Shown one piece after another: positions 1 through 64,000 of a stretch of 64,000 nt of DNA. The first letter of the stretch is position 1, and the number at the start of each line of letters is the position of its first letter. Below the pieces are notes generated by a model. It had not been told where the DNA came from. It was given only the letters and a program-made list of their open reading frames with translations, and ran no database searches. Source of the stretch: Brevundimonas sp. LM2. Its GTDB lineage: Bacteria; Pseudomonadota; Alphaproteobacteria; Caulobacterales; Caulobacteraceae. The position numbers and the translations under genes were made by a program. The stretch spans positions 1 through 64,000 of the forward strand of contig NZ_CP019508.1 of NCBI RefSeq assembly GCF_002002865.1. Direction: 5' to 3'.

Positions 1-434
1 TCACGACCTCGTCATCGAAATATCAAACGATTACAACGGCGAGTAAGCTTAAGCTTACTCGCCGTTTCGCCGTGTGCGGATAAGTCGTCATTGGAAAACT
101 GGCGCTCGGTGAACCCTTGTAATCGGGATTTTTCCAACCAGGATTTGGCTTTAGCGGAGTCAAACAATTTAGTTGATTGGGGGGCCGCGAATCAGCGTTG
201 ACCCCCGCCGCCCCGAGCGTAAGTTTTGGCCTCTAACGCACTTCCATCCCCACACGGATGAAGACGGAGCGGGGCCACGCCCTGCGCCGGCGGGAGAAGT
301 CTGTCCGCGAGGTCGCCCCCACTCGAAAAGCGCAGGCTTTTCGGGACGGGAGAATGCGTCCCCGGTCCAGGCCCTCCCGGCGTAGTCCGGAACCCGTCGG
401 TTTTGGAGAACGACAGTATGGGGTGACTAGCGTG
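1..434. promoter_or_regulatory. dnaA upstream region
   Basis: No convincing gene is seen here. The stretch carries a long perfect palindrome (listed separately), two GANTC sites of the kind methylated by CcrM (157-161 GAGTC and 189-193 GAATC), and one weak DnaA-box-like nonamer at 75-83 (reverse complement TTATCCGCA, one base off the TTATNCACA consensus). In Caulobacter crescentus dnaA transcription depends on methylation of a GANTC site in its promoter, so the two sites are sensible candidates for the same control; that transfer is inference. An open frame extends upstream of dnaA to 258 but shows no DnaA-like sequence before 435. Confidence 0.5.
35..66. terminator. 32-bp perfect palindrome, probable terminator hairpin
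   Basis: Positions 35-50 are the exact reverse complement of 51-66, centred on AAGCTT-AAGCTT. The arm begins with the GC-rich AACGGCGAG and ends AT-rich, so as RNA it gives a strong stem with a small loop. There is only a TTT after it. It most likely ends a gene lying left of the window; in Caulobacter relatives rpsT sits next to dnaA, but no rpsT sequence is visible here. Confidence 0.5.
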
Positions 435-1871
435 ATGGGGGGAGCTGCGGTGGCGATAACGAGCATGACGGACCCGGACCGAATCTGGAACGAGGCGTCG
501 GTGCGTCTTCGAGCGGAGATCGGTGAAGGTCCCTTCAGCTCCTATATCGCCCCCTCGGCGGTGCGGATCGACGCGGCCGGCAATCTGATCCTCGTCACCC
601 CGACCGGCTATGCCCGCGACTGGGTGCGCAAGAACGCCCTGCGCCGCCTGAACGAGCTGTGGCTGGGGCTGGACGGTCTGTCGCGACGGCTGGACGTGCG
701 CTGCCGCGCCGAGGTCTTGTCGGCCGCGCCGTCGTCGGCCGTCGGGCCCCAGGCGCTGTCGGCGACGGGGATGGAGACACCGGTGTCCCCGACCGTGGCT
801 CCGGTCACCGACGGGGCCCGCGCGGTCCGCGCCGCCGGCCTGCAGGAGCGCCTGACCTTCGACAGTTTCGTGGAAGGACAGGGCAACGCCTTCGCCCTGG
901 CCATCGCCCGCCAGACGGCCTCCTGGGCCGACGGCCATTTCAATCCGATCTTCTTCTGCGGCCCCTATGGCTACGGCAAGACCCACCTGCTGAACGCCAT
1001 CGCCTGGGAGGCGCAGCGCCTGCGCCCCGACGCCAAGGTCGTCTATCTGACCGCCGAGCGCTTCCTGTCGACCTTCGTCAAGGCGATGCAGGACCGCTCG
1101 ACCGCGGCCTTCAAGGAGAGCCTGCGCTCGGCCGACATGCTGCTGCTGGACGACGTCCAGTTCGTCGGCGGCAAGGCCTCGACCCAGGAGGAGCTGCTGT
1201 CGACGCTGACGGCCCTGATCGAGGACGGCAAGCGCATCGTCCTGTCGGCCGACCGCCCGCCCATGGCCCTGACCGAGGTCGAGCCGCGGCTGCGCAGCCA
1301 TCTGGCCGCCGGCCTGACCTGCCCGGTCGAACCCGCCGACCGGGCGCTGAAGATCGCCGTGGCCCAGAACCGCATCGCCGCCTTCGCCCGTCTGGGCGTC
1401 GTCAACGGCGCGGCCCAGCGCGACGTGCTGGAGCAACTGGTCGACCGCACCCCGGGATCGGTGCGCGAGCTGGAAGGCGCTGTGAACACCCTGGCCGCCG
1501 CCGCCGGTCCGCGGCTGTCGAGCCTGGGCGTCGACGAGGCCGTCACCCTGCTGGGGTCGGCCCTGCGCGGTGGGCCCGAGCGCCGCATCACCGTGGACGA
1601 GATCCAGAAGACGGTGGCCGAGCATTTCAACATGAAACAGGCCGACCTGCTGAGCGAGCGCCGCACCCGCGCCGTCGCCCGGCCGCGCCAGATCGCCATG
1701 TGGCTGTGCAAGCAGCACACCACCCGGTCCTATCCAGACATCGGCCGCCGCTTCGGCGGGCGCGACCACACCACGGTCCTGCACGGCGTGCGCAAGATCG
1801 AGGAGCTGATGCCGCTGGACGACCAGATCGCCAAGGACGTCGAGGCCCTGACGCGCAAGCTGCGGGGCTGA
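435..1871 (+). CDS. dnaA: chromosomal replication initiator protein DnaA
   Basis: AAA+ ATPase that binds DnaA boxes and melts the origin. About 478 residues from the chosen start, close to the 490 of Caulobacter DnaA. Domain I is at residues 10-80 (GPFSSYIAPSAVR), followed by a variable linker, then domain III with Walker A GPYGYGKTH near 176, Walker B LLLDDVQF near 235, sensor II region, and domain IV with the DNA-binding signature GGRDHTTVLHGVRKIE near 440. The ATG at 435 is chosen because an SD-like GGGGTGA ends 8 bases before it and Caulobacter-type similarity begins shortly after; GTG 432 and ATG 465 are alternatives. The frame stays open up to 258 but that part looks non-coding. dnaN follows after a hairpin repeat. 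Confidence 0.97.
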   Translation: MGGAAVAITSMTDPDRIWNEASVRLRAEIGEGPFSSYIAPSAVRIDAAGNLILVTPTGYARDWVRKNALRRLNELWLGLDGLSRRLDVRCRAEVLSAAPSSAVGPQALSATGMETPVSPTVAPVTDGARAVRAAGLQERLTFDSFVEGQGNAFALAIARQTASWADGHFNPIFFCGPYGYGKTHLLNAIAWEAQRLRPDAKVVYLTAERFLSTFVKAMQDRSTAAFKESLRSADMLLLDDVQFVGGKASTQEELLSTLTALIEDGKRIVLSADRPPMALTEVEPRLRSHLAAGLTCPVEPADRALKIAVAQNRIAAFARLGVVNGAAQRDVLEQLVDRTPGSVRELEGAVNTLAAAAGPRLSSLGVDEAVTLLGSALRGGPERRITVDEIQKTVAEHFNMKQADLLSERRTRAVARPRQIAMWLCKQHTTRSYPDIGRRFGGRDHTTVLHGVRKIEELMPLDDQIAKDVEALTRKLRG

Positions 1872-1888
1872 GGGTCTGGGGTTCCTGC

Positions 1889-2042
1889 TTCTCCCTCCCC
1901 CTCGGGGGAGGGTCGTCGATGCCCTTGCATCGACGGGGTGGGAACGGCCGGCGACCCGGACTCCGACCTGCGTGGCCTGCCTCGCCGCCCCCACCCGGTC
2001 TCCGCTTCGCTCGACCACCCTCCCCCGAGGGGGAGGGAGAAG
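1889..2042. repeat. CTCCCTCCCC-family inverted repeat, copy 1
   Basis: Begins TTCTCCCTCCCCC and ends with the complementary GGGGGAGGGAGAA, with inner palindromes (for example the ATCGACG/CGTCGAT pair). The right half, about 60 bases from 1981, is almost identical to the right half of the copy at 24647-24822. It fills the dnaA-dnaN gap and can fold as a long hairpin on either strand. Confidence 0.8.
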
Positions 2043-2152
2043 TCTGTGGACACCACACCCCCCCGTTGCCCCGCGCCGGCAATCCTCTAGTGTCCAGAAC
2101 CATTGTTGACGCGAAGCCCGATTCCGCCTTCGCCCCGGACGCCTGAGACGAC

Positions 2153-3271
2153 ATGCAACTGACCATCGAACGATCCGCGCTCCTGAAGGCCCTCGGGCAT
2201 GTGCAGAGCGTGGTCGAACGCCGGAACACCATTCCGATCCTGTCCAATGTGCTGCTGTCGGCCGGTCGCGATCGGCTGAGCTTCGCCGCCACCGATCTGG
2301 ACATGGAGATCGTCGACGAGGCGGACGCGACGGTCCAGGTCGAGGGCCAGATCACCGCCCCCGCCCACACCCTGTACGAGATCGTGCGCAAACTGCCGGA
2401 CGGGGCCGAGGTCGCCCTGACCTACAACGGCGACGACCCCCGGCTCACGGTCCAGGCCGGACGCTCCAAATTCAACCTGCCGGTCCTGCCGGCGGGCGAC
2501 TTCCCGGTCATGTCGACCGACCAGTCGGGCACCCGTTTCACCCTGATGAAGGACGACCTGGCCCGGCTGATCGACAAGACCCGGTTCGCGGTCTCGACGG
2601 AAGAGACCCGCTACTATCTGAACGGCCTGTACCTGCACACGGTGGCTGAGGGCGGCATCCCCCTGCTGCGCGCCGTGGCCACCGACGGTCACCGCCTGGC
2701 CCTGGCCGAGACGCCGGCACCCGAGGGCGCCGCCGGCGGCCCAGGCGTGATCGTGCCCCGGAAGACCATCGATCAGGTCCGTCGCCTGTTGGACGACAGC
2801 AACGGCCCGGTCGAGATCTCGGTCAGCCCGCAGAAGATTCGCTTCGAGTTCGGCCAGGCCTCCCTGACCTCCAAGGTCATCGACGGGGCCTTCCCGGACT
2901 ACATGCGCGTGATCCCCAAGGGGAACGACAAACAGGCCGACATCGACAACGCCGTCTTCGCCTCCGCCGTCGACCGCGTCGCCACCATCTCGGCCGAGAA
3001 GAGCCGCTCGGTGAAACTGGCCTTCGAGCTGGACCGCGTGACCCTGACGGTGCGCAACATGGAGGCCGGTCAGGGCGTGGAGGAGGTCGAGATCGGCTAT
3101 TCCGAAGCCCCGTTCGAGATCGGCTTCAATGCCCGCTACCTGCTGGACGTGGCCGGCCAGATCACCGGCGAGAACGCCACCTTCCTGTTCGCCGACCCGG
3201 CCAGCCCGACCCTTGTGCTCGATCCGGGCGACCCGGGCGTCCAGTATGTGCTGATGCCGCTTCGGGTGTGA
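2153..3271 (+). CDS. dnaN: DNA polymerase III beta subunit (sliding clamp)
   Basis: Ring-shaped processivity clamp for the replicative polymerase and docking site for repair and regulatory proteins. The 372-residue length matches the family. Typical beta-clamp segments are present: MQLTIERSALLKALGHVQ at the N-terminus, TIPILSNVLL near 25, the RLALAETPA stretch around 180, and the C-terminal end VQYVLMPLRV (the PMR/PLR tail shared by bacterial clamps). It lies 281 bases after dnaA in the conserved dnaA-dnaN-recF order and is convergent with the lipoprotein gene, the two stops being 10 bases apart. Confidence 0.97.
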   Translation: MQLTIERSALLKALGHVQSVVERRNTIPILSNVLLSAGRDRLSFAATDLDMEIVDEADATVQVEGQITAPAHTLYEIVRKLPDGAEVALTYNGDDPRLTVQAGRSKFNLPVLPAGDFPVMSTDQSGTRFTLMKDDLARLIDKTRFAVSTEETRYYLNGLYLHTVAEGGIPLLRAVATDGHRLALAETPAPEGAAGGPGVIVPRKTIDQVRRLLDDSNGPVEISVSPQKIRFEFGQASLTSKVIDGAFPDYMRVIPKGNDKQADIDNAVFASAVDRVATISAEKSRSVKLAFELDRVTLTVRNMEAGQGVEEVEIGYSEAPFEIGFNARYLLDVAGQITGENATFLFADPASPTLVLDPGDPGVQYVLMPLRV

Positions 3272-3281
3272 CGACCGGCGC

Positions 3282-4583
3282 CTAAGGCGCGTCTGTGGCC
3301 TCGCTGGCCTCGCGCCGGGTCGGATCGTCACCGAGCGCGGGGGCCGTCTGTACCGGCCACTGGCAGACCCCGGACGTCATGTCCCCGCTCCTGATCATGC
3401 TCGAAACGATCAGGCCCGCATCCCGGCGATAGGCGTCGATCCGAGCGACGATCTGGTCCAGCGCCGGCTCGGTTTCGAACACCTGGACCGTGGCACGACG
3501 ATCGCACGCGAACGCATCGAGGAACCACGGCCCTTCCTCCTTCCCGGCCTCGCCGTGCCGGGTTAGCTGGTACGCCGTCAGCCGCGCCGGTTCGCCGGTC
3601 ACCACAATCGTCTTCAGGCTCCGGATGCCGGGAAAATACCCCACCGGGCGATCGAAAATCACAGCGCTGGCCGTGCCGAGCGGCCGCGTTTCGACGCTCC
3701 GACCTGTCTCGCTTGCCTCAGTCCGCAGGGCCGCGAGCGAGGCGGCGGCCAAGGCGGTGCGGGCCTCTGCGGCATCGGCGGGCCGGCCGAGGGAGTCCAG
3801 GGCGGCGATGCGGACGTGGTCGCCGAAGGCCCCGATGGGAGCCGGCGCGGGGCTGGGGACTGGCTCCAGAAGGGTTAGGGCCATCGAGGCCTCGCCCGCT
3901 TGTAGCGCCAGAACCGAGCGCATGACCCGCGCGTGCCAGGACCGAGATCCCGTGCCGCAAAGCGTGATGATGCGATCCGTGGCGGCCGTTGCCCCCCCTG
4001 TGTCGGAGGCGTTCAATCGGCGGGAAGCGTCGCTCCACAGTGGGTCCGTCCCGGCGCAATCGATGACGTGCTCCGGCTCGATCAACGGCGTCTGCGACGC
4101 CGCCATCTCCAGTCGCACGGCGCTCGCCGCCGGCAGCAGGTCGATATAGGCCTCCGGCGAGCCGCACAGCATGCCTCCTGTTGCAGGGTGCCCCATCAGA
4201 ACGGCGAGGCCGCAGACGTCGAGCCGTCCGGCCTCCGCATCGCTGACCCCCGGATCGTTGATCTGCGCATAGATCAGAGTCCCCGGGGCCCCGTTGACAC
4301 CCGGCATGTAGAGAGGCTGGCTGCGCGACAGGTTTTCGCCCGCCTGGGCTCTCAGCCCCTCCGCTCGGATCGGGTCGCGCGCCACGCCCCGAAGCCCCAT
4401 CCGGGCCAGAAAGGATACCGCATACTGGGCCTGACGATCGCCCGCTGCGGCTCGCGCTTCCAACGCCTCGGTCGGCTCGGTCAGAGCCATCTTCAACGGC
4501 GCATTCCGCGTGATCGGATCGACCGTGGCGACGCACGCCGCCAGGCAGGCGCAGGTCAGCGCAACGAAAAGCCGTGTGAACAT
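3282..4583 (-). CDS. putative lipoprotein, unknown function
   Basis: About 433 residues. The N-terminus [19 protein letters not shown] is a lipoprotein signal peptide with lipobox LAAC, so the mature protein should be lipid-anchored in the envelope. A short helical stretch after it ([25 protein letters not shown]) looks like a single Sel1/TPR-type repeat; the rest is not recognised. Start: ATG 4583 sits 6 bases after a run of G residues that can serve as SD; ATG 4589 is in the same frame. It interrupts the usual dnaN-recF adjacency and is divergent from recF. Two Cys pairs in the mature part could form disulfides. Confidence 0.75.
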
Positions 4584-4693
4584 TTCCATCCCCCCCCAAG
4601 GACACGGGATATGTGCCAAACACACCGTCAGGCGTCGAGTCTTTCTCCTCAGCCCTGGCCTCCGCTCTCGCAATCCGGTGTAGACAGCCTGCC

Positions 4694-5839
4694 TTGATCA
4701 CCGCCCTCACCCTCACCGATTTCCGGTCCTATGCCGCCGCCACCCTGTCCGTCGGACCCGGGCCCGTCGTCCTGCACGGCCCCAACGGAGCCGGGAAGAC
4801 GAACCTGCTCGAAGCCCTCAGCCTGTTCACCCCCGGCAAGGGGCTGCGGGCCGCGACCGCGCAGGAGATGGGCCGCCGGGAGCCGGGTGAGGCCACCGGC
4901 CGAGCCTGGGCCGTGGCCCTGACGCTGGACGGGGCTGACGGCGATCCCGTGCGGCTCGGCACCGGGGTGCAAATCGCCGGGGCCGGGCGGCGGATGGTAC
5001 GGATCGAGGGCGAGAGCGCGCCGCCGGGGCGGTTGCTGGACTGGCTGCGGCCGGTCTGGGCCACGCCCGAGCAGGACCGGCTGTTCTCCGACGCCCGGGC
5101 CGAACGGCTGAAATTCTTCGACCGCCTGGTCTTCGCCGCCGACCCCGGCCATGCGGCGGCGGTGGCGGGCTATGAGAAGGCCCTGCGCGAGCGGTTGCGG
5201 CTGCTGGTCGACGGGGCGGAAGGCCGCGAGGCCGATCCCCTTTGGCTGGACGCCCTGGAGGTCCGGCTGGGCGAGACCGGGGCGCGGGTCGCCGGGGCGC
5301 GGGCGCGGGCCCTGGACGTGCTTCAGGCCGCCATCGACGCGCGCGCCGACCGCCCCTTCCCCCAGGCCGATCTCGGCCTGAGCGGGGCGGCGGAGACGGC
5401 GGCGGCTGAGGGGGCCTCCGACGAGACGATCGCGGCCGAGATCCGCGAGGGTCTGGCCCGGGCCCGGCCGCGCGACGCCGCCGCCGGCCGCTCGCTGTTC
5501 GGCCCCCACCGCACCGACCTGACCGCCCTGCACCGCGAGAAGAACCGCCCGGCCGCCGAGGGCTCGTCGGGTGAACAGAAGGCCCTGGTCCTGAACCTGA
5601 TCCTGGCCCAGATCGGGCGGCTGAAGGCCACGGGCGGCCCGACGCCGGCCCCGCCCGTCCTGCTGCTGGACGAGGCCCCGGCCCATCTGGACGCCGGTCG
5701 CCGCGCGGCCCTGTTCGACGAGATCGTGGCCCTGGACCTGCAGGCCTTCATGACCGGGACGGAAGCCGATCTGTTCGCCCCCCTGCGCGGCCGGGCGGCC
5801 TTCGTGCGGGTGGAGGGCGGGACCTTAACTGCGGATTAG
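4694..5839 (+). CDS. recF: DNA replication and repair protein RecF
   Basis: SMC-like ATPase that helps load RecA at gapped DNA. Family signatures: [12 protein letters not shown] at the N-terminus, Walker [10 protein letters not shown], the [18 protein letters not shown] segment, the [11 protein letters not shown] block, signature [10 protein letters not shown] and Walker [14 protein letters not shown]. Length about 381. The frame is open from ATG 4613, but the residues before LITALTL do not look like RecF; TTG 4694 places the start where the family begins and leaves a divergent promoter space to the lipoprotein gene. No clear SD precedes TTG, so the start is uncertain although the gene identity is not. 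Confidence 0.93.
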
Positions 5840-5862
5840 TTCAGATCCTGCCGAACCCGAAG

Positions 5863-5991
5863 GGTTCATCACTAAGAGCACCAAGGAATCACAGAGGGCA
5901 CGAAGGAAGCGTCGATGCGACCGTGAGCAGGATCTCGCCGTGACTTTGTGGCTTCTCTTCTTCGTGCCCTTTGTGATGAACCTTTTATGGC
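5863..5991. repeat. inverted repeat of GCACGAAGG-type words (family C)
   Basis: The left arm (5863-5910) reads GGTTCATCAC... then AGGGCACGAAGGAAG; the right arm (5943-5991) reads CTTCTTCGTGCCC then TTGTGATGAACC, the reverse complement with small differences. The repeat sits exactly between the convergent ends of recF and the antiporter gene and could act as a two-way terminator. Its AT-richer words differ from the surrounding sequence. Confidence 0.75.
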
Positions 5992-6000
5992 CTGCGGCGC

Positions 6001-7224
6001 TCAGGCCGTCGCCGGATTGGCCTCGTTCGCCGGGCGCGCGCCCGGCCTCTGGCCGCCGATCCTGTCCATGAAGCGGAACACGAACGGGTTCAGGGAGATC
6101 GACAGCAGGGCCGCCGCCAGGATCAGGTCATAGGTCTGCTGGCTCAGCCCGCCCAGCGACATGCCCAGCGCCGCCAGGATGAAGGAGAACTCCCCCACCT
6201 GGGCCAGGCTGGCCCCCACCGTCAGCCCGGTGGCGCGGTCCAGCTTGAAGATCGTGGTGATGGCCAGGGCGGCGATCGTCTTGCCGACGATGACGATGCC
6301 CAGCACGCCCAGAACCGACAGGGGCTCGCGCCACAGGATGGTCGGGTCGAACAGCATGCCCACCGAGACGAAGAACAGCACGGCGAAGGCGTCGCGCAGC
6401 GGCAGGGAGCGCTCGGCCGCATTGTGCCCCAGCGGCGTACCGTTCAGCACCAGCCCAGCCAGGAAGGCCCCCAGGGCGAAGGAGTGGAACAGCTGATAGG
6501 CGATCCAGGCGATGCCGAGCGCGATGGCCAGGACGCCCAGGGTGAACAGTTCCCTCGACCGGGTATGGGCGATCCGCACCAGCAGCCAGGGCAACACCCG
6601 CCCGCCGACGAACAGCATGGCCAGGACGAAGCCCAGCACCTTCAGCAGGGTCCAGCCGATGTTCAGCCCCAGGGCCTGCGGATCGATCACCGCGCCCGCC
6701 GGCAGCACGATCATGGGCAGAAGGACCAGGGCCAGGACGATGACCAGGTCCTCGACGATCAGCCAGCCCACGGCGATGCGACCCACCTCGCCCCGGCCCT
6801 GGTTGCGCTCCTCCAGCGCGCGGATCAGCACCACGGTCGAGGCCACCGACAGGGCGAACCCCATCAGCAGGGCCTCGACGTCGCCCAGCCCCAGCAGGAA
6901 CCGCCCCAGAGCCCAGCCCAGGGCCGTGGCCGAGACGATCTGCACGAGGGCCCCGGGGATGGCGACCTTGCGCACCTTCATGAGATCGGCGGGCGAGAAA
7001 TGCAGACCGACGCCGAACATCAGCAGGATCACCCCGATCTCGGCCAGCTGCGGGGCCAGGGTGGTGTCGGCGACAAACCCGATGGTGTAGGGCCCGACCA
7101 CGACGCCCGCGACGAGGTATCCGACCAGGGGCGACAGCTTCAGCCGGTTGGCGATCATCCCGAACACGAAGGCCAGCACGAAGCCGGCGACGAGGGTGGA
7201 GATCAGGCTGTCGGCATGCGGCAT
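6001..7224 (-). CDS. KefB/YbaL-type cation:proton antiporter
   Basis: Integral membrane monovalent cation/proton antiporter (CPA2, Na_H_Exchanger domain). About 407 residues, nearly all in alternating hydrophobic helices: FVLAFVFGMIANRL, YLVAGVVVGPYTIGF, IGVILLMFGVGLHFS, then FALSVASTVVLIRALEERN, the conserved core of this family. Unlike full-length KefB or YbaL there is no C-terminal TrkA-N/RCK nucleotide-binding domain, so the protein is the transporter module alone. It is convergent with recF and divergent from gyrB, with about 230 bases between the starts. The exported ion cannot be told from sequence. Confidence 0.85.
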   Translation of the reverse strand: MPHADSLISTLVAGFVLAFVFGMIANRLKLSPLVGYLVAGVVVGPYTIGFVADTTLAPQLAEIGVILLMFGVGLHFSPADLMKVRKVAIPGALVQIVSATALGWALGRFLLGLGDVEALLMGFALSVASTVVLIRALEERNQGRGEVGRIAVGWLIVEDLVIVLALVLLPMIVLPAGAVIDPQALGLNIGWTLLKVLGFVLAMLFVGGRVLPWLLVRIAHTRSRELFTLGVLAIALGIAWIAYQLFHSFALGAFLAGLVLNGTPLGHNAAERSLPLRDAFAVLFFVSVGMLFDPTILWREPLSVLGVLGIVIVGKTIAALAITTIFKLDRATGLTVGASLAQVGEFSFILAALGMSLGGLSQQTYDLILAAALLSISLNPFVFRFMDRIGGQRPGARPANEANPATA

Positions 7225-7372
7225 CGGCGCTCCGGGCGTCGGTGGTGGGTCTTTCGATGGGTGAGCCCAAAATATGGGGCGGGTCGGCCCATTCGCAACC
7301 CGTGCGGCTGCGCTTGTTCGCTCGCTTTTGGCGCGGAAATTCCTATATAAACTTCATATCCCGACGCGGTGA

Positions 7373-9904
<2,532 letters not shown>

Positions 9905-9910
9905 ACAGCC

Positions 9911-10084
9911 AAGCCCTTCCCCCGCCCTTCGCGGGGGAAGGCCGTCCGTCTTCGAGCGAAGCGAGAACAGGACGGATGGGGGAACCTGTTCTCCTGCCAA
10001 AGCAAGCAAGACTTCCCCCATCGGCCCTGGATCGCTGCGCGATCGACGGGCCGCATTCCCCCGCGAAGGGCGGGGGAAGGGCTT
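9911..10084. repeat. CCTTCCCCC-type inverted repeat after gyrB
   Basis: The left end (AAGCCCTTCCCCCGCCCTTCG, split here as AAGCCCTTCCCC then CGCCCTTCGCGG) pairs with the right end CCGCGAAGGGCG then GGGGAAGGGCTT. Inner complementary words include CGTCCGTC/GACGGAT and GATCGCTGCGCGATC. It fills the gap between the convergent gyrB and aldo/keto reductase genes and is a variant of the CTCCCTCCCC family found elsewhere in the window. Confidence 0.75.
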
Positions 10085-10090
10085 CTCAAC

Positions 10091-10927
10091 TCAGATGATA
10101 TCCAGCGGCTGACTCGTCGTCGGCGGCGGAAACGCCCGGTCCAGCACCGCCAGGTCCTCGGCGTCCAGTTCGATCTCGAGCGCGGCGGCGTTGGCCTCGA
10201 CGTGGTCGACGCTCGAGGCCTTGGGGATGGCGATCACCCCCTCCTGGCGCATCACGGCCGCCAGGGCGATCTGGGCCGGCGTGGCGTCGTGGCGGTCGGC
10301 CACGGTCTGCAGCGCCGGATGGTTCAGCAGATCGCCCCGGCCCAGCGGCGAATAGGCCATCAGCGGCATGATCCGCTCCTGCGACCAGGGCATCAGGTCG
10401 AACTCCACCCCGCGCGAGCCGAGATTGTACAGGACCTGGTTGGTCGAGCAGAGGTCGCCGCCCTCGATCGCCTCCAGCTTGGTCATGGCCCGGGTGTCGA
10501 GGTTGGACACGCCCCAGCGCGCGATCAGCCCCTCGTCGATCAGCTCCTCGAACCCGGCGACGATCTCCTCCAGCGGATGGCGGCTCGACCAGTGCAGCAG
10601 ATACAGGTCCAGCCGCTCGACCCCGAGCCGCTCCAGCGACTTCTCGCAGTGGAGCATCATGGTCATCTCGCCCGCGTTCTCGGGCTTGATCTTGGAGACC
10701 AGGAAAACCTCCTCGCGCCGCCCGGCGATGACCTCGCCCACCAGCCGCTCGGACCGGCCGTCGCCGTACAGCTCCGCCGTGTCGATCAGGGTCAGGCCCA
10801 GGTCGATGCCGCGCGACAGCGCCGCCTGCTCGGCGTCGCGTTTGGCCGGATCGTCGCCGATCATCCATGTCCCCTGGCCGAGGATGGGAACGGAGGTGCC
10901 GTCGGAGAAGCTGGTCATGCGCGTCAT
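10091..10927 (-). CDS. aldo/keto reductase
   Basis: NADPH-dependent oxidoreductase with a TIM-barrel fold, predicted cytosolic. About 278 residues, normal for the family. Visible catalytic tetrad elements: LIDTAELYGDGRSE (Asp and Tyr), VSKIKPEN (Lys) and LYLLHWSS (His). The cofactor-binding end has IAIPKASSVDHVEANAAAL. The closest pattern is the YvgN/2,5-diketo-D-gluconate reductase group, but the substrate cannot be named. ATG 10927 or ATG 10918 (MTSFSDG) could be the start. It is convergent with gyrB across a hairpin repeat. Confidence 0.88.
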   Translation of the reverse strand: MTRMTSFSDGTSVPILGQGTWMIGDDPAKRDAEQAALSRGIDLGLTLIDTAELYGDGRSERLVGEVIAGRREEVFLVSKIKPENAGEMTMMLHCEKSLERLGVERLDLYLLHWSSRHPLEEIVAGFEELIDEGLIARWGVSNLDTRAMTKLEAIEGGDLCSTNQVLYNLGSRGVEFDLMPWSQERIMPLMAYSPLGRGDLLNHPALQTVADRHDATPAQIALAAVMRQEGVIAIPKASSVDHVEANAAALEIELDAEDLAVLDRAFPPPTTSQPLDII

Positions 10928-11160
10928 GCGAACGACAATGCACGATGACCCGCTTCGGTGCCAAGCCAGCGCGGATCATCCGCACTGACCGGAATTTCCT
11001 CAATCCGATCAGCGCCCATCCCGAAAGATGAGGGTGTGAACCCAGCACGGTCCCGGCATGGCCTATGATGGCACCGGACGCAGGGGGAGCCATGCCGGGC
11101 GACGTCGGACATCAGCGGTACGCACGAGGCGGACGGGTCGGACGGGTCGGACGGTGTTTT

Positions 11161-12135
11161 TCACACCGACGAAAGCGTGGCGAGAAACTCGATCAGGGCG
11201 GCGTTGACCGCGTCCGGCCGTTCCTGCTGCAGCCAGTGACCGGCCCCCGGCAGCACCGTCTGGCCGCGCAGGTCCGTCAGCCAGTCCGCCTGCTTCGCCT
11301 CATGCGCCCCGGCGTAGTGGCGGACCGGATCGCGTTCTCCGACCATGAACATCGACGGCTGATGGATTCTCTGCCCCTGCAGAAAGGCGGTCAGGGACCA
11401 GTTCAGGTCCAGGCACCGGTACCAGTCGAACGGCCCCTTGAATCCCCCGGCGCGGAAGGCCGAGACATATTCTGCGAAATGGGCCTCGCCCATCCACGGC
11501 GGCAGGGTGGCGTCGTCCGGCACCTCCGAGACGAAGTCGTGGCCGGGCGCGATGAAACCGGTCGACTGCCGCGCCGGCGGGGTCGCCCCGTCGTAGCTGT
11601 AGAAGCCCTTCCTCAGCGCCGTCGCCCCATCGGTCTCGAAGATCCGGTGCGCATCCGGGGCCTGGAACTGGCTCATGTAGAATTCGCCCCGTCCCGCCCG
11701 TTTTGCGATCGCCGCCAGGGCCGGGGTGGGCGGCCCGCCCGCCCGCCTCGGCTGGAACGGCACCGACAGGCCGGCGACCGCCCTGAACAGATCGGGCCGC
11801 GTCAGGGCGCAGTGCCAGGCCACCGGCGCGCCCCAGTCGTGACCGACGACGACGGCGTCGCTGCGCCCCAGGGCCCGCACCAGATCGACCATGTCCCCGA
11901 CCAGATGAAGGATCGTGTGATCCTCGGTCCGCTCCGGTTTGTCCGTCCCGCCATAGCCACGCATGTCGGGAGCGACCGCCCGGTATCCCACCTCGCCCAG
12001 GGCCGCCACCTGCGCCCGCCAGCTGATCCCCAGCTCCGGAAATCCGTGGATCAGCAGGACCAGAGGCCCGTCCTCCGGCCCGCTCTCCAGCACCTGCTGG
12101 CTCAGCCCGTCGGTGCGGAGGGTGCGGGTCTGCAT
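11161..12135 (-). CDS. alpha/beta hydrolase, epoxide hydrolase-like
   Basis: About 324 residues of the epoxide hydrolase branch. Motifs: oxyanion-hole LLIHGFPE, then PDMRGYGGTDKPE, nucleophile elbow VGHDWGAPVAW with Asp in the nucleophile position (GHDWG rather than GHSMG), a cap region with FYSYDGATPPA, and catalytic GAGHWLQQERPDAVN near the C-terminus. Start ATG 12135 (MQTRTLRTDG) is used; the frame is open further upstream but that part overlaps the divergent gene at 12279 and shows no family similarity. A GGACGGGTC nonamer is repeated about twice just downstream (11130-11160). The substrate is unknown. Confidence 0.85.
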   Translation of the reverse strand: MQTRTLRTDGLSQQVLESGPEDGPLVLLIHGFPELGISWRAQVAALGEVGYRAVAPDMRGYGGTDKPERTEDHTILHLVGDMVDLVRALGRSDAVVVGHDWGAPVAWHCALTRPDLFRAVAGLSVPFQPRRAGGPPTPALAAIAKRAGRGEFYMSQFQAPDAHRIFETDGATALRKGFYSYDGATPPARQSTGFIAPGHDFVSEVPDDATLPPWMGEAHFAEYVSAFRAGGFKGPFDWYRCLDLNWSLTAFLQGQRIHQPSMFMVGERDPVRHYAGAHEAKQADWLTDLRGQTVLPGAGHWLQQERPDAVNAALIEFLATLSSV

Positions 12136-12278
12136 CGGCGATCGGCTCTCGTTGAAGCGATAGTCTGCCCCGGCGACACACCCGTCGCAATCCGCTCCGA
12201 CCGGGCCGTTTCGGGCTGGCGAGCCGTCCACGGCGGAGGCAAGCTGCGCCACGCAGAACCCCAGCCGGAGCGCGTTTG

Positions 12279-13637
12279 ATGATGGCGATGGACATGACCC
12301 AGGCTGTGACGGCCCCGGCCGTCCAGGCCGATCCAATCGGTCGCTGGGAAGGGGCCCTGAACGTGGGTGGGACGGCCCTGCCCCTGGTCCTGCGGGTCGA
12401 ACGGGGGCCGGACGGTCCGGTGACCGTCCTCGACAGCCCGGCCCAGAACGCTCGCGGCATGCCGGTGACCGACCTGACCGTGACCGGCGGCGTGGTCCGC
12501 TTCCGCGTGCCCTTGGTGCGCGGCGGGTTCGAGGGGGCGGTCTCGGCCGACGGCGGCACCTGGACCGGGGCCTGGTCGCAGGGCGGAGGCTCCCTTCCGC
12601 TGATCCTGACGCGGGCAGACCCGGCCGTCGCCGCGCCGGCGGGTCCGAACCGCCCCCAGACGCCGCAACCGCCCTTCCCCTATGCCGCCCAGGACGTCAC
12701 CTTCCGGAACAATGGGGACGGCATCACCCTGGCCGGCACCCTGACCCTGCCGCAGGGACCCGGGCCGTTTCCGGCGGTCGTGCTGCTGACCGGGTCGGGG
12801 GCCCAGGACCGGGACGAGACGATCCTCGACCACAGGCCCTTCGCCGTCTGGGCGGATACCCTGACGCGGCGGGGCATCGCCGTGCTGCGCTATGACGACC
12901 GGGGGGTCGGCGGGTCGGGCGGCGGGTCGCTGGACGAGACCACGGCGGACTTCGCCGGCGACGCGGCGGCGGCCGTCGACCTTCTGCGCGCTCGGCCGGA
13001 GATCGACCCGGCCCGCATCGGCCTGATCGGCCACAGCGAGGGCGGCACGGCGGCCTTGATCGCCACCTCGGCTGGCGTGCCGGTCGCCTTCGTGGTGCTG
13101 ATCGCCGGACCGGCGGTGAGCGGGGCCGAGATCGTCACGGAACAGGCGGCCGGACTGACGGCCGCCGGCGGTGGCTCGCCCGAGCAGGTCGAGGACGCCC
13201 GCCGGATGCAGGGCGCTCTGATGGCGGCCGTGGTCACCAACCGGGACGACGGGGAGGCGGCCGCGCGCGCCGCCGAGGCCGTTCTGAGCGCGGCCGGTCA
13301 GAGCCCGGACCAGATCCGGAGCGCCCTCCCCGTGCTCAGCTCGGGCTGGTACCGCGCTGTCGTCGCCTACGATCCCGGTCCGGCGCTGACGGGCCTGCGG
13401 GTGCCGCTTCTGGCGGTCTACGGAACCAGGGATCTGACCGTTCCGGCCGACCAGAGCCGCGAGGTCCTGGCCCGGCTGAAGCCGGACGCGGACATCGTCG
13501 TCCTGCCGGGCCTCAATCACCTGATGCAGACGGCCACCACCGGCTTGCCCGGCGAATACGGAATGATCGAGGAAACCCTCGCCCCCGTCGCCCTGGCCAC
13601 CGTGACGGACTGGGTGGTCAAGGTGACCGCGCCCTGA
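12279..13637 (+). CDS. serine alpha/beta hydrolase with N-terminal beta domain
   Basis: About 452 residues. The C-terminal two thirds are an alpha/beta hydrolase: VVLLTGSGAQDRDE, RYDDRGVGGS, nucleophile elbow GLIGHSEGGTAAL, an Asp-bearing strand LLAVYGTRDLTVPADQS and LNHLMQTATTG as the His motif. The N-terminal 130 residues (IGRWEGALNVGGTALPLVLRVE) resemble the small beta domain often placed before secreted hydrolases of this type. ATG 12279 has in-frame Met codons beside it and no recognisable signal peptide, so the true start could differ. It is divergent from the epoxide hydrolase-like gene with about 140 bases between. Confidence 0.8.
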   Translation: MMAMDMTQAVTAPAVQADPIGRWEGALNVGGTALPLVLRVERGPDGPVTVLDSPAQNARGMPVTDLTVTGGVVRFRVPLVRGGFEGAVSADGGTWTGAWSQGGGSLPLILTRADPAVAAPAGPNRPQTPQPPFPYAAQDVTFRNNGDGITLAGTLTLPQGPGPFPAVVLLTGSGAQDRDETILDHRPFAVWADTLTRRGIAVLRYDDRGVGGSGGGSLDETTADFAGDAAAAVDLLRARPEIDPARIGLIGHSEGGTAALIATSAGVPVAFVVLIAGPAVSGAEIVTEQAAGLTAAGGGSPEQVEDARRMQGALMAAVVTNRDDGEAAARAAEAVLSAAGQSPDQIRSALPVLSSGWYRAVVAYDPGPALTGLRVPLLAVYGTRDLTVPADQSREVLARLKPDADIVVLPGLNHLMQTATTGLPGEYGMIEETLAPVALATVTDWVVKVTAP

Positions 13638-13640
13638 GCC

Positions 13641-14576
13641 CTAGACGGGATGCGTCGGCGGGGGCTGGATCGGCTCGGACCGGGTGGTCACCGCCGAATC
13701 CTCCGGCAGGGGGATGAACTCCAGATCGTCCTCGTCGGGCAGCTTCATCCGGCCGGCCTGCCAGTCGGCCTTGGCCTGGTCCAGCCGGGCCTGGGAGGAG
13801 GAGACGAAATTCCACCAGATCAGCCGCTGGCCGACCGGTTCGCCGCCAAGCGCCATGACCGTCGCCTGGGTCAGGGACTTGACCGTCGGCTCGGCATTGG
13901 GCTCCAGCACGATCATCTGGCCTTCGTGGAAGGTGCGGTCGCCGACCTCGATCGAGCCCTTGGCCACATACAGCGCCCGCTCGGACATGCCGCCGGTGCC
14001 CTTGCCGGGCGGCGGCGTGGTCCGCACCCCCGCCTGCATCTCCCAATGGACGTAGAACAGCGGCGAGGAGGTCACGACGTTGGCCTTGGCCCCATAGGCC
14101 TCGCCCGCCACCAGCCGCGCAAACAGGCCCCCATTCTCATAGGCGGGCAGGGAATCCTCGCCATAGTGCTGGAAGCCGGGATCCATCTCCTCGGCCTCGT
14201 CCGGCAGGGCGATCCAGGCCTGCATGCCGTTCATCGGGCCCCCTTGCGCCTTCTTCAGGGGATCGGTGCGCTCGGAATGGACGATGCCCTTGCCGGCCGT
14301 CATCCAGTTGACCTCGCCCGGCCGGATCGCCTGGGTGGCCCCCGTGCTGTCGCGGTGCATGATCTCGCCCTCGAACAGATAGGTCAGGGTCGACAGGCCG
14401 ATGTGCGGGTGGGGGCGGACGTTGATCGCCTCGGCCCCCGGCGCGAACTCGGCCGGGCCCATGTGATCCAGGAAGATGAAGGGCCCGACCATCCGGCGCG
14501 AATGGAACGGCAGGATCCGCCCGACCTCGAACCCGCCCAGGTCCTTCCTGCGCGCGTCGATCACCATCTCGATCAT
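13641..14576 (-). CDS. pirin family protein
   Basis: Bicupin protein of about 311 residues. The N-terminal cupin shows GPFIFLDHMGPAEF, then VRPHPHIGLSTLTYLFEGEI with the His pair and Glu that bind metal in pirins, followed by GEVNWMTAGKGIVHSER. The C-terminal half has the family FYVHWEMQAG and IWWNFVSSS blocks. Bacterial pirins often have quercetinase activity or unknown roles. The start ATG 14576 (MIEMVIDARRK) has SD AGGGAG 7 bases upstream; ATG 14618 is in the same frame. It is convergent with the hydrolase gene, with 3 bases between stops. Confidence 0.9.
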   Translation of the reverse strand: MIEMVIDARRKDLGGFEVGRILPFHSRRMVGPFIFLDHMGPAEFAPGAEAINVRPHPHIGLSTLTYLFEGEIMHRDSTGATQAIRPGEVNWMTAGKGIVHSERTDPLKKAQGGPMNGMQAWIALPDEAEEMDPGFQHYGEDSLPAYENGGLFARLVAGEAYGAKANVVTSSPLFYVHWEMQAGVRTTPPPGKGTGGMSERALYVAKGSIEVGDRTFHEGQMIVLEPNAEPTVKSLTQATVMALGGEPVGQRLIWWNFVSSSQARLDQAKADWQAGRMKLPDEDDLEFIPLPEDSAVTTRSEPIQPPPTHPV

Positions 14577-14653
14577 GTCGGTCGCTCCCTGGGCCAACGG
14601 GCCGTGTCCGCCCAGCATCGCCCGGCAAGGGGGGCGGGTTCAAGCCCGCAGGC

Positions 14654-15187
14654 TCAGAGTCCGACCATGGCCGCCAGCTTCGCCACCGTGTTCCAGTTGC
14701 GGCCCGTGCCGATGCCGATCAGACGCGGCTGAGCCTTTTCCGCCATCTTCGACGATCCGATTCCGTGCGGGTGCCACAGGAACAGATCGCCGCCCACCGC
14801 CTCGACCGCCTCGTCTCCGGTCGCGAAGGCGCGCAGGGCGGCGACCGCCCCGGGTTCGATCTCGCCCTTCATCACCATGACCAGCAGCTTCGCCGGATCG
14901 GTCAGCGCCGCGTCCGGAAAGGGATTGGCGGCCATCATCGACGCCCATTGGGCGGGGGTGCGGACCAGGGTCTCGATCCGCCGGCCGAACCGGACCTCGG
15001 TCTCCGCCTCGATCGCCGCCTCCAGTTCGGCCGGGTCCCGGTCGCTCTCGACCACCAGATTGCCGCTGGCCAGCAGGGTGCGCGGGTTGTCAAGCCCCAT
15101 GGCCTCGGCCATCGCGCGCTGCTCGCCGACCGCCGCGCGGACGCCGCCCGTGTTCATGGCGCGGAACAGGATGATGCGGTGATCCAT
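14654..15187 (-). CDS. DUF1697 family protein
   Basis: About 177 residues of the DUF1697 family, whose biochemical role is not established. Typical features are the N-terminal ILFRAMNTGGVRA stretch, LLASGNLVVESD near 40, the AANPFPDA segment near 85 and the C-terminal PRLIGIGTGRNWNTVAKLA. The ATG at 15187 lies one base past the mutM stop, so the two are almost certainly one transcript with mutM first. Confidence 0.85.
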   Translation of the reverse strand: MDHRIILFRAMNTGGVRAAVGEQRAMAEAMGLDNPRTLLASGNLVVESDRDPAELEAAIEAETEVRFGRRIETLVRTPAQWASMMAANPFPDAALTDPAKLLVMVMKGEIEPGAVAALRAFATGDEAVEAVGGDLFLWHPHGIGSSKMAEKAQPRLIGIGTGRNWNTVAKLAAMVGL

Positions 15188-15188
15188 G

Positions 15189-16052
15189 TCAGCGCCTCTG
15201 ACAGCTGGGGCAGTAGAAGGTCGAGCGGCCGCCCTGGACGATGCGCTTGACCACCCCCGTGCAGTCGTCGCCGTTGCAGGGTTCGCCTTCGCGGCCATAG
15301 ACGTCGAACCGGTGCTGGAAATAGCCCTGGCCGCCGTCGGCGTTGGCGAAGTCGCGCAGCGTCGAGCCGCCCGCCGCGATGGCGTCGTTCAGCACGTCGC
15401 GGACCACGACCGCCAGCCGCTCCAGCCGCGGCCGCGAGACCTTGCCCGCCGCGATCCTGGGCGAGATCCGCGCCCGGTACAAAGCCTCGCAGACATAGAT
15501 ATTGCCCAGCCCGGCCACGATCCGCTGGTCCAGCAGCGACACCTTGATGGTCTGTGTCTTGCCGTCGAAGGCCTCGGCCAGGTGAGCGCCGGAGAAGCCG
15601 TTCCCGAGCGGCTCGGGCCCCAGGCCGGCGAACCAGGGGTGCGCTTGGACCGCGTCGGTGGCGATCAGCCCCATGAAGCCGAACCGGCGCGCGTCGGCGA
15701 AGCCGATCCGGGTCGCCGCCCCGTCCCGCAGCGCGCACAGGCTCATATGCTCGTGCTTGCCGCTGATGGGGGCCGGTTCCTCGAACTCGCCCAGCTGCTC
15801 GCCGTCGACGGTGAACCGTCCCGTCATGCCCAGGTGGGTGACCCAGGTCTCGCCGGTGGACAGGGCCGTCAGCAGATATTTGGCCCGCCGCGCGATGCCT
15901 TCGACGCGCGCCCCCTGAAGCCGCTCCACGAACCGCTCGGGAAAGGGAAACCGCAGGTCCGGGCGGTTCTGTCGCACATGGGTCAGACGCGCCCCGAACA
16001 GCACCGGCTCCAGGCCCCGGCGGACCGTCTCGACCTCGGGAAGTTCAGGCAT
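15189..16052 (-). CDS. mutM: formamidopyrimidine-DNA glycosylase
   Basis: Base-excision repair enzyme removing 8-oxoguanine and formamidopyrimidines, with AP lyase activity. About 287 residues. The mature N-terminus PELPEVETVRRGL carries the catalytic Pro2 and Glu3, followed by RRAKYLLTAL with the conserved Lys, the helix-two-turn-helix GLGNIYVCEALYRARISP, and a C-terminal zinc finger with CNGDDC and CPSCQRR. The start ATG 16052 is fixed by the need for Pro at position 2. DUF1697 follows immediately. Confidence 0.97.
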   Translation of the reverse strand: MPELPEVETVRRGLEPVLFGARLTHVRQNRPDLRFPFPERFVERLQGARVEGIARRAKYLLTALSTGETWVTHLGMTGRFTVDGEQLGEFEEPAPISGKHEHMSLCALRDGAATRIGFADARRFGFMGLIATDAVQAHPWFAGLGPEPLGNGFSGAHLAEAFDGKTQTIKVSLLDQRIVAGLGNIYVCEALYRARISPRIAAGKVSRPRLERLAVVVRDVLNDAIAAGGSTLRDFANADGGQGYFQHRFDVYGREGEPCNGDDCTGVVKRIVQGGRSTFYCPSCQRR

Positions 16053-16244
16053 GGCGCGGTCTAGCGGACCCGGCCGGCCGGGTGAAGACCCGCCGGCGGG
16101 ACCTCGAGCTTGGCCGTTATCACCGAACACGGATCGATCTGCACGGAACCGCAATCTTACCTACATCGAACCCCTACACCCCTGTGCCATGGTCGCCGCA
16201 AAGGCCGGGCATTGCGATCGCAAAGCTTCGTATCGGGGGGTTCG

Positions 16245-17069
16245 ATGGCGCATATCACGACAGACACCCCACGCGGTCGCGCGCGGCCACGGGTCTCGTG
16301 GCACGGGCTGCGGCGCGAGGCCACGCGGGTGCGGCTGTCCCTGGCCGCCGGCCTGCGCCTGGACGAGCCCGTCGCCGTGGCCGCCCTCGTCGTGCTGGCC
16401 CTGTCCGTCTATTTCATCGTCCTGCCCGGCGTGGATCTGGCGGTCACCCGGCTGTTCTATGACGTTGACGGCGGCTTCGCCCTGGCCGGCGACCCGGTTC
16501 TGAAGGCCCTGCGCAAATCCTCGACCTATGTGCTGCTGACGATCGTCCTGGGTCTGCTCGGCGCGGTGGTTCTCGGGCTGCGCGCACGGGCGGGTCGAGT
16601 TCCGCGCTACAGCCGCCGGGCGCTGGTCCTGCTGGCCGGTCTGGCGATCGGGCCGGGCCTGATCGTTAACGGCCTGCTGAAGTCGATGTGGGGCCGCCCC
16701 CGTCCGATTCAGGTCGACCAGTTCGGCGGCGAGACGACCTTCACCCCCGCCTGGACGATCAGCGACGGCTGCGCCAGCAACTGTTCCTTCGTCTCGGGCG
16801 AGGCCTCGTCCGCCGCCTGGATGGTGGCGGCCGTCTTCCTGATGACACCCCCGGAATGGCGGCGCTGGACCGTGCCGGCCGTGGTCATCTATGGCGCGGC
16901 CCTGTCGCTGAACCGGATGGCGTTCGGGGGGCATTTCCTGTCGGACACGCTGCTGTCCTGGGCCATCGTCGGCCTGGTGCTCGCCGTGCTGCACCGGCTG
17001 ATGCTGAAATGTCCGGTCGAGGCGCGCCGCGCGCGCCGGGCCCAGCGGGGCCGGCCCCAGGCCGCCTGA
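16245..17069 (+). CDS. PAP2 family membrane phosphatase
   Basis: About 274 residues with six predicted membrane helices. The three phosphatase motifs are present as KSMWGRPRP, then SFVSGEASSAAW in place of the usual PSGH motif, then NRMAFGGHFLSD. The His of the second motif is Glu here while the third-motif His and Asp are kept. Likely substrates are lipid phosphates (undecaprenyl pyrophosphate, lipid A or phosphatidyl phosphates); the sequence does not decide. ATG 16245 follows an SD-like GGGGGG with 5-base spacing. It is divergent from mutM. Confidence 0.85.
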   Translation: MAHITTDTPRGRARPRVSWHGLRREATRVRLSLAAGLRLDEPVAVAALVVLALSVYFIVLPGVDLAVTRLFYDVDGGFALAGDPVLKALRKSSTYVLLTIVLGLLGAVVLGLRARAGRVPRYSRRALVLLAGLAIGPGLIVNGLLKSMWGRPRPIQVDQFGGETTFTPAWTISDGCASNCSFVSGEASSAAWMVAAVFLMTPPEWRRWTVPAVVIYGAALSLNRMAFGGHFLSDTLLSWAIVGLVLAVLHRLMLKCPVEARRARRAQRGRPQAA

Positions 17070-17152
17070 TCCGGTCGCCTCTCGGCACAGGGGCGTTGCC
17101 GAAGCGGGGTTTTGTCGATTAGGTCGCGCGGATCGACCGCGAGGACCGCCGA

Positions 17153-19204
17153 ATGACCGACACGCCCGCCCCCGCCAAGCCCGCTGGGCGTATCGAACTG
17201 ACCCTGCGCGCCCTGGTCCTGGGCTGTCTGCTGGCGGTGATCTTCACCGCCGCCAACACCTATCTAGGCCTCAAGGTCGGGCTGACCTTCGCCTCGGCCA
17301 TCCCGGCGGCGGTCATCTCCATGGCCATCCTGCGGCTGTTCAAGACCTCGACGATCTGGGAAAACATGACGGTCCAGACTGTCGCCTCGGTCGGCGGGGC
17401 TATGAGCTCGATCATCTTCGTCCTGCCGGGCCTGGTCATGGTCGGCTGGTGGCTGGACTTTCCGTTCTGGGAATCGGTGCTGATCTGCGTGTTCGGCGGG
17501 ATCCTGGGCGTGACCTTCTCGATCCCCCTGCGCCGCGCCCTGGTGGTCGAGGCGGGCCTGCCCTACCCCGAGGGCGTCGCCGCCGCCGAGGTCCTGACCG
17601 TCGGCTCGCGTGGGGCCGAACAGACCGAGAGCGCCGTGCGCGAGAACGCCTCGGGCCTGTGGGTCGTCGTCACCGGGGCCCTGGTCTCGGCCGGCTATGC
17701 CCTGCTGGTCGCGGGCCGGGTCTTCGCGGGCGAGGCGGCGCGGTTCATCCGCCTGCCCGCCTCCCTGGGCGGCGGGGCGACGGGCCTCGGCTTCGGCATG
17801 CAGTTCGCCCTGCTGGGCGCCGGCCATCTGATCGGCCTCAGCGTCGGCCTGGCCCAGGCCTTCGGTCTGCTGCTGGCCTGGGGCATCGCCGTGCCGATCC
17901 TGACCAGCCCCGACACCATCGCCTGGCTGACCGCCAACGGCATTCCCTCGATCGCCACCACCCTGCCGGTCGGCGTCGGGGCCGAGGAACTGGCCACCAC
18001 GGTCTGGGCCCGCGAGGTCCGGTTTATGGGGGCCGGCGTGATCGGCGTCGCCGCCCTCTGGACCCTGATCAAACTGGCCGGCCCCCTGATCGGCGGGCTC
18101 ACCTCCGCCCTGGCCGCCAACCGCAGGCGCAGCGCGGGCGAGGTCCTGGCCCGGACCGAGCAGGACATCCCCATGACCATCGTGGCCGGCCTGTCGCTGG
18201 CCTGCCTGGTCGGCATCGCCGGCATCCTGGCCTGGTTCGCCCAGGGTAATCCGACCCTGGCCGGATCGACCGGACTGCTGGTCGCGGGCGGCCTGATCTA
18301 TGTGGTGGTGGTCGGCTTCGCCGTGGCCGCCATCTGCGGCTACATGGCCGGGCTGATCGGATCGTCCAACAGCCCGGTGTCGGGCGTCGGCATCCTGGCC
18401 GTGGTCATCGCCTCGGTGCTCATGCTGGGCGTCCTGGCCCTGGCCGGCGTGCCCGCCGATCCCTCGGTCGTGGCCTTCGCCCTGATCGTCACCGCCATCG
18501 TCTTCGCCGTGGCCGTGATCGCCAACGACAACCTGCAGGACCTGAAGACCGGCCAGCTGGTCGAGGCCACGCCCTGGCGTCAGCAGACCGCCCTGATCGT
18601 GGGCGTCGCCGCCGGGGCCCTGGTCATCCCCCTGATCCTCAACCTGCTGAACCAGGCCTTCGGCTTCGCCGGAGGCCCCCCCGGGATCGCCGACGAACCC
18701 CTGGCCGCGCCCCAGGCGACGCTGATCTCGGCCCTGGCGCGCGGCGTCATCGGCGGCGACCTGCGCTGGGACCTGATCGGCCTGGGGGCCTGTATCGGCG
18801 TGGTCATCATCATCGCCGACGCCGTGCTGAACGCCTCCACGAAGGGCAAGGTCAAGCTGCCGCCGCTGGCGGTGGGCATCGGCTTCTACCTGCCGGCCGC
18901 CGTCACGACGATGCTGGTCATCGGCGCGGTGTGCGGCTGGCTCTACGACAAGGCGATCAAGACCACCCGCTTCGCCGACGTCGGCCGTCGGATGGGCGTG
19001 CTGCTGGCCTCGGGCCTGATCGTCGGCGAGAGCCTGTTCCTGGTCATGACCGCCGGGGTCATCGTCTCCACCGGCGACGACGCTCCCTTCGCCATGCTGC
19101 CCGAGGGCTCGGCCTGGCCGGCCATGCTGTCGGGGATCGCGGTGTTCGCGGTCCTGACCTTCGCCCTGTACCGCTGGGTGCGCGGGCGGGCGGAGAAGGT
19201 TTGA
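17153..19204 (+). CDS. OPT family oligopeptide transporter
   Basis: About 683 residues in many hydrophobic helices, matching the OPT/YSL superfamily of proton-coupled peptide or metal-chelate transporters. Family hallmarks: AANTYLGLKVGLTFASAIPAAV and the SSNSPVSGVGIL loop, with VIANDNLQDLKTGQLV and GATPW-like stretches near the middle. It lacks a signal sequence beyond the first helix. There are no companion genes for siderophore synthesis, so the substrate is open. A TTAGGGC hairpin begins a few bases after the stop. Confidence 0.92.
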   Translation: MTDTPAPAKPAGRIELTLRALVLGCLLAVIFTAANTYLGLKVGLTFASAIPAAVISMAILRLFKTSTIWENMTVQTVASVGGAMSSIIFVLPGLVMVGWWLDFPFWESVLICVFGGILGVTFSIPLRRALVVEAGLPYPEGVAAAEVLTVGSRGAEQTESAVRENASGLWVVVTGALVSAGYALLVAGRVFAGEAARFIRLPASLGGGATGLGFGMQFALLGAGHLIGLSVGLAQAFGLLLAWGIAVPILTSPDTIAWLTANGIPSIATTLPVGVGAEELATTVWAREVRFMGAGVIGVAALWTLIKLAGPLIGGLTSALAANRRRSAGEVLARTEQDIPMTIVAGLSLACLVGIAGILAWFAQGNPTLAGSTGLLVAGGLIYVVVVGFAVAAICGYMAGLIGSSNSPVSGVGILAVVIASVLMLGVLALAGVPADPSVVAFALIVTAIVFAVAVIANDNLQDLKTGQLVEATPWRQQTALIVGVAAGALVIPLILNLLNQAFGFAGGPPGIADEPLAAPQATLISALARGVIGGDLRWDLIGLGACIGVVIIIADAVLNASTKGKVKLPPLAVGIGFYLPAAVTTMLVIGAVCGWLYDKAIKTTRFADVGRRMGVLLASGLIVGESLFLVMTAGVIVSTGDDAPFAMLPEGSAWPAMLSGIAVFAVLTFALYRWVRGRAEKV

Positions 19205-19216
19205 GGAAAGGGCTGA

Positions 19217-19320
19217 GGGCTTAGGGCTTAGGGCTTAGGGCTTAGGGCTTAGGGCTTAGGATCGAATGGTCAGATACCGCGACCCCTGCTCAATCCCTAA
19301 GACCTAAGACCTAAGACCTA
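19217..19320. repeat. TTAGGGC tandem arm with complementary arm (family B, copy 1)
   Basis: The left arm 19217-19260 is about six tandem copies of the heptamer GGCTTAG; the right arm 19294-19320 is tandem CCTAAGA words that pair with it. The loop is about 33 bases. Placed right after the OPT gene stop and before typA, so it is likely to form a terminator-like hairpin. Confidence 0.85.
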
Positions 19321-19443
19321 CCCCCTCCTCCCCAGCTATGGCCTTTCGCGCTGCCACGCTGTAAGAGGCGCGCGCTCCCCGCATGACGCCCCTAACGAGC
19401 GGCCCCCGCATCCTGTCGGCCGCCTTTTCGCATTGAACGACCC

Positions 19444-21276
<1,833 letters not shown>

Positions 21277-21283
21277 GCACCAT

Positions 21284-21340
21284 GTGGCTGGTGGTTGGTG
21301 ACGGGTGTCGGCTCGCGTGAGCCGCCAGCCACCAGCCACC
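21284..21340. repeat. GTGGCTG-family hairpin (family A, copy 1)
   Basis: The left arm 21284-21300 (GTGGCTGGTGGTTGGTG) pairs with the right arm 21324-21340 (GCCAGCCACCAGCCACC); an inner stem GGCTC/GAGCC sits in the loop. It fills the gap between the convergent typA and moeB-like genes, so it could end transcription from both sides. Confidence 0.85.
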
Positions 21341-21342
21341 AT

Positions 21343-22083
21343 TCACCTCTCTGCGCACACCGAACACTCCGGATCCGCGGTCACCGTCACCGTCCGGCTG
21401 GTGGCGGACAAGCCGTCATAGAGCAGCAGCCGCCCGATCAGGGCCTCGCCGGCCCCGGTGATGATCTTGATCGCCTCCAGCGCCGCCATGGCCCCGACCA
21501 CGCCGGCCAGGGCGCCCACGACCCCGACCCGCGCGCAGGTCTCGGCGTCCGGCGGAATGTCCGGCACCAGGCAGCGGTAGCAGGGCCGCCCCTCGAACAC
21601 CCCCACCTGCCCGCTCCAGCGGCCCAGCGCGCCCGACACCAGTGGCATGCCTGCCGCGACGCAGGCGGCGTTGACGGCATGGCGGACGGTGAAGTCGTCC
21701 GTCCCGTCCAGCACGACATCGGCCCCGGCGATGACCGAGGCGGCATTGGCGGCCGTCAGCGGCTCGTCGATCGCCTCCACCCGAACGTGCGGGTTGATCG
21801 CCGCCAGCCGTCCCGCCGCCGCCTCGACCTTGGGCCGACCCACATCGGCGGTATCGAACAGGATCTGGCGCTGCAGGTTGGACAGGGCGACCGTGTCGCC
21901 GTCGATGATCCTCAGGGTGCCCACCCCGGCCGCCGCCAGATACAGGGCGGCCGGACCGCCGACCCCGCCGGCCCCCACGATCAGGACGGTGGCGCGCGCC
22001 AGGGCTTGCTGTCCCGGTCCGCCGATCTCGGCCAGGACCAGGTGGCGGGCGTACCGCTCGACTTGCTCGGGAGTGAATGCCAT
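21343..22083 (-). CDS. HesA/MoeB/ThiF family E1-like adenylyltransferase
   Basis: About 246 residues. ATP-dependent enzyme adenylating the C-terminus of a small sulfur-carrier protein, as MoeB does for MoaD and ThiF for ThiS. Visible features: nucleotide-binding VLIVGAGGVGGPAALYLAAAGVG, the DGDTVALSNLQRQILF block, Asp in DVVLDGTDDF, two Cys pairs (CYRC and CSVC) that bind zinc, and the catalytic-Cys region ETCARVGV. No MoaD or ThiS partner is nearby, so the partner is undecided. Length and motifs fit MoeB best. Confidence 0.88.
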   Translation of the reverse strand: MAFTPEQVERYARHLVLAEIGGPGQQALARATVLIVGAGGVGGPAALYLAAAGVGTLRIIDGDTVALSNLQRQILFDTADVGRPKVEAAAGRLAAINPHVRVEAIDEPLTAANAASVIAGADVVLDGTDDFTVRHAVNAACVAAGMPLVSGALGRWSGQVGVFEGRPCYRCLVPDIPPDAETCARVGVVGALAGVVGAMAALEAIKIITGAGEALIGRLLLYDGLSATSRTVTVTADPECSVCAER

Positions 22084-22114
22084 CCGTCCCCGTTAGGAGC
22101 TGGACGACGCCGCG

Positions 22115-22504
22115 TCACGCCGCCAGTTGCAGCGTCATCAGGCGCTCGGCGTCATAGGCCGTCACCGAGGCCAGATCCGGCGCGCCGATCACTTCCATCG
22201 CCCGGGTCGGATTGTCGCAGACGGCCATCGGCGCATCGTACAGCCGCTTCGCGACCGGTGAGTCGCTGAGCACGCGGATGCGGGTGTGACGCGCATCCTG
22301 TCGCAACCGGCCCATCAACCGATCGATGTCCACCCGCGCGCCCTCCAGAACCTGCAGATAGCCACCCTCGTAAAACATGATGCTGCCCGTGATCCGGTCA
22401 CGCCGGTTGTTGCGCTCGGACGAGCCCAAAATCTGCGCGATGGTCAGCAGCGAGGTCTTGGCGGGACCGGCCGACTCACTGCTGTAGATGAGACGATAAA
22501 GCAA
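22115..22504 (-). CDS. BLUF domain blue-light sensor protein
   Basis: About 130 residues, essentially a single BLUF (blue light using FAD) domain. The family core is visible: LYRLIYSSESAG with the key Tyr, then LLTIAQILGSSERNNRRDRITG, IMFYEGGYLQVLEGARVD and GRLRQDARHTRIRVL. The C-terminal 35 residues are a short helical tail. No ATG occurs at the right place; TTG 22504 immediately before the LYRL motif is the best start, though it has only a weak SD. The frame stays open further upstream but overlaps the divergent hslV leader. It shares its promoter space with hslV. Confidence 0.85.
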   Translation of the reverse strand: MLYRLIYSSESAGPAKTSLLTIAQILGSSERNNRRDRITGSIMFYEGGYLQVLEGARVDIDRLMGRLRQDARHTRIRVLSDSPVAKRLYDAPMAVCDNPTRAMEVIGAPDLASVTAYDAERLMTLQLAA

Positions 22505-22565
22505 AATGTAACTCAGAGTTGTCGTTTGTACGGCAGTAATCGTTCCCGATAACCAAGGATACGGG

Positions 22566-22589
22566 TTGAAATATGGCCTGGCCCATCTT
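22566..22589 (+). promoter_or_regulatory. possible heat-shock sigma-32-like promoter before hslV
   Basis: TTGAAA at 22566-22571 and GCCCATCT at 22581-22588 resemble the -35 and -10 elements of sigma-32 promoters (CTTGAAA and CCCCATNT), but the spacer here is only 9-10 bases, shorter than usual. It lies about 55 bases before the hslV ATG. hslVU is a heat-shock operon in many bacteria, so the position makes sense. Weak evidence. Confidence 0.3.
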
Positions 22590-22643
22590 GGCCTGACGAA
22601 GTTCCGGCTTGCCGCGCCGCATTTGCGTCGCCATCTGCCAGCC

Positions 22644-23201
22644 ATGACCCAGAATTCTTCGAACTTTCCCGATTGGCACGGCACGACGATCCTCGCGGTG
22701 CGCAAGGACGGCCGGACCGTCATCGCGGGCGACGGCCAGGTCTCGATGGGGGCCACCATCGTCAAGGGGGCGGCGCGCAAGGTTCGCACCCTGGCCGGCG
22801 GCAAGGTCCTGGCGGGCTTCGCCGGGGCCACGGCCGACGCCTTCACCCTGATCGAACGGCTCGAGGCGAAGCTGGAACAGTATCCGGACCAGCTGGCCCG
22901 GGCCTGCGTCGACCTGGCCAAGGACTGGCGCACCGACCGCTACCTGCGGCGACTGGAGGCCATGCTGCTGGTGGCCGACAAGGACGCCATCTTCACGGTC
23001 ACCGGCGTCGGCGACGTGCTGGAGCCGGAATACGGCGTCGCGGCCGTCGGCTCCGGCGGCAACTACGCCCTGGCCGCCGCCCGCGCCCTGATCGACAACA
23101 CCGACATGGACGCCGAGGCCGTGGCGCGGCGCGCCATGGCGATCGCGGCGGACATCTGCGTCTACACGAACGGCAATCTGACGGTGGAGCGGCTGGGGTA
23201 G
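22644..23201 (+). CDS. hslV: ATP-dependent protease subunit HslV
   Basis: Proteolytic chamber of the HslUV (ClpQY) protease. About 185 residues. After a 13-residue propeptide ending WHG comes [10 protein letters not shown], giving the catalytic N-terminal Thr. GDGQVSMG, the [13 protein letters not shown] block and [11 protein letters not shown] are family landmarks. The start ATG 22644 is fixed by the propeptide. hslU follows after a GTGGCTG hairpin; the pair is the normal operon order. Confidence 0.97.
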
Positions 23202-23210
23202 GGTGAAGGG

Positions 23211-23290
23211 GTGGCTGGTGGCTGGTGGAGATGAGCCGCGCCGGCCTCCCCGTTCAACAACCAGTCACCAGCCACCAACCACCAGCCACC
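23211..23290. repeat. GTGGCTG-family hairpin (family A, copy 2)
   Basis: The left arm at 23211-23228 has GTGGCTG words in tandem; the right arm at 23260-23290 reads ACCAGTCACCAGCCACC and then ACCACCAGCCACC, pairing with the left. The loop is about 31 bases. It lies between hslV and hslU, so it could attenuate hslU relative to hslV. Confidence 0.85.
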
Positions 23291-23336
23291 TCGCTCGCCC
23301 CTCCCAAAGCCACCCCCGTCCCCCTATCTCCTCCTC

Positions 23337-24638
<1,302 letters not shown>

Positions 24639-24646
24639 GGCGAGCG

Positions 24647-24822
24647 TTCTCCCTCCCCCTCGGGGGTGCTTGGCCGATCGTATACGATCGGCCTGCGACG
24701 TCGCGCAGCCACGGGGTGGGGGCGGCAAGGCGATCCGGACACAGGCTGTCGTTGCCTCGCCTCGCCGCCCCCACCCGGTCTCCGCTTCGCTCCGACCTCC
24801 CTCCCCCGAGGGGGAGGGAGAG
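24647..24822. repeat. CTCCCTCCCC-family inverted repeat, copy 2
   Basis: Starts TTCTCCCTCCCCC and ends GGGGGAGGGAGAG. Its right half from about 24760 matches the dnaA-dnaN copy almost base for base, including CGCTTCGCTC. A palindrome CGATCGTATACGATCG sits inside the left part. It separates hslU from rlmN. Confidence 0.8.
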
Positions 24823-24899
24823 CGCAGTGCCTGCGACGCCTTAAATTGATGCCGATCCGTGCTATAGAGCCCCCTACCCTCCACTCAGGATCCTCGCCC

Positions 24900-26057
24900 G
24901 TGAGCGTCACGCTCGACCTGTCCCGCGTCTCCGCGTCGCCCATCAAGCCCCCCGTCAACCTCTCCGGTCTGACGCGCGCGGGCCTGCGCCAGGCCCTGAT
25001 CGACGCCGACATCTGCCCGCCCGAGAAGGCGAAGATGCGCGCCAGCCAGGTCTGGGGCTGGATCCACCATTTCGGCGTCACCGACTTCGACGCCATGACC
25101 AATATGGCCAAGGACGCCAAGGCCCGGATGGCCGCCGCCTTCACCCTGGCCCGGCCCGAGATCGTCGAGCGCCAGGTCTCGGCCGACGGCACGCGCAAAT
25201 GGCTGATCCGCACCGCCCCGGGCATCGAGATCGAGACCGTCTACATCCCCGACGTCGGCCGTGCGGGGGCCCTGTGCGTGTCCAGCCAGGTCGGCTGCAC
25301 CCTGAACTGCACCTTCTGCCACACCGGCACCCAGGCCCTGGTCCGCAACCTGACCGCCGCCGAGATCGTGGCCCAGGTCCAGGTGGCCCGCGACGATCTG
25401 AACGAATGGCCGTCCCCGAAAGAGGACCGCCGCCTGTCCAACATCGTCTTCATGGGCATGGGCGAGCCGCTCTACAATCTGGACCACGTCTCGGACGCCA
25501 TCGACATCATCTCGGACAACGAGGGCATCGCCCTGTCGCGCCGCCGTATTACGGTCTCGACCAGCGGCGTGGTGCCTCAACTGGAGCCGCTGGGCACCCG
25601 CACCCAGGCCATGCTGGCCATCAGCCTGCACGCCACCAATGATGCGCTCCGCGACGTCCTGGTGCCGCTGAACAAGAAATACCCGCTGCAGCAACTGATG
25701 GACGGCATCCGCGCCTATCCGGGCATCTCCAACGCGCGGCGCGTCACCTTCGAATACGTGATGCTGAAGGGCATCAACGACAGCCCCGACGAGGCCCGCG
25801 CCCTGGTCAGGCTGATCGAGGGCATCCCCGCCAAGGTCAACCTGATCCCCTTCAACCCCTGGCCGGGCACGGACTACGAGTGCTCGGACTGGAAGACGAT
25901 CGAGCGGTTCGCCGCAATCCTGAACAAGGCCGGCTACGCCTCGCCGATCCGGACGCCGCGGGGGCGGGACATCCTGGCGGCCTGCGGACAGCTGAAGTCC
26001 GAGAGCGAAAAGGTCCGGGCCAGCGCGCTCAGGAAGGCCGAGCAGGCGGCAGCTTGA
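24900..26057 (+). CDS. rlmN: dual-specificity 23S rRNA/tRNA adenine-C2 methyltransferase RlmN
   Basis: Radical SAM enzyme methylating A2503 of 23S rRNA and A37 of some tRNAs. About 385 residues. Radical SAM cluster [11 protein letters not shown], the [10 protein letters not shown] motif, [11 protein letters not shown], and the C-terminal region [10 protein letters not shown] with the second catalytic Cys. GTG 24900 is preferred because an AGGA lies 9 bases upstream and a -35/-10-like TTGATG and TATAG pair lies just before it; the in-frame ATG 24849 is possible. The 3' end overlaps the convergent membrane-protein gene by 29 bases. Confidence 0.96.
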
Positions 26058-26520
26058 TGGCAGGTTCGTAGGCGATCCATCGGATGAGCAAGCCGGCCAG
26101 CGCACCCGGCAGAACGACCCAGCCGATCATGGCCAAAGCCGGGGCCGACATGCCGCCGAAGACGACGGTCCAGCCAGCGGTGCCAAGAGATGCCAGCGCA
26201 CTGCCGGCAACCGCCGCCGTCAAATAACTGCGCTTGCCGATCCCATGAAGCCAGAGCCACAGGGGTGATCCAAGCAGGATAATGCCTGCGCCGAACCCCG
26301 CAGCACCAACGCTGCCTGCATAGATCGAGATCGCCACGAGTCCCCTTAGGGGGGCTCGCTCCACAACGTTAGCGACGAGCACCAAGGCGGCGAACTCAAG
26401 CGCGATCAGAAGACCGGCAAGAACACTCGCAGCGGCAATCGCCAGGAGCCAGAACGGCCATTGCCGCAGTTTCGTGGCCGGACGCGGATAGAGCAACACC
26501 TTCAGCTCGCCGTCCGTCAC
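26029..26520 (-). CDS. predicted inner-membrane protein, unknown function
   Basis: About 163 residues with four or five hydrophobic helices ([23 protein letters not shown] is one, starting about residue 20). No motif is recognised. GTG 26520 overlaps the stop of the upstream 87-residue gene as GTGA, so the two are translationally coupled and probably function together. The 3' end runs 29 bases into the convergent rlmN gene. Confidence 0.65.
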
Positions 26521-26780
26521 GACGCCCACGATCGCTCGTCGAAATCCATCGCGCGAGCGACTGCAACCACCGACTGCCCATCCGGACGCTGCTCCACCAC
26601 CACGATGTCGCCGGGCTGGAAGCTCCACGCCTCGTCCTCGGGCACCGGCGCGTCAGCGATCTGGTAGGTGGTCTCGCCCAGCCGACGGGCCTGCACCGGC
26701 CGCCAGACGTCCGTGCCTTCGTCCAGAAGGCGGACGAAAACGGTCGCGAGCTCAGTAGATGAAGCCGTCGCCGCCGACAT
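26517..26780 (-). CDS. small hypothetical protein with KOW/SH3-like core
   Basis: 87 residues, ATG 26780. The sequence ATVFVRLLDEGTDVWRPVQA followed by WSFQPGDIVVVEQRPDG looks like a small beta-barrel domain; conserved proteins of this shape occur in related alphaproteobacteria but their role is not known to me. It is coupled by a 4-base GTGA overlap to the membrane-protein gene downstream. Confidence 0.65.
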   Translation of the reverse strand: MSAATASSTELATVFVRLLDEGTDVWRPVQARRLGETTYQIADAPVPEDEAWSFQPGDIVVVEQRPDGQSVVAVARAMDFDERSWAS

Positions 26781-26824
26781 GGATCACGTCTCCTCTGCCG
26801 AAGTATGACCCACATACCCCAATC

Positions 26825-26960
26825 CGTCATCCTCGGGCTTGACCCGAGGATCGGATTGTCCGCATCCAAGATGATGAAGAGGCGCACCGAAAAAGGTTGC
26901 CGGACTTCATCTCATGCGCGGCTGAACATCTGATCCTCGGGTCAAGCCCGAGGATGACGG
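26825..26960. repeat. GTCATCCTCGGG paired repeat (family E)
   Basis: The left unit 26825-26853 and the right unit 26932-26960 are inverted copies of each other. Each unit is itself a palindrome around CCTCGGGCTTGACCCGAGG. This unit resembles repeats common in alphaproteobacterial genomes. It lies between argJ (downstream side) and the 87-residue gene promoter. Confidence 0.85.
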
Positions 26961-26970
26961 TGTGGGTGGG

Positions 26971-28380
26971 CTAGCTCCGATAGTCCCCGTTGATCTCGAT
27001 GTAGCCCTTGGTCAGATCGCACGTCCAAACCGTCGCCGACGCTCGCCCGGACCCCACATCCACGCTGATGTCGATCTCGGCGTTCTTCATATAGGCGCTC
27101 ATCTTGGCCTCGTCGTAGGTCGGCGACACCGCCCCCTCGACAGCCGCCACGTTCGGCCCGAACCGGATGGCCAGGTGGTCGCGGTCGACGGGTTCCTCGG
27201 TCTTGCCGACGGCCATGACGACCCGGCCCCAGTTGGCGTCCTCGCCGGCGATGGCGGTCTTGACCAGGGGACTGTCGGCGATCGACTTGGCCAATTTCCG
27301 GGCCGAGGCGGGGCTGGCGGCGCCGTCCACGGTCACGCGCACGAACTTGGTCGCCCCCTCTCCGTCACGGACCAGCTGGTGCGCCAGGTCCAGCATGACC
27401 CTTTCCAGAGCGGCCGAGAACTCCTTCAGCCGCCGGTCGCCCAGACGGCCGATACGCGGCGCGCCGGAAGCCCCGGTGGCGAACAACAGGCAGGTGTCGT
27501 TGGTCGAGGTGTCGCCGTCGACGGTCACCGAGTTGAACGTCGTCCGCACATGCAGGCCCAGCATGGCCCGCAACACGTTAGGGTGGATACTGGCGTCGGT
27601 GACGATGAAGGCCAGCATGGTCGCCATGTCCGGCGCGATCATGCCCGAGCCCTTGGCGATCCCGGCGATCCGCACCTTGACCCCGTCGATGCGGCACTCA
27701 GCATACGCCCCCTTGGGGAAGGTGTCGGTGGTCATGATGCCCCGACCGGCGGCGGCCCATTGCTCGGTCGGCGGGGTGTCTCCGTCCAGCTTCGTCTCGA
27801 CCTCGCCCAGCTTGGCCGCGATCTTGCGGTCGTCCAGCAGGACGCCGATCACCCCGGTGGAGGCCAGCATGACGTCGCGCTGGCGACAGCCGAACCGCTT
27901 GGCCACCTCGGACGCCGTGCGGCGCGCCGCGTCGGCCCCGGCCTTTCCGGTGAAGGCATTGGCGCAGCCGGCGTTGACGACCAGGGCCCGGACGTCCTCG
28001 CCGCCGCTGGTCCCGTCCAGATGGCGCTTGCACCAGTCGACAGGGGCCGAGCCGATCTTGTGGCGGGTGAAGACCCCCGCGCAGGTCGTGCCCCGGGCGA
28101 AGCGGAACACCACCAGGTCGTCGCGCTCGTGCTTGTAGAAGCCCGCGCGGGCCGTGGTGATCTCGACCCCGCCGACGGGCGGAATGGTCGGGAAGGGCAC
28201 GGCCAGGGGCGAGACCTTCAGACCGGGCTTGCCGGGCGCGGCGGGCGTCGGGGCGGGCGTCGCCGCCGGCTGGGGCTGGGTCGCCTTGCGGATCGCCGAG
28301 GCGAAGGGATCCAGCGCCTTTTCGAACGCCTGTTCGAACGCCTTGCCGGTCGAGACGGGTTTCTTCGGTTCGCCGCTCAC
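26971..28380 (-). CDS. argJ: bifunctional ornithine acetyltransferase / N-acetylglutamate synthase
   Basis: Arginine biosynthesis enzyme that recycles the acetyl group from N-acetylornithine to glutamate. About 469 residues. The core begins near KVSPLAVPFPTIPPVGG; TTCAGVFTRHKIGSAPV, GCANAFTGKAG and the self-cleavage site MATMLAFIVTDA (cut before Thr) are all there, so it should mature into alpha and beta chains. Unlike typical ArgJ it has an N-terminal extension of about 60 residues rich in Ala and Pro. GTG 28380 overlaps the stop of the parvulin gene (GTGA), so both are translated from one message. Confidence 0.95.
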   Translation of the reverse strand: MSGEPKKPVSTGKAFEQAFEKALDPFASAIRKATQPQPAATPAPTPAAPGKPGLKVSPLAVPFPTIPPVGGVEITTARAGFYKHERDDLVVFRFARGTTCAGVFTRHKIGSAPVDWCKRHLDGTSGGEDVRALVVNAGCANAFTGKAGADAARRTASEVAKRFGCRQRDVMLASTGVIGVLLDDRKIAAKLGEVETKLDGDTPPTEQWAAAGRGIMTTDTFPKGAYAECRIDGVKVRIAGIAKGSGMIAPDMATMLAFIVTDASIHPNVLRAMLGLHVRTTFNSVTVDGDTSTNDTCLLFATGASGAPRIGRLGDRRLKEFSAALERVMLDLAHQLVRDGEGATKFVRVTVDGAASPASARKLAKSIADSPLVKTAIAGEDANWGRVVMAVGKTEEPVDRDHLAIRFGPNVAAVEGAVSPTYDEAKMSAYMKNAEIDISVDVGSGRASATVWTCDLTKGYIEINGDYRS

Positions 28381-29333
28381 GGGGCCACCGTCTTGGGCGC
28401 GGGGGTGGAAGCGGCGGGCACCGGGGCGGGCGCCGGGGCCGGCGCGGCGGCACGAGGGGCCGAGGCGGGCTCCTGGGGCGTATTGCCCTCGGCGGCCAGC
28501 AGCACATCGACCTTGGCCTTGCCGCGCAACTCCTCCAGCAGCTGTCGTACCCCCTCATAGGTCAGATAGCGGACGATCTGCGGCCGCGCCTGGTCAAGCG
28601 TCGGCGGGCTTTCGCGTCGCCGGTCCTCGACCCTCAGCACGGCCCAGCCGCCCTCGGTCTGGAACGGGCCGACGGTCGAGCCGGCCGGGGCCTCGCGCAG
28701 GGCGCTGGCATAGGCCTGGGGCATGACGTCGGCGGTCGAATAGCCGAGATCGCCGCCCGAGAACCGCGTCGCCTCGTCGATCGACCGCTCCTGCGCCACC
28801 GCCTCGAAACTGGCGCCCTGGCCCAGGATGCCCAGCACGGCGTCGGCCTCGGGCTTGGTGCGCGACAGGATCAGGCGGACGCGGATCTCCTCCGACGTCC
28901 GGGCCAGGCGCAGCTGCTCCTGATACAGGGTCTGCACCGCCTGGTCCGAGATCGCGCCGTTGACGACGTTCTCGACCAGCATGTCGCCCAGGATCCGCTC
29001 GCGGGTCGCCTCCAGCCGCCGCTGGGCCAGGGCGGAGTTGTCGAGCCCGCGCCGCTCGGCCTCGCGCGCCAGCAGTTTCTGGTCGACCACCTCGTCCAGC
29101 ACGCGGCGGAACAGGTTGGAGGTGATGTCCAGGGGTTCGCCCTCGCCCACCAGGCCTTGGGCCACGGCTTCGCGCTTGACGTCGGAAGCCCAGATGGTCT
29201 GGTCCTGGACCTTGGCCACGGCCCGGTCGCCCGGTTCCGGCGGCTGGTCGCTGCCCCCGCCGCGCCCGCAGGCGGCCAGCCCCAGCACGGCCATGAAGGC
29301 CAGCAGGACATAGGGGTTGCGTGAATGTCGCAT
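28377..29333 (-). CDS. parvulin-type peptidyl-prolyl isomerase lipoprotein
   Basis: About 318 residues. Signal peptide LLAFMAVLGLAACGRGGG with lipobox LAAC anchors it in the envelope. A SurA-like N-terminal chaperone part (DITSNLFRRVLDEVVDQKLL) precedes a parvulin domain with ATRFSGGDLGYSTADVMPQAY and VGPFQTEGGWAVLRVEDRR. The last 45 residues are an Ala/Pro-rich tail. Likely helps fold outer-membrane proteins. It precedes and overlaps argJ and is divergent from secA. Confidence 0.9.
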   Translation of the reverse strand: MRHSRNPYVLLAFMAVLGLAACGRGGGSDQPPEPGDRAVAKVQDQTIWASDVKREAVAQGLVGEGEPLDITSNLFRRVLDEVVDQKLLAREAERRGLDNSALAQRRLEATRERILGDMLVENVVNGAISDQAVQTLYQEQLRLARTSEEIRVRLILSRTKPEADAVLGILGQGASFEAVAQERSIDEATRFSGGDLGYSTADVMPQAYASALREAPAGSTVGPFQTEGGWAVLRVEDRRRESPPTLDQARPQIVRYLTYEGVRQLLEELRGKAKVDVLLAAEGNTPQEPASAPRAAAPAPAPAPVPAASTPAPKTVAP

Positions 29334-29574
29334 CGGACGCTCCGTCCAGACTGAAGGGGTCCAAACGCCGGGCTGAAAAGCCCCTCGCGTTGACAGGGGT
29401 ATGGCCGGTGCTTAAGTCCCGCCTGCGCCCAAGTCGAGGGGTTTTCGATCGTATGCGCGGCCGCTTGAGCCGCCTCGCCCGGCAGCCTCTCTCGCGGCGT
29501 TCGTCGACGCCCGCAGGGTTTGATCCCTGGGGCATTTCCAGAGCTATTGATCGCTCGACGTTACCGGACCGCCC

Positions 29575-32430
<2,856 letters not shown>

Positions 32431-32482
32431 GGCGAAGCTCTTGCACGGGACCGGCTGATCGTCGATCCTGAGGCAGGAGGCC

Positions 32483-32758
32483 ATGATGGGTAAGCACGAG
32501 ACGCTGCAGGTCGAGCTGTCCGAGCCCATGGCTCGGATCATCGACCGAGCCGTTGCGAAGGGTGACTACGCTTCATCCGACGAGGTGGTACGCGCTGCTT
32601 TGGACGCATGGTCGTTCAGCCGGCTGCCCCGCGCCCGTGACGAGGCCCATCTGCGCGAAATGCTGCAGGAAGGCATCGACAGCGGCCCAGGCCGTCCGGC
32701 GGATGACGTCTTCGATGAGCTCGAGGCGCGTTACGCCTCTATGATCCGCGACGAATGA
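32483..32758 (+). CDS. parD: ParD-type antitoxin
   Basis: About 91 residues. Ribbon-helix-helix DNA-binding N-terminus (LQVELSEPMARIIDRAVAKGDYASSDEVVRAAL, here shortened: LQVELSEPMARII then DEVVRAALDAW) and an acidic C-terminal tail that should neutralise ParE. It would also repress its own promoter. The SD AGGAGG sits 7 bases before the ATG codons at 32483/32486. The 3' end overlaps parE by 4 bases (ATGA). Confidence 0.88.
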   Translation: MMGKHETLQVELSEPMARIIDRAVAKGDYASSDEVVRAALDAWSFSRLPRARDEAHLREMLQEGIDSGPGRPADDVFDELEARYASMIRDE

Positions 32759-33048
32759 AGGCTCGCTTTTCACGGAGGAGCGAGATCGATCTCGCTGCCA
32801 TCGGTGAGTTTATCGCCGGTGACAATCCGAGGAAGGCGCTCAGCTTCGTACGGGAACTGAGGACAAGAGCGGCAAAGGCCGCGACCGACCCCCGGCTCTA
32901 TGCCGTGCGAGGGGAGCTGACGGTTCCGGTTCGTCGCATCGTCCACGGCAACTATTGCATCTACTATTCGGTTCGTGATGACGAGGTCCGGATCGAGCGG
33001 ATCATGCACGCCGCCATGAGCGGTCATCCCGTAGCCGACGAGTCCTGA
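32755..33048 (+). CDS. parE: ParE-type toxin
   Basis: About 97 residues of the RelE/ParE superfamily. RSEIDLAAIGEFIAGDNP, VRELRTRAAKAATDPRLYAVRGEL and VRRIVHGNYCIYYSVRDDEVRIERIMHAAM match ParE, which usually poisons gyrase. Reading overlaps parD upstream (ATGA) and the kynureninase-like gene downstream (TGATG), so three genes are coupled. No truncation is visible. Confidence 0.88.
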   Translation: MKARFSRRSEIDLAAIGEFIAGDNPRKALSFVRELRTRAAKAATDPRLYAVRGELTVPVRRIVHGNYCIYYSVRDDEVRIERIMHAAMSGHPVADES

Positions 33049-34214
33049 TGTCTTACAAACCCCTCTTCTCCCGCGCCCTCGCCCTCGACCCCGAGCGGCT
33101 GCATTTCGCGGCGCACAGCCATCACCTGTGGCCCGACGCCTCCTTCGACGGTCAGGTGCGGGCCTGGGTCGAGGCCAACCATTTCGCCGATCGCAAATGG
33201 GACCTGGTCTTCGGCGACGTCGTCCCCGAGGCCCAGAAGCATGTCGCGCGCGAGCTGAACCTGCCGGATCCGGAGACCGTCGTCTTCGCCCCCAACACCC
33301 ACGACTTCCTGATCCGCGTCTTCTCGGGCTGGGAGACCCGGCCCGTCCGCATCCTGACCACTGACGGCGAGTTCCACGCCTTCCGCCGCCAGGCCGAGCG
33401 CTGGGAGGAGAGCGGCGAGGCAGTGGTCAGCCGCGTGCCGCTGGAGCCGTTCGACACGTTCGATGCTCGCTTCACCGCCGCCGCCGAGGCCGGGGGTCAC
33501 GATGTGATCGTCGTCAGCCAGGTCTTCTTCAAGACCGGCCAGGCCATCGGCTGCCTGGACGCCCTGGCGGCGCTGGCGAAGCCGGAGGGCCCCTGGGTGA
33601 TCGTCGACGGCTATCACGGCTTCATGGCCACCCCGACCGACCTGTCGGCCGTGGCGGACCGGGTCTTCTACGTCTCCGGGGGATACAAATACGCCATGAC
33701 CGGCGAGGGCGCGGGCTTCCTGCATGCGCCCGACGGCTTCTGCGAGCGGCCCGTCGTGACCGGCTGGTTCGCCGAATTCGGCAATCTGATGGGTCCGCCC
33801 GAGGGGGTCCAGTACCGCGCCGACGCCGGCCGGTTCTGGGGGGCCACCTTCGATTCCACGCCCCTGTACCGGTTTAACGCGGTGCGGCGGATGCTGGACG
33901 AGCAGGGCCTGTCCACCGCCGACATCTCGGCCCATGCGGACGCCCTGTCGGCCCGCTTCGCCGAGGCGCTGGCGGCGGGCGACTGCGGCCGGCTGGGCGA
34001 GGCGACGGTGCTGAACGCCGACGCCGGCGACGGCCGTCCCCGCGCCCGCTTCCTGGCCCTGAAGCACAAGGACGCCCAGGCCTGGCGCGCGCGGTTGCTG
34101 GAGGCCAACGTCGTCACGGACGTCCGCGATGACGTGATCCGCTTCGGCTTCGGCCTGTATCAGGACGACGCCGACGTCGAGCGCCTGGTCGAGACCTGCG
34201 GACGCCGCTTCTAG
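33048..34214 (+). CDS. kynureninase-like class V aminotransferase-fold enzyme
   Basis: About 388 residues. PLP enzyme of the class V group; the lysine that binds PLP is in SGGYKYAMTGEGAGFLH, followed by the GWFAEFGNLMGPP block typical of kynureninase-like proteins. WVIVDGYHGFMATPTD contains the PLP-binding Asp. The enzyme might act on kynurenine-type or another amino acid; substrate is uncertain. It begins one base inside the parE stop, an odd partnership for a metabolic enzyme. Confidence 0.82.
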   Translation: MSYKPLFSRALALDPERLHFAAHSHHLWPDASFDGQVRAWVEANHFADRKWDLVFGDVVPEAQKHVARELNLPDPETVVFAPNTHDFLIRVFSGWETRPVRILTTDGEFHAFRRQAERWEESGEAVVSRVPLEPFDTFDARFTAAAEAGGHDVIVVSQVFFKTGQAIGCLDALAALAKPEGPWVIVDGYHGFMATPTDLSAVADRVFYVSGGYKYAMTGEGAGFLHAPDGFCERPVVTGWFAEFGNLMGPPEGVQYRADAGRFWGATFDSTPLYRFNAVRRMLDEQGLSTADISAHADALSARFAEALAAGDCGRLGEATVLNADAGDGRPRARFLALKHKDAQAWRARLLEANVVTDVRDDVIRFGFGLYQDDADVERLVETCGRRF

Positions 34215-34221
34215 GCTGGCC

Positions 34222-35115
34222 TCAGTAGAAGGTGCTTTCGTCCTGCTGGGTCGGCTGGGGCGTGGCGGTCTGGCCGGGCGGGGTGGACGTCGTTCGCGGC
34301 GTGGGCGTGGGCGTCTGAGGCGCCGCGCCGGGCTGCCCCGGCTGACCGTTCGCCGGCGGAATGCCCGGCAGGGTCGGATACGGCAGACTGTCCGGCGCGC
34401 CGGGCGCCTGCGGCGGCGCGTCCGACGGCACCGCCATGCCCGGATCGCTCGGTTCGCCCGGCGCGACCCGATCCGGCGCATCGAAATCGTCGCGGATGAA
34501 GGGCCAGGACCGGGCATCGGTGCAGGCGCAGGCCTTCATGAACCCGTCGCGGTCGCGCCAGATCACCAGCGGATAACCGGTCGGCACGCCGGCATCGCGC
34601 AGCAGGTCGTTGATCTTGGTCACGAAGGTCCGGCTGGCCTCGACCACGGCGGAGCGGGCCAGATTGCCGTCGGAGGGGGGAATGCCCGCCGCCGTCCAGC
34701 TGGCCGCCGGGGTCGCGGTCCAGCGCTGATACAGGACCCAGTCCCGGTTCAGCCACAGCTCGGCCACCGTGGCGCGCTCGGCGGCGCTGGACAGGGTCTG
34801 CCCCTCGCGGTCGGCCCGGGCGAAGACGATCACCCGGACTTCCACGCCCCCGGCGCGCAGCTTCTCGGTCTCCTCGCGCTCATACCGCTGGCTGGTCGCG
34901 CTGTCGCGATAGCCGACGATGTAGAGCGGCTGGCCCCCGCCGCCTTCAGACACCCAGGACGCCTCGTCCAGCAGCCGCTGAATCTCGGCCTGGTTGCGGG
35001 TCACCGTCACCGGCTGGAACCGGGCGTAGAAGTTCCAGTAGGCCCAATAGCCCGCGCCCGCGAGGCCGAGGCCGATGACGACCGCGAGGGCCGACCAGAT
35101 CAGGAAACGACGCAT
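34222..35115 (-). CDS. membrane-anchored hypothetical protein
   Basis: About 297 residues. One N-terminal membrane helix (FLIWSALAVVIGLGLAGAGYWAYW) then a periplasmic domain whose pattern PLYIVGYRDSATSQRYEREE with VEVRVIVFARAD suggests a thioredoxin-like or DsbC-like fold, and later WRDRDGFMKACACTD with two cysteines. The last 95 residues are Pro, Thr and Gln rich and probably unstructured. Function unknown. Convergent with the kynureninase-like gene. Confidence 0.7.
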   Translation of the reverse strand: MRRFLIWSALAVVIGLGLAGAGYWAYWNFYARFQPVTVTRNQAEIQRLLDEASWVSEGGGGQPLYIVGYRDSATSQRYEREETEKLRAGGVEVRVIVFARADREGQTLSSAAERATVAELWLNRDWVLYQRWTATPAASWTAAGIPPSDGNLARSAVVEASRTFVTKINDLLRDAGVPTGYPLVIWRDRDGFMKACACTDARSWPFIRDDFDAPDRVAPGEPSDPGMAVPSDAPPQAPGAPDSLPYPTLPGIPPANGQPGQPGAAPQTPTPTPRTTSTPPGQTATPQPTQQDESTFY

Positions 35116-35294
35116 GCGGGGAGGCGCTCCAGCTTCAGCATATCGGTCACCCTAACGCTTAACACTGAATTGCGTCGCCTCGAACACGTTGCTTTCCCCT
35201 CGCCTTACGCCGGCCTTATCCCGTTGCCTCCCTTCGATATGGCGCGGTTACGGGCCTCGGGTGTCTGGTCGCCTTCGGATCGAAGGAGATCGTG

Positions 35295-35429
35295 ATGAAC
35301 CGCAACGCCCTTGTGGTCGAAAGTCTGAGAAAGCCCGCCGGCGCGACGGCGCCGGGCGTCTGGTCGATGAGTCTGGCCCTGCTCGGTGCCGCCTTCGGCG
35401 CGCCGGCGCGCAGGGGGCCGGTCCGATGA
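35295..35429 (+). CDS. 44-residue small protein, first of three overlapping genes
   Basis: MNRNALVVESLRKPAG then a hydrophobic patch SMSLALLGAAFGAPARR. A strong SD AAGGAG (35283-35288) lies 7 bases before the ATG. Its stop TGA (35427-35429) overlaps the ATG of the next gene. Similarity to known proteins is not recognised. The overlap chain and SD argue it is real although short. Confidence 0.6.
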   Translation: MNRNALVVESLRKPAGATAPGVWSMSLALLGAAFGAPARRGPVR

Positions 35430-35638
35430 TGCAGGGCTATGCCTCCGCGCCCGACCGCCCGCCCGCGGTCCGGCCCCTGCGCTATGCCGTCCGGCGGCGC
35501 GGCGGCGGATGGTCCGTCGTGCTGAACGGCTGCGCCACGCGCCCCCTGGCCGACAAGGCCCGCGCCCAGGCCCTGGCCCGCGCGCTTCAGGCCGAGGCCG
35601 ACGGCCTGAGGCATCGGGCGCCGGGGGGGAAAACATGA
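35426..35638 (+). CDS. 70-residue small protein, second of three overlapping genes
   Basis: MMQGYASAPDRPPAVRPLRY, then YAVRRRGGGWSVVLNGCATRPLADKARAQALARALQ. The core resembles DUF2188-like short beta-alpha domains (xxxWxVxxxG). It starts at ATG 35426 inside the stop of the 44-residue gene and its own stop overlaps the next ATG (ATGA). Function unknown. Confidence 0.65.
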   Translation: MMQGYASAPDRPPAVRPLRYAVRRRGGGWSVVLNGCATRPLADKARAQALARALQAEADGLRHRAPGGKT

Positions 35639-35820
35639 TCCCGGCCCCCGACCTGCCCCCGCCGGTCATCGAGGTCCGCTGCGACGGTCCCTTGTGGCGG
35701 CTGTCCTCGACCGACGGCCTGCTGTCCGGGGCCTTCACCGACCGCCGCGCCGCCCTGCGCTACGCCCGCGACGAGGCCGACGGCCATCCCGGATACGTCG
35801 TCGTCCTGCGCGACGTCTGA
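35635..35820 (+). CDS. 61-residue small protein, third of three overlapping genes
   Basis: Starts at ATG 35635, overlapping the preceding stop by 4 bases. VIEVRCDGPLWRLSSTDGL then DRRAALRYARDEADGHPGYVVVLRDV shows the same beta-beta-alpha-beta rhythm as the second protein, suggesting the two are paralogous DUF2188-like domains. It ends 4 bases before the convergent chemoreceptor gene stop. Function unknown. Confidence 0.65.
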   Translation: MIPAPDLPPPVIEVRCDGPLWRLSSTDGLLSGAFTDRRAALRYARDEADGHPGYVVVLRDV

Positions 35821-35824
35821 CCCA

Positions 35825-37441
35825 TCAGAACGATTCCCACGCCTCGACCTGCAGCGCTGTATTGCCGACCACGGCCAGGGCGCGGGTCGGGCGGAGGGCG
35901 GCGGCCGGCCGGTCCGCCTCGCGCGGCGACCCGCTCAGGGTGAAGCGCTGCACGAGGGCATTCATCCGTCCCGCCTCCGCCTTCAGGGAGTGGGAGGCGG
36001 CGGTGGTCTGTTCGACCATGGCGGCGTTCTGCTGCAGCATCTGGTCCATCTGCCCCACGGCGGTATTGACCTCGCCCAGGCTGCTGGCCTGTTCCTGGGC
36101 CGAGGTGCTGATTTCCATCACCAGACGATTGATCACGGCGACCTGATCGACGATCCGGGTCAGACTCTCCCCCGTCTCCCCGACCAGGGCGACGCCCTGT
36201 CCGACCTGTTTGCCGGAGGTGGTGATCAGGCCCTTGATCTGTTTGGCCGCATCCGCCGAGCGCTGGGCCAGGGCCCGCACCTCGGAGGCGACCACGGCGA
36301 AGCCGCGTCCGGCGTCGCCCGCCCGAGCCGCCTCGACCCCGGCGTTCAAGGCCAACAGATTGGTCTGGAAGGCGATCTCCTCGATCACCCCGATGATCTG
36401 GCCGATCTCGCTGGACGAGGTCTCGATGGCCCCCATGGCCCCGATGGCCCGCTGCACCACCTCGCCCGAGCGCGCCGCGTCGTCCCGCGCCGAGGCCACC
36501 GCCTGGGCGGCCTTCTGGGACCCGTCGGCCGTGCGCCGGACGGTCTCGGTGATCTCCTCCAGGGCCGCAGAGGTCTGCTCCAGCGAGGCCGCTTGCTGCT
36601 CCGATCGCCGGGCCAGGTCGTCGGACGCCGAGGCGATCTCCTCGGACCCGTTCAGCACCCCGCCGGCGGACCCGCGAACCGAGCTCATGGTCTCGCCCAG
36701 GGCGGCGATGGCGGCGTTGAAATCGTCCTTGATCGACTGGAAGCGCGGCTCGACCGCGACGTCGATCCGGACCGTCAGGTCCCCGGCGGCGACGCGCTGA
36801 AGCCCGGAGGCCAGGGCCTCGAACACCACCGTCTGCTCGCTTTCCGCCTGGTGCCGTTCGGCCTCGGCCGCTTCCCGGGCCAGGGTCTGTTCGGACTCCG
36901 CCACCTGCCGGGCGGTTTCGGCCGCGACCCGGCGTGCGTCCAGCGCCTCCAGATAGACCGAGATGGCCAGATCCATGTCCAGCAGGCTGGCCTTGATCAG
37001 CACGCTGAGCTCGGCCGCCGTGGAGCCGGCGTTGATGCCCTTGCGGGCCAGGGCGTGGCGAGGCCAGCGCTGTTCCAGCACCTTGCCGACCATCTGTTCC
37101 AGCACCACGGCATAGCCGCCGATGTACCAGCGGGGCTCCAGCCCGATGCGGGCGTGGACCTCGCCGATGGTGTTGACGGCCTTGGCGTAGGTGCCGTCGT
37201 ACTCGCCGTCGGCGATCACCCCCCAGTGCGCCAGCTGCTTGGTGTGGGCCTTGCCGATATGTTTGTCGTCGGAGAAGAAGGCCTTCGTCGCCGGCGTGGC
37301 CCGTACCCGGTCATAGAAGGTGTCGAGCGCCGCCGGCATGGCCTCCATGATCATCGGCTTCATCGCCTGGATGCGGGCCCGGGCACCCCCATCCAGCTGC
37401 ATGAAGTCCAGCCGTTCCTTCAGACCCAGTTCGTCAGCCAC
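35825..37441 (-). CDS. soluble globin-coupled methyl-accepting chemotaxis protein
   Basis: About 538 residues, with no membrane helix. The N-terminal 160 residues look like a globin-coupled sensor (TKAFFSDDKHIGKAHTKQLAHW with a candidate proximal His, then GEYDGTYAKAVNTIGEVHARIGLEPRWYIGGY). A HAMP-like region (ALASGLQRVAAGDLTVRI) precedes a signalling domain whose tip reads IGVIEEIAFQTNLLALNAGVEAARAGDAGRGFAVVASEVRALAQRS (abridged: IAFQTNLLALNAGVEAARAG). It likely senses oxygen or redox and drives CheA. GTG 37441 is the start; its SD lies in a hairpin listed separately. Confidence 0.9.
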   Translation of the reverse strand: MADELGLKERLDFMQLDGGARARIQAMKPMIMEAMPAALDTFYDRVRATPATKAFFSDDKHIGKAHTKQLAHWGVIADGEYDGTYAKAVNTIGEVHARIGLEPRWYIGGYAVVLEQMVGKVLEQRWPRHALARKGINAGSTAAELSVLIKASLLDMDLAISVYLEALDARRVAAETARQVAESEQTLAREAAEAERHQAESEQTVVFEALASGLQRVAAGDLTVRIDVAVEPRFQSIKDDFNAAIAALGETMSSVRGSAGGVLNGSEEIASASDDLARRSEQQAASLEQTSAALEEITETVRRTADGSQKAAQAVASARDDAARSGEVVQRAIGAMGAIETSSSEIGQIIGVIEEIAFQTNLLALNAGVEAARAGDAGRGFAVVASEVRALAQRSADAAKQIKGLITTSGKQVGQGVALVGETGESLTRIVDQVAVINRLVMEISTSAQEQASSLGEVNTAVGQMDQMLQQNAAMVEQTTAASHSLKAEAGRMNALVQRFTLSGSPREADRPAAALRPTRALAVVGNTALQVEAWESF

Positions 37442-37446
37442 CGCAA

Positions 37447-37485
37447 ACTCTCCCCCAGCACGAGCTGTCGCGCCTGGGGGAGAGT
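37447..37485 (-). promoter_or_regulatory. hairpin sequestering the SD of the globin-coupled receptor gene
   Basis: Arms 37447-37458 and 37474-37485 are 12-base inverted repeats (CTGGGGGAGAGT on the mRNA strand and its complement) with a 15-base loop. On the message the downstream arm contains the SD-like GGGGGAG that lies about 8-10 bases before GTG 37441. The start would be hidden when the hairpin folds, giving a possible thermal or ligand-dependent switch. This is a reading of the sequence; no binding partner is known. Confidence 0.5.
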
Positions 37486-37558
37486 GTCGTAAAGGAGAAA
37501 TAACAACGCCTTTACAACGGCCTAAGTAGAATTACGAACCTCGGGTCGCCGAGCGACC

Positions 37559-39061
37559 TCACCCCATGGTGGGAATTACGAAGCTGGAGTCCGCGTGCTC
37601 CAGATCGCTGTCGGGCCAACGGGCGGTGACGGTCTTGGTCTTGGTCCAGAAGCGGACGCCCTCCATGCCGTGCTGGTTGGTGTCGCCGAAGGCCGAGCGC
37701 TTCCAGCCGCCGAAGGTGTGGTAGGCGACCGGCACCGGGATCGGCACGTTGATCCCCACCATGCCGACATTGACCCGGGCGGCGAAGTCGCGCGCCGCGC
37801 GGCCGTTCTGGGTGAAGATGGCGACGCCGTTGCCGTACTGGTGCTTCGACGGCAGGCTCAGCGCCTCCTCGAAGCTGGCGGCGCGCACGATCTGCAGCAC
37901 GGGGCCGAAGATCTCCTCCTTGTAGGACTCCATCTCGGGCGTGACGTGGTCGAACAGCGACGGGCCGACAAAATAGCCGCGCTCGTGCCCCTGCAGGCTG
38001 AAGCCGCGCCCGTCGACGACCAGTTCGGCCCCGTCCTTGACGCCCTGTTCGATCCAGCCCTCGACCCGGGCCTTGTGCTGGGCCGTGACGACCGGGCCGT
38101 AGTGGGCCCCCGCGTCGGTCGAGACCCCGACCCGCATGGTCGGGATCTCGGCCACCATCCGCTCGCGCAGTTCGTCGGCGGTCTTCTTTCCGACCGGCAC
38201 CACGACCGGCAGGGCCATGCAGCGCTCGCCGGCCGAGCCATAGGCGGCCCCCGACAGGTCCTTGATCACCTGGTCCATGTCGGCGTCGGGCAGGACGATG
38301 CCGTGGTTCTTGGCCCCGCCCATGGCCTGGACCCGCTTATGGTTGGCCGCGCCCGTCTGATAGACATAGTGGGCGATGTCGGACGAGCCGACGAAGCTGA
38401 CGGCATGGACCAGCGGATGCTCCAGGATGGCGTCGACCGCCGCCTTGTCGCCGTGGACCACGTTCAGCACCCCCGAGGGCGCCCCCGCCTCCATCATCAG
38501 CTCGGCCAGACGCACCGGCACCGACGGATCGCGCTCCGACGGCTTCAGGATGAAGGTGTTGCCGACCGCGATGGCCACGCCGAACATCCACATCGGGATC
38601 ATGGCCGGAAAGTTGAACGGGGTGATGCCCGCGACCACGCCCAGGGGCTGGCGCATCGAATAGACGTCGATGCCGGGACCCGCGCCCCAGGTGTATTCGC
38701 CCTTCAGCGCATGGGGGATGCCGCAGGCGAACTCGATCACCTCCAGCCCCCGCTGGATGTCGCCCTTCGAATCCGCGACCACCTTGCCGTGCTCGCTGGA
38801 CAGCAGCTCGGCCAGCTCGGTCATGTTGGACTCGACCAGCCGCTTGAACTCGAACATCACCCGCGCGCGGCGCTGGGGATTGGTCGAGGACCAGCCCTCG
38901 AAGGCGTTCTGGGCCGCCTGGACCGCGCGGTCCATCTCGGTCACCGAGGCCAGCTGGACCCGGGCCTGGACGTCGCCGGTGTTGGGATCGAAGACGTCGG
39001 AGAAGCGGCCGGACGTTCCGGTGAAGGCGGTGCCGTCGATGAAATGGTGAATGTCGCGCAT
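37559..39061 (-). CDS. mmsA: CoA-acylating methylmalonate-semialdehyde dehydrogenase
   Basis: About 500 residues of the ALDH superfamily, CoA-acylating branch acting in valine and inositol breakdown. NAD site PFNFPAMIPMWMFGVAIAVGN, catalytic Cys in GSAGERCMALPVVVPVG, and the downstream KEEIFGPVLQIVRA and VPIPVPVAYHTFGGWKRSAFGD blocks characteristic of MmsA. ATG 39061 (MRDIHHFIDG) is the start since the family begins there. No valine operon genes sit beside it. Confidence 0.94.
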   Translation of the reverse strand: MRDIHHFIDGTAFTGTSGRFSDVFDPNTGDVQARVQLASVTEMDRAVQAAQNAFEGWSSTNPQRRARVMFEFKRLVESNMTELAELLSSEHGKVVADSKGDIQRGLEVIEFACGIPHALKGEYTWGAGPGIDVYSMRQPLGVVAGITPFNFPAMIPMWMFGVAIAVGNTFILKPSERDPSVPVRLAELMMEAGAPSGVLNVVHGDKAAVDAILEHPLVHAVSFVGSSDIAHYVYQTGAANHKRVQAMGGAKNHGIVLPDADMDQVIKDLSGAAYGSAGERCMALPVVVPVGKKTADELRERMVAEIPTMRVGVSTDAGAHYGPVVTAQHKARVEGWIEQGVKDGAELVVDGRGFSLQGHERGYFVGPSLFDHVTPEMESYKEEIFGPVLQIVRAASFEEALSLPSKHQYGNGVAIFTQNGRAARDFAARVNVGMVGINVPIPVPVAYHTFGGWKRSAFGDTNQHGMEGVRFWTKTKTVTARWPDSDLEHADSSFVIPTMG

Positions 39062-39125
39062 GGCGGTGCGTTTCCTGGACTGACTGTTCTTGATTGGCGG
39101 GCGGTTTAGCGCGGGCGGCCGGACC

Positions 39126-39277
39126 TGTCTCCTCCCCGTCGCGAAGCGATGGGGAGGTGGCACGGAGCGAAGCGGAGTGACGGAGGGGTTCTTCGTGCAC
39201 GCAGAACCCCTCCGTCAGCTCGCAAGGGCTCGCTGCCACCTCCCCATTCGCCAAGCGGCGAACAGGGAGGAGACGGG
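39126..39277. repeat. CTCCTCCCCG-type inverted repeat
   Basis: Left end GTCTCCTCCCCGTCGC with the inner GGGGAGGTGGCA, and right end TGCCACCTCCCCA plus GGGAGGAGAC. Also contains AGAACCCCTCCGTC pairing with GACGGAGGGGTTCT. It is a variant of the CTCCCTCCCC family and sits just before the adenosyltransferase stop. Confidence 0.7.
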
Positions 39278-39278
39278 A

Positions 39279-39851
39279 TTATCTGGTCCCGCCCGGCACC
39301 CATTTCACATCCGACGCGCCGTTGGCGTTGGCGCGCCGCGCCGCCACGAACAGGTGGTCCGACAGCCGGTTCAGATAGCGCAGCGCCTCGGGCGTCACCG
39401 GGGCCCCGGTCTCGACCAGGCGGATGGTGTCGCGCTCCGCCCGCCGGGCCACCGTGCGGGCCATGTGCAGATGCGCCGAAAGAGGGGATCCGCCGGGCAG
39501 GATGAAACTGTCCAGGGCCTTCAGGCTCTCGTTCATCCAGTCGATCTCGGCCTCCAGCCGCTCGACCTGCGACTGGACCATGCGCAGCGCCTCCCAGGTC
39601 GGCGGCGGGTCCAGGGGCGTGGCCAGGTCGGCCCCCAGGTCGAACAGCTCGTTCTGGATCCGGCCCAGCATGGCGTCGATCCGGTCGTTCTGGCCCGAAT
39701 GCAGACGGGCGATGCCGATCACGGCGTTCAGCTCGTCGACCGTGCCATAGGCCTCGACCCGCGGATCGCTCTTGGACACCCGGGCCCCGGACGCCAGGCC
39801 CGTATCGCCCGCGTCGCCCGTGCGGGTGTAGATCTTGTTCAGCACCACCAC
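39279..39851 (-). CDS. cob(I)alamin adenosyltransferase, PduO type
   Basis: About 190 residues. Transfers adenosyl from ATP to cob(I)alamin to make coenzyme B12. PduO signatures: NKIYTRTGDAGDTGLASGARVSKSD near the N-terminus, ARLHSGQND, LPGGSPLSAHLHMARTVARRAER and LNRLSDHLFVAARRAN, a nucleotide-binding pattern. Start GTG 39851, 39848 or 39845 (GTG GTG GTG) precedes the LNKIYTRTG core. The HIG1-like gene is 14 bases upstream on the same strand, so they may be cotranscribed. B12 also serves methylmalonyl metabolism, compatible with mmsA next to it. Confidence 0.93.
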   Translation of the reverse strand: MVVLNKIYTRTGDAGDTGLASGARVSKSDPRVEAYGTVDELNAVIGIARLHSGQNDRIDAMLGRIQNELFDLGADLATPLDPPPTWEALRMVQSQVERLEAEIDWMNESLKALDSFILPGGSPLSAHLHMARTVARRAERDTIRLVETGAPVTPEALRYLNRLSDHLFVAARRANANGASDVKWVPGGTR

Positions 39852-39865
39852 GGCCGTGTCTCCCG

Positions 39866-40072
39866 TCAGCCGCCGTGGCTCGTCTTCCACCACAGCCCCG
39901 CCATCAGCAGGACCACGGCGACCGCCTGGACGATGACGCGCAGCCGCATCAGCCGGTTGGAGTTGGAGCGCGCGAACTCCCCGCCCCGGAACAACGAATA
40001 CAGTCCGAAGCCCAGCACCACGGCGACGGCGAGAATGGCCAGAAGGATCAGGATGTCGAACACGGTGCCCAT
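39866..40072 (-). CDS. twin-transmembrane HIG1-domain protein
   Basis: 68 residues, with two hydrophobic helices (IFDILILLAILAVAVVLGFGL near 5 and VIVQAVAVVLLMAGLW near 45) separated by a polar loop RGGEFARSNSNRLMRLR. This is the layout of HIG1_N small membrane proteins found in alphaproteobacteria and mitochondria, linked to respiratory complexes. Upstream of the adenosyltransferase on the same strand. Confidence 0.85.
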   Translation of the reverse strand: MGTVFDILILLAILAVAVVLGFGLYSLFRGGEFARSNSNRLMRLRVIVQAVAVVLLMAGLWWKTSHGG

Positions 40073-40318
40073 GGATCCGTCTTAGTCCCCGCCCGGCACT
40101 GACGCCAGCGTCAGCCGCGCCGCACCCCTGACGCGCGCATCCGCCCGAGAGCGCGCCGCGATCCGACCGTCCCCCTTCGCGGAGGTCGTCGTCGGCAGCC
40201 TGAACTTCCCCCGGGCGGCCTCGACGGCAGCAGTTCTACCTAGACGACACCGGCGGCTTAGCCTTGTCGTAACGTTGTTCCCCTACGGATGGAATGCCGT
40301 TTTGGAGCGAATGATCGT

Positions 40319-41437
40319 ATGTCGGATCGTGCTGTCCGCAGTCTCGAGTTTTTGGAACGGTCGGCTTCGACCGCGCGGGTGCTCAATCTGTTGAAGATCT
40401 CGAAGGACCATTGTCGCACCGACGAATGGCACGAGCGGCCGCTGTTCCAGACGCCCATCCTCAACAAATGCCTGCTGGTCAAGCACCGCATCCGGCGCAA
40501 CGAGATCGACGTGTTCCGCGGCCGCCGGCAGATCGCGACCAAGGTCATCATTCCGATCGACAATGGCGATCTCCGGTCCGGCGGTCGTTACGTCTTCGTC
40601 GACCAGATCAATTTCGAGGCCCTGCTGATGGAGGTCTTCGGGGTCAAGGCGGACCATCCGGACATCCAGGCGCTTCGGCTCATCGACAAGCTGCCCTCCC
40701 TGGATCCCTTCCTGCTGCGCGAACAGCTGCGACGCGGCGGCTTCGACCCGGCCCCCTGCTATTTCGCCCTCAGCGAGGCCGATCTGCAGAAGATGATCAA
40801 TTTCGTGAAGGCCGAGATCACCCCCCTGGTGGCGCTCAGCCTGGGTAGCCTGGGCAGCAACACCAACGCCATCAACCGCATGGCCGCCAAGATCCTGTCC
40901 AACGAGGCCGGCGACGGCATGTACGCCCTGGGCCAGACGCTGCGCCTGAATCCCGAACAGTATGAGGAGGGCGTGTTCTGCTGGAAGGGCTTCCTCTACT
41001 ACAAGTGGAGCCTGCGCAGCCTGACGGCCGATATCGGCAAGGTGGCCGACCGTGTCGCGGTGGTGAAGCCGTCGGGGCCGACGGATCAGGCGGCGCGGGA
41101 ATACATCGCGCGCGGCCGAGAGGTCCTGCGGGGCCGGATCGTCAAGACCTGCATGGCGGTCCGCTCGACCTTGAAGGTCTATGACGAGGCCTATGCCGGC
41201 CTGATCCAGGACGGCAATCCGCTGGGCTTCCGGGACTTCCTGCTTGAGGCTCCGACCCTGTTCGCGCGGCTCGGCGATCAGCTGGGCGCCATCCAGCACA
41301 TCGTCAGCTTCTGGAATTTCCGGTTCGGGCCCGGCATGACCGCCCCGGGCGCCGAGGAGCTGATCGACATCTTCATGGATTTCGAGACCGGCCTGATGGG
41401 CCGCGAGGATGGCGCGGTCTCGGCCCTGGCGGCCTGA
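40319..41437 (+). CDS. conserved hypothetical protein
   Basis: About 372 residues. It looks globular and cytoplasmic: no signal peptide, several helical stretches (VLNLLKISKDHCRTDEWHER, VFGVKADHPDIQALRLIDKL, ALSLGSLGSNTNAINRMAAKIL). I do not recognise a known domain; the type of sequence is conserved-looking and probably Caulobacteraceae-restricted. ATG 40319 is chosen over 40289 because the region before MSDRAVRSL reads like leader. It is convergent with ahcY. Function unknown. Confidence 0.6.
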   Translation: MSDRAVRSLEFLERSASTARVLNLLKISKDHCRTDEWHERPLFQTPILNKCLLVKHRIRRNEIDVFRGRRQIATKVIIPIDNGDLRSGGRYVFVDQINFEALLMEVFGVKADHPDIQALRLIDKLPSLDPFLLREQLRRGGFDPAPCYFALSEADLQKMINFVKAEITPLVALSLGSLGSNTNAINRMAAKILSNEAGDGMYALGQTLRLNPEQYEEGVFCWKGFLYYKWSLRSLTADIGKVADRVAVVKPSGPTDQAAREYIARGREVLRGRIVKTCMAVRSTLKVYDEAYAGLIQDGNPLGFRDFLLEAPTLFARLGDQLGAIQHIVSFWNFRFGPGMTAPGAEELIDIFMDFETGLMGREDGAVSALAA

Positions 41438-41479
41438 GCGGAGAGACCGGCCGAGGCCGGCCTCTCCTCCTGAGACGTC

Positions 41480-42871
<1,392 letters not shown>

Positions 42872-42946
42872 GCGGGCTCCTTGAGCGCGGCGGTGCAGCG
42901 ATTGGGCGGGCCTATAGCCCGGCCCGGTCGAGAGAGCAAGAAACGC

Positions 42947-42962
42947 ATAAGGATGTCCTTAT
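42947..42962. promoter_or_regulatory. ATAAGGA-TG-TCCTTAT palindrome upstream of ahcY
   Basis: ATAAGGATGTCCTTAT is a perfect 7-base inverted repeat with a 2-base centre, AT-rich in a GC-rich setting, 76-91 bases before the ahcY ATG. Methionine-cycle genes in alphaproteobacteria are often controlled by an ArsR-family SAH-responsive regulator (SahR) on such AT-rich palindromes. No regulator gene is nearby; the role is an inference. Confidence 0.45.
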
Positions 42963-42990
42963 ATGTTGCCGCTGGCGAGGCCCGAGAGAA

Positions 42991-43024
42991 TGGTGGCTGG
43001 TGGCTGGTGGCTGGTGGCTGGTGG
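42991..43024 (+). repeat. GTGGCTG-family tandem arm, left (family A, copy 3)
   Basis: About five tandem copies of the heptamer TGGTGGC. It is the reverse complement of the right arm at 43416-43443, and together they bracket the S23-type gene. The arms are longer and purer than in the other family A copies, so they may be younger. Confidence 0.85.
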
Positions 43025-43035
43025 GAAGCAAGGCG

Positions 43036-43409
43036 ATGAGCGGTGGAATCCGAAGCTATCGCGATCTGGACGTTTGGAAATATGCCGTCGATTGGACGGA
43101 GCTTGTTTACAGGCTTACGGCGCAGTGGCCGCGCGACGAGCGGTTGGACTCATCAGTCAGGTGCGTCGGGCTGCCGTGTCGGTCGCGTCCAACATCCCCG
43201 AGGGTGTCGCCCGGCGCACGACCGGCGAGTTCATCCAGTTTGTCGGCATGGCGCAGGGATCGTTGGCCGAAGCCGAAACCCAGCTTCTGATTGCGAACAG
43301 ACTGGGCTATCTGCCCGCCTCGGACTATCGGCATCTGACGGAGTCCGCAGATCAAATCAGCCGTATGCTCGCTTTCCCTGGTGTCGGCCCTGAAACGTCG
43401 GAGCAACTG
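43036..43409 (+). pseudogene. broken S23-type four-helix-bundle protein gene
   Basis: The first 43 residues (ATG 43036; [21 protein letters not shown] then [14 protein letters not shown]) and the next part [20 protein letters not shown] with [18 protein letters not shown] and [10 protein letters not shown] match four-helix-bundle proteins of the 23S rRNA intervening-sequence family (TIGR02436). The two parts are in different frames; one base is missing after GAGCGG near 43140 to restore the frame. The second part has no stop and reads straight into bioB. Thus it is a pseudogene unless the missing base is a sequencing error. It is bracketed by GTGGCTG arms. Confidence 0.75.
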
Positions 43410-44429
43410 ATGCTTAGCCACCAGCCACCAGCCACCAGCCACCTCTTCGCACAACCCCGCCACGACTGGACCCTGCCCGAGGTCGAAGCCCTGTTCGCCC
43501 GGCCCTTCATGGAGCTGGTGTTCGACGCGGCCACGGTCCACCGCCGCTGGTTCGACCCGTCCGAGGTCCAGAAGTCGCAGCTGCTGTCGATCAAGACCGG
43601 GGGCTGCGCCGAGAACTGCGGCTATTGCTCGCAATCCGCCTTCTTCGACACCGGGCTGAAGGCCGAGAAGCTGATGGACACCGCCGTCGTCCTGGCCGAG
43701 GCCATGGCCGCCAAGGCGGGCGGAGCCAGCCGCTTCTGCATGGGGGCCGCCTGGCGCGAGCTGAAGGACCGCGACACGCCGAAACTGGCCGCCATGATCT
43801 CGGGCGTGAAGGCCCTGGGGCTGGAGACCTGCGCCACCCTGGGCATGCTGACCGCCGACCAGGCGCGCCAGCTGAAGGCCGCCGGCCTCGACTACTACAA
43901 CCACAACCTCGACACCGGGCCGGAGTACTACACCCAGGTCGTCACCACCCGGACCTATAAGGACCGGCTGGACACCCTCAGCCATGTCCGCGACGCGGGC
44001 ATGAGCACCTGCTGCGGCGGCATCGTCGGCATGGGCGAGGCGAGGCGCGATCGCGCCAGCCTGCTGCACGCCCTGGCCACCCTGCCCGAACACCCCGACA
44101 GCCTGCCGGTCAACGCCCTGGTGCCCGTCACCGGCACGCCCCTGGGCGAGCGGGTGATCCAGTCCGGAGAGATCGACCCGATCGAGTTCGTCCGCACCGT
44201 CGCCGTCGCCCGCCTGGTCTGCCCCCGCGCCATGGTCCGCCTGTCGGCCGGCCGCGAGACCATGAGCCCCGAGATGCAGGCCCTGTGCTTCCTCGCCGGG
44301 GCCAACTCCATCTTCGTCGGCGGCAAGCTGCTGACCACCCCCAATCCCGAACAGGACGAGGACGCCAGACTGTTCGCCCTGCTGGACCTCAAGCCGATGG
44401 CCTCGATGGCGGTGGAAGCGGCGGCCTGA
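43410..44429 (+). CDS. bioB: biotin synthase
   Basis: Radical SAM enzyme that inserts sulfur into dethiobiotin. About 339 residues. [20 protein letters not shown] leads, then the [11 protein letters not shown] cluster, the TCATLGML and [16 protein letters not shown] stretches, and [10 protein letters not shown] near 207. The region before HDW comes from the inverted-repeat arm: the ATG at 43410 is followed by [16 protein letters not shown]. In other Caulobacteraceae the protein would start with a different short leader, so the repeat seems to have replaced it. The frame is open further upstream through the S23 remnant, but there is no reason to translate it. Confidence 0.92.
43416..43443 (-). 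repeat. GTGGCTG-family tandem arm, right (family A, copy 3)
   Basis: Tandem GCCACCA words, the reverse complement of the arm at 42991-43024. It begins just after the bioB ATG and encodes [14 protein letters not shown] residues of bioB. So the arm is translated as the N-terminal leader of bioB. Confidence 0.85.
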
Positions 44430-44434
44430 CTTGC

Positions 44435-44575
44435 TTTCTCCCTCCCCTTCATGGGGAGGGACGCCGAGCCGAAGGCGAGGCCGGGTGGGGACGTGTCGTG
44501 AGTAAGCACGCTTCACACGGCCCCACCCGCGCTCGGCTCCGCCTCGCGGTCCCTCCCGACAAGCGGGAGGGAGAA
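44435..44575. repeat. CTCCCTCCCC-family inverted repeat, copy 3
   Basis: TTTCTCCCTCCCC on the left, GGGAGGGAGAA on the right; inner GGCGAGGCCGGG and CGCCTCGC are complementary in part. Between bioB and the Tat-like protein gene. Confidence 0.75.
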
Positions 44576-44624
44576 TGGTGCCGCCCGTAACCCGCCCTTA
44601 AGCGCGGCCGTGCCACAGGGAGGC

Positions 44625-45014
44625 ATGAATCGCCGCGCCCTCCTCCTCGCCCCCCTGGCCCTCGCGGCCACGCCGGCCCTCGCCTCGGGCAAGAAGGCCG
44701 CCGCCTCGGGCGAGACCTATTTCCGCTACCCCGTCGTCACGGCCAACACCTTCACCGCCGACGGCCGCCGCGGCGTCATGACGGTCGAGACCGGGGTCGA
44801 CATCGCCGACCCGGAACTGATGCTCCGCGCCCAGCAGTCCGCGCCCCGCGTCCGCGCCGTCTTCGCCATCCTGGCCCAGCGCGAGGCCGCCACCCTGCTC
44901 CCCGGCCAGCCCCCCAACGTCGACCGCCTGTCGCGTCAGTTCCAGTCGGCCATGAACATCATCCTGCGCCAGCGCGGCGCGACCCTGCTGCTCGGCACGG
45001 TGATGGTGGTTTGA
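44625..45014 (+). CDS. secreted hypothetical protein
   Basis: About 129 residues. The N-terminus MNRRALLLAPLALAATPALASG is a signal peptide with a two-arginine start, so it may go by Tat or Sec. The mature part has ETYFRYPVVTANTFTADGRRG and DIADPELMLRAQQSAPRVR. No domain is recognised. An SD-like GGGAGG lies 4 bases before the ATG. A tandem repeat arm starts 3 bases after the stop. Confidence 0.7.
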   Translation: MNRRALLLAPLALAATPALASGKKAAASGETYFRYPVVTANTFTADGRRGVMTVETGVDIADPELMLRAQQSAPRVRAVFAILAQREAATLLPGQPPNVDRLSRQFQSAMNIILRQRGATLLLGTVMVV

Positions 45015-45017
45015 GAT

Positions 45018-45120
45018 GAGGGAGTAGGGAGTAGGGACGAGAAGAGGTCCAACCCGTCCCTACGAACAGCCGCCTTACTCCCTACTCCCTAGTCCCTAGT
45101 CCCTAGTCCCTAGTCCCTAG
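45018..45120. repeat. GTAGGGA/TCCCTAG inverted tandem repeat (family B, copy 2)
   Basis: Left arm 45018-45040: GGGAGTA words. Right arm 45074-45120: about six CCCTAGT words. The right arm reaches into the ABC gene: its TAG stop (45117-45119, read on minus strand) lies in the arm. It is located between convergent genes and probably terminates both. Confidence 0.8.
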
Positions 45121-46091
45121 TCCTTCGTCGGACTGACCGCGTCCGCATCGCCATAGGTCAGCGCCAGGAACACGTCTTCCAGGTCCGGGTCCTCGGTCGT
45201 GATGTCCGAGATGGTAATCCCCGCCGCCCGCACGGCGGCCAGCACCTGTTCCACGGACGACTGGCCCTTCTTGTAGGTGATGGCGAAGGCCCCGTTCGGG
45301 CGCGCCACGACGTCGAAGCCCTGGACCACCGGCAGGCCGTCCAGGGGGTGTTCCGGCGTCACCACGACGTTCCGCGTATCCAGCCGGCGCAGCAGCTGCG
45401 GCGTCGGCTCGCAGGCCACCACCTGACCCCGGTTCATGATGGCGATGGTGTCGCAGAGCTCCTGCGCCTCCTCCAGATAGTGGGTGGTCAGCAGGATGGT
45501 CACGCCCTCGGCGTTGATCCGCCGGACGTATTCCCACAGCTGACGACGCAGCTCGACGTCCACCCCCGCCGTCGGCTCGTCCAGGATCAGGATGGGCGGA
45601 TTGTGCACCAGGGCCTTGGCCACCATCAGCCGCCGCTTCATCCCGCCCGACAGAGCCCGCACATAGGCATGGGCCTTGTCCGACAGGCCCAGCGCCGCCA
45701 GCAGCTCGTCCGACCGACGCTCGTTCTTCGGCACGCCATAGAATCCCGCCTGCACATCCAGCGCCTCGCGCGGGGTGAAGAACACATCCGCCACGATCTC
45801 CTGCGGCACGACGCCCAGGGCCGCGCGCGCGTCGCGGGGCCGTTCGTCGATGTCGCGGCCCCAGATGGCCGCCGTCCCGCCGGTCTTGTTGACCACCCCG
45901 GCCAGGATGTTGATCAGGGTCGACTTGCCCGCGCCGTTGGGTCCCAGCAGGCCGAACATCGACCCGCGCGGAATGACCAGGTCGACCCCGCGCAGGGCGG
46001 TCTTGGGCGGCGCCTTCTTGGACCCGGCATAGGTCTTCTCCAGCCCGTGCACCTCGATGGCGTTGACGGGCAGGGGTTCGGTCTGGGTCAT
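45117..46091 (-). CDS. ABC transporter ATP-binding protein
   Basis: About 324 residues of a single nucleotide-binding domain of the ABC-2 (DRA/NodI-like) family. Walker A LLGPNGAGKSTLIN, signature LSGGMKRRLMVAKAL, Walker B PPILILDEPTAGVDVELR, H-loop LLTTHYLEEAQELCD. No permease gene is adjacent, so it pairs with a distant permease. The stop TAG comes from the tandem repeat just downstream. Confidence 0.9.
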   Translation of the reverse strand: MTQTEPLPVNAIEVHGLEKTYAGSKKAPPKTALRGVDLVIPRGSMFGLLGPNGAGKSTLINILAGVVNKTGGTAAIWGRDIDERPRDARAALGVVPQEIVADVFFTPREALDVQAGFYGVPKNERRSDELLAALGLSDKAHAYVRALSGGMKRRLMVAKALVHNPPILILDEPTAGVDVELRRQLWEYVRRINAEGVTILLTTHYLEEAQELCDTIAIMNRGQVVACEPTPQLLRRLDTRNVVVTPEHPLDGLPVVQGFDVVARPNGAFAITYKKGQSSVEQVLAAVRAAGITISDITTEDPDLEDVFLALTYGDADAVSPTKD

Positions 46092-46166
46092 AAGGGACTT
46101 TCGGCGGAAGGCGTGGCCGTCTAACTAGGCGCGAGGCCTCCCCGCGCCAAGACCACGGATCCGATC

Positions 46167-46403
46167 ATGCCCCCGCGCCACCCCGAAACCTTCGTCGCCC
46201 CGCCCGAAACGATCGTGGTCTCGACCAAGCGGGTCGCCTGCGACGGCGGCGGCGTCCTGGGCCATCCCCTGGTCTATCTGGACATGGGCGGCGAGGATTT
46301 CGTCGAGTGCGGCTACTGCGACCGCCGCTTCGCCCTGTCCGCCGACCACCACTCCGAAAGCGACTACCTGGACCCGGCCGCCCGCCCGCCCGAGGCGCAC
46401 TGA
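46167..46403 (+). CDS. NDUFS6-like zinc-finger domain protein
   Basis: 78 residues. CDGGGVLGHPLVYLDMG then ECGYCDRRFAL gives a C-x7-H...C-x2-C zinc site like zf-CHCC. In mitochondria NDUFS6 is in complex I; bacterial homologues are of unclear role. Intact; starts at ATG 46167. Confidence 0.85.
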   Translation: MPPRHPETFVAPPETIVVSTKRVACDGGGVLGHPLVYLDMGGEDFVECGYCDRRFALSADHHSESDYLDPAARPPEAH

Positions 46404-46425
46404 CGGCCGGCCCGGGCCCCTCTCG

Positions 46426-47007
46426 TCAGGCCGGGGCCTTCGGCTCCCGCATCGGCTTCAGGGCCACCGCCCATTTGTGCAGCTCGGTCAGCATACCCGT
46501 CGTCCCGGCGATGGTCTGTTCGTTCGGATTGAAGACGCCGTCCTCGCCGATGAAGGTGCCGAAGAACGGCACCGGCACCGCCTGGGCGATGGCCATCATG
46601 TTCAGATTGCCCAGCAGGCCGCGCAAGGTCTGCGACGACCGCAGCCCGCCCGACACCCCGCCATAGCTGACCACGGCGGCCGGCTTGTAGGTCCATTCGT
46701 GGTACAGGCACTGGATCGCGTTGATCACCGACGCCGGGGCGACATAGTCGTACTCGGGCGTCACGAACACGAAGGCGTCGGCCGGGGCCACGCTCGCGCT
46801 CCAGCGCTTGGTGTGGGCGTGCTCATAGCGGTTCTGCGCCGGATGGGCGGCCTCGTCGAACAGCGGCAGGTCGAAGGCGGCCAGATCGACCAGCTCGACC
46901 TCGAACGCCCCATGCTCGCGGGCGAACCGGTCGACCCATTCCGCCACTGGGGTTCCCGCCCGCGCGGGGCGGGTGCTGCAGATGATGATGTTGAGCTTCA
47001 GTGCCAT
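46426..47007 (-). CDS. NADPH-dependent FMN reductase-like flavoprotein
   Basis: About 193 residues. Flavodoxin-like reductase: IIICSTRPARAGTPVAEWVD binds FMN phosphate; PADAFVFVTPEYDYVAPASVINAIQCL and AVVSYGGVSGGLRSSQTLRGL are family blocks. Similar to azoreductase/chromate reductase proteins. Convergent with the zinc-finger gene. Confidence 0.9.
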   Translation of the reverse strand: MALKLNIIICSTRPARAGTPVAEWVDRFAREHGAFEVELVDLAAFDLPLFDEAAHPAQNRYEHAHTKRWSASVAPADAFVFVTPEYDYVAPASVINAIQCLYHEWTYKPAAVVSYGGVSGGLRSSQTLRGLLGNLNMMAIAQAVPVPFFGTFIGEDGVFNPNEQTIAGTTGMLTELHKWAVALKPMREPKAPA

Positions 47008-47162
47008 GGGCGCGGCCCTCCTCGGCGTGGATCAGATCGGGTCGGTTGCCGTGGCCGCGCGGGGCGGCGAGACACGGTCTCAGCTGGATAGGGAGCGCGA
47101 CGCGAAAAAGCGAGCGCTGGCATGCTGCGGAGACCGCCGCCTGGCCCGGCGTCGGTACCCGC

Positions 47163-49730
47163 CTAGCCTCCGCTTCCGTTCGTTCGGGCCGCCCCGGCGG
47201 CGATGGTCTCGGCGGTATAGGGCTTCTTGATCACGATGCGGCCCTGGTGCTCGGGCGGCAGCTGGATCTCCTCGCCATAGCCGGTGGCGAAGACATAGGG
47301 CACGCCGGCCTGTCGCAGCCGGTCGGCGATCGGAAAACTGAGCTCGCGGCCCAGGTTCACATCCAGGAAGGCGAAGGTCGGGATCTCGGCCTCGATCAGC
47401 CGCAGGGCCTCGGCGACGTCGCCGGCGGTGCGCACCGTCTCGGCCCCCAGGGCGGCCAGCATCTCCTCGGCGTCCATGGCGATGATCATACTGTCCTCGA
47501 CCAGAAGCACGGACCCGCTGAGGCGGAAGGCGGGAACGGCCACGTCGGGCGTTGGCGCGGCCGGCGGGACGACCACGCCCAGCTCGACGAACCGCGCCGG
47601 CACCACGAACCGCGCCTTCAGCCCGTGCAGGGCGTAGTCGATCCGGGCCTCGCCGCCCAGGTCGTGGGGCACCGAGCGTTCGATGATGGTCGTGCCGAAG
47701 CCCCGCCGCGTGGGCGCCTGGACCGGCGGCCCGCCGGTCTCGCGCCACTGAAGAACCAGATCGCCGTCGACCAGGCTCCAGTGGATGCTCACCAGGCCGG
47801 ACTGATCGCACAGCGCTCCGTATTTGGCCGCGTTGGTCACCATTTCATGGAGCACCAGGGCCAGGGTGGCGAAGGCCTCGGGATGCAGTTTTACGGGAGG
47901 TCCGTCGATCTGGACCCGCGTTTCGCCCGCCTGCAGATAGGCGGCCGCCTCGGTGACGATCAGGTCGGACAGGGCGCGCGGCCCCCAGTTGCTCAGGGTG
48001 ATCTGGTCGTGCGCCCGGGCCAGGGCCTGGACCCGGCCGCCGATCGTGGCGGCGAAGCTTTCGACGTCGGTGGCTCCACCCCGGCTCTGGGTGATCAGAC
48101 CCCGGATCAGCCCCAGGATGTTGCGGACCCGGTGGTTCAGCTCGGCGATCAGCAGGTCCTGGCGCTGGGCGGCGCGCTCGCGTTCCTGATCGGCCACGCC
48201 GGTCAGGCGCAGCACGACCTCCAGGATGGTCACCCGCAGGGCGTCGGCCGCGCGCAGCTCGGGCTCGGTCCAGGGGGCGCCGTGGCCGCGGATGATTTCC
48301 TGCCAGGCCTCGAAACTCTTGCGCGGCGTCAGCCGGACGCCGTTCGGACCGACCTCCGCCGGCTTGGCGGGATCGCCCGCCCAGGTGATCGACTGCGTCA
48401 CCTCGCGCCGGAAAAAGATCAGGTAATCGCGCGGCGTCCGCGACACCGGGATGGCCAGCATGCCGGCCGCGCGGTCGGCATAGTCGCGGGCCGGCGGGAA
48501 GGCCCGCCCCAGGGCTTCCAGCGACAGCACCTTGCTGGCGGCGCTCTGGTCCAGGAAGCGCAGCAGGGGGACCAGCTCGTCGCGCGTCGGGGTGAAGCCG
48601 GTCAGGACCAGGTCGGTGCCGATGCGCACCACCATGCCGTCGCAGGGCACGATCTCCGACAGGCTTTCGGCCATGCCCGCGAGGCTTTCGGCCGTGGATC
48701 CGCTTTCGACGATCGCGGCCATCAGCCCGTCGTGCACCTGGCGGGTGCGCTGCTCGTAGGCCGAGACCGCCTCGCGTTCCCGCGTCTCGATCATCAGCGA
48801 CAGCACCTGGGCGAACAGTTCGGCCGCCGTCCGCCGTTCATAGCTGACGGGACGGGCGGTCGTGTGATGGCAGGCGATCAGACCCCACAGCCGCCCCCCG
48901 CGCAGCAGCGAGATGGTCAGGGTCGCCCCGACCCCCATGTTCTTCAGATACTCGATATGGATCGGCGAATGGGCCCGCAGCGTGCTCATCGACAGGTCCA
49001 GCGGCTCGCCCTCCGGACCCAGTTGCGGCACGATCAGGGTGGGGGTGGCCTTCACGTCGGCGGCGACGCGCACGACGTTGCGCTCCATCAGGGCGCGGGC
49101 CTGTTTGGGAATGTCGGACGCGGGATAGCGCAGGCCCAGGAAGGGCTCCAGCCCGGCCCGCACCCGCTCGGCCACGACCTCGCCCGATCCGTCCGGATGG
49201 AAGCGATAGATCATCACCCGGTGGTGGCCGGTCAGGGCCCGCACCTGCCGTGCCGCCTCCTTCAGCAGGTCGCCCAGATCGGTCAGGGGCTTCAGCCGCG
49301 CCAGCATCGACTGGACCATGGCCGAGGGGTTCAGCTCCGTCTCCGGTTCGCTGGGCTCGGCCTCGATGACGATCTCGCCGCCCGACATATGGATGGCCAG
49401 GTCGAACCGGACCCCGTCCTCGCGCAAAGGGACGCCGAAGGCGCGCTCGACCGCGTCCGCCCCGCGCAGGATCGCCAGCCGGTTGCGCAGGGTGTGCACC
49501 GCCTCCAGCCCGAACACGTCCTTCAGGGACGCGCCCAGCAGGGCGTCGACCGTGCCCCCGACGAAGTCCGGCGCATTGGCCGAAACCCGCGAGATCAGCC
49601 AGTCGGTCGAGACCGCGACCAGGAAACCGTTCGGCTGGATGGCGCTGATCAGGTGGATCGGCTCGCGATCGCAGTTGGTCAGGTCGACCGGCTCGCTCAG
49701 GGGGCCCGCGGCCGGGTCGCTCGCGTTCAT
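47163..49730 (-). CDS. bphP: bacteriophytochrome hybrid HWE histidine kinase with receiver
   Basis: About 855 residues. N-terminal PAS with Cys20 (LTNCDREPIH) that binds biliverdin, ISAIQPNGFLVAV; GAF with YPASDIPKQARALM and RAHSPIHIEYLKNMGVG; PHY domain near 310-510; HWE-type kinase with ELNHRVRNILGLIRGLI, LHEMVTNAAKYGAL and LQWRETGGPP; receiver with FLDVNLG (phosphorylated Asp) in SVLLVEDSMIIAMDAEE to IVIKKPYT. A hybrid: kinase and receiver in one chain. It likely senses red/far-red light. ATG 49730 overlaps the heme oxygenase stop (ATGA). Confidence 0.95.
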   Translation of the reverse strand: MNASDPAAGPLSEPVDLTNCDREPIHLISAIQPNGFLVAVSTDWLISRVSANAPDFVGGTVDALLGASLKDVFGLEAVHTLRNRLAILRGADAVERAFGVPLREDGVRFDLAIHMSGGEIVIEAEPSEPETELNPSAMVQSMLARLKPLTDLGDLLKEAARQVRALTGHHRVMIYRFHPDGSGEVVAERVRAGLEPFLGLRYPASDIPKQARALMERNVVRVAADVKATPTLIVPQLGPEGEPLDLSMSTLRAHSPIHIEYLKNMGVGATLTISLLRGGRLWGLIACHHTTARPVSYERRTAAELFAQVLSLMIETREREAVSAYEQRTRQVHDGLMAAIVESGSTAESLAGMAESLSEIVPCDGMVVRIGTDLVLTGFTPTRDELVPLLRFLDQSAASKVLSLEALGRAFPPARDYADRAAGMLAIPVSRTPRDYLIFFRREVTQSITWAGDPAKPAEVGPNGVRLTPRKSFEAWQEIIRGHGAPWTEPELRAADALRVTILEVVLRLTGVADQERERAAQRQDLLIAELNHRVRNILGLIRGLITQSRGGATDVESFAATIGGRVQALARAHDQITLSNWGPRALSDLIVTEAAAYLQAGETRVQIDGPPVKLHPEAFATLALVLHEMVTNAAKYGALCDQSGLVSIHWSLVDGDLVLQWRETGGPPVQAPTRRGFGTTIIERSVPHDLGGEARIDYALHGLKARFVVPARFVELGVVVPPAAPTPDVAVPAFRLSGSVLLVEDSMIIAMDAEEMLAALGAETVRTAGDVAEALRLIEAEIPTFAFLDVNLGRELSFPIADRLRQAGVPYVFATGYGEEIQLPPEHQGRIVIKKPYTAETIAAGAARTNGSGG

Positions 49731-50329
49731 GCGGCGGCCGCCATCGGTCGCGCCAGGCGCTCATAGACGGCGAAGGTCGCGCGCGCGCCGGCGATCAGCG
49801 CCGTCGTATCATCCGGATCGGCGGTCCCGCGCGCCGTCAGCTGGTCCAGCAGCCGGGCCCAGGGCTCGCCCAGCCGCAGATCCAGATAGGCGGTCGGCAG
49901 GCCGGGCCCGACGCGACGGCGCAGAATCCGCGACCCCAGGCGCGAGCCGCGCACGACATAGGAAAGACCCAGGCCGTCGATGCGGCCGGCCAACGGATCG
50001 GCGGGAGGCGACGGCCGCAGCCCGAGCGCCGCCAGGTCGGCCGCCAGGGCCTCGACCAGGGCGTCGAAATCCACCGCGTCCGCCGCGCGCCAGTGCGGCC
50101 GCAGGGCGATCATGGCCGTATGGTTCAGCTGCAGGAAGGCGCCGTACGCGTCCCGGTCCGTCAGATCGAACCCCGACATCGCCTGATCGACGGTTTCATG
50201 GTCCAGCCGCGTCGCCTGCTTCAGGCGCAGATGAACGGAGGGGACAGGGCCATCGATCGGCGGCGTGGCCGCACGGCCCGGCGTTTCGGCGGTCTGTCCG
50301 AACACTCGCGCTGGGTCCGATCTGCTCAT
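49727..50329 (-). CDS. bphO: biliverdin-producing heme oxygenase
   Basis: About 200 residues. Converts heme to biliverdin, the chromophore for the phytochrome next to it. Proximal His44 is in LKQATRLDHETVDQAM; VVRGSRLGSRILRRRVG matches the bacterial BphO/HmuO type. The stop overlaps bphP by 4 bases, so stoichiometry is coupled. Intact. Confidence 0.93.
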   Translation of the reverse strand: MSRSDPARVFGQTAETPGRAATPPIDGPVPSVHLRLKQATRLDHETVDQAMSGFDLTDRDAYGAFLQLNHTAMIALRPHWRAADAVDFDALVEALAADLAALGLRPSPPADPLAGRIDGLGLSYVVRGSRLGSRILRRRVGPGLPTAYLDLRLGEPWARLLDQLTARGTADPDDTTALIAGARATFAVYERLARPMAAAA

Positions 50330-50507
50330 GGATTACCGGTGCCTGATCGTTGCACGCCTGTTGGATTGGCCCTCAGTGTCGCCAAGCCTAGGGCACGGGG
50401 AACAAACGGACAAGCGGCCAGCGGCGGACCCAGGGGTGGGCCCGCCGCCTCGGCTGGCGAGCAGAACGCCGACAGTACCGCGCGGGGCGGGCTTGTGATG
50501 CCGTTCG

Positions 50508-53018
50508 TCAGTCGGCGCGCGCGGCGTTGAACGCCTCGGCCGCGTGCATCAGCTCGATGTAGCTGGGTCCCAGATTGACGACGTATTCGTTCTCGCCCCA
50601 CAGGAAGGGCCAGTCTTCCTTGTTCTCGGGGAAGTCGGGCTTAATGATCAGCACCCCCGGCACGACGCCCCCGGCGATGAAGGAAAAGTCGGCCCGGTTG
50701 CTCCCATAGGCCACCTCCTTGGACACCGTGCCCACGCCGGACACCAGCGACACGTCGGAACCGGGGTGGTTGCCGTGGATGAAGTCAACGGCGCGCAGCA
50801 GGGCCTGGCCGTCGACGATCTCGGGAAAGGCGGCGTGCAGGGCATGGGCGGTCAGGCCGTAGTCGATCACCTGGCCGCTGCCGGCCCATCCCCCTGTCCC
50901 GATCGGCACGCCATAGGGGTTGGCCGCGGCGATTTCGACCGACCGCGCGGCCCAGCGCCGGGCCGTGGCCTCCACCTGCGCGCGATAGTCCGCCGGCATC
51001 AGCGGCAGGGCCTGGAGCGCGGTCCGCAGGACCCCTCCCGACGGGTCCTCAAGGTCCGCCCAGCCCGCCGCGACCCCTTCGGCGTAGATCGGCTTGCCGG
51101 TCGCCAGCAGCAGTTCCACCGCCGCGGTGAACCGTTCCACCTCCAGCGGTCCGCCGGTGGTGTTGCCGTGCCGGAAGGTGGCGGGCTCCCGCCCCTGTTC
51201 CTCGGCCCAGATCCGTTCGGCGATGGCCAGGCTCTTGGCGGCCAGCGGGTCGCGGAAGTCCTTCAACACGCGGCTGGCCGCGGCCAGGGCGGCGATCGAG
51301 CCGTAGTTCAGGGCGCTGGACCGGCTGGTGAAGACCCAGCGGTCGTCGGGATCGCCGCTGCGGCCGTCGGCCTGCTCGCCGGGTGCCAGCGCGGGGTCAT
51401 AGATCAGGCCGTCGGTCTTCGATCCGGCGTCGCCCAGGTGAGTGTATTGGGCCACGTCCGGTTCGACGATGCCGTGGATGGCGTGGCCAACCGCGTCGAA
51501 CTGGGCCACCAGCTGCAAAGTCCCGTGCTCGACCTGCTGCAGGATGTCGGCCTCGCCGTCCGGCACGTGCAGTTCGACCCGACGGCGCGACTGGTCGATC
51601 AGGGTCTGATCGCGCGCCGGCCGGTACGCTTCCCAGACCGAGACCAGGGACCGGATCGCGGCGTACTGGGTCTGGGTGCGCTGATCGAAATCACCCGCGT
51701 CCAGCCAGCCGCCCACCGCCAGGCCGGGGATGTGCTCGCCGGGCTCGAAGCGGGTGTCGGTGGTCGGGCCCTGCCGGTAGAGGTCGATGTGTTCGTGGTT
51801 CAGCGGGGCCTGCCGGGCATCGTCCCGGTGCGGGTCGCCATGCCAGACCCGGTAGGCCTCATTGACGAACATATGGTCCATCTGGACCGGCAGGAAGACG
51901 TCGCTGGTCGGCCGCCAGGTCCCGGCCAGGGCGTCCCCGGCGATGCGGAAGGGCGCGGTGCGCGTGCCCCCGGCCTCGATCACATACAGGCCTGGGTCCT
52001 GAACGGTGGAGAAGTCGAAGGTCCGGTAGTCGTAGCGCAGATAGGCGCCCCAGGGCTCCGCAGGTGCCACCAGGCGCGCGTCCTCGGCCCCGTCGGCGCC
52101 GATGCGGATCAGCCGGGCCTCGACCGCCGGCGCGGCGTTGCGGTCCATCTCGATGACCGCGACCTTGGGCTGCTGCGGCGCATAACCGATCTGCGAATGG
52201 CCGATCACCGCCGGGCGCACCCAGTCCGGCACGCTGTGGGCGGCCAGGGTCCAGCGCACCACCGAGCCGGTCCGCCCGCCCGGAATCAGGCTGCGCAGCA
52301 CGAACCAGCCGTTCTGGGCCTGGTTGCGGCCGTCGAACAGCGCGAGGTCTCCGGTCTCCGCCGTGACGGTCACCCGCCGCGCCGGATCTTCCGGGGCCAG
52401 GACCACGGTCCCGCCGGTGGCGAAGGGCAGGGGCTCGGCGCCCGGACCAAAGTCGCGGCCGCTGGCGGCGTTGCGGGGCCCGCCGGCCACCATCTCCCCG
52501 GCCGGGTGCAGCGGGAACAGGCCCGCCGCGCCGTCGGCCATGAAGCTGCGCCGGACATAGGCGGAGGGCAGGAATTCGAGGTTCAGCCCGGCCTGCCCCA
52601 CCAGAGCCGCCGGAAGCGGCTGGTCCAGCACGACCTCCAGCGTGACGACCTCGCCGCGCGGCGTGGCCACGATCGTGTACCGGAAGCCATGGTCGGCATA
52701 TTCAAGCACGGCCGTGATGGCCCCGGTCTCGGGATCGACCGTGCGGCTGACCAGGGCGCCGATGGGGTCCCACTGGCCCGGCGTGGCCGACAGCCGGACA
52801 TCGCCGTTGGTGGCCGTCCGGACGCCCTGCTGGATCAGTTCGACGCCGCTGATCTTGGAGTCCGCGAACAGGCCGTCATACCAGTTCGAGAACACCAGCC
52901 AGTTGACCCCCCGGGCCTCCAGATAGCCGGCCTCGTTCAGCCGAAGGCCGTCCTGCGCCATCGCCGGGGCGCTTGCGGTCGCCAGGAGCACGGCCAGGCT
53001 GGCCCATGGATGTTTCAT
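50508..53018 (-). CDS. secreted glycoside hydrolase family 9 enzyme
   Basis: About 836 residues. Signal peptide HPWASLAVLLATASAPAMAQ, then Ig-like/CelD_N type domain (IGYAPQQPKVAVIEMD near 320), then the GH9 catalytic domain with VGGWLDAGDFDQRT (catalytic Asp pair), and near the C-terminus GENEYVVNLGPSYIELMHAAEAFN with the catalytic Glu. These are usually endo-beta-1,4-glucanases; substrate here is beta-glucan or related. An operator-like repeat is just before the gene. ATG 53018 is chosen because a signal peptide follows. Confidence 0.9.
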   Translation of the reverse strand: MKHPWASLAVLLATASAPAMAQDGLRLNEAGYLEARGVNWLVFSNWYDGLFADSKISGVELIQQGVRTATNGDVRLSATPGQWDPIGALVSRTVDPETGAITAVLEYADHGFRYTIVATPRGEVVTLEVVLDQPLPAALVGQAGLNLEFLPSAYVRRSFMADGAAGLFPLHPAGEMVAGGPRNAASGRDFGPGAEPLPFATGGTVVLAPEDPARRVTVTAETGDLALFDGRNQAQNGWFVLRSLIPGGRTGSVVRWTLAAHSVPDWVRPAVIGHSQIGYAPQQPKVAVIEMDRNAAPAVEARLIRIGADGAEDARLVAPAEPWGAYLRYDYRTFDFSTVQDPGLYVIEAGGTRTAPFRIAGDALAGTWRPTSDVFLPVQMDHMFVNEAYRVWHGDPHRDDARQAPLNHEHIDLYRQGPTTDTRFEPGEHIPGLAVGGWLDAGDFDQRTQTQYAAIRSLVSVWEAYRPARDQTLIDQSRRRVELHVPDGEADILQQVEHGTLQLVAQFDAVGHAIHGIVEPDVAQYTHLGDAGSKTDGLIYDPALAPGEQADGRSGDPDDRWVFTSRSSALNYGSIAALAAASRVLKDFRDPLAAKSLAIAERIWAEEQGREPATFRHGNTTGGPLEVERFTAAVELLLATGKPIYAEGVAAGWADLEDPSGGVLRTALQALPLMPADYRAQVEATARRWAARSVEIAAANPYGVPIGTGGWAGSGQVIDYGLTAHALHAAFPEIVDGQALLRAVDFIHGNHPGSDVSLVSGVGTVSKEVAYGSNRADFSFIAGGVVPGVLIIKPDFPENKEDWPFLWGENEYVVNLGPSYIELMHAAEAFNAARAD

Positions 53019-53033
53019 CGTCTTTTTCCTCGC

Positions 53034-53055
53034 CCGTTGACAACGTTGACAACGG
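53034..53055. promoter_or_regulatory. LacI-family-like operator TTGACAACGTTGACAA
   Basis: Direct repeat of TTGACAACG, also near-palindromic with a CAACGTTG centre and CCGTTG/CAACGG ends. This resembles LacI-family operators with a central CG. It lies about 16 bases upstream of the GH9 ATG and 50 bases from the LysR gene start, so it may control either gene. No LacI-family gene is in the window. Confidence 0.5.
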
Positions 53056-53106
53056 ACGACCGGCTTTTCAAGCGGCGCTGTGACAAACCGGGTCGCGCCA
53101 GCCGGA

Positions 53107-54038
53107 ATGCGCCGCCTCGACCCGGGACGGGTCCCCGTCTTCCGACCGCCGGGAAGTCCTTCGCGGCCGCCGCCGGCCCTCTGGGCATCACCCCCGCCGC
53201 CGTCGGACAGCGGGTCAAGGTGCTCGAGAACTATCTGGGAATGGAACTGTTGAGCCGGACGCGGGGCGGTCTCGAACCCACGCCCGCCCTCCAGGCGGCT
53301 CTGCCGCGTCTGGCCAGCGCCTTCGCCGACCTTGAGGCCGCAGCCCAGGACCTGGAGCTGCAGCGCGGCCACGAACTGCATATCGCCGCCGCTTCCGACC
53401 TCGTGGACCTGTGGCTGGCCCCCCGGCTGGATCGCTTCCGGGCCGCCCATCCCAACGTTCGGTTCTGCATCAACGGCGAGGGCGATGCGCCGCTGCGGCT
53501 GGGACGCGTCGACTGCGAGATCCGCTACGGGCCGGTCCTTGCCGATCCCCGTGAGGATCTGCTGTTCCGGGACTATGTCGTGCCGGTCGCCTCCGCGACC
53601 AACGTCCGCCGCACCGCCGCCCTGGACGCCGCACTACGGCTCGAAGGCTTCCCGCTCGTCCATGTCGACTTCTTCAAGGACGATCCGGCGGGTCTGTCAT
53701 GGCCGGACTGGGTCGCCGCCCACGGCGTCACCCGCAGCGCGCCCCAGCGCGGCATGCGGTTCCGGCGCATCACGGCGGCCCTGGACGCCATCCTGGCCAA
53801 TGCGGGCGTCGGGCTGTGCGGTCTGGCCCTGCTCGGGGACCGGCTGGACCAGGGCGAGCTGGCCCTGCCCTATCCGGTCGCCAGCGGTCGCTGGAGCCAG
53901 CACGGCTTCGTCGCCCGCTTCCGCCCCGACAGCGGCGGCCGCCGCCTGCTCGCGCGCTCTCGCGCCTGGCTGCGGGACGAAGCGCGCCAGACGGTCCTCT
54001 GGCTGGAGACCACCGCGTCGGGCGCCGCCTCGCCCTAG
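53107..54038 (+). pseudogene. LysR-family regulator gene with frameshift near start
   Basis: From ATG 53107 the first codons MRRLDPGRVPVFR fit the beginning of a LysR-type regulator (GcvA-like), but the next part SFAAAAGPLGITPAAVGQRVKVLENYLG is in another frame; one base (or 7) appears lost near 53145. The rest is complete: HTH, LELQRGHELHIAAASDLVDLWLAPRL substrate-binding domain, GLALLGDRLDQGELALPYP, to the stop at 54038. No start codon is available in the downstream frame near the HTH, hence it is called a pseudogene or sequence error. It is divergent from the GH9 gene, which it may once have controlled. Confidence 0.65.
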
Positions 54039-55252
54039 CAGGCCTGCCCGGCCACCCATCCCGACGACCAGGCCCACTGAAAGTTGTACCCCCCCAGCCA
54101 GCCGGTGATGTCGACCACCTCGCCGATGAAATACAGGCCCGGCACCGATTTCACCGCCATCGTCGCCTGGTCCAGCTGATCGGTCGCCACCCCGCCCAGG
54201 GTGACCTCGGCGGTGCGATAGCCTTCCGACCCCACCGGCTTGACGGTCCAGCCGTTCACCGCCGCCTCCAGCCGCGCCAGCACCTTGTCCCCGACCTCGG
54301 CCAGCTTGCCGTTGGCGCCTTCCCGCGCGGTCAGCACCTCGGCCAGGCGGCGCGGCACGATATGGCCCAGCGCCGTGTGCACCGCCTGTTTGCCGCCGTT
54401 CTCGGCCTTGGCCACCTTCAGCCGCTCCAGCACCGGCACCCCCGGTGCCATGGCCACCGTGATCGCCTCCCCCTCGCGCCAGTAGGAGCTGATCTGCAGG
54501 ATCGCCGGTCCCGACAGCCCCCGATGGGTGAACAGCATGGCCTCATTGAAGGTGGGCCTACCGCCTTTCGGGCTGCTTGAGGCCGGGCTGGCTGTGACGG
54601 ACACATCCACCGCCACCCCCGCCAGAGCCGTGGTCTGCTCCAGCAACCCCGCCTCGAAGGTCAGCGGCACCAGGGCCGGCCGCGTCTCGGTGACCCGCAG
54701 ACCCATCGACCGCGCCAGGTCATAGCCCCAGCCCGTGGCCCCCATCTTGGGAATCGACTTGCCGCCCGACGCCACCACCAGCGCGGCGCAATTCACCGCC
54801 GTCCCGTCCGACAGGGTCAAAGCGAACCCCTCTCCCGCGCGCGCGACCGCCGCCACCCCGGTCCCCAGCCGCAGGGTCACCGCCGCCGCCCGCATGGCCT
54901 CGGTCAGCATCCGCACGATCTGTTTGGCCGAGTCGTCGCAGAACAGCTGACCCAGGGTCTTCTCGTGCCAGGCGATCCCCGCCCGATCGACCCGCGCCAC
55001 GAAGTCCGCCGCCGTGAACCGCCCCAGGGCCGAGGCCGCGAACCGCGGGTTCTCGCCCAGGAAATTGGCCACCGTCGTGCCCCTATTGGTGAAGTTGCAG
55101 CGCCCCCCGCCCGAGATCCGGATCTTCTCGCCGGGCGCCCGGGCGTGGTCGAGCACCAGCACCCGCCGCCCCCTCTGCCCCGCCTCGGCGGCGCAGACCA
55201 TCCCGGCCGCCCCTGCCCCCACCACCACCACGTCGAACGTCTCGGTCTTCAT
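54035..55252 (-). CDS. HI0933/BaiN-like FAD-dependent oxidoreductase
   Basis: About 405 residues. FAD-binding VVVVGAGAAGMVCAAEAGQRG, then EKIRISGGGRCNFTN typical of this family, GGKSIPKMGATGWGYDLA, and the C-terminus FIGEVVDITGWLGGYNFQWAWSSGWVAG. ATG 55252 (MKTETFDV) is chosen because the FAD motif follows. Function of the family is unknown in detail. Convergent with the LysR gene with a 4-base overlap. Confidence 0.9.
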   Translation of the reverse strand: MKTETFDVVVVGAGAAGMVCAAEAGQRGRRVLVLDHARAPGEKIRISGGGRCNFTNRGTTVANFLGENPRFAASALGRFTAADFVARVDRAGIAWHEKTLGQLFCDDSAKQIVRMLTEAMRAAAVTLRLGTGVAAVARAGEGFALTLSDGTAVNCAALVVASGGKSIPKMGATGWGYDLARSMGLRVTETRPALVPLTFEAGLLEQTTALAGVAVDVSVTASPASSSPKGGRPTFNEAMLFTHRGLSGPAILQISSYWREGEAITVAMAPGVPVLERLKVAKAENGGKQAVHTALGHIVPRRLAEVLTAREGANGKLAEVGDKVLARLEAAVNGWTVKPVGSEGYRTAEVTLGGVATDQLDQATMAVKSVPGLYFIGEVVDITGWLGGYNFQWAWSSGWVAGQAC

Positions 55253-55389
55253 GCAGGGCCTCCTAGCACATCGCCGGCTCCTTTCGCCTCCTGTGCACAA
55301 CCGGAACAAACCGCGAACACCCCCTTGCCCCCGCCCCCCACAGGGCCCTAGATCGCCCCCGGGTCGGCGCCCGCATCGAGTTCAGTATC

Positions 55390-55584
55390 GTGATCCCTCC
55401 CGACCCCGCCGCCCCCCTGCTCGCTGCCGTGCGCGGGCTGGACCTGTCCAGCGCCGACGGCCGCGCCGGCATCCGCTGCCTGCTGGCCGAGATCGAGCGC
55501 CTGTCCCCCGGCGCCGTCCAGCAGCAGGCCGCCGCCCTCCAGCTGCGCGCCCTCGGCTGCCCTCCGCCCGCAGAGCGGTCGTGA
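55390..55584 (+). CDS. 64-residue small protein
   Basis: GTG 55390. IPPDPAAPLLAAVRGLDLSSADG and LLAEIERLSPGAVQQQAAALQL look helical. No family recognised. The next gene begins 3 bases after its stop, so they form an operon. Opposite in direction to the terminase. Confidence 0.5.
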   Translation: MIPPDPAAPLLAAVRGLDLSSADGRAGIRCLLAEIERLSPGAVQQQAAALQLRALGCPPPAERS

Positions 55585-55587
55585 ACC

Positions 55588-55845
55588 ATGACGCCGCAAC
55601 AGGTCCGCGCCGACCACACCCTCCGGGCCCTGATCGACTGCGGCCGCTGCAACCGCATGCGGTCGCTCAGCGTCGGGGCCATCCCCCGCCGCTGGCAGAC
55701 CACCGACCTGGGCCGCATCCCGTTCCGCTGCTTCACCTGCGGCGAGCGCCCCACCCGCGTCCAGGTCGAGCGCGGCTGGGGCCCCCAGCACGAGACGGTG
55801 TGGACCTGGTCCCTGCGCGAGGGCGGCCACCCCGCGGGGATGTGA
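55588..55845 (+). CDS. small zinc-ribbon-like protein
   Basis: 85 residues. Two Cys pairs, CGRC near 18 and CFTC near 48, suggest zinc binding. The C-terminal 29 codons (55756-55845) reappear in degenerate form at 57939-58028 on the other side of the terminase. The stop is 4 bases from the end of the terminase gene. Function is unknown; location suggests a phage-like origin. Confidence 0.6.
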   Translation: MTPQQVRADHTLRALIDCGRCNRMRSLSVGAIPRRWQTTDLGRIPFRCFTCGERPTRVQVERGWGPQHETVWTWSLREGGHPAGM

Positions 55846-55849
55846 GGCC

Positions 55850-57688
55850 TCAGCCCCCCGCCAGCCCCGGCCGCCCCGCCGGCCAGTCCAGCAGCCGGAT
55901 CCGCGGCCCCTCGCCCCCCGACCGGTCGATCAGCAGGTCCGTCAGGGCCCAGACCAGGGCATCCGCCCGGTCCAGGTCCCAGCCCGCCTCGTCGCCCCCG
56001 ATCGCCATCAGCTCCTCCTCCAGCGCCCCCAGCCCCGGCGCATGGGTGACCCGGCCCTGCTCGTACAGGGCCGCCACCGGCTCGGCCCGGATCCGCTTGC
56101 CCTTCGTCGCCCGCACCTCGCGGATGCGCACGGCGCAGCCCGCCGTCTTCAGCACCGCCCGCACCATCTCGCCCCCCTGGTTGACCTCGACCACCAGGGC
56201 GACCGCGCCGAATTCCTCGGCCGCCCGCACCGCCCGCCGCGCCCACCCGTCCGGCCCCAGCCCCGCCACCGAGCGATCCGCCAGCACATGGGCGCGGTCC
56301 CCCGCGCGCCCCGCCACCACGATCCCGCAGGCATTGCCCCCCGCCGTCGTCGTCGGATCGATGGCCACGACGATGCGGTCGAAGGAGGGACTAGGGACTA
56401 GGGAGTGGGGAGTAGGGAGTAGGGATTGGAGATCAGAACCCGGCTCCAAAGGTTCGCGCGCACGGCCGTCCGTCCCCCCTTCCCTAGTCCCTACTCCCCA
56501 CTCCCTACTCCCTAATCCCTCCCTCGCCCGCCCCATCATCTCCGCCGTGAACAGCGCCCCCTCGACGTCCACCACCCGCCCCTCCAGCTCCTGCGCCGCC
56601 TTGCGCGTGCCGCCGTACAGCCGCTCCAGCCCCTCGACGAAGCCCGCCGCCAGGTTGGCCGCATTGTCCCGCGTCGCCGCATGCGTCTCCACCAGCCCCG
56701 GCTCGGCCCTCAGGTCCCTCAGCGCCCCGATCGGCTTCGGCGTCGTCGTCACCACCAGCCGGGGCCGCTCTCCCAGCCGCAACCCCATCCGCAACAGCGC
56801 CAGCGTCGCCCCCGGCCCGCCCCGCCCGCGCGGCCAGGCGCAGAATTCGTCCGCCCAGGCCGCCGCGAACTGCGGCCCCCGCAGCGCCTCCGGGTCCTCG
56901 GCGGAAAAGGCCTGGGCCACCGCCCCGTTCGGAAACACCAGCCGTTTCCTCGACGGTTCGAACACCGGCCGCACCCCGCCCCATTTCGGATCGTTCCAGC
57001 GCGCCAGCGCGGCGATCCCCGACACGCCCTCGACCATCACCTCGCGCACGTCGTGCAGACTGCCCCCGATCAGCGCCAGCCGTCCCCCGGCCCCCAGCGC
57101 CTCCGCCTGATCCGACAGCCACACCGCCCCCGCCCGCGTCTTCCCCGCCCCCCGTCCCCCCAGGAACAGCCACGTCGTCCAGTCCCCCTCGGGCTCCCTC
57201 TGCGCCGCCCGCAGCTCAGGCTCGCACCACCCTTCTCCCTCCCCCTGAGGGGGAGGGTCGTCGCCCTCTTGGGCGACGGGGTGGGGACGGCCCGGCGACC
57301 CAACCCCATTCTTCAACCGCCGCACCGCCCGCGCGCTCTGCGTCAGCGCCAGAAAGTCCGGCAGCCGCCCCTCGTCCGCCGCCCGCCGCGCGCGCTCCAG
57401 CGCCCGCGCCTCGGACCCCTCCAGGTCCAGGGGATCGAAGGCGAACCCCCGCGCCACCACGGGATCGGGCGCGGGGGTGATCGGTGGCGGCTGCGACCAG
57501 CGATAGACCGCCCCCGGCCGGTCCTTCTTGCGATAGCCCCGGTTCCGCGCCTGCCAGTTCATGGCCGACACGCTGACCCCGTGCTCGTCCGCCAGGGCGC
57601 TGGCGACCTCCCCGGCCACATAGCGTTCCAGCAGGGCGATCCACACGTCCTCCGCCAGCTTCGATCGTCCCGGCCGCCCTGTCCCCAT
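55850..57688 (-). CDS. phage/GTA-type large terminase with fused HTH N-terminus
   Basis: About 612 residues. Residues 1-60 resemble a small-terminase-type helix-turn-helix (LAEDVWIALLERYVAGEVAS then SVSAMNWQARNRGYRKKDRPG). Walker A GGRGAGKTRAG (177-187), Walker B WADE region near 278, nuclease Asp in VAIDPTTTAGG near 444. Similar to the TerL of RcGTA-like gene transfer agents. Two repeat elements are translated in frame: residues about 128-152 (CTCCCTCCCC family) between HTH and ATPase, and about 390-435 (GGGACTA family) between ATPase and nuclease. No portal, capsid or tail genes are adjacent. Confidence 0.85.
   Translation of the reverse strand: MGTGRPGRSKLAEDVWIALLERYVAGEVASALADEHGVSVSAMNWQARNRGYRKKDRPGAVYRWSQPPPITPAPDPVVARGFAFDPLDLEGSEARALERARRAADEGRLPDFLALTQSARAVRRLKNGVGSPGRPHPVAQEGDDPPPQGEGEGWCEPELRAAQREPEGDWTTWLFLGGRGAGKTRAGAVWLSDQAEALGAGGRLALIGGSLHDVREVMVEGVSGIAALARWNDPKWGGVRPVFEPSRKRLVFPNGAVAQAFSAEDPEALRGPQFAAAWADEFCAWPRGRGGPGATLALLRMGLRLGERPRLVVTTTPKPIGALRDLRAEPGLVETHAATRDNAANLAAGFVEGLERLYGGTRKAAQELEGRVVDVEGALFTAEMMGRAREGLGSREWGVGTREGGTDGRAREPLEPGSDLQSLLPTPHSLVPSPSFDRIVVAIDPTTTAGGNACGIVVAGRAGDRAHVLADRSVAGLGPDGWARRAVRAAEEFGAVALVVEVNQGGEMVRAVLKTAGCAVRIREVRATKGKRIRAEPVAALYEQGRVTHAPGLGALEEELMAIGGDEAGWDLDRADALVWALTDLLIDRSGGEGPRIRLLDWPAGRPGLAGG
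56385..56523. repeat. CTAGGGA/TCCCTAG inverted tandem repeat inside terminase (family B, copy 3)
   Basis: Left arm 56385-56428: GGACTAGG and GGAGTAG words. Right arm 56477-56523: CCCTAGT, CCCTACT words. The loop is about 48 bases. It lies in the coding frame and adds about 46 residues (SREWGVGTREGG and LLPTPHSLVPSP) between the ATPase and nuclease halves, with no stop codon in the frame. Confidence 0.85.
57232..57299. repeat. half of a CTCCCTCCCC-family element inside terminase
   Basis: CTTCTCCCTCCCCC with GGGGGAGGGTCGTCGCC and GGGCGACGGGGTGGGG match the left half of copy 1. It contributes about 24 residues (NGVGSPGRPHPVAQEGDDPPP) between the HTH and ATPase regions. The right half of the element is absent. 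Confidence 0.75.
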
Positions 57689-57816
57689 CCGGCGATGATA
57701 AGCCAGCCCGTAACCCGGGCGAGTTTAGCCCCGTCTTGGCGAACCCGCCCCTTGAAATTAAAGCGCGATTCCGCCCCATCGCGGACAACTCGGACGCTTC
57801 AGACGGACACCCCCAA

Positions 57817-57862
57817 TCCTCCCCCATCGGGGGAGGGGGACCGCCGAAGGCGGTGGAGGGGG
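57817..57862. repeat. CTCCCCC-palindrome near the terminase start
   Basis: CCTCCCCCATCGGGGGAGG is a hairpin; followed by ACCGCCGAAGGCGGTGGAGGGGG, a second one. This is a short relative of the CTCCCTCCCC family. Confidence 0.6.
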
Positions 57863-57916
57863 CCAAGGCTCCCGGCTCTTCGGGCGAAAGCGCCCCGTCC
57901 GCCCTACAACGGCTTT

Positions 57917-57945
57917 GTCATCCCCGCGAAAGCGGGGACGCATCC
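57917..57945. repeat. GTCATCCCCGCGAAAGCGGGGA repeat unit (family F)
   Basis: GTCATCCCCGCG then AAAGCGGGGACGCATCC: a short palindrome of a type found in many proteobacterial intergenic spaces. It ends exactly where the truncated paralog begins, so it may have been the break point. Confidence 0.65.
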
Positions 57946-58028
57946 AAGTCGAGCGCGGCTGGGGCCCCCAGCACGAGACGGTGTGGACGTGGTCGCTGAA
58001 GGAGGGGGTGCACCCGGCGGGGGTGTGA
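57939..58028 (+). pseudogene. truncated 3' end of the 85-residue gene (paralog of 55588-55845)
   Basis: Frame RIQVERGWGPQHETVWTWSL then KEGVHPAGV and stop. It matches codons 56-85 of the intact gene with about 12 base changes in 90, mostly synonymous or mild, so the copy is old. It flanks the terminase in direct orientation with 55756-55845. Confidence 0.8.
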
Positions 58029-58135
58029 GGGTACTGTTGCGGCAGACGGAGCGGGCACTACGTGCTGAGACACGTTTCCAGTTGGCAGCACACGGTGGCC
58101 GTGCAAGCTTATGCTTCGCAATCGGGGTTCGCTCG

Positions 58136-58495
58136 GTGAAAGACTATCAACACAGAGTCGAGGAATGGCTTGTCGCCTGTTTCCCCCCCGAGTCATGGTC
58201 AAACAAGCATGAGCGTGTTCATCGCTTCCTCGAGGAGTCATTGGAGCTCGCTCAAGCGCATGGGTGCTCGAAGGAAGACGCCATTACGCTAGTCTCATAC
58301 GTCTACGGGCGTCCGACCGGCCAGCCAGATGCAGAAACCGGCGGCGTACTGGTGACGCTGGCGGCATTGTGCAGCGCTACTGAGGTCGACTTGGCTGGCG
58401 CAGGCGAGCGTGAGCTTGCCAAAAACTGGGCGCGAATAGACGCGATCAGACAAAAGCAAGCGTCCAAACCACCTGGGTCGCCGCTGCCGGAGTAG
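58136..58495 (+). CDS. MazG-like NTP pyrophosphohydrolase
   Basis: About 119 residues from GTG 58136. The all-alpha NTP-PPase pattern is visible: VHRFLEESLELAQAHG (E-x-x-E type metal ligands) and ETGGVLVTLAALCSATEVDLAG with the second acidic set. Such enzymes cleave NTP/dNTP to NMP; phage relatives remove dCTP or dUTP. The gene is first in the AT-richer island. GTG is chosen since it lies just before KDYQHRVEEW; the frame is open upstream. Confidence 0.75.
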   Translation: MKDYQHRVEEWLVACFPPESWSNKHERVHRFLEESLELAQAHGCSKEDAITLVSYVYGRPTGQPDAETGGVLVTLAALCSATEVDLAGAGERELAKNWARIDAIRQKQASKPPGSPLPE

Positions 58496-58526
58496 GCACG
58501 GCCAGACGGACTTTTAGGCGCAATCC

Positions 58527-58853
58527 TTGATCATCTCTTTCGAGACGCAGGTGCTACAAGACATATGCTGTAGCATTGGCGCGGCAGAAGCTGAGCTTGG
58601 CCCCGGACATGCAGGAGCACTCATGACTGCTCTTGCGGAGATGGAGGCGTTTACGACCGCAGCGGAGGTCCTCGAGTTTCGGGCTGAAGACGCCGAGCTT
58701 CACGCGGACGATTCCCTTTCATTCGCGGTTGGTCCAGTCTACGTCGCAACGTTCGTCCCGGTCGGCACGAAAATTACACGTGATGCCTGCGGTAAAGTTG
58801 ACTGGAAGAGTGTCACTCGATTGAAAATCCTGACCCTTTGGAAGCGCTCATGA
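58527..58853 (+). CDS. HigB/RelE-like toxin
   Basis: About 108 residues from TTG 58527 (no ATG suits). ISFETQVLQDICCSIGAAEAELGPGHAGAL and the end VDWKSVTRLKILTLWK match the RelE/HigB-type toxins paired with XRE proteins. It overlaps the next gene by 4 bases (ATGA), the usual toxin-antitoxin layout with the toxin first. Confidence 0.75.
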   Translation: MIISFETQVLQDICCSIGAAEAELGPGHAGALMTALAEMEAFTTAAEVLEFRAEDAELHADDSLSFAVGPVYVATFVPVGTKITRDACGKVDWKSVTRLKILTLWKRS

Positions 58854-59944
58854 GCAATCAGCTGACCTCCACTGATTGGTTTTCAAAGCCCGGTGATTCG
58901 ATGCGTGCTGCAATGCAGCGCAAAGGAAAGTCTGCCGACGACCTAGCATCTCATCTAAACGGCGGCCTCCAGGAGGTTCGTGGGCTTATGGAGGGGTCGC
59001 TCGCAATCGACGAGAACACCGCTGGTGCGTTGGCAAGAGCGCTTGGAGCAACCTCGACGTTCTGGCTCCAACGTCAGGCGAACTACGAAATCTCATTAGA
59101 ACGAGCGGTTAGCGCCGCACTTCCGCGCGTTGATGAGTGGCTAGACGTCGTGCCCACGCCAGGGCCTGCGCGGCGCGGCCAGTTTACCGAGGAAGCAATG
59201 CGAAGCGAGTTGGAGCGCCGACTCGTATTCTTTAGCGTGCCGACTTTGGATGCTTGGCAACAGCGGTACGGCAATGTTTTCTCAGATACCAAATTTCGGA
59301 CATCGCCAAGTTTTCAATCCTCCAAGGCAGCTACAACGCTTTGGCTAAGACGAGGAGAATTGGAGGCCGATCTGGCGATCACGAAGCCGTTCCGAGAATC
59401 TCGCTTGCGTGAGGTGTTGCCTGCGATCAGGGAGCTAACTCGGATAAGCAAACCTGACCGCTTCCTGCCAAAACTAAAAGTGCTGTGCGCTGAGGCGGGC
59501 GTAGCAGTTGTTGTAGTGAAGACGCCTTCAGGATGCCATGCCAGCGGTGCGAGCCGAATGATTTCAGCCGATAAGGCTATGATGCTACTAAGTTTCCGCC
59601 ATCGTGCCGATGACCATTTTTGGTTTACCGTCTTCCACGAGTTAGGCCATCTTATACTGCATGGAGGTCAAACCTTTGTGGATGCAGAAGACACGATTGT
59701 CGATGCGTTAGAGCAGGAGGCGAATCAATTCGCCGCTGATTGCATCTTGCCTGATTCAGAACGAAGTCAGTTAGCTTCACTCTCTCCGGATCGCAGATCG
59801 GTTCTCAGCTTTAGTAAGATTAACGGAATATCTCCTGGCCTTACTGTAGGGCAAATGCAGCATCTGAAGTTAATTAGTCATAGCAAGCTTAACTCGCTTA
59901 AGCGCAGATGGGCTTGGGCTGACATCGACCCGGCTCTAGTCTGA
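58850..59944 (+). CDS. XRE-family protein with ImmA/IrrE metallopeptidase domain
   Basis: About 364 residues. HigA-like HTH at 20-80 (KGKSADDLASHLNGGLQEVRGLM, abridged) and a C-terminal ImmA/IrrE peptidase with HELGHLILH (263-271) and Glu near 290 (EQEANQFAAD). Partner of the HigB-like toxin: probable antitoxin, and possibly a protease that cleaves a repressor on stress. Start ATG 58850 inside the toxin stop. It ends 1 base before the convergent gene stop. AT-richer than the surroundings. Confidence 0.85.
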   Translation: MSNQLTSTDWFSKPGDSMRAAMQRKGKSADDLASHLNGGLQEVRGLMEGSLAIDENTAGALARALGATSTFWLQRQANYEISLERAVSAALPRVDEWLDVVPTPGPARRGQFTEEAMRSELERRLVFFSVPTLDAWQQRYGNVFSDTKFRTSPSFQSSKAATTLWLRRGELEADLAITKPFRESRLREVLPAIRELTRISKPDRFLPKLKVLCAEAGVAVVVVKTPSGCHASGASRMISADKAMMLLSFRHRADDHFWFTVFHELGHLILHGGQTFVDAEDTIVDALEQEANQFAADCILPDSERSQLASLSPDRRSVLSFSKINGISPGLTVGQMQHLKLISHSKLNSLKRRWAWADIDPALV

Positions 59945-59945
59945 T

Positions 59946-60854
59946 CTATCCTTTAAAATGAACGAATTTATTGGGACTTTTTTGCCAGTTACACAATGAA
60001 TCTTCTAATACTGACATTCCCACTCCGAGATCATCGTCCAACATGGTCAGTTTTTCTTGGAGCTGCTTGGGACTCAGCGGTCCCTTTATCACTCCGGTGA
60101 ACAGCAGACTCACCCCGCCTCTTGGCCCGGTGGCTCCCGAAAGGTAAGCGGAGGTCGGGCTGATATTTGCAAGGCCGTATCGGCTGACCAGCATCAAGTA
60201 GTCAAAGCGAGCGAGTCTACCGAAACTTTTGACCACAAAAGCGCTGTAGAGGCCGTCAAATGGGTCGTTGCCGCCCTGCTTAGTTAGCTGCGAGAAACGG
60301 GCGGCGTGGCCTCCACTCCCAATCCAAGAAACGTAACTCTCGACAACTTCGCCGGTGTAGAGCTTTGCCCCCGGTCGAAGACTTTGGTACTTTCGATGAT
60401 TACCAAACTTTCCTCCAATATTCTGCCAATTGGCCTTGAGCCAAAGGTTTACTGAATTTGGAGAGTTTTGCACGGTCGCCCAATCCCAGCGCCCGCTACC
60501 CAGTTTTCCGTAAAAATCCCGTAGTCGAAGCCAACCGCTATCCGCAGGCTTTGCGAAGTGCGTCATCAGAAAAATTAGCCAAAACGCTTCATCCAAATTT
60601 CCTGCCGCCTTATGAAACGCTACAGCTCGCTCTGGATCGAACCGGGGATCCAACGGATCTGCCCTGAAGTCTGCTGCCGGCTTTGATTGGATGGCCTTGT
60701 AGAAGTCCTCACGCCTCAAGCTGGCAACAATCTGTAGTGCCAATACCTCCTGAGCAGATTTGCTAGATATTCCAGGCAAAGGCTGTCGATGCAGATTATG
60801 AACCGCTAGAGCATTTGATATTCGGAGGCGATCAGCTTCTCGACTTGGCCACAT
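59946..60854 (-). CDS. alpha-glutamyl/putrescinyl thymine pyrophosphorylase-like protein
   Basis: About 302 residues. The pattern FWLIFLMTHFAKPADSGWLRL, FGRLARFDYLMLVSRYGL, SAYLSGATGPRGGVSLLF and VGMSVLEDSLCNWQKSPNKFVHF fits the DNA-glycosylase-fold group predicted to act on hypermodified thymine (clade 3 in naming of Iyer, Burroughs and Aravind). I name it by memory of the sequence pattern, not by search. It is 11 bases downstream of the thymidylate-synthase-like gene on the same strand. AT-rich. Confidence 0.65.
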   Translation of the reverse strand: MWPSREADRLRISNALAVHNLHRQPLPGISSKSAQEVLALQIVASLRREDFYKAIQSKPAADFRADPLDPRFDPERAVAFHKAAGNLDEAFWLIFLMTHFAKPADSGWLRLRDFYGKLGSGRWDWATVQNSPNSVNLWLKANWQNIGGKFGNHRKYQSLRPGAKLYTGEVVESYVSWIGSGGHAARFSQLTKQGGNDPFDGLYSAFVVKSFGRLARFDYLMLVSRYGLANISPTSAYLSGATGPRGGVSLLFTGVIKGPLSPKQLQEKLTMLDDDLGVGMSVLEDSLCNWQKSPNKFVHFKG

Positions 60855-60865
60855 CGTATTCGGTC

Positions 60866-61828
60866 CTATTGCCGCTTCAACGGTGCGCGAACGGCCATGG
60901 TTTTTCTGGCATCAATGTATGGGAAATACATTGGCTCATGAAGCTGCTCCTTCAGTTTATCCAACTTTTCTGGTTGCCCGCTTGCCCAATACGCCTCGAC
61001 TAGAATGATTATGTCCTTCCAGTACGCATTGCTCTGCAGCGCTGCACCGATTGGTTCGCCGTGCCTTATACTATCTTCCGCCGCCAATATGGCCGGTACG
61101 AGTGCAAAGTTATCACCTATCGGCATTTCCGGCATGGGTGCCGGTCGTTGGTAACCTTCAGACACGTATGATTTCATATCGTCGTAAAAATTATCATATA
61201 CGTGCATGCTTCCAGCATAATGCATGTAGGTGCCGAGCTCTACGTTGAGTCTTCTTGCTATAAGCTCTTGCATCATCGTAAAGCAGAACACGTCGTGCGG
61301 AAGGCCCCAATACGCGTCATTTGAGCGCATAGTTACTGATAAGTGAAGCCCATCTTCTCTAAGGTGAAACTGAAGAGTTGTCGTACATGGAATTTCTTTT
61401 TTATCGATGGCTATATCTTCAGCATTGAACAGCTGAATGACTGCTCGCCTGGTGCCAGGTTTACGACTTAGAATCGAGATAATGGAATCAATTTGGTTGA
61501 TTCCGCGCATATCGAAAAGACGGGGCCCGTAGGCCCCCTCAATGATGCCATTGACAACTTCGTCTCTATAGATCGGGACGTAGGGTTCGATGAATCCGAG
61601 ATCTTCGCGGCCCGATAAATACCAAAGTAGTTCGCCCAAGGCGCTAAACGTCTTGCCTCGATTTTCCGAGCGGCTCAGGCGTGCACGAGGATTAGAAACG
61701 TGGAGAGAGACGCCTAAAATCTCAAAATTTGATCCTCGGCTGCCCTCTTCATTTCTGCGGGTGGTTTTTCCCAACGCATTGTAAAGTTGGATAAGAACGT
61801 CATCGAGACTATCGCCACTGCATTCCAT
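60866..61828 (-). CDS. thymidylate synthase-like / deoxynucleotide hydroxymethylase-like protein
   Basis: About 320 residues. ThyA superfamily core: catalytic Cys in EIPCTTTLQFHLRED, RSNDAYWGLPHDVFCFTMM where the ThyA motif RSxDxxxGxPxN has Asp for Asn, then GTYMHYAGSMHVYDNF with His and Tyr. The Asn-to-Asp change is the one seen in T4 dCMP hydroxymethylase, which prefers dCMP. ATG 61828 is chosen over GTG 61834 since AAGGG lies about 7 bases before it. It is first in a two-gene operon with the pyrophosphorylase-like protein. Confidence 0.82.
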   Translation of the reverse strand: MECSGDSLDDVLIQLYNALGKTTRRNEEGSRGSNFEILGVSLHVSNPRARLSRSENRGKTFSALGELLWYLSGREDLGFIEPYVPIYRDEVVNGIIEGAYGPRLFDMRGINQIDSIISILSRKPGTRRAVIQLFNAEDIAIDKKEIPCTTTLQFHLREDGLHLSVTMRSNDAYWGLPHDVFCFTMMQELIARRLNVELGTYMHYAGSMHVYDNFYDDMKSYVSEGYQRPAPMPEMPIGDNFALVPAILAAEDSIRHGEPIGAALQSNAYWKDIIILVEAYWASGQPEKLDKLKEQLHEPMYFPYIDARKTMAVRAPLKRQ

Positions 61829-61945
61829 GTCCACACCCTTGCCTGCGCGAGGATAGCCGTACAGGTTGTGGGCCTGTCAACTGGCGCGCGCGATACGAGA
61901 TGTCGTCCTTCAGCCAGCCGCTAGCTCTGCGACAGATCCCGCCCC

Positions 61946-64000
61946 CTAGTGCGCCTCATCCCAGTTCCCCGCCGCCCGCGCATCCACCACCAGCGGCACA
62001 CTCAGCGCCACGGCCGGCTCCGCCGCCCCCTCCATGATCCGCTTGATCAGGGGGATGGCCACCTCGACCTCCGCCTCCGGGGCCTCGAACACCAGTTCGT
62101 CGTGCACCTGCAGCAGCATCCGCGTCTCCAGCCCCGCGGCCTCAAGCGCGCCCGGCATGCGGATCATGGCGCGGCGGATGATGTCGGCGGCGGCGCCCTG
62201 GATCGGGGCGTTGATGGCGGCGCGTTCGCCGAACTGGCGCTCGGCCCCCGATTTGGAGTGGATGGCCGGGATGTGGATCTTGCGGCCGAAGACGGTCGAG
62301 ACGAAGCCCGCGGCGCGGACCTCGGCGCGGGTGGCGTCCATATAGGTGCGGATGCCGGGGAAGCGTTCGAAATAGGTCTTGATATAGGCCCCGGCCTCGC
62401 CCTGATCGATGCCCAGCTGGTTGGCCAGGCCGAAGGCCGAGATGCCGTAGACGATGCCGAAATTGATGGCCTTGGCGCGGCGGCGCGTCTCGGGGTCCAT
62501 GTCGGCGACGGGGACGCCGAACATCTCGGACGCCGTGGCCGTGTGGATGTCGATCCCGGCCTTGAAGGCGCGCTTCAGCTCGGGGATGTCGCCGATATGG
62601 GCCAGCAGGCGCAGCTCGATCTGGGAATAGTCGGCGCTGATCAGGACGTGGCCGGGGGCGGCGATGAAGGCCTGGCGGATCTGGCGGCCTGTTTCCGTGC
62701 GGATCGGGATGTTCTGCAGGTTGGGGTCGCTGGAGGCCAGGCGGCCGGTGGTGGCGGCGGCCAGTTGATAGCTGGTGTGGATGCGGTCGGTCTCGGGGTC
62801 CATGGCGGCGACCAGGGCATCGGTATAGGTGCCCTTCAGCTTGGCCAGCTGGCGCCATTCCAGGATCGCGCGCGGCAGGTCGTGGGTCAGGGCCAGGGTC
62901 TCCAGCGTGGCGGCGCCGGTCTCCCACTGGCCGCTGGCGGTCTTCTTGCCGCCCGACAGGTTCAGCTCGCCGAACAGCAGCTCGCCGATCTGTTTGGGGC
63001 TGCTGATCGTGAAGGGGCGGCCGGCCAGGGCGTGGGCCTGGGCCTCCAGCTCGGCCATCTTCAGCCCGAACTCGGACGACAGGCGGCGCAGGCGGGCGGG
63101 GTCGACGCGGATGCCGGCCCGCTCCATGTCGGCCAGGACCGCGGGCATGCCGCGCTCCAGCGTCTCATAGACGGCGACCAGCTGCTGCTCGGCCAGACGG
63201 GGCTTGAGGATGGACCACAGCCGCAGGGTGACGTCGGCGTCCTCGGCGGCATAGGCGGTGGCCGGTTTCAGCTCGACGTGTTTGAAGGATTTCTGCGCCT
63301 TGCCGGTGCCGGCGACCTTCTTGAACGGGATCGGCTCGTGGCCCAGGTGCAGGCGGCTCAGCTCGTCCATGCCGTGGCCGTGCAGGCCCCCTTCGAGCAC
63401 GTAGGAGATCAGCATGGTGTCGTCGATCGGGGCGACGCGGATGCCCCGACGCGCCATGACGGCCATGTCGTATTTGCCGTTCTGCATGACCTTGAGGACG
63501 CCGGGGTCCTCCAGCAGGGTCTTCAGCCGGAGGAGCACCGTGGGCTTGTCCAGCTGGTCCAGCGGGGTGCGGGTCTCGCCGCCCTCGCCGCCGAAATCCA
63601 GCCCGCCCGATCCCTCGACCGGCGGATGCTCATGCGTCAGCGGCACATAGCAGGCGTCGTTGGGGCCGATGGCCAGGGAGACGCCGCACAGCCCGGCATG
63701 GGTCGCCGACAGGGCGTCGGTCTCGGTGTCGAACCCGACCACCCCCGCCTTCCGGGCCCTTTCGATAAAGGCGTCCAGCTGTTCCAGGGTCTGGATACAG
63801 GCATAGGCGTCGTGGTCGACGGCCTGTTTTTCGACGTCGGCCGGGACCGCCTGGGGGGCGTAGCGGGGGGAGATGACGGGGGCGCTGAGGGGGGCGGGGC
63901 GGACGGGGGCGAAGGCGGAGCCGTCGTGGCCCTCCAGCCTGCCGTCGCCGACGCGGCGCAGCAGGGAGCGGAACTCCATCGCCTCCAGGAAGTCGGCCAG
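61946..64000 (-). CDS. polA: DNA polymerase I, partial at window end
   Basis: The 3' three quarters or so of the gene: 3'-5' exonuclease domain with GFDTETDALSATHAGLCG, the polymerase palm and fingers with ADYSQIELRLLAHIG, RRRAKAINFGIVYG and MLLQVHDELVFEAP. The 5' exonuclease part is outside the window (the frame continues to the edge without a start). The exonuclease acidic residues are present, so it should be an active proofreading Pol I. It lies right after the AT-rich island. Confidence 0.96.
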   Translation of the reverse strand: MADFLEAMEFRSLLRRVGDGRLEGHDGSAFAPVRPAPLSAPVISPRYAPQAVPADVEKQAVDHDAYACIQTLEQLDAFIERARKAGVVGFDTETDALSATHAGLCGVSLAIGPNDACYVPLTHEHPPVEGSGGLDFGGEGGETRTPLDQLDKPTVLLRLKTLLEDPGVLKVMQNGKYDMAVMARRGIRVAPIDDTMLISYVLEGGLHGHGMDELSRLHLGHEPIPFKKVAGTGKAQKSFKHVELKPATAYAAEDADVTLRLWSILKPRLAEQQLVAVYETLERGMPAVLADMERAGIRVDPARLRRLSSEFGLKMAELEAQAHALAGRPFTISSPKQIGELLFGELNLSGGKKTASGQWETGAATLETLALTHDLPRAILEWRQLAKLKGTYTDALVAAMDPETDRIHTSYQLAAATTGRLASSDPNLQNIPIRTETGRQIRQAFIAAPGHVLISADYSQIELRLLAHIGDIPELKRAFKAGIDIHTATASEMFGVPVADMDPETRRRAKAINFGIVYGISAFGLANQLGIDQGEAGAYIKTYFERFPGIRTYMDATRAEVRAAGFVSTVFGRKIHIPAIHSKSGAERQFGERAAINAPIQGAAADIIRRAMIRMPGALEAAGLETRMLLQVHDELVFEAPEAEVEVAIPLIKRIMEGAAEPAVALSVPLVVDARAAGNWDEAH

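Follow-up and report, generated by a model that had tools for sequence, protein, structure and literature searches.

What does a thymidylate synthase (TS)-like gene do in a bacterial chromosome when a gene of the aGPT type follows it, and do the two genes act alone? The question is raised by an AT-rich island in the 64,000-nucleotide stretch of Brevundimonas DNA analysed here (the window), for which the original prediction had proposed a two-gene cassette serving base modification or an anti-phage nucleotide system. Both open reading frames are real, and their coordinates and eleven-base spacing hold.

The two enzymes

The TS-like gene (60866..61834, minus strand) encodes a TS-superfamily enzyme whose predicted activity is that of a dCMP hydroxymethylase. 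Its reading frame opens with a GTG at 61834, and a homologue of 320 aa (P0121) favours the ATG at 61828 as the start. The family placement that had been proposed is borne out by a PF00303 match in a Pfam profile search (7.2e-26), and the top PDB match is the CMP 5-hydroxymethylase MilA (1.1e-39). However, of the NCBIfam thymidylate synthase models the protein matches eight, each below its cut-off (best, 88.1 against 174.55 bits), and elsewhere in the genome a separate gene of ThyA type gives a TS match at full strength. The window protein has the catalytic Cys as well as Glu58, Arg166, Asp169, His207 and Tyr209; across related loci, the Cys, Arg166, Asp169, His207 and Tyr209 are retained in 93/93 and Glu58 in 88/93. 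The Asp placed by the original prediction at the position of ThyA Asn177 (codon 61292-61294) does align there, both with PDB TS chains and with the genome's own ThyA. It is found in 92 of the 93 loci, with the broken copy L059 as the sole exception, and in every one of the 120 homologues listed; neither set shows any variation at Cys146, at Ser167 or at position 147, which is always Thr. The sugar-selecting residues of the window protein are Arg129 and Ser171, as against Lys and Ala in MilA; the Ser is kept in 93/93 loci, and at position 126 there are 74 loci with Arg, 17 with Lys and 2 with a gap. According to the available parts of the MilA study, Asp marks cytosine enzymes and Arg with Ser marks deoxyribonucleotide enzymes (PMC5175136), and a second source, likewise seen in part, has positions 177 and 147 differing between the TS of modified and unmodified contigs (PMC8670742). 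Because the Asp thus points to cytosine and the Arg/Ser pair to a deoxyribonucleotide, the substrate is predicted to be dCMP rather than CMP or dUMP. A hydroxymethyl product is likewise predicted from the residues, with the caveat that sequence cannot separate hydroxymethyl from methyl.

The second gene (59946..60854, minus strand) encodes an aGPT-Pplase3/amino acid:DNA transferase (ADDT) family protein, hereafter aGPT. As had been anticipated, it belongs to this group. Its match to PF18746 (aGPT-Pplase3), at 7.5e-105, scores 350.7 bits where the cut-off is 25 and spans positions 3-279 of a model 279 long; PF18724 (amino acid:DNA transferase) is matched at 1.4e-64, with 218.5 bits against a cut-off of 26.2. 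PF18746 has this single match in the genome, and PF18724 is also matched by PUGT (gp46) of the phage PaMx11. PDB sequence searches with the protein and with its alignment gave no useful match; its predicted fold seems to come closest to the phage DNA glycinyltransferase PUGT, followed by HhH DNA glycosylases, in a second-look alignment (VIA-align) that re-examines Foldseek candidates only, so that a fold missed by Foldseek could not surface. Family and modelled fold suggest that aGPT may be an amino acid or amine transferase to a DNA base. Since the Asp of the neighbouring enzyme argues for cytosine chemistry, the substrate need not be the "thymine" that the Pfam name mentions. PADLOC-DB 2.0.0 holds no model for either protein, except for a chance-level Cas5 match of the TS-like one (0.039).

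The convergent module and its genomic setting

The TS-aGPT pair is part of a convergent unit comprising five genes or more, so that the proposed pairing stands and the proposed unit size does not. TS and then aGPT converge on genes for an HTH-M78 protein and a small protein, which one clade supplements with a MazG-like gene, and in the window the stop codons of the HTH-M78 and aGPT genes lie one base apart. The HTH-M78 gene (58850..59944, plus strand), whose reading frame opens at a TTG at 58838 and whose likely start is the ATG at 58850, encodes an HTH protein with an M78 (ImmA/IrrE-type) metallopeptidase. It is matched by PF06114 (5e-9), by the PADLOC model PD-Lambda-2_B (2.9e-20) and by models of RmrA (RosmerTA); the HigA model of NCBIfam gives 25 bits, under its cut-off of 47.7. 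The HExxH motif is retained in 99 of 100 homologues of the loci. Overlapping its ATG by 4 bp is the gene of a small protein (58527..58853, plus strand) that is probably HigB/RelE-like in part: hhalign aligns it with HigB-like_toxin at a probability of 93.7 over 79 columns, the C-terminal part being left unaligned, and neither a Pfam search nor a PDB search of its alignment gave a useful match.

The remaining gene of this arm (58136..58495, plus strand, GTG start) encodes a probable MazG-like nucleotide pyrophosphohydrolase, as suggested by a weak profile match to the MazG-like 4qgp (E 0.0035) and by the motif EExxE...ExxG/D, present in 35/35 homologues, with ExxG replacing ExxD in a 15-row alignment; a PHROG MazG-like match reached only 0.33, and a Pfam profile search gave no match. 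MazG-like enzymes of jumbo phages have been suggested, in the available part of one report, to be able to degrade nucleotides with unmodified bases (PMC7824862). Elsewhere than in the window, an extra gene stands in place of the MazG-like gene, and its product is predicted to have a UDG fold, a Pfam search yielding no useful match. The MazG-like gene is present in 35/104 loci, the UDG-fold gene in 26, both together in none and neither in 43. Their reading as direct substitutes was considered and rejected: the two are never found together, but the MazG-like gene is restricted to one supported clade of the aGPT tree (33 of its 42 rows), and the exclusivity may therefore be only ancestry.

The strength of the linkage can be judged from tblastn and profile searches of 104 aGPT loci (L004-L097, L146 and L160-L168), in which a gene counted wherever it lay in the fetched locus, adjacency not being required. 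TS is present in 102, HTH-M78 in 100 and the small protein in 96 of these loci, which are not independent, as several repeat each other (the viral loci L087, L088 and L089, for example, match the genome loci L009, L011 and L016 in turn, and L096 and L097 duplicate each other), and these counts lean to close relatives, as the best 80 of 102 genome-contig aGPT relatives and the best 80 of 134 viral-contig TS relatives were retained. The co-occurrence in other genomes on which the original prediction depended is thus observed. The two loci lacking a full TS are L018, where the contig ends inside the gene, and L168, a solitary divergent aGPT. When the search was reversed and started from TS (best 80 of 134 viral-contig relatives), the top 21 loci (L169-L189; E 1e-61 or better) carried aGPT in 21 and HTH-M78 in 20, 14 of the contigs being known from the aGPT scan and 7 being new; neither gene was found in any of the other 59 loci (L190-L248), one of which, L190, shows 40% identity, over a match that is partial. 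Pairwise distances of the four core proteins also correlate: after removal of near-copies and of incomplete loci, r is 0.78-0.90 in the 87 that were left, with 0/499 permutations as high for each pair. Beyond the named genes no family recurs in more than 14/94 loci, shadow ORFs being judged by position, so that no fixed replication gene travels with the cassette. A base kinase (HMUDK) is absent among the recurrent genes of the loci, HMUDK_hel and HMUDK_HMUD1 were not found in the genome in a search run without a positive control, and scans for flanking repeats, tRNAs and promoters gave nothing informative.

Several variants of the arrangement were seen. In the Sorangium locus L080 the second arm is reversed and 1.1 kb off. 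A small DUF4031 protein (PF13223) is often encoded directly upstream of TS (11/104 loci, including L047, L048, L060, L064, L069 and L073). Apparently broken genes occur, with TS split in two in L010, L059 and L068, a stop in the aGPT of L059 and a split HTH-protease gene in L049. The solitary aGPT-Pplase3 at L168:1651-2559 has no TS or HTH-protease arm within the 8 kb fetched.

The AT-rich island of the original prediction is confirmed, GC per 1 kb being 0.51-0.58 in 58-62 kb as against 0.69-0.75 in 54-58 and 62-64 kb, and the cassette it carries is patchily distributed. The accompanying statement that phage structural genes are lacking does not quite hold for the neighbourhood, because a phage-type terminase large-subunit gene (55850-57688, minus strand; Terminase_6N/6C in Pfam) adjoins the island; it is a lone gene of host-like GC, with relatives in two same-genus stretches (L142, partial, and L144). 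In the window polA and an HI0933-like gene are 6.6 kb apart (55309-61946). Across 14 same-genus stretches (L132-L145) this distance is 0 bp in L133 and 1.7-5.8 kb in six, and the HI0933-like gene was not found within the 5-10 kb fetched in the other seven; the variable interval is possibly an insertion hotspot of the genus.

PF18746 was found in 4/398 genomes of the same phylum, the window's own included, and in 1/385 of the same class, again the window's own; three of the four carry the full core and one the solitary aGPT (L168). Two of 61 same-genus genomes have an aGPT protein. The tree of 95 aGPT proteins nevertheless covers at least five phyla, and one Planctomycetota row, from a metagenome bin, nests in the same clade of 42 rows as the window and every MazG-like copy. 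Eight plasmid records carry an aGPT protein, with TS, aGPT and HTH-M78 in all six that were fetched, and some cassette loci lie on IMG/VR contigs, although the aGPT protein has no match in 50,697 phage records. A tyrosine integrase is encoded within the fetched stretch of 14/94 loci and a serine recombinase in 9/94, one example of each being confirmed by Pfam. Rare, patchy, spread across phyla and present on plasmids and putative prophages, the cassette is probably horizontally mobile. On the Pantoea plasmid pFC61912-B_D (L162), which is phage-plasmid-like, it is accompanied by head-processing, lysis and ddrA genes and adjoins a restriction endonuclease gene. In six related, Rhodobacterales-like loci (L005, L006, L008, L084, L085 and L086) its neighbour is a large VapE-like/Toprim protein, an arrangement like that of prophages or satellites. 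A PADLOC scan of 116 flank ORFs (118 drawn from 451 candidates, two very long ones omitted; 25 commonest families shown), which had no control set, matched methyltransferases in up to three proteins and mad3 in two.

A proposed mechanism and its alternatives

These data allow a model to be put forward, in which chemistry and purpose are what we infer from computed gene content, linkage, family membership, active-site residues and patchy spread, together with predicted folds. The explanation that we tentatively favour, at somewhat under even chances, is that of a mobile cassette, governed by a switch of toxin-antitoxin-like kind, whose enzymes hypermodify a pyrimidine, with cytosine as the most likely one. 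The TS-like enzyme would use methylene-tetrahydrofolate to convert dCMP to 5-hydroxymethyl-dCMP, as its residues predict, and host kinases and polymerase would then incorporate this nucleotide into DNA, the cassette having no gene for incorporation. Once in DNA, the modified base could be flipped by aGPT, through its predicted DNA-glycosylase-type fold, and an amino acid or amine joined to the 5-hydroxymethyl carbon; how the hydroxyl is activated is left unexplained by this step, as no base kinase is encoded beside the cassette. The HTH-M78 protease and its HigB-like partner may sense infection or lift repression, and the MazG-like protein, or a UDG-fold glycosylase in some other clades, may clear or excise unwanted nucleotides. 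The purpose is likely conflict with phages or other mobile elements.

A different use of the same genes would be as a poison, the TS-like enzyme placing modified cytosine in new DNA and aGPT or the UDG-fold partner removing the modified base, so that fast-replicating phage DNA breaks or the infected cell dies. We consider this unlikely, as the UDG-fold gene is absent from 78/104 loci and the profile that aGPT has in common with a characterised protein is PF18724, shared with PUGT, a transferase by its PDB title. It is also conceivable, though improbable in our estimate, that the cassette is cargo of prophages, plasmids and integrative elements, which, like lytic phages, would modify their own DNA with it to withstand restriction by the host. 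The loci on IMG/VR contigs, beside the VapE-like replication gene or near recombinases would fit this, as would the Pantoea plasmid, which has phage-like head and lysis genes and on which a restriction endonuclease gene is the cassette's neighbour. However, the phage records contain no match, no fixed replication gene accompanies the cassette, and the toxin-antitoxin-like arm is conserved nearly as well as the enzymes.

MilA, the best solved relative of the TS-like protein, acts in mildiomycin synthesis, and the cassette could in principle yield a nucleotide-derived metabolite or antibiotic, with the second protein conjugating the hydroxymethyl nucleotide outside DNA. This seems very unlikely to us, since the window protein has the Arg and Ser of dCMP/dUMP enzymes rather than the Lys and Ala of MilA, as the available parts of the MilA study define them (PMC5175136), although the Lys does occur in 17 of the 93 loci; moreover, the partner's family is named for DNA-acting transferases and no additional enzyme family was seen recurring in the loci. 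A mildiomycin-like pathway was rejected on the sugar-site residues and the partner genes. That the first gene is merely a redundant thymidylate synthase of the usual kind, with no relation to the gene beside it, is scarcely credible: PF00303 membership would allow it, but the substrate-site Asp177, the scores below every matched NCBIfam cut-off, the separate ThyA of the genome and the linkage with aGPT led us to reject it.

Base hypermodification is known mainly as a shield of phages. Returning to the hypermodification cassette that we favour, its being locked to an HTH-protease/HigB-like control arm suggests that bacteria themselves may use such chemistry. Given a dCMP-type TS, a relative of phage amino acid:DNA transferases and a toxin-antitoxin-like pair, patchily present in distant bacteria, it may be a new DNA-modifying phage defence. 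The fuller version, a bacterial, non-viral immunity by cytosine hypermodification with a protease-linked toxin-antitoxin-type switch that starts the synthesis of 5-hydroxymethyl-dCMP, a kinase-free, glycosylase-fold transferase that adds an amino acid or amine to cytosine in DNA, and host protection by UDG-fold or MazG-like proteins, is possible but, in our view, rather doubtful. The cassette offers a compact, testable gene set for a defence class that is so far only predicted, and it might also yield a modified base not seen before.

Comparison with known systems

The bacterial aGPT-Pplase group is already a named Pfam family. We found no literature description of the two-armed architecture, the cytosine-type TS, the missing kinase or the UDG-fold/MazG-like alternatives, and Iyer 2013 may cover bacterial aGPT operons. 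In the available parts of DefensePredictor (2026), aGPT-Pplase is among the predicted, not experimentally validated defence domains, and thymidylate synthase and 5-hydroxymethyluracil kinase are among the domains of validated defence systems (PMC13092281). The aGPT-Pplase, HTH and UDG of its Fig. 6F legend all have counterparts in this cassette family, a comparison made by abbreviations alone, whereas M78, small-protein and cytosine-type features are not described in those parts of the text (PMC13092281).

The control arm resembles known systems in part. Its HTH-M78 protein matches the models of both PD-Lambda-2 and RmrA type HTH-protease proteins, and its small overlapping upstream gene is partly HigB-like, as in HigBA, but with a C-terminal part that does not align with the end of HigB; unlike the settings of HigBA, RmrA and PD-Lambda-2, the cassette HTH-M78 accompanies TS or aGPT in 100/104 loci. 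MilA and T4 dCMP hydroxymethylase are members of the TS superfamily that, like the cassette enzyme, have Asp for cytosine, as far as the available parts of the two sources go (PMC5175136, PMC8670742), and MilA differs in its Lys133 and Ala176, where the cassette has Arg and Ser, as well as in its genomic setting. A further comparable set is that of the Pseudomonas phage PaMx11, whose hypermodification genes comprise a TS (gp51), HMUDK_hel (gp50), a P-loop protein (gp49) and ADDT/PUGT (gp46), the last acting on modified deoxyuridine according to the title of 8z2n. The PaMx11 TS has the uracil-type Asn at position 177 where the cassette TS has Asp, and the phage has HMUDK_hel and the P-loop gene, which matches HMUDK_HMUD1 weakly and under the cut-off, whereas the cassette has neither. 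Unlike the phage set, the cassette carries the convergent HTH-M78/small-protein arm and sits in bacterial genomes, plasmids and putative prophages. If the fuller, immune-system version of the model is true, it would be a cytosine counterpart of phage thymidine hypermodification, turned against phages.
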